In this document: in pieces, positions 1-43,582 of the stretch
How the letters are laid out: each line of letters starts with the position of its first letter
Numbering within the stretch: the stretch's first letter is position 1
Assembly (NCBI GenBank): GCA_028822375.1
Contig: JAPKDW010000005.1
Span: 1-43,582 of the forward strand
Reading direction: 5' to 3'
DNA from: Opitutaceae bacterium
GTDB taxonomy: Bacteria; Verrucomicrobiota; Verrucomicrobiia; Opitutales; Opitutaceae
DNA length: 43,582 nt
Program-made: the position numbers and the translations under genes
The notes under the pieces: generated by a model
Seen by the model: only the letters and a program-made list of their open reading frames with translations
Told to the model about the DNA's origin: nothing
Database searches by the model: none

Positions 1-463
1 GTTTCTAGTGAGCAATGGTGATCGGACAAGGACGCTTCACGATGGATTGGGAAGGGGAGAATCGATGAGAGATGCGTTGAGCTGCCGAGAGCGCGAACCG
101 GATGCTCCGAACTATACGCCACGCATAACGGCGATGTTGGATTTGCAAAGCGGTGACGCTTCGATCGGTTTGAGCGTTTTGAAAGCGAATAAGATAAATC
201 CTGAGTTCACGGATCGCCATTACTTCTATCCGGGCGCTCCAAGCGACGGAATTGGCTATGGTTTGACGACTTATATGGGCGACGGGAATCCTCTCCCGAC
301 GTTCATTGGCGACCCGCTTTTGTTGCCGCTTAAGGGTACCGCGGAAGAAACGTTGGAGGCCTATTGGGAAGTCCTAGATAAGGACAATCGGATCTCGTTG
401 GCCGTGAAGGAAATCGCTCTGGATGGATCATCTTCTCGGATTATATTCAAAAATAAGTACTAG
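1..463 (+). CDS. IMP cyclohydrolase-like (PurO-type) protein, 5'-truncated by the window edge
   Basis: Open frame continues upstream to the window edge (FLVSNGDRTRTL...). 'SNGDRT', 'REREPDAPNYTPRI' and 'GIGYGLTTYMGDGNPLPTF' resemble the IMP_cyclohyd/PurO-like family from memory. Confidence 0.6.
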   Translation, partial: FLVSNGDRTRTLHDGLGRGESMRDALSCREREPDAPNYTPRITAMLDLQSGDASIGLSVLKANKINPEFTDRHYFYPGAPSDGIGYGLTTYMGDGNPLPTFIGDPLLLPLKGTAEETLEAYWEVLDKDNRISLAVKEIALDGSSSRIIFKNKY

Positions 464-1262
464 AGTAGATTCTTTCTACCGATTCCGGTGGAGAGTTGCT
501 GAACATTCGTTTATTCATTATATGAAAGTTCCAGATTATATCGCTTCCTACAAATCCCATTTAGCTAAACTCATCGTGGAGCACGGTCGCGAAGAGGCCA
601 TGCAATTAATCGTGGGTGGGGAATATGATCAAATTGGGAAGTTGGAGCGCAGTGCTCTCATTGATCTTGGTTTGGAGCGATACCATTCTTTAGTCGATAT
701 TGGTTGCGGTAGCGGTCGACTCCCTTTTGCACTTCGGGACTATTTGGAAGGGCCTTTTGTCGGGACGGACATACTAGAGGATGCTCTTGATTATGCGAGC
801 GATAAATGCGACCGCCCTGATTGGCGTTTTATGCCGACTTTCCAATCATCTATTCCTCTTGGAGATGCGACTGCGGATTTCGTTACATTCTTTTCGGTTT
901 TCACGCACCTATTAGACGAGGACATTTTTCGATTTCTATTGGAGGCAAAACGGGTTGCTAAGCCTAGCGGGAAGATCGTCTTTTCCTTTCTCGATTTTGA
1001 GTGCGATAGGCATTGGCATATTTTCGAAGCGACTGTAGCCGATCAGAATCCGCTCCGAGTGATCAATAAATTCATCTCGCATGGAGCGATCCGACGTTGG
1101 GCACGTGCTCTCGACCTAAAGGTAGAGGTTATCTATGACGGTTCGGCACCGTGGGTTAATCTGGACGAACCATTCAACTATACGGATGGGCGGCGTGCTG
1201 AAGGAGTGGTTGAATTTGGGCAGTCAGTGGCTGTCTTAAGGAAATGCGGGCTAAACGAATAA
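423..1262 (+). CDS. class I SAM-dependent methyltransferase (start may be ATG at 522)
   Basis: Motif I 'LVDIGCGSGRLPFAL', followed by 'ADFVTFFSVFTHL' and 'GKIVFSFLDFE'. The first ~33 aa overlap the upstream gene. Confidence 0.75.
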   Translation: MDHLLGLYSKISTRVDSFYRFRWRVAEHSFIHYMKVPDYIASYKSHLAKLIVEHGREEAMQLIVGGEYDQIGKLERSALIDLGLERYHSLVDIGCGSGRLPFALRDYLEGPFVGTDILEDALDYASDKCDRPDWRFMPTFQSSIPLGDATADFVTFFSVFTHLLDEDIFRFLLEAKRVAKPSGKIVFSFLDFECDRHWHIFEATVADQNPLRVINKFISHGAIRRWARALDLKVEVIYDGSAPWVNLDEPFNYTDGRRAEGVVEFGQSVAVLRKCGLNE

Positions 1263-1306
1263 ACCTATTATGAGGGGATTCCGTGGTGATCTACCTTGAT
1301 GCAGAC

Positions 1307-2215
1307 TTAACGGTTAAGTTCCAGACTAAACGTTGCAACCTCTGTAGATGCTGCGTTCCTCGAAGCGTAGTTTGCAGCGAGTTCGATTGCAGATTCGAGA
1401 GACCTATCGGGGTGATTGTATTGTTGGTCCAAGAGCGTTGCGAAGAAGATGTCACCGCAACCTATCGGCGATAGGCATTCTACGATCGGGGGCTGAATTG
1501 CTTGGGGCTGGCCGCCAGCTTCGAATGTCCAGATTTTCGATTCTCCGTCGGTAACGATCCAAAGGGGGCAATCGTAGTTTTCGGTTACGCGTTTCATTAG
1601 ATCGTCGGTCGGCGAAGCGCTCACGCTTTCGTCGAAAAGCGTTTCCAATTCTTGTCGATTGATTTTGGCGACATTAGGTTGTTGCCGAGCGAACCAGGGG
1701 AGGCTTGGACCGTAGGTATCGACTGCCAGGTTGACGTGTTTTTCTCGGTTGGGTAGCCAGTCGCGGAGAGGGTCCCAGTTCGAGCTTTCCCATTCTTGGA
1801 AAACGCCGCAGATTGCGAGAACGTAGGGTTCGCTTAGGCCTTTCAGGTAGTTCACGCAATCCTGTACGGATTCAGCGGATACGTGGCTGTCGATTCCTAG
1901 AATCGAGATTTCCTCGCTGCGAGGGGCACGGATAATCGCCCCAGATCGAGTGATGCATCCGGAAGAGAACGATTTGAAATGGCGTTTTCGCTCGGTCAAC
2001 CATTGTTCGCAAATCGGGCCGAAGTCGCCTCCGGGAAAGCAGAGGGCAGTCGTTTCGGCTCCGAGGCGTTGAAGCATTTTCGAGACGTTGATTCCTTTGC
2101 CGCCGACTTGAAAGCGCTCTTCCGTTGCGCGACTAGTTTTACCTGCGCCCCAATCGGATACGTAGTAGGTGGTCTCGGCGACAATGTTGGCTGTGAGGGT
2201 AATGATTGGAGGCAC
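1307..2215 (-). CDS. PfkB-family carbohydrate kinase (1-phosphofructokinase-like), probable GTG start at 2215
   Basis: 'VGGKGINVSKMLQRLGAET' N-terminal PfkB signature and 'PIGCGDIFFATLL' C-terminal catalytic signature with Asp retained. The ORF upstream of 2215 overlaps the DUF3108 gene out of frame. Confidence 0.8.
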   Translation of the reverse strand: MPPIITLTANIVAETTYYVSDWGAGKTSRATEERFQVGGKGINVSKMLQRLGAETTALCFPGGDFGPICEQWLTERKRHFKSFSSGCITRSGAIIRAPRSEEISILGIDSHVSAESVQDCVNYLKGLSEPYVLAICGVFQEWESSNWDPLRDWLPNREKHVNLAVDTYGPSLPWFARQQPNVAKINRQELETLFDESVSASPTDDLMKRVTENYDCPLWIVTDGESKIWTFEAGGQPQAIQPPIVECLSPIGCGDIFFATLLDQQYNHPDRSLESAIELAANYASRNAASTEVATFSLELNR

Positions 2216-2240
2216 AGTAGCTTTGTTTTGAGAGACTAAC

Positions 2241-3209
2241 TTATTGGGACTGGGCAACGAGTGTATCGTTGCTGAGAGTGAAGGCTTCGATTCGCAGAGA
2301 GGCAGTGCCGATGGAAATCTTAAAATCGATTCGGAGAGGGATGCGTCGCTCGTCGGCTGAAACCCAAAGGGACATTTTACCGCCTTCGCGGAAGAGTTTG
2401 CTTTGAGGCAGGGCCAAAATGGGTTCCAGTTTAAAGGCGTCGAGTTTTCCAAATTTCGTTTGGATAGATTCGGTTTTCATCGTTTGCATTTCGATGAGAT
2501 AGAATTTCCCTTTTGAGCTAATCAAAAAGGAATGACGGCTATCCTGGGCGAGGTTCCAGCCGCGGACTTGAAGGAGGGCGGATGCGTAGTCCAGTGGTAC
2601 GGGATAGGGAAGGCTCTTGGTGGTATTTCGGTCGGGGCGTGTTTCGTCTACGAGGCTCATATTGCCAGCTTCGTAGTCGAAAGTGGTTTTGACGTCTGTT
2701 TCTCTCGAGCGACTGATTTCGGTGACGCGGCTATTGAGGATGCGTCCTTTTTGGGGTTGGAGAAGGGTTTGCCCTTCGAAGAGAATAGGAAAAAGCGCTT
2801 TTGCCAAACCCAGCGTTCGGACATTGGTTTTCACGAGGAGCAGGGCGTCGTCAGTTTCGGTCGCTTGGATGGAGATTGTGAGTCTGGCGGCTTTGCGCAG
2901 CAGGCCCCATTGACCTCGGAATTGGAATTTTTCTCCGGATTTGAATCCACTTGCGGTTTCAGCGGGGTCGGGAACGTCTCTTTCGGGCCAAACGATTTCT
3001 TGCGATTGAGTGGACCCGTCGTCGTCTCGTATTTCTGACAAATTGATTTTCGCTGCTACGGTTGGAGCGATGACAGCCCACAGTAGAATGAACGAGCAGC
3101 AGGCACGCCCATATTTTGGCGAGTGATTGAAGCGGGGGGTATTATGGGAAACAAGAGGCATCATTCGTGATAATCGACGAGCATTGGCGTGAATGGAGCC
3201 GAGAATCAA
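2241..3209 (-). CDS. DUF3108 family protein with N-terminal signal sequence (start may be 3161)
   Basis: 'GEKFQFRGQWGLLRKA...', 'DYASALLQVRGW', 'KFGKLDAFKLEPIL...REGGKMSLWVSADERRIPLRIDFKISIGTASLRIEAF' is typical DUF3108 architecture. Confidence 0.7.
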   Translation of the reverse strand: MILGSIHANARRLSRMMPLVSHNTPRFNHSPKYGRACCSFILLWAVIAPTVAAKINLSEIRDDDGSTQSQEIVWPERDVPDPAETASGFKSGEKFQFRGQWGLLRKAARLTISIQATETDDALLLVKTNVRTLGLAKALFPILFEGQTLLQPQKGRILNSRVTEISRSRETDVKTTFDYEAGNMSLVDETRPDRNTTKSLPYPVPLDYASALLQVRGWNLAQDSRHSFLISSKGKFYLIEMQTMKTESIQTKFGKLDAFKLEPILALPQSKLFREGGKMSLWVSADERRIPLRIDFKISIGTASLRIEAFTLSNDTLVAQSQ

Positions 3210-3219
3210 GCCTTGAAGG

Positions 3220-5925
3220 TTACTTGAAGGAGATCCAACCGGATTTCGAATCCGACAGCGGATTGTAAGGGGAGGTTTCTTTTTTGATTATCAAGCCTTG
3301 GTTGCCCCGCTTTTGCGAATCTTGTAGTTGACCGTGGATTTGATCGATTGAGTCGAGATGAGTGACAGGCGAAATACGAAGTTTCGGGTTCACTGAGAAG
3401 GAATATAGACGGCTTTTGCGTTCTGAAAGCGGTTGATCGACAAGGGTATCGCCATTGTTCCAGAGCAAGTCGTGAAGCCAGAGCAGCGTATCGGCTTCGT
3501 CGCTCAACAGAAGTTCCGCCGCGGGACGTTCGAGTCGTTCGCGCAGCTTCGAATAGGGTAGCGGGGCTTCTTTTTCCCAGGCGACGAGTGTTCCATCGGC
3601 GATAAAATCTTGGGGAATAAGCGTAGCGGCTTCGGTTATTTCGGGAAATTTGTGAGTGATGGAATTCCCTTGGGCGTCGTACATTTCGACACGTTCATCG
3701 AGTTTGTGGATTTGGCAGCGGAATCCGTCGTATAGGTCTTCGACCCAGAGCGGCGCTTCGAGAGTTGAGAGGTATTCAAGGTCGATCTGCCCTCGGCTGG
3801 AAGTGACTAATGAGAGGGGGAAGAAGAGCTGGATCGGGATGTATTCGAGCATGTTGTCCAGAGCTGCATTCGCTATGCGTTCGAGATCGGAGCAACGAAA
3901 ATTGGCCTGTCGGACCGTATCTAAAGGACAATTGAATCGGAGGGCCAGGGCTTCTTCGATGATCGACTCGGTGACGTTTGTCTTTAAATCGCCTGCGATT
4001 AACCGGCTTAGATATTTGCCTTCGACGGGTGCGAGTTTTCGGTATTCGTCGGCGAGGACAGAGTGTTGGTATACCGGGTTGGGCCCTTTTTCTAAGAGAG
4101 CGAAAGTCGATCTGAAATGGCCTAAGGTCCGGCCGCCTGCTTGGGATTCGGATAGAAGGGAAGCGAGGGCGGTCTGTGGATCCGGGTTTTCCTGCTTACG
4201 ATCCTTGAAGTCGGCTTCGCTGGAATCCGAGGCGAAGAGAATGGCTTGCTTGTTTAACTTTCCGTCTACTCGGATATTGCGTCGCGATGCTCTTGGAAAA
4301 ATCTGACCGGCGAGGAAAAGGCTGGCGGTGGCGATCTCCGTTGCCGGGAGGCTTGAGAGGTACTGCGCGATGATTTCTGCCTGTTTGCTTCGGCTTTCAG
4401 TTTTCGAGAGAGCTTCGCAGGTGTTTGCAAAATGAAGAATGGCGTCGCCGCTAGGAGTTTTAGTGGAAGGGGAGTGAGTAGAAGGAGTGGTTTTCGGCTT
4501 CGGTCGAGTGACGGCAGGGATACCGAGACCCATTTGATTTTGACTTCCTAGGGCCCAGGCGGCTATTCCGCGATCATTGAGAGTTTCGGCGAATTCTTTG
4601 GCGAAGCCATGGGTTGTGTAGACGATTTTAGGAGAGACTTGTTCGACGAAGTCTTGAAGGTCCAGGAAATCGGCGTGGTCTGAAAGCGGAAACGATCGAT
4701 CGGCCTGGTTTCGATATTGAGCGGATGGATCGATGGCCCAACCCGATATCATTGCTGTTTTCCGGTTCGGGATTTTGGATAACCAGTCCGAATTTGCTGC
4801 AAGAGGAGGGCTGATGATAACGCGGCCATGATGGCTCGGGAAATCGAATTCGGAATAGGAGGGGAAATCGAAACCGATTTTTTCGCACGCTTGGGTCATT
4901 TTGAAAACCTGCGGATGAACCATGATTTCGAGCTTGGCTCCAGAAAGCGCTTTCAGAATCTCCTGGGCTTTGCCGAGGCTGTAGCCGAAAAGAATAGGCG
5001 TTTCGCCGTTCTCGAGCGTGTCTCTACAAAAACTGATGATGTCTTGAATGACCTCGGAAGCTGGAGGGAACGTGTATCGAGGAATTCCGTACGTGGTTTC
5101 GATTACGAGCGTGTCGGCTTGAGGAACGACACAGGCTTCGGCAGCGAGGTTTGGACTGAGCTTGAAGTCGCCCGAATAGAGAAACGTTTTTCCTTCTCGC
5201 TCCAGCCAAAGCATCGCGGATCCAGGAATATGGCCAGCTGGGTAAAGGCGGGCATTGGTTCCTGGCTCGATCTCGAATGGTTCGTCAAAATCGAAGGTTT
5301 GCCAATCGCGTTGGCCTGGCATTCGAGCTTGAAGCAACTGAGCCGTGCCTTGAGAGCAGAGGATGGAAGCGTGCTTACCGAAGTGGTCAAAGTGAGCGTG
5401 GGAAATGAATGCCCTGGGAACGGGCTTTCGGGCATCGAGATGCCAGTCGATTTCCGGGAGATAGATCCCATTTCGCTTCTCGACTTTCCAAGTCATTGCG
5501 AGTCTCAAGATCCCTTTACGATCGAGGCTGATCCGTCCTGGACCGATGAATACAAGGGAGAGCAATGCTAGGCCGATTTGAAAATGGACGAGGAGGGAAA
5601 GATCGACTCCCTTGCTATGTTGTATCAGATTCGCGATAGCGAAACCCGTGATAATCGTCAATAGGAGCGCGATACTGCGGGTTAGGATGCCGAGAATGAG
5701 AAACAGTCCTCCAACCGATTGGATAACTGCGGATGCTGCTCCAAAAAACAGGTGAAACCCAGTGATGCCGATTAAGCCAACGGGGCCGCCAACTTTTTCA
5801 TAGCTGTCAGTTCCGCTGACAAGCAGCGGAAAACCATGGAAGGCCATAAGCGCTCCCGTCCCTAGACGGAGATAGAGCACTCCTAAATAATCGAATTTAC
5901 TTAAACCTGCGAGCGATAGCTTCAT
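3220..5925 (-). CDS. Fusion protein: DoxX-like membrane domain + MBL/beta-CASP ligase-associated exonuclease + degenerate ATP-dependent DNA ligase module
   Basis: Single 901-aa frame. DoxX-like N-terminus (about aa 1-140, four hydrophobic segments, 'GPGRISLDRKG'). MBL motifs 'SHAHFDHF', 'AGHIPGSAM', 'YSGDFKLSP', 'LSDHADFLDLQDFVEQVSPKIVYTTHG'. Then a ligase N-terminal-like domain ('EGKYLSRLIAGDLKTNV') and a nucleotidyltransferase-like domain 'APLWVEDLYDGFRCQIH'. Confidence 0.85.
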   Translation of the reverse strand: MKLSLAGLSKFDYLGVLYLRLGTGALMAFHGFPLLVSGTDSYEKVGGPVGLIGITGFHLFFGAASAVIQSVGGLFLILGILTRSIALLLTIITGFAIANLIQHSKGVDLSLLVHFQIGLALLSLVFIGPGRISLDRKGILRLAMTWKVEKRNGIYLPEIDWHLDARKPVPRAFISHAHFDHFGKHASILCSQGTAQLLQARMPGQRDWQTFDFDEPFEIEPGTNARLYPAGHIPGSAMLWLEREGKTFLYSGDFKLSPNLAAEACVVPQADTLVIETTYGIPRYTFPPASEVIQDIISFCRDTLENGETPILFGYSLGKAQEILKALSGAKLEIMVHPQVFKMTQACEKIGFDFPSYSEFDFPSHHGRVIISPPLAANSDWLSKIPNRKTAMISGWAIDPSAQYRNQADRSFPLSDHADFLDLQDFVEQVSPKIVYTTHGFAKEFAETLNDRGIAAWALGSQNQMGLGIPAVTRPKPKTTPSTHSPSTKTPSGDAILHFANTCEALSKTESRSKQAEIIAQYLSSLPATEIATASLFLAGQIFPRASRRNIRVDGKLNKQAILFASDSSEADFKDRKQENPDPQTALASLLSESQAGGRTLGHFRSTFALLEKGPNPVYQHSVLADEYRKLAPVEGKYLSRLIAGDLKTNVTESIIEEALALRFNCPLDTVRQANFRCSDLERIANAALDNMLEYIPIQLFFPLSLVTSSRGQIDLEYLSTLEAPLWVEDLYDGFRCQIHKLDERVEMYDAQGNSITHKFPEITEAATLIPQDFIADGTLVAWEKEAPLPYSKLRERLERPAAELLLSDEADTLLWLHDLLWNNGDTLVDQPLSERKSRLYSFSVNPKLRISPVTHLDSIDQIHGQLQDSQKRGNQGLIIKKETSPYNPLSDSKSGWISFK

Positions 5926-6007
5926 ATTTGGGGAAGATCAATTGCCTGGAAACCTAAGCAAAGGATTTCGGGAAGCGCAATGGATTATCATGCAAAAGCG
6001 CGGCAAT

Positions 6008-6613
6008 CTATTTAGAGCTCGGCAGCCAGCCTTTGGCCACGGCATCGCGGATTAGGCTATCGGTGTAAGTCCAAAGCGAAGCGCTGCCATCTTCGATTTT
6101 GCGATTGACGGCCCGTACTTGTTCGGCGGTGACTTCGTGCTCGCCCCAAGTTTTGCCTTCGGCGAGGTGATTGAGTATCATAGGGTGCAGGCGATCGACT
6201 GCTTTGGCGAATCGAGCTTCATCGGAGGCTTCGGTTTCGAAATCGATCCATAGATCGTGGAAGGCTTGGGATTGATCGCCTGGGAGTAGGCCAAAGAGGC
6301 GATCGGCCGCCTTGGCTTCGCGTTGGGCTTGGGTCTTTTTGGCTTCCTCGTCGTAAATGTAAGTGTCGCCTGCATCGATTTCGACAATGTCGTGAATGAT
6401 GAGCATCTTGAGGACTTTGAGCGTATCGAGATCCTTGAAGTTCGAATGTTCGGCGAGCAGCAGAACCATCAGGCAAAGGTGCCATGAGTGCTCGGCGTCG
6501 TTTTCGCGACGCGATTGATCGCTGAGATAGGATTGACGAAAGACATGCTTCAGCTTGTCGGCTTCGGCGATGAAGCGCATTTGCTGCTGAAGGCGTTCCG
6601 AGATCGATTCCAT
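6008..6613 (-). CDS. HD domain-containing protein (YfbR/HDDC2-like 5'-nucleotidase family)
   Basis: 'RRENDAEHSWHLCLMVLLL', 'LIIHDIVEIDAGD', 'AKAVDRLHPMILN' HD motifs. Confidence 0.8.
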   Translation of the reverse strand: MESISERLQQQMRFIAEADKLKHVFRQSYLSDQSRRENDAEHSWHLCLMVLLLAEHSNFKDLDTLKVLKMLIIHDIVEIDAGDTYIYDEEAKKTQAQREAKAADRLFGLLPGDQSQAFHDLWIDFETEASDEARFAKAVDRLHPMILNHLAEGKTWGEHEVTAEQVRAVNRKIEDGSASLWTYTDSLIRDAVAKGWLPSSK

Positions 6614-6618
6614 AGCGT

Positions 6619-7071
6619 CTATTCTCTGTTGCGTGTGTCGAGAGTGATGGTCACTGGGCCGCCGTTGACGAGCGATACTTGCATGTTGGCGGCGAAGACA
6701 CCGGTTTTGACCGGGCGATCTAGTACGGATTCGAGTCCTTTGGCAACACGGAGGTAGTAGGCGTTTCCTTTTTGAGGATCGGCAGCGTCGTTGAAGGAGG
6801 GGCGATTTCCCTTTTTGGTCGAGGCGATTAAAGTGAATTGGCTGACGACTAGGACTTCGCCTTCAATGGTGGAGAGGTCCGAATTCATGAGGCCGTTTTC
6901 GTCTTCGAAGACGCGCATGTTGGCGACCTTTCGCACCATCCATTCGATATCGGAATCGGTATCCTCTTTGTGGATTCCGAGGAGAACGAGGAATCCCTGT
7001 CCAATTGACGAGTGAACATTTCCGTCGATGCTCACAGTTGCGTTCCTGACGCGCTGGACGACCGCTTTCAT
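6619..7071 (-). CDS. dtd: D-aminoacyl-tRNA deacylase
   Basis: 'MKAVVQRVRNATVSIDG', 'VSQFTLIASTKKGNRPSF', 'NGGPVTITLDT'. Confidence 0.93.
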   Translation of the reverse strand: MKAVVQRVRNATVSIDGNVHSSIGQGFLVLLGIHKEDTDSDIEWMVRKVANMRVFEDENGLMNSDLSTIEGEVLVVSQFTLIASTKKGNRPSFNDAADPQKGNAYYLRVAKGLESVLDRPVKTGVFAANMQVSLVNGGPVTITLDTRNRE

Positions 7072-7078
7072 TTTATTA

Positions 7079-7108
7079 TAAAAAAGCCGCAACCCTGAGG
7101 TTGCGGCT
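7079..7108 (-). terminator. Rho-independent terminator of fabV
   Basis: Perfect 10-bp stem AGCCGCAACC/GGTTGCGGCT (7085-7094 and 7099-7108), 4-nt loop, followed on the minus strand by TTTTTT. Confidence 0.9.
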
Positions 7109-7113
7109 GAAGG

Positions 7114-8298
7114 TTATTCGAAGTCAACTTCCGGTTCGACTTCAGCTTGGTAATCGACGCCGTCGACGCCGAACCCGAAGAGGCGAAGAAATTCTTCTTG
7201 GTAGCCGACGAAGTCCGTTAGCTCGTCAACTGTATCGGTTTCGACTTTCGGCCAAACTTCGGCGACAGCGTTTTGAATTGCCTCGCCCATTTCCCGGTCG
7301 TCCATGCGGATGAGTCCAAGTCCGTCCACCGGTACTTCGCCACCGTTATAGAGGCGATCCTTGAAGAGGCGGGCCATTTGCTCGATACAGCCTTCATGGC
7401 CGCCGAGCTCCTTCATTATTTTGAAGAGAATGGTGATGTAGAGATTAACGCCAGGGATTGCCGAGCTGGCTTGGGTGACAACGGCTTTGTTGACCGCTAC
7501 GTGGGCTGCTCCGTCGATGGATCCGATCGTTTCGTTGATCGCAGCCTTGGCGCGTCGAAGATCGAGTTTGGCTCGACCGATCGTACCTTCCTTGTATACG
7601 GGCCAGGTGACCTTGGGTCCGATGTAGTCGTAAGCGACGGTTTTGCATCCGTCGGAGAGCAGGTCGGAATCTTTAAGAGCCTGTATCCAAAGTTCCCAGT
7701 CTTCGCCACCCATGACTTTCACGGTATTGCGAATGTCCTCGTCGGTAGCTGCGTCGAGTTCCGCCATCTGGATGGTTCTCTTATCCGTATCCAAATATTT
7801 GTTGGAATAATTCGAGCCGATTGGTTTGAGGGTGGACTTGTAGACTTCGCCCGTTTCCGGGTCGGTACGACGCGGAGCTGCGAGCGAGTAGATGACCAGG
7901 TCGACCTTACCCATATCAGCTTTGATGCGCTCGAGCGTTTGGTCTTTGATGTCTTTGGAGAAGGCGTCGCCGTTTATGCTACTGGCGTAGAGTCCAGCTG
8001 CCTTGGCTTGTTTTTCAAAGGCAACGGAGTTGTACCATCCAGGAGACGCTGTTCGTCCTCGTTCGGAGGGGCGTTCGAAAAATACGCCCAGCGTATTGGC
8101 TCCGGCTCCGAATGCCGCGGCTACTCTAGAGGAGAGGCCGTAGCCCGTCGACGCTCCGAGGATGAGCACGTTTATCGGGCCACCTTCGACGGGAGTTTGC
8201 TTTTTAACGTAGTCGATCTGCTCTTGGACATTCGCGGCGCAGCCGGTGGGATGCGCAGTGACGCAGACGAAACCTCTAACTTTGGGACGGATAATCAT
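7114..8298 (-). CDS. fabV: Enoyl-[acyl-carrier-protein]/trans-2-enoyl-CoA reductase FabV
   Basis: 'MIIRPKVRGFVCVTAHPTGCAANV', 'VLILGASTGYGLSSRVAAAFGAGANTLGVFFERP', 'YSLAAPRRTDPETGEVYKSTLKPIG'. Confidence 0.95.
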   Translation of the reverse strand: MIIRPKVRGFVCVTAHPTGCAANVQEQIDYVKKQTPVEGGPINVLILGASTGYGLSSRVAAAFGAGANTLGVFFERPSERGRTASPGWYNSVAFEKQAKAAGLYASSINGDAFSKDIKDQTLERIKADMGKVDLVIYSLAAPRRTDPETGEVYKSTLKPIGSNYSNKYLDTDKRTIQMAELDAATDEDIRNTVKVMGGEDWELWIQALKDSDLLSDGCKTVAYDYIGPKVTWPVYKEGTIGRAKLDLRRAKAAINETIGSIDGAAHVAVNKAVVTQASSAIPGVNLYITILFKIMKELGGHEGCIEQMARLFKDRLYNGGEVPVDGLGLIRMDDREMGEAIQNAVAEVWPKVETDTVDELTDFVGYQEEFLRLFGFGVDGVDYQAEVEPEVDFE

Positions 8299-8456
8299 AC
8301 TGTTTCAAAAAAATCGGGCGATTCCAATTAGCGCGAATCGCCATTGCACGTTTAAAGAAGGGTTTATTTGGGCGATTTTGGGAGATTATTCCAGGATAAA
8401 CCTCAGTGGATCGCAATCAGCGCGGTCGAGGCAGCGTTCTGACCTAGGATGACGCT

Positions 8457-8549
8457 CTAGAATAATGCGAGTCCGATTAGGCCTAGCACAATGAGAAGAG
8501 TGACTATCGCAAGGACGGTTTTCTCCTGTTTGGTAGTTTTAAACAGCAT
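8457..8549 (-). CDS. Putative 30-aa single-TM small protein (not in the ORF track)
   Basis: Hand translation: ATG...TAG = MLFKTTKQEKTVLAIVTLLIVLGLIGLALF*. Charged N-terminus then a hydrophobic helix. No clear Shine-Dalgarno. Confidence 0.45.
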   Translation of the reverse strand: MLFKTTKQEKTVLAIVTLLIVLGLIGLALF

Positions 8550-8588
8550 AAGTATAGAGTGGATTAGCGCCGGGCAAGGCGCTAGAAA

Positions 8589-10793
8589 TTGGATTTTATG
8601 GATATGCACACTTTTAAATCGATGCTCAAGCTTTTCGCAGGACTGTGGATGGCGCTTCCCGTCGCTATGGTGGGACAGGCTTTTCAGGAGGGTCCGGTCG
8701 ATACGGATCAGGCGATCGCCGAATTAGTATCGGATGTTGCGGTGATTCGGCCAGGCCAAACTTTTGAAGTGGCTCTGAGGGTGAAGCTGGATCCGCATTG
8801 GCATGTTTATTGGAAGAATCCGGGCGATACGGGTTTGGCGCCGAAGATTGAATGGGAATTGCCAGACGGGTTCGTTGCGGGCGAGCTAGAGTTTCCCGTT
8901 CCAGAAAGGATCGTGACTCCTCCGGATTACGTTTCCTACGGTTACGAAGGGGAGGTCTTTTTTCTAACGCAAGTGACGGCGCCCGCGAATCTGGCTGTCG
9001 GGCAGACTTTGGCTTTAAATGCAAAGGCGAACTGGTTGGTATGTGAGAGCATGTGCATTCCGGGCAATGCGGACTTGTCGTTGAAATTGCCAGTCACGGA
9101 AACGGGAGAGAGCTTGGCTCCTTCGCCTTGGGCAGATGCGTTGGCGACTGCTCGGAAAGAGCTGCCGCGATTGCTGAAAACGGCGAGCGTGAATTTCGAA
9201 GTTCTCGAGAAGACCGTAACGGCGAGCATCGATTGGGCTGGTTTCGAGGGAATCGAAACCGATGAGCTATATTTTTACGTGGAAGCGGAGGGGTTGGTGA
9301 ATTCAGCCGCAAAGCAGAATTTCGTTTTGAGTGGTTCTTCGCTGATTGTTTCGATGGAGAAATCGGAGTGGTTCGAGGGGGAGGTTGATCAGCTTAAAGG
9401 GATACTCGTGAACGCTTCTGGTTTTGCCGCTGCGGGGGGAGTTCAAGCGGTGGCGTTGGATTCGGCTTCGATCCCGAAGAGCGGAGATCCAACGCTCGCG
9501 GTTGGCGCCGCTGGGTCGAGTCTGACATTTTTGAAGGCTCTGGTGTTCGCGTTTTTGGGGGGGATTATTTTGAATTTGATGCCCTGCGTATTTCCAGTGC
9601 TTTCGATTAAAATATTGGGATTCGTTAAACAATCGGGCGATGACGAGAAAAAGATTTTCGCTCACGGCTTGGCGTTTGCAGGCGGGGTTCTGGTTTCTTT
9701 TTGGGCTTTGGCGGGTGCGTTGATCGCTTTGCGAGCAGGAGGGGAAAGTCTCGGGTGGGGCTTTCAGTTGCAGTCGCCGTATTTTGTTGGGGCTTTACTG
9801 CTCGTGATGTTTTTGTTCGGCCTGAGTTTGATGGGCGTTTTCGAATTCGGAACTTCTGCGATTAGCTTGGCGGGCAAGGTGAAAGGGGAAGGCTTTATCA
9901 GTTCTTTTTCGTCCGGGATATTGGCAACGGCGGTCGCAACGCCCTGCACGGGGCCGTTCATGGGCCCGGCTCTGGGTTTCGCTTTGACGCTTTCAGCTTT
10001 TCAGTCGTTGACCGTGTTCACTTTCCTCGCGCTAGGAATGGCGGCGCCTTATCTGATTCTTTCATCGTTTCCGAAGTTGATCGAGCGTTTGCCTAGACCA
10101 GGTGCGTGGATGGAGACGTTTAAGCAAGTGATGTCTTTTCCGATGTTCGCGACTTGTATTTGGCTAATTTGGCTGATGGGTGCACATGTGGGTGTCGACG
10201 GGTTGGTTGAGGTCTTGGGCGGCCTGTTGATCGTTTCGATTGGCGCCTGGGTTTACGGACGCTGGGCCACGCCGATCAAGAGTGTCGGGACGCGTCGGAT
10301 GGCTACGTTTATCGCTTTGGTTATCGCGAGTTCTGGCGTGTGGATGCTTATGCCGAGCGAAGAAGCGACTTCGGCGGTCGCATCCGAAGGCAGTGGCGGT
10401 CCGGATAAATATGGGTTGACCTGGAAAGCGTTTTCTCCGGAAGTCGTAGCAGCGGCTCGAGCAGAAGGGAAGCCGGTCTTTATTGATTTTACAGCTAAGT
10501 GGTGCCTGACATGTAAGGCGAACAAGGCAGTGATTTTTGCTTCGGATGAAGTGAAACGGCGGTTTGACGAGCTTGGCGTAGTGATGGTTCGAGGCGACTG
10601 GACCAAACGCAATCCTGTCATTACGGAAGCTCTGGAATCGTTCGGACGATCAGGCGTGCCACTTTACGTTTTGTACGATGGCGAACCTTCATCTTCGCCG
10701 CAATTGTTACCAGAGCTGCTTAATCCTGGTATTGTCTTGGATGCGTTAGATAAAATCGTGCCGAGCGGAAGCGGTTCAGCCGCTTCGCGATAA
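8589..10793 (+). CDS. DsbD/ScsB-like thiol:disulfide interchange protein (N-terminal DsbD-alpha-like domain, TM domain, C-terminal thioredoxin)
   Basis: 'WLVCESMCIPG' N-domain cysteines, TM-domain 'MPCVFPVLSIK' and 'ATPCTGPFMG', C-terminal 'FIDFTAKWCLTCKANK'. Start may be ATG at 8598. Confidence 0.9.
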   Translation: MDFMDMHTFKSMLKLFAGLWMALPVAMVGQAFQEGPVDTDQAIAELVSDVAVIRPGQTFEVALRVKLDPHWHVYWKNPGDTGLAPKIEWELPDGFVAGELEFPVPERIVTPPDYVSYGYEGEVFFLTQVTAPANLAVGQTLALNAKANWLVCESMCIPGNADLSLKLPVTETGESLAPSPWADALATARKELPRLLKTASVNFEVLEKTVTASIDWAGFEGIETDELYFYVEAEGLVNSAAKQNFVLSGSSLIVSMEKSEWFEGEVDQLKGILVNASGFAAAGGVQAVALDSASIPKSGDPTLAVGAAGSSLTFLKALVFAFLGGIILNLMPCVFPVLSIKILGFVKQSGDDEKKIFAHGLAFAGGVLVSFWALAGALIALRAGGESLGWGFQLQSPYFVGALLLVMFLFGLSLMGVFEFGTSAISLAGKVKGEGFISSFSSGILATAVATPCTGPFMGPALGFALTLSAFQSLTVFTFLALGMAAPYLILSSFPKLIERLPRPGAWMETFKQVMSFPMFATCIWLIWLMGAHVGVDGLVEVLGGLLIVSIGAWVYGRWATPIKSVGTRRMATFIALVIASSGVWMLMPSEEATSAVASEGSGGPDKYGLTWKAFSPEVVAAARAEGKPVFIDFTAKWCLTCKANKAVIFASDEVKRRFDELGVVMVRGDWTKRNPVITEALESFGRSGVPLYVLYDGEPSSSPQLLPELLNPGIVLDALDKIVPSGSGSAASR

Positions 10794-10802
10794 CGGATAG
10801 CG

Positions 10803-12269
10803 CTAATTATACTGTCGCCTGAGATTGCTTGGCAGGATGCCGAGTTCTTCGCGGTATTTGGCGACGGTGCGGCGGGCGATTTTTATATCGCGCTTTTTTA
10901 ATTGAGCAACGATTCCTTGGTCGCTCAAAGGTTTAGCGGTGTTTTCAACGGACACGAGCTGTTGGATCATGTCTTTGACGCTCGTGTTGGAAATAGATTC
11001 TCCGCCGCCGCCTTGGTAGCCGGGCGTGAAGAAAAACTTCATATCGAAGATGCCGTGCGGCGTTTGGATGTATTTGTTGGCGATGGCACGACTCACTGTC
11101 GTCTCGTGCACTCCGACGACATCGGCGACTTGAGTCATAGTGCAGGGCCGCAGCTTGGCGACACCTTCTTCGAGGAAATCGGTTTGGATCTTTACGATCT
11201 CGTTGGCGATGCGTTCGATTGTTTGCTGGCGTTGCTCGATGGAGCTGATGAGAAATTTGCCGGAGCGCATTTTCTCTTGAATGTATTCCTTCTCTTTTCG
11301 CGATAGCTGACCTTTAGCGAGCATCTCTTTATAAGAGGCGCTGATTCGCAGGCGCGGGATGTAATCGCTGTTGAGGGTGACCTTCCATTTGTCTTCGTCG
11401 TATTCGACTACGACGTCGGGTAGAACGGAGCGGTTTGTGTCTTCAGCGAATCGGCGTCCGGGCGCAGGGTCGAGTTGGGAAATTTCTTCGATTGCGGCTT
11501 GTGTGTCTTCAAGAGTGATGCCCATTTTTCGCGCAATGTCGGGAATGCGTCGTCGGGCAAGCAGCTTGAAGTGCTTTTCGACTATTTCGTAGGCATCGGA
11601 ATTCTTGAGGCCTTGCTGTTCGAGCTGCGTGGTGAGGCAATCCTGAATGTCAAATGCTCCAATACCCGCTGGATCGAAGGCTTTGAGTGTGGTGTGCGCT
11701 GCCTGCATCTCGCCTAGCGAGAGTCCGGAGACGAGGGCGAGGTCGGATAACGGAGTGCTGAGGAAGCCGCTATTGTCTAGGCTGCCGACTAAGTACTCGA
11801 TAGCGGTCCGTTGCGACTCGGACATGTCTGACATAGAGGCTTGGGAAAGGAGATGTTCTTGAAGAGAGGCTTCGGTCGTGAGGGAGTTGAAAAAGTGCTC
11901 CCGCTTTTCGGCGTCTTCGCTTGTGTACGCCTGCGCTCCGCCGGCTTCCGAGAAATGGTCGCTCCAATCTTGATCGAGTTTGTTTAGAATCTCGAACGTT
12001 TCATCGAAACGAAGTTCTTCGTTTTCAGAGGCATTGGAATCGGCGGGAGTTTCTGATTCCGAATCGTTTGGAGCAGGTTCGTCGAGGCTCATGCCTTCCA
12101 TTGGCAATTCCTCGATCGACGGATTGGTTTGAAGCTCTTCTTGGATGGTCGTGCGAAGATCCTGAGCGGCAACTTGAAGGATTTTGAGAGAATGGCGAAG
12201 CTGCGGGGCAAGGACTTGAGACTGGGTCTGCTTTTGTCTCAGCTCTTGGTTAAATCCTTGTGCGGCCAT
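10803..12269 (-). CDS. rpoN: RNA polymerase sigma-54 factor
   Basis: N-terminal Gln-rich region I ('QTQSQVLAPQLRHSLKILQ'), 'HETTVSRAIANKYIQTPHGIFDMKFFF', RpoN box 'ARRTVAKYREELGILPS'. Confidence 0.97.
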   Translation of the reverse strand: MAAQGFNQELRQKQTQSQVLAPQLRHSLKILQVAAQDLRTTIQEELQTNPSIEELPMEGMSLDEPAPNDSESETPADSNASENEELRFDETFEILNKLDQDWSDHFSEAGGAQAYTSEDAEKREHFFNSLTTEASLQEHLLSQASMSDMSESQRTAIEYLVGSLDNSGFLSTPLSDLALVSGLSLGEMQAAHTTLKAFDPAGIGAFDIQDCLTTQLEQQGLKNSDAYEIVEKHFKLLARRRIPDIARKMGITLEDTQAAIEEISQLDPAPGRRFAEDTNRSVLPDVVVEYDEDKWKVTLNSDYIPRLRISASYKEMLAKGQLSRKEKEYIQEKMRSGKFLISSIEQRQQTIERIANEIVKIQTDFLEEGVAKLRPCTMTQVADVVGVHETTVSRAIANKYIQTPHGIFDMKFFFTPGYQGGGGESISNTSVKDMIQQLVSVENTAKPLSDQGIVAQLKKRDIKIARRTVAKYREELGILPSNLRRQYN

Positions 12270-12453
12270 TATGTGGGAATCCTAGTCAGTTCTCGATCCG
12301 AATTGTTATATGATGGGATTGAAGGAGGAAAAATCGAGCATTGCAAGTCGCTTGAATCCAATTAGCGCGATTTATGCTGTATCGACTTATGAAGCACAGT
12401 CTTGAGCTTCCAATCTCTTGACATGGGAAGTTAATTGCAGCATTGACAGTGGA

Positions 12454-12771
12454 ATGATAACGCTCACTGAAAACGCGGCGATTAAGGTGAAAAACCTTCA
12501 AGAGGAGAATGGCGATGACGGGAAACTGCTTCGCATCTTCGTCGAATCCGGAGGGTGTTCAGGATTCCAGTACGGAATGTCTTTTGATCAAAAGAAGGAT
12601 GGAGATAAAGCTCTAGAGAGCGCTGGCGTCTCGTTTTTGATGGATGACGCTAGCATAGCTTACATGGAAGGCAGCGAGATTGATTTCGATGATGGCCTCC
12701 AAGGCAAAGGATTCGAAATAAAGAACCCGAATGCCGAGAGCACCTGCGGCTGCGGGAAATCGTTTAACTAG
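12454..12771 (+). CDS. Iron-sulfur cluster insertion protein, ErpA/IscA/HesB family
   Basis: 'MITLTENAAIKVKNL...LRIFVESGGCSGFQYGMSFD' and C-terminal 'NPNAESTCGCGKSF' (three conserved Cys). Confidence 0.92.
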   Translation: MITLTENAAIKVKNLQEENGDDGKLLRIFVESGGCSGFQYGMSFDQKKDGDKALESAGVSFLMDDASIAYMEGSEIDFDDGLQGKGFEIKNPNAESTCGCGKSFN

Positions 12772-12818
12772 ACTTAATAAGTTTGTTGGCTCGGCAAACG
12801 CCGAATACTCCATGTTTA

Positions 12819-12852
12819 ACCTTTAAAATTACAACGTTGTGATTTTAAAGGT
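12819..12852. repeat. 34-nt near-perfect palindrome between convergent genes (possible bidirectional terminator)
   Basis: ACCTTTAAAAT-T-ACAACGTTGT-G-ATTTTAAAGGT: 11-bp outer arms, one T/G mismatch, fully palindromic 10-bp core. Confidence 0.7.
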
Positions 12853-13548
12853 CTAGGCTTTGCCGATGTGCAAGGCGACGCTTCCGAGGGCCATGGGGAT
12901 TGCGATGATGTCGCGAAAGCCGGCGGTTTCGAGTTCTTGGGTAATGCCGGCACGATCGGGGAAGGATTCGATTGAGTCGCTCAAGTATTGGTAGGCCGCG
13001 AAGTCTCCGGTTACTATGCTGGCGAGAGCGGGGAGCATGTACTTCAGGTAAAAGTAATAGAAGGGTCGATAAAGCGGGTGTGGCTGGGAAAATTCGAGAA
13101 TGAAGAGGTGGCCTGATTCGGCCTTGAGGACGCGCTTCATTTCGAGCAATCCTTTGTGGCGGTCTTCAAGATTTCGATAGCCGAATGAAATGGTGATGGC
13201 GTCGGCTTCTTCGCTTTCGAGCGGAAGATCGAGGATGTCGCCAATTCCGAATTGGATATCGTCGCGGCCTAGAGCGATTTGCTTGCGATTTGCCTCGTCG
13301 ACCATCGGGGCGCAAAAATCGAGTCCTTGAATGGAGGTTTCTTTGGGAAGGCCCTCTCGAAGAGCGAAGGCGACATCGCCACTTCCGGTTGCTAGGTCGA
13401 TTACTGTTTTCGGAGAGCGGTAGTCGACTTCGTCGACGAGGCGATTGCGCCACATTCGGTCGATGCCGAAGCTCAGCATGCGATTGGCAAGGTCGTATCG
13501 CGATGCAATACGGGCGAACATGGAGTTAACTTTAGAGGCGTCAGGCAT
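12853..13548 (-). CDS. ubiE: Demethylmenaquinone/ubiquinone C-methyltransferase
   Basis: 'KVNSMFARIASRYDLANRMLSFGIDRMWRNRLV', 'VIDLATGSGDVAFAL', 'TISFGYRNLEDRHKGLLEMKRVLK'. ATG at 13548 is preferred to GTG at 13569. Confidence 0.9.
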   Translation of the reverse strand: MPDASKVNSMFARIASRYDLANRMLSFGIDRMWRNRLVDEVDYRSPKTVIDLATGSGDVAFALREGLPKETSIQGLDFCAPMVDEANRKQIALGRDDIQFGIGDILDLPLESEEADAITISFGYRNLEDRHKGLLEMKRVLKAESGHLFILEFSQPHPLYRPFYYFYLKYMLPALASIVTGDFAAYQYLSDSIESFPDRAGITQELETAGFRDIIAIPMALGSVALHIGKA

Positions 13549-13557
13549 GTCGGTTTG

Positions 13558-13636
13558 CCCACGAATCACACGTATCTACACGAATGATCTGGTTTAGGGC
13601 CAAAGCGTTTTCTCGGTATATTCGGGTGATTCGCGG
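13558..13636. repeat. Imperfect inverted pair of quasi-repetitive arms in the ubiE upstream region
   Basis: Arm 1 (minus strand) ATTCGTGTAG-ATACGTGTG-ATTCGTGGG. Arm 2 (plus strand, 13619-13635) ATTCGGGTG-ATTCGCGG. 14 of 17 positions pair by eye. Confidence 0.5.
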
Positions 13637-13651
13637 ATGAGGTTTTTCAGA

Positions 13652-15265
13652 TTATCCGCTAGTAGACTCCTCATTGGCTCGGTAGCTTTTGACTACCCAG
13701 TCGGAGAGTTCTTTTTCCGCGTTCTTGACGACGGATTCAGTGATAGGGAAGACTTTTTGTCCGGTGTTTCGCGAAATAAGCGTAAGGCCGTGATGGAAGT
13801 CGCGGAATTTTTTTTCGCAGAGGGCGCGGATCGTTTTGTCTAAATCGAGGCTTTCCTCGACGAGAGCGATTGCCGCGTCTTCGTCGAAGTCAAGGGTGAA
13901 GCCGTATTGAGCCTCGAATCGCTGAGCGTAGGTGGTGACTTCTTTTAATAGGACTGAGCGTTGCTCCGAAATATTTTCGCGGAGCAATTGCTTGAGATCT
14001 CTGGCCGGGTCGTCGACGGTGCTTTCTTTGACTTCGAATCGCTTGATTCCGGTAGAAGGCAGTTCGAATTTGAAATCGCGGAATACGCGTTCGAGGATCG
14101 TCATAAGACCACGAGCGCCGGTTTTCTCTTTGTGCGCTTTTTCTGAAATGCTTTGTAGGGCCCCTTTGGTTACATCTAGCTTTATGTTGTATCCATCGAA
14201 GTCGGCAAGGTATTGGGCGAGGATGCTGCCTTCTGAGGAGGTGAGGATTTGAAGAAGGTCGTCGGGGAGTAGGTGCATGCAGGCTACTCGAACGGGTAAG
14301 CGGCCGATGAATTCAGGTTCGTATCCGTATTTGATGAAGTCTCGCGTTTCGACTTTGCTCAGGAATTCGTCACTGTCTTCGTCGTTATTCGAACGTGGAG
14401 CCCCGAATCCTAGCGATGAGGTGGTCAGGCGTTTCTTGACAGATTCGCCCAGTTTGTCGAATGCGCCGCTCACGATAAAGAGGATGTGACGCGTATTGAG
14501 CGTTTTCTTACGAGATTTTCCGGATTGTTGTAGATCCATCATCGCTTGCATTTGGCCAAGGAGGTCGGTTTGGCTTTGGAGGTTGACGTCGGTTTCCTCC
14601 ATTAGCTTGAGGAGGTTTATTTGTACGCCTCTTCCGGATACGTCTCGTCCGCCTTCTGTTTTATTGGCAATTTTGTCGATTTCATCGATGTAGATAATTC
14701 CGTATTGGGCCAGGTCTTCATCGCCATTGGCATTTTTGACGAGATCGCGAACGAGGTCGTCGACGTCGCCGCCGACGTAGCCGGTTTCGGAAAACTTGGT
14801 AGCATCGGCTTTTACGAATGGCACTCCAATCAGTTTCGCGACGTTGCGCATCAAGTAGGTTTTTCCAACGCCTGTCGGTCCGAGCAGGATGATATTCTGC
14901 TTGGCGTAGTCGCGATCTTTGATTTCCGGATTCTCAAGGCAGCGGCGGACGTGGTTATAGTGGTCGCAGATGGCGACGGAAATCACCTTCTTGGCTTCTT
15001 GTTGCTGGATGACGAAACGGTCTAGATAGTCGCGAATTTCTTTCGGCTTGAGGTTGAACCCTTGGATGCGTCTAAGTATTTCTGCACGCTCTTCATCGTC
15101 TTCGTTGGGATTTTCTGGCTGGGAAGATTCGGTTTTTGCGGTTGCTCCGCTCGGTTGATTTGGACCGCTGCCCATAGGGAAAAAGGCGTTTCCGTGCTTA
15201 AAAACCTGATCCAGGTTTTTCTTTATCTCCTCCATGGGGTCTTTAGGGTCCTTCTCTTGACTCAT
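13652..15265 (-). CDS. ClpX-like AAA+ ATPase lacking an N-terminal zinc-binding domain, with C-terminal extension (start 15265 or 15283)
   Basis: Walker A 'GPTGVGKTYL', pore loop 'ETGYVGGDV', Walker B 'IIYIDEIDKIA', 'SLGFGAP' loop, 'PEFIGRLPVRV', 'TGARGLMTILERVFRDFKFELPS'. The ORF 5' of 15283 overlaps the divergent HU gene. Confidence 0.88.
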   Translation of the reverse strand: MSQEKDPKDPMEEIKKNLDQVFKHGNAFFPMGSGPNQPSGATAKTESSQPENPNEDDEERAEILRRIQGFNLKPKEIRDYLDRFVIQQQEAKKVISVAICDHYNHVRRCLENPEIKDRDYAKQNIILLGPTGVGKTYLMRNVAKLIGVPFVKADATKFSETGYVGGDVDDLVRDLVKNANGDEDLAQYGIIYIDEIDKIANKTEGGRDVSGRGVQINLLKLMEETDVNLQSQTDLLGQMQAMMDLQQSGKSRKKTLNTRHILFIVSGAFDKLGESVKKRLTTSSLGFGAPRSNNDEDSDEFLSKVETRDFIKYGYEPEFIGRLPVRVACMHLLPDDLLQILTSSEGSILAQYLADFDGYNIKLDVTKGALQSISEKAHKEKTGARGLMTILERVFRDFKFELPSTGIKRFEVKESTVDDPARDLKQLLRENISEQRSVLLKEVTTYAQRFEAQYGFTLDFDEDAAIALVEESLDLDKTIRALCEKKFRDFHHGLTLISRNTGQKVFPITESVVKNAEKELSDWVVKSYRANEESTSG

Positions 15266-15365
15266 AATCGTGGGAAATTGCATGGCTTTGAGGTTGACGC
15301 AACCTAAAGTGTGAAAGTAAGTTAGGTGTGAATCTATACCAATAACATCCCTACTAGCTCCCCTC

Positions 15366-15677
15366 ATGTCCAATAATCTCACCAAGCGCGACATCGTCCT
15401 AAAGATATTCGAAAAGACGAAAGACATTCCCCAGAGCAAAATCCAAGAGACGGTGCAGATGACTCTCGATATCGTGTTGGACGCATTGGCGGAAGGCAGA
15501 AACGTAGAGTTACGCAATTTTGGCGTATTCGAAGTGCAGAAGCGGAAGGCGCGCGTCGGCCGCAACCCGAACCGTCCAGAGACTGACGTAGTGATTCCGA
15601 CCCGAGCGGTGGTCAAGTTCAAGGCGGGTAAAGTGCTGAAGGCGAAGATCAAGGATATCAACCTGGAAACTCTTTAA
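15366..15677 (+). CDS. HU/IHF-family DNA-binding protein
   Basis: 'LTKRDIVLKIFEKTKDIPQSKIQETVQMTLDIVLDALAEGRNVELRNFGVFEVQKRKARVGRNPNRPE'. Confidence 0.95.
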   Translation: MSNNLTKRDIVLKIFEKTKDIPQSKIQETVQMTLDIVLDALAEGRNVELRNFGVFEVQKRKARVGRNPNRPETDVVIPTRAVVKFKAGKVLKAKIKDINLETL

Positions 15678-15705
15678 GAGCGTTCGAATCCTTGACACAC
15701 GGAAC

Positions 15706-15728
15706 AGGCGGCATATGTCGCCTTTTTT
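15706..15728 (+). terminator. Rho-independent terminator downstream of the HU/IHF gene
   Basis: AGGCGGCA-TA-TGTCGCCT hairpin (one G.T wobble) followed by TTTTT. Confidence 0.7.
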
Positions 15729-15742
15729 GTTAGCGAAACACG

Positions 15743-17065
15743 ATGTCGAATTTCAAATCACTGCCTGGCTTCCGCGAATTCTATCCAGAGGATTTTGCGG
15801 AGCGCCGCTTCCTCTTTCAAGTATGGCGCCAAGTTGCCCGTCGTTTTAGCTTTCAGGAGTTCGATGGCCCGGTTCTCGAGTCCCTAGAATTGTTCAAGGC
15901 GAAGTCTGGCGATGAGATAGAATCCCAGCTTTTTTGCTTCGAGGATAAGGGAGATCGCGAGGTATCGCTGCGTCCGGAGCTGACCCCGACCTTGGCTCGC
16001 ATGGTAGCTGCTCGGGCGAATTCTTTGAAGCGTCCAATTAAATGGTTCAGTATTGGCGACAATTTTCGCTATGAGCGGACGCAAAAAGGGCGTTTACGGT
16101 GCTTTACTCAGCTTAATGCGGATATTTTGGGCGAGGCGGGTCCGGCGGCAGAGCTCGAGCTGATTTCGTTGCTTATTCAGCTAATCCAGGGATTTGGGTT
16201 GGGGCAGGATGATTTTTTCATTCGATTGAGCGACCGGAATTTGTGGATGCTTTATTTGGAGGCTCAGGGTTTTCAAGAAGAAGCACCGAAAATATTGGAG
16301 ATTGTAGACAAGTGGGAACGCATGCCGGAGGAGGTTGCTCGCGAGAAACTCTCGGCAATCGCTGGCGAGCGAGGCGAGGGTTTACAGGCTTCGATTACAG
16401 CGTTTTTAAAAGTGGGTAATTTGGCCGAGCTCTCGGCTGCTTTTGAAGCAGTGTCGAGTGGAGCGGATGTCGGCGAGGCGCTACAGGCGCGAGTCGACGA
16501 TTGGTCGACTTTGCTGGATGGCTTCGAATCGATGGGGTTGGCGGGTTTTGTGGAAATGGATCTGAGTATCGTTCGTGGACTGGCGTATTATACGGGTTTC
16601 GTTTTCGAGGCTTTCGATCGAGCTAAGTCAAACCGAGCGATCGCGGGCGGTGGGCGCTACAATAATCTTATTAAGAAGATGGGTGGTCCGGATATGCCGG
16701 CGGTCGGATTCGGGATGGGCGATGTTGTTTTGGCGGATATTTTGAAGGAGCGGGGCATCATGCCGAAGTTCGTCGATACGGTTGATGCGTATATGGTTAT
16801 CGGCGGAGAAGCAGAGCGAGCAGTTGCTTTGGCGGATGCGAATGCTCTGCGCCAGTCGGGGTTTTCGGTGGATTATCCATTTAAGAACTCTGGCTTCGGT
16901 AAGCAGTTCAAGGCGGCCAGCGCGTCTGGGGCGCGGGTGGCGTTGATTTACGGATCGGAAGAATTAGAGAAGGGCGTGGTAAAACTACGCGATTTGAACG
17001 ATCGGAGCGAAGAGGACGTGCCACGTGAGCGGTTGATGTTGGCTCTGCGCGATCGATTGAGCTAG
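15743..17065 (+). CDS. hisS: Histidyl-tRNA synthetase
   Basis: Class II motifs: 'LPGFREFYPEDFAERRFLF', 'LRPELTPTLARMVA', 'FRYERTQKGRLRCFTQLNADILG', 'VRGLAYYTGFVFEAF', 'GGGRYNNLI', 'PAVGFGMG', plus a C-terminal anticodon-binding-like domain. Confidence 0.9.
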   Translation: MSNFKSLPGFREFYPEDFAERRFLFQVWRQVARRFSFQEFDGPVLESLELFKAKSGDEIESQLFCFEDKGDREVSLRPELTPTLARMVAARANSLKRPIKWFSIGDNFRYERTQKGRLRCFTQLNADILGEAGPAAELELISLLIQLIQGFGLGQDDFFIRLSDRNLWMLYLEAQGFQEEAPKILEIVDKWERMPEEVAREKLSAIAGERGEGLQASITAFLKVGNLAELSAAFEAVSSGADVGEALQARVDDWSTLLDGFESMGLAGFVEMDLSIVRGLAYYTGFVFEAFDRAKSNRAIAGGGRYNNLIKKMGGPDMPAVGFGMGDVVLADILKERGIMPKFVDTVDAYMVIGGEAERAVALADANALRQSGFSVDYPFKNSGFGKQFKAASASGARVALIYGSEELEKGVVKLRDLNDRSEEDVPRERLMLALRDRLS

Positions 17066-17075
17066 GCGTCTCGAG

Positions 17076-17897
17076 ATGCAAAGAGATCGAACCAAGGTAT
17101 TGAATCCGTTCAATGGGGCTTTGGCCTTGGTCGTCGGTTGCGTCATTTTCTTCGTTGTATTCGGGCGGCAAGCGGCCGAGCGGATGCTTTTCCAGCCGCC
17201 GGTGATGAGCTACGAACTTGACGAGTCGTTTTTGACAGTCGAGGTGTCGGACGGAGTTTCTGTGAATGTTTTTTGGGCCGAGGGCTCGGGGGATGGGTGG
17301 ACGATTTTCTATTTCTATGGAAGCGACGAGGATATTGGTTTGGCGATGCCTCGGCTGCGTTCTTACCAGCTGAGAGGCTTCAATGTCGTTTGTTTCGATT
17401 ATCGCGGTTACGGCCATACGGCCGGAAAACCATCGGAGCCGGTTTTGTATGAAGATGCGGAAGCGGTTTATGCTTATGTTTTAGAAGAGAAGGGAATTCC
17501 GGAATCAAAGATAGCGCTCCATGGCCGTTCGCTCGGGGCGGGCGTGGCAATTGAACTGGCGGTGCGCCGCTCTCCGGCTCGGTTAATTGTCGAATCGACT
17601 TTTCGAAGCGCTTATAAGGCGGTCTTGCCGTTGAATTGGGTGCCGGGCGATTCGTTCGAGAATGAGAAGAAGGCCGAAATGACGACTTGCCCTGTCCTGT
17701 TGATACATGGAGATGAGGATGAATTATTCGATGTGGGGAATAGTTTGGTTTTGCGGGAAGCGTTCGGGGCGGATAGGGCTCTGCTCTACCGGGTTGCCGG
17801 GGCGGGTCACCGCAATGTGGCCGAGTTGGGCGGGATTGCCTATTGGAGAACGGTTGAGCGATTCATTCGCGAGCCGAAAAAGCGTGGGTTGGACTGA
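17076..17897 (+). CDS. Alpha/beta hydrolase (BEM46/ABHD13-like), N-terminal membrane anchor
   Basis: 'VVCFDYRGYGHTAGKPSE', nucleophile elbow 'LHGRSLGAGVAIEL', 'LLIHGDEDELF', 'AGHRNVAEL'. Confidence 0.85.
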   Translation: MQRDRTKVLNPFNGALALVVGCVIFFVVFGRQAAERMLFQPPVMSYELDESFLTVEVSDGVSVNVFWAEGSGDGWTIFYFYGSDEDIGLAMPRLRSYQLRGFNVVCFDYRGYGHTAGKPSEPVLYEDAEAVYAYVLEEKGIPESKIALHGRSLGAGVAIELAVRRSPARLIVESTFRSAYKAVLPLNWVPGDSFENEKKAEMTTCPVLLIHGDEDELFDVGNSLVLREAFGADRALLYRVAGAGHRNVAELGGIAYWRTVERFIREPKKRGLD

Positions 17898-17977
17898 TTT
17901 TTCCGAGGGTGGTCGATGTCGCCATTCGCTATTGCTTTTTATGTGGCATCACCTTTTATGAGGCCTCTTTTTTTCAG

Positions 17978-19585
17978 ATGAAGATCCTAGTAGCCGACAA
18001 AATATCTTCCACAGGAGTAGACTTTCTCAAAAGCCAAGATGGCTTTGAGGTAATCGAAATCTTTGACCTGCCCAAAGCCGAGCGGGCAGCAAAGCTCATG
18101 GAATACGCTCCCGAGGTTTCGGGGATCATCGTTCGAAGCGATTCTCAGATCACTAGGGAAGTGCTTGAGAACGCGCCGAAGTTGAAGGCAGTTGGCCGTG
18201 CAGGCGTTGGTGTGGATAACATCGATATTCCTGCGGCGACCGATCATGGCGTTGTTGTGATGAACACGCCGGGCGGCAATACGATCGCTACTGCTGAACT
18301 GACTTTCACGCATATGCTCTGCGGAGCTCGTCCAGTTCCTCAAGCGGCTGCTTCGATGGCAGCGGGACGCTGGGATCGCAAAGTATTGGGCGGCAGTGAG
18401 TTGCTGAATAAGACTCTCGGCGTTTGTGGCATGGGTCGCATCGGCGCGGAAGTGGCGAAGCGCGCGAAAGCCTTTGGAATGTCGGTTATCGCTTATGATC
18501 CGTTTTTGACGGAAGCGCGTGCGGAAGCGATGGGCATCAAGCAAATCGAGCTCGAGGAGCTTTTCAAACTTTCGGATTACATCACTGTCCACATGCCTTT
18601 AACCGATCAGACGAAGTACATGATCGACGAGGCAGCTTTCGCTAAAATGAAAGATGGCGTTCGCATCTTCAATTGCGCTCGTGGCGGCATTATTAAGGAA
18701 TCGGCGTTGCTGGAAGCTTTGAATAATGGAAAAGTGGCTGCTGCTGGATTGGATGTATACGAGTCCGAGCCGCCGGCGAATGATCACCCGCTACGCAGTC
18801 ACCCGAAGGTTAATTTGACGCCGCATTTGGGCGCGTCGACTCAGGAAGCTCAAGAAAGCGTTGGAATCGAAATCGCGGAAGCGATTGCCGATGCGGTTCG
18901 CGATGGCGAGATCCGCAACGCGATCAACATGCCGGCCTTGGATGCGACGACTCTCGAGAAGGTGGGTCCTTACTTGGATCTTTGTTCGAAGTTGGGTACT
19001 TTTGTACAGCAACTCGCCTTGGATAAGATCGAGAGCGTAAAGATTTCATACTTGGGAAAAATCGTCGACCTCGACGCAAGCTCGCTCACTCGGGGAGTCT
19101 TAAAGGGATTTCTTCAAAATATTTCTGGAAGCAATGTGAACTTCGTCAACGCGATGGTGTTGATCGAGCGTTTGGGAATTGGCGTTGAAGTGTCCAAGTC
19201 GAATGAGAAAATCGACTACACGGAACTAATTCGCGTGGAAGCCAAATGCAGTAATGGCGAATCCGTATCAGCTGAAGGAACTTTGATGGGTAAGGGCAAC
19301 TCGCCGCGCATTGTAAGCATCAATGGACGCGAAGTTGAAGTAGACCCTTGCGGTTATCTACTAATAATCGCCAATAGCGACGAAACCGGAATCGTAGGCC
19401 TCTTGGGCACGATTATCGGCAAGTTTGGCGTGAACATCGCATCGATGTCCTTGAGCCGAAACGAAGTGGGCGGCATTGCTTTGAATGTCGCTGGGCTGGA
19501 TAGCGCTTTGAACGATGACGCGATGAAGGAAATCCTGTCGGTGAACGCGATCACTCAGGCTAAGTTAGTGCACTTGGAGTGCTGA
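17978..19585 (+). CDS. serA: D-3-phosphoglycerate dehydrogenase
   Basis: 'MKILVADKISSTGVDFL', 'VGRAGVGVDNIDIPAATDHGVVVMNTPGGNTIATAEL', 'GVCGMGRIGAEVAKRAKAFGM', 'FNCARGGIIKESALLEAL', C-terminal ACT domain. Confidence 0.96.
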   Translation: MKILVADKISSTGVDFLKSQDGFEVIEIFDLPKAERAAKLMEYAPEVSGIIVRSDSQITREVLENAPKLKAVGRAGVGVDNIDIPAATDHGVVVMNTPGGNTIATAELTFTHMLCGARPVPQAAASMAAGRWDRKVLGGSELLNKTLGVCGMGRIGAEVAKRAKAFGMSVIAYDPFLTEARAEAMGIKQIELEELFKLSDYITVHMPLTDQTKYMIDEAAFAKMKDGVRIFNCARGGIIKESALLEALNNGKVAAAGLDVYESEPPANDHPLRSHPKVNLTPHLGASTQEAQESVGIEIAEAIADAVRDGEIRNAINMPALDATTLEKVGPYLDLCSKLGTFVQQLALDKIESVKISYLGKIVDLDASSLTRGVLKGFLQNISGSNVNFVNAMVLIERLGIGVEVSKSNEKIDYTELIRVEAKCSNGESVSAEGTLMGKGNSPRIVSINGREVEVDPCGYLLIIANSDETGIVGLLGTIIGKFGVNIASMSLSRNEVGGIALNVAGLDSALNDDAMKEILSVNAITQAKLVHLEC

Positions 19586-19596
19586 TCTGAATACGA

Positions 19597-20232
19597 ATGT
19601 CTCTTGACGTCATAGCGGCATCGCTTTCGGCCGGATTGGGTTACCTTATTGGTTCTCTTTCATTCGGGTACTGGATCGCGAAGGCTAATGGAGTCGACAT
19701 ATTTTCTGTTGGCAGCAAAAGCCCAGGAGCGACTAATGTAAAACGGTCGGTGGGTAAGGCCGCGGGAAATTGGGTGTTCGCTTTCGATTTTCTGAAAGGC
19801 TTGGCGGCGACGGGTTGGCCAATTGTTGTGTATTCGAATACTGGTGATTCGGATGCGTATGGATTGATTGGTCTTTTTGCTGCGGTGATTGGGCATTCGT
19901 TTTCGCTCTTCACTGGATTTCGTGGAGGCAAGGGAGTTGCTGCTATGCTGGGAGGTGTCGTGGCTTTGATGCCGATCGCGGCATTTATTGGAATGGGGGT
20001 GTGGCTTGTTGCGTTTTATTCGACCCGTTACGTGTCGGTTGCCTCGATTGCGATGGCGATCAGCTTGCCGGTATCGAATTATTTTTTGGATACTAGTAGC
20101 GCTCTGCAATGGGTTTCCGTTGCGTTGGCGCTGGTAGTGGTTTTGAGACACAAATCTAATATTAGTCGCCTGATAAAGGGCGAAGAAAATCGTTTTGAAA
20201 AGAAGCAGAACCTTTCGGGGAATAACGAATGA
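19597..20232 (+). CDS. plsY: Acyl-phosphate glycerol-3-phosphate acyltransferase
   Basis: 'GYLIGSLSFGYWIAK', 'SPGATNVKRSVGKAAG', 'DFLKGLAA', 'GHSFSLFTGFRGGKGVAAMLGG'. Confidence 0.95.
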   Translation: MSLDVIAASLSAGLGYLIGSLSFGYWIAKANGVDIFSVGSKSPGATNVKRSVGKAAGNWVFAFDFLKGLAATGWPIVVYSNTGDSDAYGLIGLFAAVIGHSFSLFTGFRGGKGVAAMLGGVVALMPIAAFIGMGVWLVAFYSTRYVSVASIAMAISLPVSNYFLDTSSALQWVSVALALVVVLRHKSNISRLIKGEENRFEKKQNLSGNNE

Positions 20233-21554
20233 GCGAACGAATGATAAAGGTTGGCCTTTGCGGATTTGGAGTCGTAGGGCAGGGAGTTTTCGATCATCTG
20301 GATAGGAAGCGTGCTGTGCTAAGCGAGCAGCTAGGCGCAGAGATTACCGTATCTAGAATTGCGGTACGGAATATTGGGAAAGCGCGTGATATCGCGGTAG
20401 ACGCTTCAATCGTGACGGATGATCCTCTCGCTGTAGCGATGGATCCGGAAATCGAAGTGATTTGCGAACTGATGGGCGGAACGGGCATTGCTCGTGAGGT
20501 AGTCCTTGCCGCTTTGCGGGCGGGAAAAATCGTAATAACCGCCAACAAGGCGCTGCTATGCGATTTCGGCGAAGAATTGCTTTCGGTCGCCCGCGAGCAT
20601 GGAGGTCATTTGCTTTTCGAAGCGAGCGTCGCTGGTGGGATCCCGGTTATTAAAGCGATTAGAGAAGGTCTGGTGATCAACGATTTTTCGAGTATTTATG
20701 GGATTCTGAATGGGACATGTAATTACATCCTGACCCGTATGACGAACGAGGGATTAAGCTATCCCGAGATTTTGGTGGAAGCGAAGGCTCTGGGATACGC
20801 GGAAGCGGACGAGTCTTTGGATGTCGACGGAATAGATGCGGCGCATAAAGCGGTTGTTTTGGCTTACCTAGCTCATGGTAAGTGGGTTGATTTCAAGGAC
20901 GTTCGTTTGCAGGGAATTACTGAAGTTTCGCAGGAAGATATTCAGTTCGCGAAAGACAATGGCTACGCGATCAAGCTCATTGCTGTTATCGATCGCGCTG
21001 CTGAAGAAGGAGCGTTACGCGTATCCGTATTGCCGACACTGGTATCGACTCAATGTTCTTTGGGTCGAGTCGATGGCGTGTTCAATGCGATTTCGGTCCA
21101 TGGCGACGTGGTTGGAGAAACCGTTTATATTGGTCCAGGCGCGGGCCGGGATGCTACAGCAAGCGCGGTTATTTCCGATGTCGTTGATGCGGTTAAGCTT
21201 TTGATATTCGGCGGACCGGAAGGTCGTTTTCCATTTTTGGACCCGGCACCTCGTAATGGCTCTTTAATTACGTTAGCGAAAGCCGAGGATATTGAATCTC
21301 GATACTACGTTCGTTTGATCGTTTTGGATCAACCTGGTGTAATGGCGCAGATCGCTTCGATTCTCGCCTCGCATGAAGTTAGCTTAGCGAGTGTCTCTCA
21401 GAAAGAAGTTGGCGAAGACGCGGAGCGCGTTTCGCTGATCATTACGACGCATGTAACCACCGAAAGTTCGATCGTAAGCGCGGTTGCAAGTTTGGCGAAT
21501 TTAGAGAGTGTGGAAGAGAAGCCGTTTTACATGCCGATCGGCAACTTTGCTTGA
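20229..21554 (+). CDS. hom: Homoserine dehydrogenase (4-nt ATGA overlap with plsY)
   Basis: 'KVGLCGFGVVGQGVFD', 'VITANKALLCDFGEELL', 'FEASVAGGIPVIKAIREGLVINDFSSIYGILNGTCNYILTRM', C-terminal ACT domain. Confidence 0.97.
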   Translation: MSERMIKVGLCGFGVVGQGVFDHLDRKRAVLSEQLGAEITVSRIAVRNIGKARDIAVDASIVTDDPLAVAMDPEIEVICELMGGTGIAREVVLAALRAGKIVITANKALLCDFGEELLSVAREHGGHLLFEASVAGGIPVIKAIREGLVINDFSSIYGILNGTCNYILTRMTNEGLSYPEILVEAKALGYAEADESLDVDGIDAAHKAVVLAYLAHGKWVDFKDVRLQGITEVSQEDIQFAKDNGYAIKLIAVIDRAAEEGALRVSVLPTLVSTQCSLGRVDGVFNAISVHGDVVGETVYIGPGAGRDATASAVISDVVDAVKLLIFGGPEGRFPFLDPAPRNGSLITLAKAEDIESRYYVRLIVLDQPGVMAQIASILASHEVSLASVSQKEVGEDAERVSLIITTHVTTESSIVSAVASLANLESVEEKPFYMPIGNFA

Positions 21555-21573
21555 TAAGGAGATATCGATTGAG

Positions 21574-22794
21574 ATGGCGCGTATCGTAAAAAAGTTTGGT
21601 GGTACATCCGTAGGCGATGTGGATCGTATCCAAAATGTGGCTCGGGTTATTAAGGCCGAGTATGACAAGGGCAATGAAGTCGTGGTGGTCGTTTCGGCTC
21701 GTTCGGGCGTAACGAATCAACTCGTCGCGCGCGCGAAGGCGATTAATCCAAATCCCGCTGACCGGGAAATGGACATGCTGCTTGTTGCAGGCGAACAGGA
21801 GACAATCGCGTTGACTGCGATGGCGTTGCACGCGGTAGGCGTCAATGCGGTTTCGATGACTGGAGCGATGGCGGGTATCAAGACGGACGCGGACCATACG
21901 CGGGCTCGAATCGTGAGCATGGAGTGTCAGCAACTGATCGAGCACCTTGAGAATAAGCGCGTGGTAATCGTAGCGGGCTTTCAGGGGGCGAATGAGTTGG
22001 GACAGATTACGACTCTCGGTCGTGGTGGATCTGATTTATCGGCCATTGCGCTTGCGAAGGGAGTAAACGCAGATCTCTGTCAGATTTATACGGACGTCGA
22101 TGGCGTTTACACGGCAGACCCGCGTATTGTGCCAAAGGCTCGCAAGATTCAGGAAATCAGTTACGAAGAGATGCTCGAACTCGCTAGTTTGGGTACGAAA
22201 GTGATGCAGGCGCGTTCGGTGGAGTTTTCCAATAAGTACAATGTCCCATTTGAAGTCAGATCCAGTTTTAACAACAACCCAGGCACGATCGTGAAAGAGG
22301 AAGTCAGTTCAATGGAAGATGTCGTGGTGCGCGGCATCGCTCTCGATAAGAACCAAGCAAAGGTGATTATCACTAACATTCCCGACAAGCCCGGTTCGGC
22401 GGCGAAAGTGTTCCAGGGCATTTCCGAGGCGAACGTGGTTGTGGATATGATCGTACAAAATATCGGTCGCAATGGCGTGGCGAATATGACGTTCACCGTG
22501 CCTCAGGATGATATGGCTCGCGCTCGCGCTGCGGTAGAAGCGATTCTTGCAGAATTGGGTGGCGGCAAAGTGACGCTTATTGGGGACGTAGCCAAATTGT
22601 CTGTAGTGGGCATCGGAATGCGTAGCCATTCGGGTGTGGCTGGTCAGCTCTTTGCTGCGTTGAGTGATGCGAAGACGAATATACAATTGATTAGTACATC
22701 TGAGATTAAGATCTCGGTGGTTATCGCAGAAGACGAAGCCGACGAAGCGACGCGCGTGGTGCACACCGCCTTCGGCTTGGATAAAGTCGATTGA
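21574..22794 (+). CDS. lysC: Aspartate kinase
   Basis: 'IVKKFGGTSVGDVDRIQNVARVI', 'GFQGANELGQITTLGRGGSDLSAIALA', 'YTDVDGVYTADPRIVPKARKI', two ACT domains. Confidence 0.97.
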   Translation: MARIVKKFGGTSVGDVDRIQNVARVIKAEYDKGNEVVVVVSARSGVTNQLVARAKAINPNPADREMDMLLVAGEQETIALTAMALHAVGVNAVSMTGAMAGIKTDADHTRARIVSMECQQLIEHLENKRVVIVAGFQGANELGQITTLGRGGSDLSAIALAKGVNADLCQIYTDVDGVYTADPRIVPKARKIQEISYEEMLELASLGTKVMQARSVEFSNKYNVPFEVRSSFNNNPGTIVKEEVSSMEDVVVRGIALDKNQAKVIITNIPDKPGSAAKVFQGISEANVVVDMIVQNIGRNGVANMTFTVPQDDMARARAAVEAILAELGGGKVTLIGDVAKLSVVGIGMRSHSGVAGQLFAALSDAKTNIQLISTSEIKISVVIAEDEADEATRVVHTAFGLDKVD

Positions 22795-22806
22795 TTCCTA
22801 CGTTCT

Positions 22807-24165
22807 ATGAAATTCGTAAGCACGCGGGGTCAGACGGAACCACACTCGTTTTTAGAAGCGGTGAAGGTTGGGTTGGCTCCAGATGGGGGGCTTTTCGTTC
22901 CGGAATCGCTTCCTGATCTTTCGGGCGAGTTGCGGTCTTGGGCAGGAAAGAGCTACCCTGAATTGTGCGCAGCATTTTTTCGTCATTTCGCTACGGATAT
23001 ACCGGAGAGTGAATTGAAGGAGCTGATCGTTGATGCGTATTCGCGTTTCGATCACAAGGAATACGCTCCATTAGTAAAGCTGGACGCGAAGATCGACGTC
23101 TTGGAATTGTTTCATGGTCCGACGCTAGCGTTCAAGGATTTTGCTTTGCAGTTGCTCGGTAAATTCTACGAGCGACAAGTGGCTCTTTCTGGAGAGTCGA
23201 TCAATGTGCTTGGCGCAACTTCAGGCGATACGGGCGCAGCTGCTATAAGCGGATTGCTTGGAAAGCCCGGAGTAAATATTTTCATTCTGTACCCAGATGG
23301 TCGGGTTTCGCCTCTTCAAGAGCGACAAATGACCTGTACGGAAGCGTCGAATGTGTATCCGCTTTGCGTAACGGGAAGTTTTGACGATGCTCAAGCGGCT
23401 CTGAAGGAAGTGTTCGGCGATAAGGCGTATAGCCAATCCGTTAGGCTTTCTGCAGTGAACTCGATCAACCTAGCCCGAATTCTCGCTCAGTGCGTTTATT
23501 ACATCTACGCATGGCTACAGTTGCCAGAAGCGATACGAGAGAAAACGACCTTTGTCGTCCCAACGGGCAATTTCGGAAACGTGCTGGCCGGTTGGATGGC
23601 TTCGCAAATGGGAATGAACGTTGCAGGCTTTCGAGTGGCGACGAATCAGAACGATATTCTCGATCGTTTCTTTTCGTCGGGAAACTATTCCGTAGGAGAT
23701 GTCGAACCAAGCCTTGCGCCGTCGATGGATATTCAAATAGCGTCGAATTTCGAACGCTTCCTTTATTATACGACAGGTGAAGATGCGGCTAAGACGCGCG
23801 AGACGATGAGCGAGATCAAAGAGCGAAAAGCTTTTTCTTGCGAGGATACTGAAGTTTTACATTCAATGAGTAGTTCGCGTATGGGCGATGCTGAAATTCG
23901 AGAAACGATCTCAAGCGTGTATGAACGATTTGGTTACGTTGTAGATCCGCATACGGCTTGTGGTTTTAAGGATTTGGATACGCTGGAGCATTGCGTTATT
24001 CTTTCAACAGCGCATCCTGCGAAATTCCCCAACGTAGTAGAGGAAACGCTCGGTCAAACATCAACGCACCCTTCTTTGGATGCTTTGAAAATGCACGACA
24101 TCATTAAATTCCCCCTCCCCTCCGAGGCGAATTCCATAAAGGAATTCATCGCTTCGAAGCAGTAG
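22807..24165 (+). CDS. thrC: Threonine synthase
   Basis: 'MKFVSTRGQTEPHSFLEAVKVGLAPDGGLFVPESLP', 'LFHGPTLAFKDFALQLLG', 'GATSGDTGAAAI', 'FVVPTGNFGNVLAGW'. Confidence 0.96.
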   Translation: MKFVSTRGQTEPHSFLEAVKVGLAPDGGLFVPESLPDLSGELRSWAGKSYPELCAAFFRHFATDIPESELKELIVDAYSRFDHKEYAPLVKLDAKIDVLELFHGPTLAFKDFALQLLGKFYERQVALSGESINVLGATSGDTGAAAISGLLGKPGVNIFILYPDGRVSPLQERQMTCTEASNVYPLCVTGSFDDAQAALKEVFGDKAYSQSVRLSAVNSINLARILAQCVYYIYAWLQLPEAIREKTTFVVPTGNFGNVLAGWMASQMGMNVAGFRVATNQNDILDRFFSSGNYSVGDVEPSLAPSMDIQIASNFERFLYYTTGEDAAKTRETMSEIKERKAFSCEDTEVLHSMSSSRMGDAEIRETISSVYERFGYVVDPHTACGFKDLDTLEHCVILSTAHPAKFPNVVEETLGQTSTHPSLDALKMHDIIKFPLPSEANSIKEFIASKQ

Positions 24166-24187
24166 ATCAATCAAGAGTGATATAGTT

Positions 24188-25774
24188 ATGAGCAAGGCAA
24201 AGATTTTCGTTTACGATACGACTTTGAGAGATGGCACGCAGGGCGAGGGCGTTTCATTTTCAGTTACGGACAAATTGCGAATTGCCGAGAAATTCGATCA
24301 ATTTGGAATCGACTATATCGAAGGTGGTTGGCCTGGCTCGAACCCACGCGATATGGCTTTTTTCGAAGAAGCGAAGTCTTTGAATTTGAAGCACGCGAAG
24401 ATTGCGGCGTTCGGTTCGACTCGCCGAGCGAATTTGAGAGCGAGCGAGGATCCTCAGCTTCAAACGCTTTTGGATGCAGAAACGCCGGTTGTCACTATTT
24501 TCGGAAAGACCTGGCTCTTGCATGTAACGGAAGTGCTGCGAGTGGAGCCCGAGGAGAACCTTCGCATGATCGAGGATTCCGTCCGCTTCTTGAAGGGAAA
24601 CGGTCGTGAAGTTATCTACGATGCGGAACATTTCTACGATGGATATGTGGATAGTCCGGAGTACGCTTTGAAAACGCTCGACGCGGCAGTTGCCGGCGGG
24701 GCTGATTGCTTGGCTCTTTGCGATACGAACGGCGGCATGATGGTCGCCCAATTGGCGGAGATTACGAAAGCCATCGTGGACCGGTTTCCGGAAACCCAGG
24801 TTGGCGTGCATTGCCATAATGATGCAGGGGTTGGTGTGGCTGCTGCGCTCGCAGGCATCGAAGCGGGCGCTACGCATGTGCAAGGTACATTTAATGGATA
24901 CGGCGAACGTGTTGGTAATGCGAATTTAACTACGATAATCCCTAATTTGGGATTGAAGCTTGGACACGAGATGAATTGTGGAGAGAATATGTCGAGCCTG
25001 CGCGAGCTTTCGACCTTTGTCGCAGACCTGGCGAATTTGCCTCATGATAAGAAAGCTCCGTTCGTTGGGCTATCAGCCTTCACTCACAAAGGCGGCGCCC
25101 ATGCGGATGCGACTAAGAAGGTGAGCTATAGTTACGAGCATATCGACCCGACGAAAATAGGGAATAAGCAGCGGATTCTTATATCCGATATGGCGGGACG
25201 CAGTAGCTTGTTGATGAAGGCGCAGGAACTTGGTTTCGAAATTGACCGTGATTCACCGGAAACGAAGGAAATTATCGCCAAGTTGAAGGAGCTCGAATTC
25301 AAGGGTTATGAGTTCGAGTCAGCCGACGCTTCTTTGCGTCTGCTATTGGATCGATTGACGGAGCGGCATAACGCCCATTTCGAATTCGAAGGGTACCGCG
25401 TGATTGTCGAGAGCCGTTCGAAAGGCGAAGCGACGCTTTCAGAAGCGACCATTAAACTGAGGATTAACGGAGAACCGCATTATACAGTTGCGGAAGATAG
25501 CGGGCCGATCGGCGCTTTGGATAAGGCATTGCGTTTGGCTTTGGCTAAAGCGTATCCAAATGTAGATGATATTGAGCTTAAGGATTACAAGGTCCGTATC
25601 CTCGGATCGAAGAAAGGGGCTGATGCCAAGACGCGCGTTTTGATTGAATCCGGAGACGGAAAGAGCATTTGGGGCACCGTAGGCGCGAGCGACAACATTA
25701 TCGATGCCAGCTGGCAGGCGATTCGGGATTCCATTGAGTACAAATTACTCAAGGACGAAGAAGAAAAAGGATAG
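24188..25774 (+). CDS. cimA: (R)-citramalate synthase
   Basis: 'VYDTTLRDGTQGEGVSFSVTDKLRIAEKFDQFGIDYIEGGWPGSNPRD', 'KTWLLHVTEVLR', 'GVHCHNDAGVGVAAALAGIEAGATHVQGTFNGYGERVGNANL', C-terminal LeuA-dimer-like domain. Confidence 0.94.
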   Translation: MSKAKIFVYDTTLRDGTQGEGVSFSVTDKLRIAEKFDQFGIDYIEGGWPGSNPRDMAFFEEAKSLNLKHAKIAAFGSTRRANLRASEDPQLQTLLDAETPVVTIFGKTWLLHVTEVLRVEPEENLRMIEDSVRFLKGNGREVIYDAEHFYDGYVDSPEYALKTLDAAVAGGADCLALCDTNGGMMVAQLAEITKAIVDRFPETQVGVHCHNDAGVGVAAALAGIEAGATHVQGTFNGYGERVGNANLTTIIPNLGLKLGHEMNCGENMSSLRELSTFVADLANLPHDKKAPFVGLSAFTHKGGAHADATKKVSYSYEHIDPTKIGNKQRILISDMAGRSSLLMKAQELGFEIDRDSPETKEIIAKLKELEFKGYEFESADASLRLLLDRLTERHNAHFEFEGYRVIVESRSKGEATLSEATIKLRINGEPHYTVAEDSGPIGALDKALRLALAKAYPNVDDIELKDYKVRILGSKKGADAKTRVLIESGDGKSIWGTVGASDNIIDASWQAIRDSIEYKLLKDEEEKG

Positions 25775-25857
25775 AGGCGATTTGGAAATGCGGCCGAATG
25801 CCAAGCCGGTCGCGCGGCGGCTCTCGACCTCTAAACTCGTGGTCTTGATCGTGGCTT

Positions 25858-27252
25858 TCAGAGGAGAGGCGTAACGAGGCGGCTGAGGTCTTCGGCCATC
25901 AACCGGAGAAAGCTTTGCTTTTCGGTGTCGAACTCTTGGAAAGGTTCGGCGTCTGTGGAGAGTTTTTGTATCCAATTTTCAATTGCTTGGATGTCGCCGT
26001 GGTCGTAGAAAAAGGCGCCTAGTTCGTAGTTTACGAAGAGGCTCCTTAAATCGATATTGGCCGAGCCGGTCATCGCTATGGTGTCATCTACGAGGATTGC
26101 TTTTCCGTGTAGCATTCCCGGAGCGTACAAAAGAACTTCAACGCCGGCTTCGGAAAGTTCGCGGAGAAAGGAGTTGCGCGCTAGGTCGGTGATCGGGTGA
26201 TTCGATTTCTTTGGGATGAGCAGTTTGACGGATTTGCCTGTGCGAGCTTTGACGATAAGCGACCGCTGAATAACTTCATCGGGAATGTAGTAGGGGGTCA
26301 CTATGGTGACGCTTGTATCCGCTTCTTGAATAATGGAGAGAATTTTTTCGTAAAGCGGATCGCCAAGAGTATCGGGTCCACTCGCCATTATCTCGATCGT
26401 GCTGAGTTCGGTTCCTTGGTACTCTTCGACTGTTTTGATCTCTCGGGCTTGATGGCCTTTTTTGTGACAAGCGAATGTCCAATCGGCTTCGAAGATTGCG
26501 GATAGCTGCATGACGGCTGGGCCTTCGATGAGGAGACTGAGATCTTTCCAGCGTTTACTGGCGGGGACGGGCCCCATATATTCGCGACCGATGTTGCGGC
26601 CCCCGATTATGGCTCGTTTGCTGTCGAAGATCGCGAGTTTACGATGATTGCGTAGATTGGCTTTTCCGAGGGAGGCGAAGGGGAGGACGGGCATGAATCG
26701 TTCGATTTTCCCGCCAGCTTTTTCGAGTTCTAGCATGTAGAGCGTCTTTTTACCGAAGGAACCAACTGCGTCGAGAAGCAGGCGGACTTCGACGCCTTTT
26801 TTGGCTTGTTGGGAGAGCTCTCTGACGATGCGACGGCCGATCGCGTCATGGCTGAGAATGAATGTGGCGATCTCGATGGAGGTCGTGGCCTGTTGGATTT
26901 CGTGGATGAGGGATTCGAATGCCTTGACTCCGGTTTGCTGGAATTCGGTGCGGTTGCCTTTTGAGATGACTCCGAATGGAGATGAAGTGACGGTTCCTGA
27001 TGAGGCGTTGGGTGGAGCGATGTTTATACGGCTCTTTCGCTTGGTAAGTTTGGAGATCTTTCGGCCTCCTAGTACCAAGTACAAGGGCACTCCGATGTAC
27101 GGGATCCAGACAATAACCAGCATCCAAGCGACAGTGGCGCTCGGTCTGCGCTTTTCGCGCATCAACCTCGAGATGAGGAGAAACGCGAGGCCGAAACCTA
27201 GCGGAGGACCGAGGTATGGCCAGATGGCATCGACGTAGTATCCGACTTCCAT
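25858..27252 (-). CDS. Cardiolipin synthase / phospholipase D-family protein
   Basis: N-terminal TM segments (PLDc_N-like), two HKD-type motifs 'RNHRKLAIFDSKRAIIGGRN' and 'MLHGKAILVDDTIAMTGSAN'. Confidence 0.92.
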   Translation of the reverse strand: MEVGYYVDAIWPYLGPPLGFGLAFLLISRLMREKRRPSATVAWMLVIVWIPYIGVPLYLVLGGRKISKLTKRKSRINIAPPNASSGTVTSSPFGVISKGNRTEFQQTGVKAFESLIHEIQQATTSIEIATFILSHDAIGRRIVRELSQQAKKGVEVRLLLDAVGSFGKKTLYMLELEKAGGKIERFMPVLPFASLGKANLRNHRKLAIFDSKRAIIGGRNIGREYMGPVPASKRWKDLSLLIEGPAVMQLSAIFEADWTFACHKKGHQAREIKTVEEYQGTELSTIEIMASGPDTLGDPLYEKILSIIQEADTSVTIVTPYYIPDEVIQRSLIVKARTGKSVKLLIPKKSNHPITDLARNSFLRELSEAGVEVLLYAPGMLHGKAILVDDTIAMTGSANIDLRSLFVNYELGAFFYDHGDIQAIENWIQKLSTDAEPFQEFDTEKQSFLRLMAEDLSRLVTPLL

Positions 27253-27280
27253 TTCTAAAATCGTTGCTTGAGAAGCGGGG

Positions 27281-27757
27281 TTAGAGGAGCGCTCCCTCGT
27301 GTTTAAGGAGCCATTCTTTACGCCAGATGTCTCCTGCGTAACCGACGAGTTTTCCGCTTTTTCCGATTACACGATGGCAGGGGAGGAAAATCGGCAGGAG
27401 GTTTCGATTGTTAGCGAGCCCAACGGCCCTTGAGGCTTTTGGGTTTCCGATGCGATCGGCGATTTCACCGTAGGTTGTGGTGGACCCACTAGAAATTTTG
27501 CTAAGTTCAATCCAAACGCTTTTTTGAAAATTGGTGCCTTGCGGCGATAGTGGAGTTCGGAGGGGGTTCGAGCCGTTCGCGAAATAGGATTTTAGTTCCT
27601 TTACAGCGCTTTTCAGGTGGCGGTTTTTGCTTTTGCTGGGCCGAGCGATGGATGAGCGGGTCGCTTTGGGTTTTGGGAAACGGACGGCGGTGAGACCCTG
27701 TTGGTCTGCTTCGAGCCGGAGGAGTCCGATTGGCGAGTCATATTCCACTTCGTCCAT
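27281..27757 (-). CDS. ogt: Methylated-DNA--protein-cysteine methyltransferase
   Basis: 'MDEVEYDSPIGLLRLEADQQGLTAVRFP', 'GTNFQKSVWIELSKISSGSTTTYGEIADRIG', active site 'LPCHRVIGKSGKLVGYAGDIWRKEWLLKHE'. Confidence 0.93.
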   Translation of the reverse strand: MDEVEYDSPIGLLRLEADQQGLTAVRFPKPKATRSSIARPSKSKNRHLKSAVKELKSYFANGSNPLRTPLSPQGTNFQKSVWIELSKISSGSTTTYGEIADRIGNPKASRAVGLANNRNLLPIFLPCHRVIGKSGKLVGYAGDIWRKEWLLKHEGALL

Positions 27758-27852
27758 AATCCGGCGGAGATTGGACGAGCGCTGAACAATGTTCAATCGC
27801 GTAATTTCGAGTCCGCTACCTTGCAGACTCACAGTTCGAGTCGGTCGGAAGC

Positions 27853-28569
27853 CTAGAGGGATTTCGTATATTCGAAATCCAAGGAGTCTTTGAAGATGAG
27901 CTGTCCCTCCCTGGAGCCGATGAATCGAATCCCGAGTTGGTGATTCACGACATCGTTTAATCGGAAAACGCGTCCGCTCATTAACAGTCGGGAATTGGCG
28001 CCTGCGTCACGAAAACCATGTACTTCGAATTTCTCGATAGCTGTTAGAACTTCAATTTTGAAGGCTGCCTTTTCGGCGACTGGGTCGACTATTGGAACTT
28101 CGCTTGCTAATGGTGGTTCTGTTCCTTCGGGAGTTGCAATGGGTTCTGCATCGAGTGAATGAGAGTCTTCTAAAATGGCGTCCACGTTTTTCGTGGAAAC
28201 TTCCTCGACTGAATCAACGGTCTTAATGCTAGTAGTGAGGGCGTTTGAGAGGGGATTAATTGATGGCCCGGTCGCAAGCGAAGTAGGACTTGCCTCGTCG
28301 GATTCGGCCCTAGCGACCACTGATGGAGGACTCAAGTTAGAGAGGTATGATTTGCCGAAATAGGCAAACGCTCCTCCGCAGACGAGCATCACAAAGCCAA
28401 TGCCGGTGAAACCGATTAGTACCCCGAGAGGATTCTTGGAATTGCGTCGGGCGACCTCGGACGCGGTGAGGGGTTCGGATTCGTAAGTCGGTATGTCGAG
28501 CGATGGGGTCTTTATGTTAAGACTCCGTCGCTGTTGCTCCTTTTTCAGGGCCTTATTGATGAGGCTCAT
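27853..28569 (-). CDS. GspB-like general secretion pathway protein
   Basis: 'MSLINKALKKEQQRR' N-terminus, TM segment, C-terminal 'VHGFRDAGANSRLLMSGRVFRLNDVVNHQLGIRFIGSREGQLIFKD' (GspB C-terminal-like). Directly downstream of an exeA-like gene. Confidence 0.75.
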   Translation of the reverse strand: MSLINKALKKEQQRRSLNIKTPSLDIPTYESEPLTASEVARRNSKNPLGVLIGFTGIGFVMLVCGGAFAYFGKSYLSNLSPPSVVARAESDEASPTSLATGPSINPLSNALTTSIKTVDSVEEVSTKNVDAILEDSHSLDAEPIATPEGTEPPLASEVPIVDPVAEKAAFKIEVLTAIEKFEVHGFRDAGANSRLLMSGRVFRLNDVVNHQLGIRFIGSREGQLIFKDSLDFEYTKSL

Positions 28570-28719
28570 ATTTGATTTCGGCTGCGTTGCTTGCGATTCG
28601 ATGGAATCGTTACGTTTACAACGGCTTTTTTACCGGTGGATTTAGGTGCAGCCGCCGAAATTTCGGCATCGCAGTCGGAAATTGAAGCCAAGCGAGGCAA
28701 GAGCCTTAATGAGCTAGGA

Positions 28720-29538
28720 TCAGTTGAAATCGAGAGAGCTGATTTCTTTGAGTGCGGTGCGAACGTCTCTGACTTTGACTACTTCGGAGCTTCGAATGTA
28801 GGCAGAAAGGAGCGACTTATCGCATATGTTATTGATAATCCGTGGGATACCTCTGGATTTCCAGTGGATCCAACGAACGGCCCAAGTGGTGAAAAAGGGA
28901 ATCCCTTGGCCGCCCGCCATTGCGATACGGTGATGGATGTATTGCTCGACTTGATAGCGATTTAACGGACGAAGCTCAGTGTGGACGAGGATTCGCTGGC
29001 GCAATTGCCTCAATCGATTTTCCGAGAGAATTCGCTTAAATTCAGGCTGACCCATCAGGATAATCTGGAGCAGCTTCTGCTTGTCGGTCTCGAGATTGGA
29101 AAGCAGGCGCAGTTGTTCGAGCAGTTCGAATGTGAGATTCTGCGCTTCGTCAATAATCAACAGGATGTCTTTCCCTTGTTGGATTTTGTCGAGGAGGATA
29201 TCGTTGACTTGCTTGACGAGGCCGCTGCGGCTCCGGCTTGAGCCTTCTTCGCCGAGCTCCGTCAGAATCGTTTTGAGCAATTGAGTCTCTGTAATTCTGG
29301 GGTTGAGGATCAAAGCGCTTTAATATTTTTCGTCGTCTATTTCGTTGATGAAATGACGGCAAAGCGTGGTTTTTCCGCATCCTACTTCTCCGGTCAGCAC
29401 GATGAATCCCTTCTTTTCCGCAATCCCGTACTTCAGGTGCTGGAGAGCTTCCTGGTGAGTTGGGCTGAGGTAAAGGAAGTTAGGATCGGGGGTAATATTG
29501 AACGGCATCTCTTTGAGGCCGTAGAAACTTTGATACAT
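28720..29538 (-). pseudogene. ExeA/GspA-like AAA ATPase interrupted by an in-frame TAA
   Basis: Two same-frame ORFs (29320-29538 and 28720-29313) read MYQSFYGLKEMPFNITPDPNFLYLS...VLTGEVGCGKTTLCRHFINEIDDEKY-TAA-SALILNPRITETQLL...DILLIIDEAQNL, i.e. one ExeA with a single stop codon at 29320-29322. Confidence 0.8.
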
Positions 29539-29618
29539 AAGCGTAAATTATTTTTTAAACCGAGGGGATGGTGCAATTATATTTTTGCAAAGAGAAGCCT
29601 ATTATAGGAAATAAGTGA

Positions 29619-29918
29619 GTGTCTAACATGAGAACCACTCGACTCCTAAATATTTTGTTCATTTTCGGCCTTTTGGCTGTTGGTTTTTTTGCGGGTTCTG
29701 ATGCGTTCAAACGCTACGAGAAGCTGAATGCTGCTCGCGGAGCGGAGGCAGAAGCTGTGGAGAATCTTGAGTTGGTAAATTCAAAAACGGATACGCGAAA
29801 AACCGCTCTTGAAAGACTGAAGCACGATCCTGAATACGTAGAAAAGGTCATTCGGCAGAAGCTGAATTACGCCAAAGCAAACGAAGTCGTGTTCAAATTC
29901 GAATTTGACGACCAATAG
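29619..29918 (+). CDS. FtsB/DivIC-like septum formation initiator protein (start may be 29628)
   Basis: ~100 aa, N-terminal TM then coiled coil, C-terminal 'HDPEYVEKVIRQKLNYAKANEVVFKF'. Confidence 0.8.
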   Translation: MSNMRTTRLLNILFIFGLLAVGFFAGSDAFKRYEKLNAARGAEAEAVENLELVNSKTDTRKTALERLKHDPEYVEKVIRQKLNYAKANEVVFKFEFDDQ

Positions 29919-29977
29919 ATGCGGGATTGCGATATTGGTCTTAAGGCGGTCGCTTGGCCGTCGAAGAAAATTGCCAT

Positions 29978-31402
29978 ATGGAGATTAGGATTCGATTCGA
30001 GAAGCACGGACAGGGGCATGTCTTTCAATATTGGGATGAACTCGGAAGCGAAGAGCAAGCGAGCTTGCTGGAGCAGGCCGAGGAGATAGATTTGGATGAG
30101 CTGGATCGGCTTATCAATACATTGGTCAAAGCGACCGAAGCGCATTCGGAGATCAACTACGATGTACTCGAACCGGCCCCGTATGAGCGAATCCCTGAAG
30201 GTCTCGCGAACGATGCTCGCTGGCAGGCGGCAAAAGAGGCGGGCGAAGCGGCTTTGCGATCCGGTCGCGTGGCTGCCTTTACCGTAGCTGGCGGACAGGG
30301 AACGCGTTTGGGATATGACGGACCGAAAGGGACTTTCCCGATTTCGCCGATCAAACATAAGCCCCTTTTTCAACTTTTTGCGGAAAAAATAATGGCTGCT
30401 CGTCGCCGTTTTCAATGCGACCTGCCGTGGTTCATCATGACGAGCAATGTGAATCACGATACTACGGCAGCGTTTTTCGCTGAAAACGATTTCTTCGGTC
30501 TGGGTGGCGAGTCCGTACGTTTTTTTCGCCAAGGTCGCATGCCGGCGGTAGATCTCGAGGGATGTATTTTGATGGAGTCGAAGAGCGCGATCGCGATGAG
30601 TCCGGATGGGCACGGAGGTTCTATGCGAGCATTGGATCGTAGCGGAGCTTTAGATGAGATGGAGTCGCGAGGAATCGATTTGCTGAGCTACTTCCAAGTC
30701 GACAATCCGCATGTGCAGGTGGTTGATCCGTGTTTTATCGGGTTTCATGCCCTTTCCGGGACTTCGATGTCGAGCAAGATGCTGCCTAAGGCTTATGAAA
30801 AAGAGAAACTTGGCCACTTTTGCATTAGCGGCGATCGCCTCGAAGTAGTTGAATACAGCGATATGCCGGATCGCTTGACGGCGTTAAGAGACGAGTCTGG
30901 GGCGTTGAAATTTATCGCGGGCAGTATCGCTATTCATATTGTTTCAGTGGATTTCGTTCGGAAGCTGACCAATGAGGCGAGCGCCCTAGCGTTGCCGTTT
31001 CATAAAGCCCTGAAGAAAATTCCGTACTTGAATACATCGGGAGAATTGGTTCGGCCTACGGAGGCCAATGGCGTGAAATTCGAAACATTCGTGTTTGACG
31101 CGTTGCCGTTTGCCGGCGAGGCAGTGATTGTCGAGTCGACGCGTTTAGGCGATTTTAGTCCGGTTAAGAATGCGGAGGGATTGGATTCCCCGGAATCCTG
31201 TCAGGCGGATCAGCAACGGTTGTTCGCTCAATGGCTGATGGCCGAAGGAGTTGAGCTGGATCTCGACGAGACGGGCGTTCCTATCCACAAGTTAGAAGTC
31301 TCTCCTTTATTTGGTTATGATGCGGAGAGTTTCAGCGAATCGTGGAAGCGGTTCGGAGAGGCGGTCGATTTTTCCAAGGACGTATATCTTGGCGATTTCT
31401 GA
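29978..31402 (+). CDS. UDPGP-family (eukaryote-type UAP) UDP-N-acetylglucosamine / UDP-sugar pyrophosphorylase
   Basis: 'AAFTVAGGQGTRLGYDGPKGTFPI', 'PWFIMTSNVNHDTTAAFF', 'MSPDGHGGSMRALDRSGALDEMESRGIDLLSYFQVDNPHVQVVDPCFIGFH', 'VKFETFVFDALPFA'. Confidence 0.9.
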   Translation: MEIRIRFEKHGQGHVFQYWDELGSEEQASLLEQAEEIDLDELDRLINTLVKATEAHSEINYDVLEPAPYERIPEGLANDARWQAAKEAGEAALRSGRVAAFTVAGGQGTRLGYDGPKGTFPISPIKHKPLFQLFAEKIMAARRRFQCDLPWFIMTSNVNHDTTAAFFAENDFFGLGGESVRFFRQGRMPAVDLEGCILMESKSAIAMSPDGHGGSMRALDRSGALDEMESRGIDLLSYFQVDNPHVQVVDPCFIGFHALSGTSMSSKMLPKAYEKEKLGHFCISGDRLEVVEYSDMPDRLTALRDESGALKFIAGSIAIHIVSVDFVRKLTNEASALALPFHKALKKIPYLNTSGELVRPTEANGVKFETFVFDALPFAGEAVIVESTRLGDFSPVKNAEGLDSPESCQADQQRLFAQWLMAEGVELDLDETGVPIHKLEVSPLFGYDAESFSESWKRFGEAVDFSKDVYLGDF

Positions 31403-31433
31403 AAGGCACTTACCTTTCAGAGGTTTATTACAA

Positions 31434-31553
31434 GTGTCGGCCGTAGATCTTTTCGAATTCGAGCGAGAGTTTAAAAGGTATTTGAATCGCTTGGAAATTG
31501 AATTGATCTACTTGCGGATTGCTTGGGTTTTGCTGATTTTGGCGACTCGGTAA
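31434..31553 (+). CDS. Possible 39-aa small protein, GTG start
   Basis: Reads VSAVDLFEFEREFKRYLNRLEIELIYLRIAWVLLILATR*: charged amphipathic segment then hydrophobic stretch, lying wholly outside the upstream gene. Confidence 0.25.
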   Translation: MSAVDLFEFEREFKRYLNRLEIELIYLRIAWVLLILATR

Positions 31554-31596
31554 GTCGCTTTCAAGCGATTCAAGCCTTTCTTTTCCAAATCGCTAA

Positions 31597-32847
31597 ATGA
31601 CTCTTCCCCACGTAAATGCTCTGATAGTCGAATCCGACGGAGATCGAGCGACTCGTATATGCGCTCTATTAGAGGAGACGCTAGATCTGGCTATTCGTTG
31701 CAGGCAAGTGTCCTGTCTTTCCGAGGCGAAAAATCAACTGATAGAGATGTCCTGGAGTTTCGCTATTGTGCGTTTGCGTCTTCCCGATGCCAAGGGCCTT
31801 GAAGCCCTAGTCGAGGCTCGCACTCGGCAAAACGATCTGCCGGTAATCGCTATCCTTGAGGGGGACGATCCGGCGGCGGTAGTCGATGCTGCGAGGAGCT
31901 TGGCGAGTGAATGCCTTTTTTTTGAGGAAATCGATCAGGCGTCCTTGGGTCAGTCGATTCGGTTTGCTTTGGAACGTGGGGAAATGCTCAGGGAGCTACG
32001 AGAGCGGCAGAGCGTGCAGGTAGCAATTGACGATGAATCGAAGTATCGGGATTTGATTGATCGTATCGACGATGCAGTTTTGGTCGTTTCGGAGGGATTG
32101 GGTACGCTTTTGTTTGCGAACGAAACGGCCGAATCGTGGTTTGGAGAGACGGTTGGAGAGACGGTGGTAGATTTACTGGAGTATGATCTCCGCAAGGTGG
32201 ATTGCGTTGAAATGGAAATATCGATCAGGCATCCGCGAACTCCGAATGTAGCGTTGAAATCGAAATGCTTGGAATGGGCGGGGCAATCGGCCTGCATGAT
32301 TGTTTTGAAGGATATTTCGAAGCAGAAAGAAGCGGAAGAGGCTTACCGGAATAGCCTTCGACAGTTGGAGGTTATTGGCGACCTTGTTGAGTCCGTCGAA
32401 ATTCCAACGGAAGTTGCCGATGAGCCAGAATTGGCAGTGGAGGGTGATTCGTTAGGCCCTGGGAAAAACGCTGCATGCCGAGGTAAGGCGCTCGTCGTTG
32501 ACGACGAGGAAGTGTTACGAATGGTCTTGAAATCGATTCTTGGCTCGCTGGGCTACGAGACGATCGTCGCGAGCGACGGTTTGGAGGCGGTTCGAATGTA
32601 CGAGGAGAATAGCGATACAATTTCGCTGGCGATCGTCGACCTGAATATGCCCGGCCTTAATGGGGGCGAAGTGTTTCAGCGATTGCGGGAAGATGGACGG
32701 CGTATTCCTATTCTTGTGACCAGTGGAATAGATGATTTCGACACGCTTCCTTTCGATGATTTCGAAAAGGAGAACAGTCGTTTTCTTATGAAGCCATTCG
32801 GGGCTACTGACGTTCGCGAGGCGATTGATTTGCTGATCGGCAACTAA
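31597..32847 (+). CDS. Kinase-less signalling protein: degenerate receiver + PAS + intact receiver
   Basis: REC1 'NALIVESDGDRAT...FAIVRLRLPDAKG'; PAS 'YRDLIDRIDDAVLVVSEGLGTLLFANETAESWFGE'; REC2 'ALVVDDEEVLRMVLKSIL...LAIVDLNMPGLNGGEV...FLMKPF'. No HisKA/HATPase motifs in between. Confidence 0.85.
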   Translation: MTLPHVNALIVESDGDRATRICALLEETLDLAIRCRQVSCLSEAKNQLIEMSWSFAIVRLRLPDAKGLEALVEARTRQNDLPVIAILEGDDPAAVVDAARSLASECLFFEEIDQASLGQSIRFALERGEMLRELRERQSVQVAIDDESKYRDLIDRIDDAVLVVSEGLGTLLFANETAESWFGETVGETVVDLLEYDLRKVDCVEMEISIRHPRTPNVALKSKCLEWAGQSACMIVLKDISKQKEAEEAYRNSLRQLEVIGDLVESVEIPTEVADEPELAVEGDSLGPGKNAACRGKALVVDDEEVLRMVLKSILGSLGYETIVASDGLEAVRMYEENSDTISLAIVDLNMPGLNGGEVFQRLREDGRRIPILVTSGIDDFDTLPFDDFEKENSRFLMKPFGATDVREAIDLLIGN

Positions 32848-32880
32848 ATGGTCGACGTTGCTTCGTAAGGTGGGCTTCGA

Positions 32881-33420
32881 TCAGGCAGCGTTGAATGTAT
32901 TCAGAATTAGGTATACGAGTATCCCTGTTACCGAAACGTACATCCAGATCGGGAAGGTCCATTTTGCGATTCGCTTATGTCTATCGTAGCGCTTCGTTTT
33001 TGCGAACCATAGGGTAAGGAAAATCAGCGGCACCACGACTACGGAGAGTAGGATGTGGGATATTAGAATGAAAAAATAGATGGGTCTGATTATCCCTTCT
33101 CCAAGAAATTTAGTGTTGCCGTGGTAATGGTGATAGATGATGTAAAGTATGAGGAATACGGCTGAAGAAACAGTCGCCGAAATCATAGAGGCGATATGAA
33201 CCCGTTTAATACCTCGCTTGATCGCAACGAGACCGACGGCTAAGCAGCAGGCCGAAACCGCGTTCAGGGACGCTAATATAGTAGGCAAGGTTTTTACCCA
33301 GCCAGCATCGCTATAGGCGGGAGTTTTGAAATAAATCAACCAGAATAGAAATGCCAAGATGGCGAAGCTGATTCCTATGATTGGGCCGATTGCCTTGCTT
33401 GATTGCTCGTCCGGATTCAT
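32881..33420 (-). CDS. DUF420 family membrane protein
   Basis: Five hydrophobic segments, conserved His pattern 'LPTILASLNAVSACCLAVGLVAIKRGIKRVHIASM', 'YIIYHHYHG', 'ILISHILLSVVVVPLIFLTL', 'HKRIAKWTFPIWMYVSVTGILVYLIL'. Confidence 0.85.
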   Translation of the reverse strand: MNPDEQSSKAIGPIIGISFAILAFLFWLIYFKTPAYSDAGWVKTLPTILASLNAVSACCLAVGLVAIKRGIKRVHIASMISATVSSAVFLILYIIYHHYHGNTKFLGEGIIRPIYFFILISHILLSVVVVPLIFLTLWFAKTKRYDRHKRIAKWTFPIWMYVSVTGILVYLILNTFNAA

Positions 33421-33461
33421 GTCGTTCTGTTGCCAATACTGTTTGGTAATGCCTTGGGAAA

Positions 33462-34760
33462 TTAGATGAGAGTCAAGGCGGGGTTTTCAATAATGGTCTT
33501 CAGAGCTTGGAGAAATTGAGCGCCGACGACTCCATCTACGACTCGATGGTCGCAGCTGAGGCCGATCCTCATTATCTGGCCGATCGCAATTTCGCCGTTG
33601 GCGTCAACCACTGGGCGAGCAACGGTCGCTCCGACTGAGAGGATGCCAGCGTTGGGTGTATTGATGATTCCGTAGAATCCGGTTACGCCGAACATGCCGA
33701 GGTTGGTTACGGTGAAAGTGCTGTCCGACATTTCGTTGGGCGCGAGTTTCTTGGAGCGTGATTTGCCGATGAGTTCCTTCGCCTCTAGGGCGATGGTCTT
33801 GAGCCCCTTGGCGTCAGCATCGCGGATTACTGGTGTAAGGAGACCGTCATCGATAGCAACGCCGAAGGAAATATTGACTGCCGAGTGTTGTCTTATAGTG
33901 GTTTCGTTCCAGGAGCGATTCATCTCGGGAACGCGCCTGAGAGCTTCGGTTGCTGCTTTGAGAATGAAATCGTTAACGGAGAATTTTACGCCGCCTTGTT
34001 CGGGCGAGAGTTCAGAGAGCTCTGAGTTGAGTTGTTTGCGCAGCTCTAGCAAGGCTGCGACGTCGACCTCGGTTTCGAGATAAAAGTGGGGCGTGGTCGT
34101 TTTGCTTTCGAGGAGACGCTGGGCGATAACGGCCCTCATTTGGGAAACGGGCAGATCTTTCTCTTCGGCGATTCCAGCCGAAACGATCGCGGATGAATCT
34201 GGGGCTGCCGGCTTTTTCACGGTAGTGGATTTGGAGGAGGTTGGATTTGCTGCGAGGACGTCCTTTTTGACGATGCGTCCATTGGGACCGCTACCAGTTA
34301 CATTCGCTAGATCGATGCTCTTTTGAGCGGCGAGTTTTTTTGCGAGCGGGGAGGCTTTGATGGCTGGACCGTCACCTTGCGGTTTTGGTTCGGCTGGAGC
34401 TTCGGCGGTTGGCTCGGCTTCGACTGCTTCCGCTTCTTCGCTAGTTGCTTCTTCTGTCTCGGCTGCTTCTGTTTCCGCGGGCGCATCCGCTGCGGGTAGG
34501 GAACTACTGTCGAAGGTTTCGCCGGCTTCTCCTACTGCTGCTATTGGAGATCCGACGGGCACTTGGCCTCCCGCGGGTACGATTTGCTTGAGCAAAACGC
34601 CTTCGTCGAAAACTTCCAGTTCCATGGTTGCTTTGTCCGTTTCGATTTCCGCGATGATGTCGCCGGATTCGATGGAATCGCCTTCGTTTTTCAACCAGCT
34701 AGCGACAGTTCCCACGGTCATGGTGTCGCTGAGTTTAGGCATATCGATTGTTGTAGCCAT
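33462..34760 (-). CDS. pdhC: Pyruvate dehydrogenase complex E2, dihydrolipoamide acetyltransferase (one lipoyl domain)
   Basis: Lipoyl site 'EIETDKATMELEVFDEG', Ala/Glu-rich linker, E3/E1-binding domain 'IKASPLAKKLAAQKSIDLANVTGSGPNGRIVKKDV', catalytic 'SCDHRVVDGVVGAQFL'. Confidence 0.95.
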   Translation of the reverse strand: MATTIDMPKLSDTMTVGTVASWLKNEGDSIESGDIIAEIETDKATMELEVFDEGVLLKQIVPAGGQVPVGSPIAAVGEAGETFDSSSLPAADAPAETEAAETEEATSEEAEAVEAEPTAEAPAEPKPQGDGPAIKASPLAKKLAAQKSIDLANVTGSGPNGRIVKKDVLAANPTSSKSTTVKKPAAPDSSAIVSAGIAEEKDLPVSQMRAVIAQRLLESKTTTPHFYLETEVDVAALLELRKQLNSELSELSPEQGGVKFSVNDFILKAATEALRRVPEMNRSWNETTIRQHSAVNISFGVAIDDGLLTPVIRDADAKGLKTIALEAKELIGKSRSKKLAPNEMSDSTFTVTNLGMFGVTGFYGIINTPNAGILSVGATVARPVVDANGEIAIGQIMRIGLSCDHRVVDGVVGAQFLQALKTIIENPALTLI

Positions 34761-34803
34761 AGAGAAAGATGCAGAGTTTTTGAATTAGAAAGAGTAGCGA
34801 AGC

Positions 34804-35778
34804 TTAGCAGATTTCGAGAACTTTTTTGACGACGACATCCGCTTGTGGAAGCTGTTTTTTTTCGAGCGGCGGGCTGTATACGGCAGGTGCGTCGATTGCC
34901 GAAATCCGTTGAACTGGCGCGTCAAGATAGTCGAATGCCTGGTTTTGGATAAGGTAGGCTATTTGTGCGTCGACGCCGCAGAAAGGTTTATTTTCTTCCA
35001 CGAGAACTGCGCGGCTCGTTTTCTTGACCGAGTCGACGATGGTTTTTTCGTCGAGCGGGCGAATGGATCGGAGGTCGACTACCTCTGCGTCAATGCCATG
35101 TTCCGCTTTTAGGATTTCCGCAGCTTCGAGACAGACAATGACGGATGGCCCGTGGGCGATGAGGGAGACGTCCGTGCCTTCGCGTTTGACGTCGGCTTTG
35201 CCTAGCGGGATGACGTATTCTTCTTCGGGTACCTCTCCCGTACTGTTGTACAGTATTGTACTTTCCATGACGTAGACGGGGTCGTTGTCGCGGATCGCTG
35301 CTTTGAGCAGGCCTTTGGCATCGTATGCGGTTACTGGACACACGACTTTGAGCCCGGGTGTATTCGCGATGAAGTTTTCCGGAGTGTGCGAGTGCGTTGC
35401 TCCGACTCCTGTGCCTCCGTTGGCGGGGCCTCTAATTACGATTGGAACGTTGATCTTCCCACCGGACATGTAGCGTACGCTGGCGGCGTTGTTGATGATC
35501 TGGTCCCATGCGACGTAGGCGAAGCTCCAGAACATGAGTTCCATAACTGGGCGTATCCCTAACATGGACGCACCGATACCCATGCCAATAAATCCGGCTT
35601 CGCTGATCGGCGCGTCGACGATGCGCTTTGGGCCAAATTGGGCGAGGAGACCTTCGGTGACCTTGTAGGCTCCATTGTATTGCGCGACCTCTTCCCCGAT
35701 GATGACGACGTTTTCGTCTCGTTCGAGTTCTTCGATCATCGCGTCTTTGAGCGCTTGGCGGTAACTGATTTTAGACAT
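34804..35778 (-). CDS. pdhB: Pyruvate dehydrogenase E1 component subunit beta
   Basis: 'SYRQALKDAMIEELERDENVVIIGEEVAQYNGAYKVTEGLLAQFGPKRIVDAPISEAGFIGMGIGA', 'VIRGPANGGTGVGATHSH'. Confidence 0.96.
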   Translation of the reverse strand: MSKISYRQALKDAMIEELERDENVVIIGEEVAQYNGAYKVTEGLLAQFGPKRIVDAPISEAGFIGMGIGASMLGIRPVMELMFWSFAYVAWDQIINNAASVRYMSGGKINVPIVIRGPANGGTGVGATHSHTPENFIANTPGLKVVCPVTAYDAKGLLKAAIRDNDPVYVMESTILYNSTGEVPEEEYVIPLGKADVKREGTDVSLIAHGPSVIVCLEAAEILKAEHGIDAEVVDLRSIRPLDEKTIVDSVKKTSRAVLVEENKPFCGVDAQIAYLIQNQAFDYLDAPVQRISAIDAPAVYSPPLEKKQLPQADVVVKKVLEIC

Positions 35779-35825
35779 TTAAAAATCCTTTTGTATGCAA
35801 ATTGTATTCAATAGTCTTCGACGAC

Positions 35826-37031
35826 TCAATCGTTGAAGAATATGCGACCTTCCGACAGCTTTTGGTCAGGATGGTCTTCTTCCCAATAGACGTCCTTGAG
35901 AATATCGCTCTCGGGAGGGAAGGGGCTTTCGTCCGCGAATTTTGCGGATTCTTCGGCTTCGGCTTTGGCGGCGAGGTCGATCTCTTTCATTCCTTCGTCG
36001 GTGAGTAACTTGGCGTCGAGCAAGTATTCGCGATACAGGGACAGGGGATCGTGATTCTTTCTATAGTCGTCGATCTCTTCTTTTGTGCGGTACTTCTTGT
36101 GGTTGGCGTCGGCGATTGAATGTCCTTGGTAGCGGTAGGTGTGAATTTCGAGGAGGGAAGGTTTGGATTCTTCGCGGGCGAGATCCATGGCTTTCTTTAC
36201 GCCTTCACGAATGTCGAAGATGGATTCTCCGTTGATGTGAGCCCAGTTCATCGAGTAGCCCTCTGCTCTGGCGGCCAATCCTAGATCGGGATGCATGCTG
36301 GAGCGCTCTTGCGAGGTTCCCATGGAGTAGCCGTTGTTTTCGATGATGTAAACGACTGGCAAATCCCAGAGAGATGCGATGTTTAGCGATTCGTGAAAGG
36401 CTCCTTGATTGATGGCTCCGTCACCGAGGAAGCAAAGGGCGCAGCCTTTCTTGCCTTGATATTTTAGGCCATAGGCGAGTCCGGCTCCGAGCGGGGTCTG
36501 TCCGGCTACGATACCGTGGCCTCCCCAGTAATTCTTGCTTGGATCGAAGTAGTGCATCGATCCGCCTTTTCCTTTGGAGCATCCGGTGCTTTTGCCGAAG
36601 AGTTCGGCCATGCACTCATTCATATTCATGCCGACAGCCAATGCATGCCCGTGATCGCGGTAGGCCGTGATCACATGGTCGTTTTCTCCCATGAGGGAAA
36701 TGCTTCCGACGGCGATGGATTCTTGTCCGATGTAGAGATGCAAAAAACCTGCGATCCTACCCTGCTGGTAGGCTCGGAGAGATCGTTCTTCGAAACGGCG
36801 GATGCGGACCATCTCGCGGTAGAAGCCGATCAGTTCGTCTTTGGATAAGTCGGCATTTGCTGGAGACTTGGCGTCTTTGGCTAGAATCGCTTTTGTCGGT
36901 TTTTGACGGTTGGTCGTTTTTGAAATGGATGATTTAGTCACAATTTGCGTTTTTCGGTCTTTGCGGAGAACATGAGTTGAAAAAGACGCGTTGATCAAGG
37001 GCATACCGACATTCGGAAGCGAACTCCTCAA
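35826..37031 (-). CDS. pdhA: Pyruvate dehydrogenase E1 component subunit alpha (start uncertain; GTG near 36942 is possible)
   Basis: 'FYREMVRIRRFEERSLRAYQQGRIAGFLHLYIGQESIAVG', 'KGKGGSMHYFD', TPP motif 'GDGAINQGAFHESLNIASLWDLPVVYIIENNGYSMGT'. Confidence 0.94.
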   Translation of the reverse strand: MRSSLPNVGMPLINASFSTHVLRKDRKTQIVTKSSISKTTNRQKPTKAILAKDAKSPANADLSKDELIGFYREMVRIRRFEERSLRAYQQGRIAGFLHLYIGQESIAVGSISLMGENDHVITAYRDHGHALAVGMNMNECMAELFGKSTGCSKGKGGSMHYFDPSKNYWGGHGIVAGQTPLGAGLAYGLKYQGKKGCALCFLGDGAINQGAFHESLNIASLWDLPVVYIIENNGYSMGTSQERSSMHPDLGLAARAEGYSMNWAHINGESIFDIREGVKKAMDLAREESKPSLLEIHTYRYQGHSIADANHKKYRTKEEIDDYRKNHDPLSLYREYLLDAKLLTDEGMKEIDLAAKAEAEESAKFADESPFPPESDILKDVYWEEDHPDQKLSEGRIFFND

Positions 37032-37570
37032 TAGAGGAGGGTATCCGGGGGGTAGGCTGATGCTGGGGCGTCGTTTAAGGCTCCTTTAACTGCTTGCTCT
37101 ATAATGATTTCAAGAGCTTGGTCAGGCCCGCAGTTGGCTCGGGCGGAGACAAAGCCGTGGCGGTGTTTGTCGTAGATGGCCCAAAGTCCTTCCCGGTCGG
37201 TTTCGGGTATCGGCAGCGTTTCGATGGCTTCTCTAGAGAAAAATGAGAATTGTCCTTCGTCAATCGTATCGGGGAGCTTGGCGATCGGGGTGTGGCAATC
37301 GAAGAGGAACATAAGCCAGTGATTGCTGCCCTCGTAGGCCTTCTCGGCGATCATACAAAATAGGTGAAGCTGGGAACTATCGATTTGCAACCCGACTTCT
37401 TCGAAGGTTTCACGGACCGCGCATTCGTGCGGGGATTCGCCGCTGTCCATCTCGAGTTTTCCGCCGATGGGGCTCCAGAGCCCCTTGTTGGGCGCTTTTT
37501 CCCGCTGGATCATGAGGAATTCGCCTGCTGCGTTACGGATGAAGACTAGGACGCTGATTTTGTAGTGCAT
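37028..37570 (-). CDS. NUDIX hydrolase
   Basis: Nudix box 'GGKLEMDSGESPHECAVRETFEEVGLQ'. Start ATG 37570 ('MHYKISVLVFIRN'). Confidence 0.9.
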   Translation of the reverse strand: MHYKISVLVFIRNAAGEFLMIQREKAPNKGLWSPIGGKLEMDSGESPHECAVRETFEEVGLQIDSSQLHLFCMIAEKAYEGSNHWLMFLFDCHTPIAKLPDTIDEGQFSFFSREAIETLPIPETDREGLWAIYDKHRHGFVSARANCGPDQALEIIIEQAVKGALNDAPASAYPPDTLLY

Positions 37571-37688
37571 GATGATTGGAAGATTACGGTTTCGTTCTTT
37601 CTTGCGCCGTTTGAGGGCTATTCGAGAAAAATCTTCCATTTTCGCGCTAAGGCTTGCCGATGAATGAGTCTCGATCTAAGGTCGAAGG

Positions 37689-38294
37689 ATGTCACTGATC
37701 CCACGAATGTTGCTCGCTCTGGTCTCGGCTTCCCTGATAAATGCGTCTGGGGCGTTTGCTTCGGTATCGGTTCGTGACGTGGAATTCAATCGAGTGGACG
37801 ATCAAACGAGCTCGGATGATTGGCTGGAGTGCTCGATTGAGGTTGAAGTCCGGCGAGATACTCAGGACCTCACGCGGAGGCGACCCGACTACGTAGATGA
37901 TCTGGTTGTAGAGCTTATGCTCGGGGTAGAGTCGAATGTCAGAGGGCAAAATGGATTCGAATTTTTTGAGGCGGAAGCTGCTTTGGTTTCATTGAAGGAA
38001 GGGAGGCACTTGGTCCGTTTCTATCTTCCACCGGAAATCGTTGAGAGAGATAGTGTTAGAAATGAAGTGCATTCTTTTTTGATTCGTCTAACGCGTTCGG
38101 GTACGGTGGTAGAGGAACAGGTTTCAAGGGAATTGGAAGGAACCAATGTGCTCGATAGCTTTCTAAATCGGGTAGATTCGGAGGCTGCGCACAACAATGG
38201 CATTTTGCTTCCTCAATTTAAGACGCCTTTTCGCATCGCATATCCTGGTAAAACCCCGAGTTTTAGGGATTCAGGCGATCGTGTCGGAGAATAA
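37689..38294 (+). CDS. Secreted protein of unknown function, positional counterpart of Akkermansia Amuc_1102
   Basis: Signal peptide 'MLLALVSASLINASGAFA', beta-rich ~200 aa, immediately upstream of the PilM-like gene. Confidence 0.5.
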   Translation: MSLIPRMLLALVSASLINASGAFASVSVRDVEFNRVDDQTSSDDWLECSIEVEVRRDTQDLTRRRPDYVDDLVVELMLGVESNVRGQNGFEFFEAEAALVSLKEGRHLVRFYLPPEIVERDSVRNEVHSFLIRLTRSGTVVEEQVSRELEGTNVLDSFLNRVDSEAAHNNGILLPQFKTPFRIAYPGKTPSFRDSGDRVGE

Positions 38295-38413
38295 GGGTAA
38301 TTACTAGCGCTGCTTCAGGCGGCCTATGGTTCGTTTTCGTATAAAGGCTTGATACTTGTCCGTTTTTTCTTGTACCGGATAGGCAAATATCAAAATATAG
38401 TAAATATACCTAC

Positions 38414-40108
38414 ATGAGACCTCCTCATTACTTAGTCATTAGTTGTGGTTCTAGTCATATTGCCGCGGTTCATCTTTCGATGAATACGAGTGGTCGATGT
38501 GAGTTGGAAAACTATTGGATCAAGGAAGTGGAGCTTTCGCTGAACGAGCCGTTGCTTTGGCTGAAGGCGGTATCGCAGTCTTTCGAGGAGATTCGTTTGA
38601 AGTTTAAGGAAGTCTCTCCGGTCGGTTATTCGCTTCCGGGAAATCTGATTCTGACGAAATATCTGAAGATTCCTCAGGCATCGATGAAGAAGCGCGATAA
38701 GATCGTCGCTTTCGAAGCGAAGCAGAACATTCCGTATCCGATTGGCGAAGTCGCCTGGGACGATTGTCTAATAGACGAAGGAGATTTGGATATCGAAACA
38801 CTTATTGCGGCGTCGAAGATTGAATTGGTCGAATCGCTTTCTCGCTATGGCAAGGAGGCGAAAATGGATCCGGATTTGATCGAGCCGGCGTTTGTGGGGC
38901 TTATCAATTGCTTTCGTTTTAATGAGCCGCAAATCGACGGTTGCACGCTTTTGCTTTCGATTGGCGCGAAATCGACGGATATCATTTTCTTTAATGGGTC
39001 GGACTTCTATTCGCGCAATGTATCGCTTGGCGGCAATACGGTGACGCAGGAAATGCGAAGCGCGTTGGATTTGCCATTCGAAGACGCGGAGAGGATTAAG
39101 CGTTTGGCAATCGCAGGCGATCCGCTTCCGACCGGCGAGCATATAGCATTCGAAGAAGCCCAGAAGGCGTTTCTGAAACGCTTAAACGTAGAGATCTCCC
39201 GGACTCAAGCGATATACAAGAATCATGGATACGAAGACGAACCGATTCGCTGCCGTTTGTCGGGCGGCGGCTCATTGCTTCCGAGCATCGAAAGTACATT
39301 GAACAATCGATTGGGAATACCGGTCGAGCGCTTCGATCCGCTCAAGCGCATTCGCGTGGGACGAGATTGTCCAGAGGGAGCATTGGAAATCGACAAGGCG
39401 TTTTTGAGCGAAGCGATGGGCGTGGCTATTGGACGTTTTCTGCCTGATTCTCCGGAGATCAATCTGCTGCCGCGCAGCATTGTTTGGCAACGCCGTTTCA
39501 AGCGGCAGCAACCGTATTTTCTAGCTGCAGGATTGGTCGCGTGCGCCGCCGTAGCGTTACCTTTGGTTAATACGAACCTTTCTTTGCAGCGCTATCGAGA
39601 AGAGATTCAAAATTTGGATACTAATATTGCTCCTCTTCGCGAATTAAACGCCAAGATTGCCGAAAGGATTGAGGAAATCGAGAAACTAAGGGGTGTGATT
39701 CACGATGCGAATGAAGTTTCTTTGGCCCGTTCGAATTGGATGCGGTTTTTGAATGACATACCGGCGCGGTTGGATGAGGTGGAAGATGTCTGGTTGGACC
39801 GAATTGAAATCGTCCGATCGGATACGCAGTCGGGCAGTCCTTCGAATCGCTTTAACTCCTCTAGAGGGAAAGCGACGAAGCCAGTGTCCGAAGTTTTGAA
39901 ATTGCGTTTGGAGGGGCGGCTTTTGGACGTTTCGAATCCGCTTTCGACTGTGAGTCAGGAATCGAATAAACGGGTTTCGGCTTTATTGGAAAGCTTCGCC
40001 GCTTCGGAGTTTATAGACCACTTGGAAAACGAGCGCTTCTATAATAATCTGCCAGGTATTTTGAAATTCAACTTTACCTTGGTCGTCGATTCGACTCGAC
40101 CCTTATAG
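38414..40108 (+). CDS. PilM-like actin-fold protein fused to a PilN-like TM/periplasmic segment (Amuc_1101-like)
   Basis: PilM-like 'TKYLKIPQASMKKRDKIVAFEAKQNIPYPIGEVAWDDCLI', 'LLLSIGAKSTDIIFFNGSDFYSRNVSLGGNTVTQEMRSALDLPFEDAERIK', 'CRLSGGGSLLPSIESTLNNRLGIPVERFDPLKRI', then TM 'FLAAGLVACAAVALPL' and coiled coil. Confidence 0.88.
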   Translation: MRPPHYLVISCGSSHIAAVHLSMNTSGRCELENYWIKEVELSLNEPLLWLKAVSQSFEEIRLKFKEVSPVGYSLPGNLILTKYLKIPQASMKKRDKIVAFEAKQNIPYPIGEVAWDDCLIDEGDLDIETLIAASKIELVESLSRYGKEAKMDPDLIEPAFVGLINCFRFNEPQIDGCTLLLSIGAKSTDIIFFNGSDFYSRNVSLGGNTVTQEMRSALDLPFEDAERIKRLAIAGDPLPTGEHIAFEEAQKAFLKRLNVEISRTQAIYKNHGYEDEPIRCRLSGGGSLLPSIESTLNNRLGIPVERFDPLKRIRVGRDCPEGALEIDKAFLSEAMGVAIGRFLPDSPEINLLPRSIVWQRRFKRQQPYFLAAGLVACAAVALPLVNTNLSLQRYREEIQNLDTNIAPLRELNAKIAERIEEIEKLRGVIHDANEVSLARSNWMRFLNDIPARLDEVEDVWLDRIEIVRSDTQSGSPSNRFNSSRGKATKPVSEVLKLRLEGRLLDVSNPLSTVSQESNKRVSALLESFAASEFIDHLENERFYNNLPGILKFNFTLVVDSTRPL

Positions 40109-40119
40109 CTTTATATTAA

Positions 40120-41082
40120 ATGGGCTGGTTTAAACGAAATCCATTTTTCTATACGATTCTCTCACTCTTGCTTGCAGCGACGGTCGGAGGCGTATGGTTT
40201 GCGTCCAATGGGCGGGACGAATTGGTGGCTCTGAAAGAGCAATACGAGAATAAAAATCGTCAATTGCAAATGTATATCGCACGCTCGCCAGCTCCGACGA
40301 AGGCCAATCTCGATGCTTTGGATCGGAATTACGTTCGTCTCAATGATGAATTTAAGAAAGTCCAATCGTCCTTGAATTTGAATACGTATGATCGAGAACT
40401 CTTTTTCGGTCAAGCTCCGGAGTCACGCAACGATGCGTTCTTCATGGTCGCGAAGTTTGTTGATGATGTTCGCAATATGGCGGTAGGTAGCGGGGTGAAG
40501 GTTCCCGATGATTGCCGGTATGGATTTAGTGAGTACGAGAATGTGGGTCCTGAAGCGGAGTTGGTAGAGAGAGTTCATCGCCAGTCTAAAATCATGGAGT
40601 CGTTGTTATTGACTTTGTTTGATTCTGGAATAAGCGAATTCGTTTCCATTAAACGAGAATCCTCAGTCGAGGAGGATGCGGATAAGGGCGACAGCGGGGA
40701 TTTGTTTAGCTTGAAAAATGGCCGGTCTATTGGTTCGGCAGAGGCATTCAATTCCTTGGCATTCCAATTGGAGTTCAAAGGGCAATCGTTGTCGTTGAGG
40801 AATTTTTTGAATCGGGTGAACAGCTCTTCGCTTCCGTTCTCGATAAACGAAATCGAAGTGAGGCTCGATCGTGAAACCGGTTCGGTAGAGAGTCGCAGCT
40901 CGGTTCTTGAAAATCCATTCGTTGGGTCTAGCGAGACTGAGAGCTCGATGTCAGCGGTACGCGTACCGATTATAGCGGAGAATGAATCGTTCTTCGTCAT
41001 TACGTTAGAGTTTTTAGATTTGGTTGAGAGTCCGGTTACGGCGTCAGTGGATAAGTCGATTGAAGGGAGGAAAGATGTTTAG
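40120..41082 (+). CDS. Amuc_1100-like (PilO-like) pilus-associated protein
   Basis: 320 aa: N-terminal TM, coiled coil, 'FFMVAKFVDDVRNMAVGSGVKVPDDCRYGF', 'KIMESLLLTLFDSGISEFVSIKRES', 'LAFQLEFKGQSLSLRNFLNRVNSSSLPFSINEIEVRLD', 'FFVITLEFLDL' - same order and pattern as Amuc_1100 as I recall it. Confidence 0.8.
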   Translation: MGWFKRNPFFYTILSLLLAATVGGVWFASNGRDELVALKEQYENKNRQLQMYIARSPAPTKANLDALDRNYVRLNDEFKKVQSSLNLNTYDRELFFGQAPESRNDAFFMVAKFVDDVRNMAVGSGVKVPDDCRYGFSEYENVGPEAELVERVHRQSKIMESLLLTLFDSGISEFVSIKRESSVEEDADKGDSGDLFSLKNGRSIGSAEAFNSLAFQLEFKGQSLSLRNFLNRVNSSSLPFSINEIEVRLDRETGSVESRSSVLENPFVGSSETESSMSAVRVPIIAENESFFVITLEFLDLVESPVTASVDKSIEGRKDV

Positions 41083-42019
41083 ATTTAGCCTTTCTGAGTT
41101 TTTGGATAAATTTATTTTGCTAGTCGCGATGGTGGTCTTTCTTCTCGTGGGAATATCGAGTATAAAAAGTGTTAAGATTTTGGATACGATATCGCGTCAG
41201 GATGCTCCGATGCTATCGGAGAGCAAAGTGGATGTGGACGTATATGCGGTGGACACTAGCCTGCCGGAAACTCCTTTGTGGGGACGTCCGCAAAGTCAAT
41301 CTCGAGGCGATGATTGGGTGTTCGATGTTTTTACGCCTCCCGTCTTGTATTATAATCCAGCTTCGCGCGAATTTACAGTGACTCCCCCGGAATTGGTTTC
41401 GGCGAATGAGCGGGATCCGTCGAAGGCGTTTGAGATCGAGTTGCTAGAGGTTCGTCAGCGTCCTTATCGCTTGCAGCTCGTGGGGTATGCGGGTAACGAC
41501 GGTGATTACCTGGCCTCTTTCGAGTATATTCCCACAGGCGAGGGTTTGCTCGCTAGGGCGGGAAAACTACTCTCCGAAGCGGGCGTGAAGATTCTTTCGT
41601 TTGAAGTGAAGCAGATGGAAGTCGAGCAAGAGGGTAGTATGCCAGTATTCGAAAACGTTGGCGTAGCGCGGTTGCATGATTACGAAAGCGGCCAGGAGAT
41701 CTTTCTAACCAATCTTGAAACGAAAATCTTCTCCGATCTCGAAGCGCAGGTGCGTTCGGTCGAGAATGGAGATGTGTTTATCGTGCGAGAAGGAAGTCAG
41801 GTAGAACTGGACAACGGATTTTACATTATCGGCGACCTTTCGGAGAACCCACAGGAAGCTATGGTGACGAAGGTTTCGACAGATGGAGGGAAACGGCTAT
41901 CTAAGTTGTTGAAACCGTTGACCGAAGATGACTTTCTTAATCGAGGAATACTGGAACCTAGCCCAACCAGTCCTTTTGCAATCAAACCTCGTGAGGTTCC
42001 ACCCAAGCCTAATAGCTAA
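41075..42019 (+). CDS. Amuc_1099-like pilus locus membrane protein
   Basis: Start ATG 41075 preceded by GGGAGGAAAG; N-terminal TM 'FILLVAMVVFLLVGISSI'; 8-nt overlap with the upstream gene; lies between the Amuc_1100-like gene and the secretin. Confidence 0.65.
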   Translation: MFRFSLSEFLDKFILLVAMVVFLLVGISSIKSVKILDTISRQDAPMLSESKVDVDVYAVDTSLPETPLWGRPQSQSRGDDWVFDVFTPPVLYYNPASREFTVTPPELVSANERDPSKAFEIELLEVRQRPYRLQLVGYAGNDGDYLASFEYIPTGEGLLARAGKLLSEAGVKILSFEVKQMEVEQEGSMPVFENVGVARLHDYESGQEIFLTNLETKIFSDLEAQVRSVENGDVFIVREGSQVELDNGFYIIGDLSENPQEAMVTKVSTDGGKRLSKLLKPLTEDDFLNRGILEPSPTSPFAIKPREVPPKPNS

Positions 42020-42046
42020 GTGCCTCAACTTTCAGCTGCGATGCTT

Positions 42047-43582
42047 ATGAAGAAATCAAAATCCTTTATGTCGAATTTGGCGCTGTGTGCTTTCGTCTCG
42101 ATATTCACCCTCCTCTCTCCGCAAGTTGCGGAAGGCCAAACGGAGATTGATTTGAAGATCCGGTTGATGTCTGAAGCCTTGCAGGCGCGGGATTCCGGAG
42201 ACCTGTCCACGGCGCGTGACCGATTGCAGCAATTGCTGGAGATCGCTCCGGGCGATCGTTCGGTGCAAAGCATTTTAGACAGCGTTGACGGTATGATCGA
42301 TAATAAGGCTCGCTCAGGCGGCGCTGGAAACTCGGTTGATCGGCGGTCGGCTTTGCAGAGCGAAGCGGAGTACCTGGCTCGTTTGGAGGCGGAGCGTATC
42401 GAGAAGTCGATGGTGAGTTCGCGCGAGATTCGAAAAATAGCATTGAGGCAGGCGAAGCGGGGCGATTTTCCTCTCGCATTGAGAACGATTCAAAAAGCGG
42501 TCGAAATGCTCGAGCCGAATCCATTGACTCAGACTTTGATAGATGAGCTAAAACGCGATGAACGCGATATCCTCAGGCAGCGGTCAACTTTTGACGCGAA
42601 ACGCGTGACAGCTTCCGAGTATGGAAGAGCAAGTTTGCCGATCGAGCAAATCAGTCCGGATTTCGTTAACCTCCAGGAGGAGGTCGAAGCCTTGGCGCTC
42701 AGGGGACGAAGCCAATTCGTAGCTGGCGATATCGATGGGGCCGAAGCGACTTTCAAGCGGATTGAAGCTTTGGATCCGAATAACGCGATGGCCAAGAGTT
42801 TTCAGATTCGCATCTCGCAGGAGCGCCAGTCGATGGCCTATTTGAATAAGCTGAAATCTCGAGAGCAACTGCTCGAGGAGGTTTCTAGCGCTTGGCAACG
42901 CCCGGGAATTTACGAAGAGCGACCTGATATCGATCCCACTGTTTTGGGACCAGCTCCTTTGTTGCAGAAGCTTAATCGAATTGTGATTTCAAATGTGAAT
43001 TTCACAGAGCAGCCGCTCAATCGAGTGGTGAATACCTTGAGCGCGATTTCTGAGGAATTCGACAATACGGATACTGGAGCTCGGGGCGTGAATCTCGTTT
43101 TGCTAGATCCGAATAAAACGAATCCGATGGTGAACATCACTTTACGGAATCTTTCGCTGAAGCGTATTTTGGATTTTATCGTAGATTCGGTGGGTTTCCA
43201 GTATGAGATCCAAGAGGATGCGGTTGTCTTGAGGCCAGGAGGCGAAAACCGGAATCTGAATACGGAGGTTTTTCCCGTGTCACGTTCGACGGTTATCCGC
43301 ATGACGGGTATTTCAGGCAGCACTTCGGAAAGCTCTTTTAATGCGGATCCGTTTGTGCCTTCCCAGGGGACTTCTTCGCCTGCTGGTGGAATGGCCAGCG
43401 ATGCGGTCACGATTCGAAACTTTCTTCAGCAGGCTGGCGTAGACTTTTTCGGATCGGAAGGCAGCACTCTCGCATACGATGGATCGGCTATGATCGTGAC
43501 TCAGACCACACGTAATCTGGAACGTATCCGAAATATCCTGAATCGTTACACGGACGTTAAGCAGGTCGAAATCGAAGCGAAA
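42047..43582 (+). CDS. Type II/IV secretin-like outer-membrane protein (PilQ/GspD type, Amuc_1098-like), 3'-truncated by the window edge
   Basis: Hand translation MKKSKSFMSNLALCAFVSIFTLLSPQVAEGQTEIDLKIRLMSEALQARDSGDLSTARDRLQQLLEIAPGD...; TPR-like N-terminal repeats; secretin N-domain 'VNITLRNLSLKRILDFIVDSVGFQYEIQEDAVVLRPG', 'DGSAMIVTQTTRNLERIRNILNRYTDVKQVEIEAK'. Open to the window end. Confidence 0.85.
   Translation, partial: MKKSKSFMSNLALCAFVSIFTLLSPQVAEGQTEIDLKIRLMSEALQARDSGDLSTARDRLQQLLEIAPGDRSVQSILDSVDGMIDNKARSGGAGNSVDRRSALQSEAEYLARLEAERIEKSMVSSREIRKIALRQAKRGDFPLALRTIQKAVEMLEPNPLTQTLIDELKRDERDILRQRSTFDAKRVTASEYGRASLPIEQISPDFVNLQEEVEALALRGRSQFVAGDIDGAEATFKRIEALDPNNAMAKSFQIRISQERQSMAYLNKLKSREQLLEEVSSAWQRPGIYEERPDIDPTVLGPAPLLQKLNRIVISNVNFTEQPLNRVVNTLSAISEEFDNTDTGARGVNLVLLDPNKTNPMVNITLRNLSLKRILDFIVDSVGFQYEIQEDAVVLRPGGENRNLNTEVFPVSRSTVIRMTGISGSTSESSFNADPFVPSQGTSSPAGGMASDAVTIRNFLQQAGVDFFGSEGSTLAYDGSAMIVTQTTRNLERIRNILNRYTDVKQVEIEAK

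Follow-up and report, generated by a model that had tools for sequence, protein, structure and literature searches.

A predicted pseudo-DNA-ligase conserved on an SNM1/Artemis-type exonuclease in the Opitutaceae

The window analyzed here, a stretch of 43,582 nucleotides from an Opitutaceae bacterium, encodes an MBL exonuclease that carries a ligase domain deprived of all adenylyl-transfer residues and of its OB fold. The catalytically dead domain is conserved among related genomes, and it is probably kept as a non-catalytic arm that holds a partner or gates the nuclease. Its loss of catalysis is read from codons and alignments, and its retention from the strength of purifying selection.

The gene lies within an open reading frame of 901 codons on the minus strand (positions 3220–5925). 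Residues 1–139 (5509–5925, minus strand) correspond to a DoxX-family membrane protein (PF07681, matching residues 15–97, E = 1.9e-7), a part missed by the first-pass annotation, whose description of the protein was otherwise correct. In relatives, DoxX is encoded by a separate upstream open reading frame in the same frame, with its stop a few codons ahead of the nuclease start. Comparison of the junctions reveals ATC-TAG in the nearest relative versus ATC-TTG in the window, so that a TTG codon (5506–5508, minus strand) stands in place of the nearest relatives' DoxX TAG stop; this stop loss, which joins the membrane protein gene to the nuclease–pseudo-ligase gene, is found in the window genome only. 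Same-genus homologues of about 758–771 residues start at Met144 after a stop codon, and Met144 is probably the true start of the nuclease–ligase protein, which would then comprise 758 residues (3220–5496, minus strand). The downstream gene encodes a DUF3108 protein (PF11306; 2241–3209, minus strand) and is a conserved neighbor of the MBL or MBL–ligase gene across the family by synteny, ligase-less MBL loci included (L126–L135), an adjacency that suggests a conserved functional link. A downstream-encoded OB fold was rejected, as this next open reading frame belongs to a different family.

Residues 150–460 (4546–5478, minus strand) form an MBL/beta-CASP exonuclease domain that resembles SNM1A, Apollo, and Artemis in the PDB and matches the complete domain of TIGR04122 (E = 1.4e-67), the ligase-associated DNA damage response exonuclease of the SNM1/Artemis/Apollo superfamily. 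The zinc-ligand motifs HAHFDH, GH, GDF, SDH, and THG are intact, and the metal ligands (HxHxDH, H, D, DH, H) are invariant in 33/33 sequences of the core set, in line with the earlier impression of an apparently intact nuclease. The protein differs from TIGR04122 members in its fusion to a pseudo-ligase and in its score of 227.8 bits, which lies under the NCBIfam equivalog cut-off of 325.

The remainder of the protein is homologous to ATP-dependent DNA ligases. It consists of the N-terminal DNA-binding domain (DBD; PF04675, E = 8.6e-14, residues 498–661; 3943–4434, minus strand), in which the contact arginine and the following MLA segment are eroded, and the adenylation (nucleotidyltransferase) domain (PF01068, E = 2.7e-25, residues 720–901; 3223–3768, minus strand), from which the catalytic residues are missing. 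Codon reading and alignments place Leu731 (CTA, 3733–3735) in motif I instead of the AMP-accepting lysine, Thr779 (ACA, 3589–3591) in motif III instead of glutamate, and Gln876 (CAA, 3298–3300) in motif IV, again instead of glutamate; in addition, Ala751 (3673–3675) replaces the arginine of the SRD motif that follows motif I (all on the minus strand). The C terminus (3220–3267, minus strand) comprises YNPLS, a degenerate motif V (WISFK), and a TAA stop directly after 'SGWISFK', and the PF01068 match extends to the last profile position with no residues beyond it, leaving no OB fold. The first-pass annotation had rested its prediction of a dead ligase on the first three of these codons and this stop, and both they and the ligase homology were confirmed, the latter by the two domain matches and by alignment to solved ligases, in which Leu731, Thr779, and Gln876 fall opposite the canonical lysine and glutamates of the archaeal enzymes 2cfm, 3rr5, and 9df9.

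A displaced lysine in the adenylation pocket was considered and rejected: neither the motif nor the PDB ligase alignments offer a competing lysine, and Lys881, which is conserved, corresponds to the ordinary motif IV lysine. Relative to TIGR04120, the LigB/cisplatin-response ATP-dependent DNA ligase model, the window protein is homologous across the first 387 of 526 positions, with the lysine, both glutamates, and the OB fold missing, and reaches 101 bits where the cut-off is 400. The features expected of a competent ATP-dependent DNA ligase (motif I lysine, motif III and IV glutamates, OB fold) are all absent, and a dead ligase domain without these signatures of catalysis is, as far as its sequence tells, a pseudo-ligase. 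Structure prediction for residues 490–901, a check proposed earlier, yielded a model (27-row alignment, pLDDT 77) that matches archaeal DNA ligases (best Foldseek E = 9e-26) and also DNA-bound ligases such as LIG1; its input alignment contained active viral ligases, and the match therefore indicates fold compatibility rather than independent proof. Homology to the ligase fold was found on all counts, namely PF04675, PF01068, and the predicted fold.

A profile of the dead form was used to search 252 genomes of the family, where the MBL gene exists in three states: alone (about 330–350 residues, in most genera), fused to a full ligase (about 900–950 residues), or joined to a truncated one, in open frames 758–863 residues long. 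The lysine and two glutamates at positions 731, 779, and 876 are present in 51/51 full-type fusions, a set that leaves out the contig-edge case G160 and the partial sequence G107, and any one of them in 0/13 truncated forms, a split far too clean to be due to chance. Whether L731, T779, and Q876 are themselves conserved had been raised in the first-pass annotation: the absence of the catalytic residues extends to all 13 dead forms, but the replacements vary freely (L6 R1 E6 at 731; T6 L1 V5 A1 at 779; Q3 K4 and one each of D, G, S, R, N, and A at 876). The OB fold is likewise missing from 13/13 truncated proteins, which have 0–9 residues after motif V compared to a median of 139 in the 51 active forms. 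An ending of the type [YF][ND]PL[SA] is common to 13/13 dead forms in both clades and occurs in 0/51 active ones.

The dead set comprises seven genomes of g1, the genus of the window, and 6/8 genomes of a second genus (g20), while the remaining two g20 genomes (G227, G228) and both genomes of genus g13 (G022, G171) carry active-type fusions; flanking genes place the active forms of G228 and G022 at the same locus as the dead form. Among the fused proteins read, no intermediate between the active and dead states was found except in G120 (L209), whose fusion keeps the lysine and both glutamates and whose frame diverges and stops just past motif V, possibly an early loss of the OB fold or a contig artefact. 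Every one of the 33 core-set sequences has G734, R736, C737, Q738, H740, W783, D819, G874, G877, and K881, and the dead forms retain DGxR and the motif IV lysine in 12–13/13 cases and D733 in 12/13. Both dead clades share the changes Q560, G753, V781, P788, S792, L867, L890, and S891. A sequencing error or a chimera was rejected as the source of the window's substitutions: an independent MAG (L032/G002, 83% identity) has them too, as do five more genomes of the genus.

Selection on the dead domain is comparable to that on active relatives. For the adenylation domain, pairwise dN/dS amounts to 0.05 between the window and G002 and 0.09–0.15 in g20 dead pairs versus 0.08–0.12 in active pairs, and the window's own MBL domain gives 0.07, with dS close to or above 1 in several of these pairs. 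Neutral evolution simulated over the same distance would leave some 17% identity and roughly eight stops, in contrast to the observed 86% and none, and no stop or frameshift occurs in the 13 dead-form genomes. The stem was fast: the window protein and active G228 share 63% identity in the MBL domain but 46% in the adenylation domain; between the active proteins of G022 and G228, the corresponding values are 61% and 68%. Purifying selection that persists after the loss of catalytic residues (dN/dS 0.05–0.15) is what distinguishes a conserved pseudoenzyme, and low dN/dS combined with a fast stem characterizes a pseudoenzyme that, judging from these comparisons, gained a new constraint. The dN/dS values and the conservation in 13 genomes thereby uphold the earlier view that the domain does not look like random decay. 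It had also been reasoned that relatives with the canonical lysine and OB fold, together with relaxed selection here, would mark a simple pseudogene; such relatives exist (G227, G228, G022, G171), but relaxed selection is absent. The whole gene is broken in two other genomes of the window's genus: in G007 (L145, L040) it is a true pseudogene with seven in-frame stops across the MBL and ligase parts, and in G005 it has a large internal deletion and a broken frame. A pseudogene in the window was rejected on the dN/dS values and open frames, unlike those two copies.

Catalytic competence could have been lost once or twice. RpoN and MBL trees group the g20 dead forms with the g20 active forms and place g1 beside active g13, synteny does likewise, and a single dead clade is rejected on the MBL domain (AU p = 0.0096). 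The ligase-only tree instead unites the dead forms (UFBoot 100), with AU p = 0.018 against g20 monophyly; this value drops in significance to p = 0.066 when the motif columns are removed and to p = 0.34 when their removal is combined with a C10 mixture model on a 15-taxon subset, a behavior that long-branch attraction and parallel change would produce. An alternative history, compatible with any function, would involve one inactivation and later movement of the dead ligase part between g1 and g20 by transfer or recombination. It accounts for the ligase-only clustering and for the ending shared by 13/13 dead forms; however, it conflicts with RpoN, with synteny, and with the MBL domain of the very same gene, it loses its tree signal under the mixture model, and it does not fit raw identity, dead G225 being 53% identical to active G228 and 42% to the window. 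This history is considered unlikely. Two independent inactivations, one in g1 and one inside g20, are favored by these sequence comparisons, though not proven. That the two genera hold convergent pseudo-ligases with the same ending, now serving as regulators or adaptors of the nuclease and forming a natural pseudo-DNA-ligase family, is a proposition on which the evidence is evenly poised.

The retained fold has also changed outside its catalytic residues. In known ligases, the nick- or AMP-sensing Arg751, the DBD residue Arg648, the MLA segment (707–709), the motif V lysines, and the OB fold face DNA or AMP; the dead forms have lost the OB fold entirely, and the other elements, motif V included, are degraded or lost in them. 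The adenylation domain has also become more acidic, with a mean net charge of −8 to −10 in dead forms versus −0.8 in active ones (MWU p ~1e-5, uncorrected for relatedness). With DNA-contact residues eroded and the domain more acidic, DNA binding is rated below a protein-binding or nuclease-gating role.

The surroundings of the gene point to other ligases for sealing. A profile search found only one PF01068 protein in the window genome, which led a hidden second ATP-dependent ligase to be rejected, and elsewhere in the genus further PF01068 proteins occur only in G005. That genome (L144, L016, L027, L057, L123) carries, on a separate contig, a complete canonical cluster of MBL, ligase, Lhr-type helicase, and PdeM, and G229 has the canonical cluster together with an intact dead fusion. 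In the window genome, PdeM gave no match and the ligase-associated helicase none over threshold, so that neither partner of the Lhr-Core/PdeM/Exo/Lig repair cluster was found linked or present; in the Opitutus-like relatives G014, G016, and G023, both lie beside the fusion. Ku was not found in the window's genus, and Ku-dependent end joining was rejected on that ground. NAD-dependent LigA is encoded in 19/19 genomes tested and, given the absence of Ku and of other PF01068 proteins outside G005, LigA-type ligases would be expected to carry out sealing. A second, divergent NAD-dependent ligase, a LigA paralogue, occurs in 7/13 dead-form genomes versus 1/4 nearby active ones, a difference that is not significant (G000:C353, G006:C206, G029:C11, G224:C50, G226:C6, G229:C125, G230:C63, G228:C7), and could represent compensation. 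A viral search returned no instance of the fusion. Many genomes of the family hold the MBL gene without an attached ligase, which indicates that the nuclease does not strictly depend on the ligase domain.

Based on these data, a model is proposed in which the ancestor was an MBL–ligase fusion with an active ligase. All adenylyl-transfer residues and the OB fold would have been lost, most likely twice, in g1 and inside g20, after which the leftover helical domain and adenylation fold would have come under new purifying selection. The dead domain may link the nuclease with a partner protein or gate its access to DNA ends, with sealing left to NAD-dependent LigA, an arrangement reminiscent of the structural part that Lig4 plays alongside Artemis. 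Alternatively, the domain could act mainly as a non-catalytic module that binds DNA ends or nicks and places the exonuclease on damaged DNA, which would agree with the retention of the DBD and adenylation folds, with the DGxR and motif IV lysine of nearly all dead forms, and with the likeness of the predicted model to DNA-bound ligases, such as LIG1. The lost or variable DNA- or AMP-facing elements and the more acidic adenylation domain speak against this role, which is accordingly viewed as rather doubtful. The first-pass annotation had proposed a pseudo-ligase that serves as a scaffold for nicked DNA or for a partner; the pseudo-ligase stands, and the nicked-DNA part has become less likely.

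A functionless ligase that drifts, and remains in frame merely because it sits behind a needed nuclease, would explain why the ligase is often missing while MBL alone suffices, why the stem branches are fast (41–46% adenylation-domain identity to active relatives versus 63% for MBL), and why G005 and G007 hold broken copies. This vestigial reading is largely refuted by a present dN/dS as low as in active ligases and in the MBL domain of the window protein, by the uninterrupted frames of 13 genomes, and by the near-identical end point reached in two genera, and it appears quite improbable. Still less probable, and very remote, is a different nucleotide or NMP-transfer reaction that employs unusual residues of the pocket. 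D733 (in 12/13), G734, R736, and K881 are kept and the frame of the pocket is otherwise conserved, but the covalent lysine position accepts L, R, or E, both metal- or AMP-binding glutamate positions are unconstrained, and no new candidate catalytic residue is fixed in both clades. The non-catalytic, partner-holding or nuclease-gating arm remains the preferred reading.

MBL–ligase fusions are themselves already known, and the naturally conserved pseudo-ligase form is unreported in the literature searched. Pseudoenzymes are frequent among kinases and proteases; for DNA ligases, no report of a natural inactive or pseudo form was found in a search mostly outside subscription journals. An MBL–LigB fusion is mentioned for Opitutus terrae (PMC10140301, citing Ejaz and Shuman 2018), and others are described from Antarctic Dry Valley metagenomes, where the expressed ligase module DV-1-1-Lig was active (PMC10140301). 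The window protein has the same domain order, MBL/RMMBL nuclease, DNA_ligase_A_N, and DNA_ligase_A_M, and the exact MBL–LigB form is present in sister genomes of its family; in contrast to those fusions, which possess an OB fold, the window form lacks the OB fold and the catalytic residues, and its genome reveals no Lhr-Core or phosphoesterase partner. A functional analogy exists in eukaryotic NHEJ, where engineered inactive Lig4 (K273A) still promotes repair (PMC9638927), a non-catalytic ligase that structurally aids repair near the MBL nuclease Artemis. The two are not homologous as systems: Lig4 K273A is engineered and full-length, with OB and BRCT domains, and the window's genus lacks Ku.

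For annotation, the family carries a warning, in that a PF01068 match or the label 'ATP-dependent DNA ligase' does not imply ligation. Active and dead versions occupy one locus in sister species of one genus, and the system makes it possible to ask what a ligase domain that does not ligate contributes to an SNM1/Artemis-like nuclease, a question that parallels the structural role of inactive Lig4 in eukaryotes.
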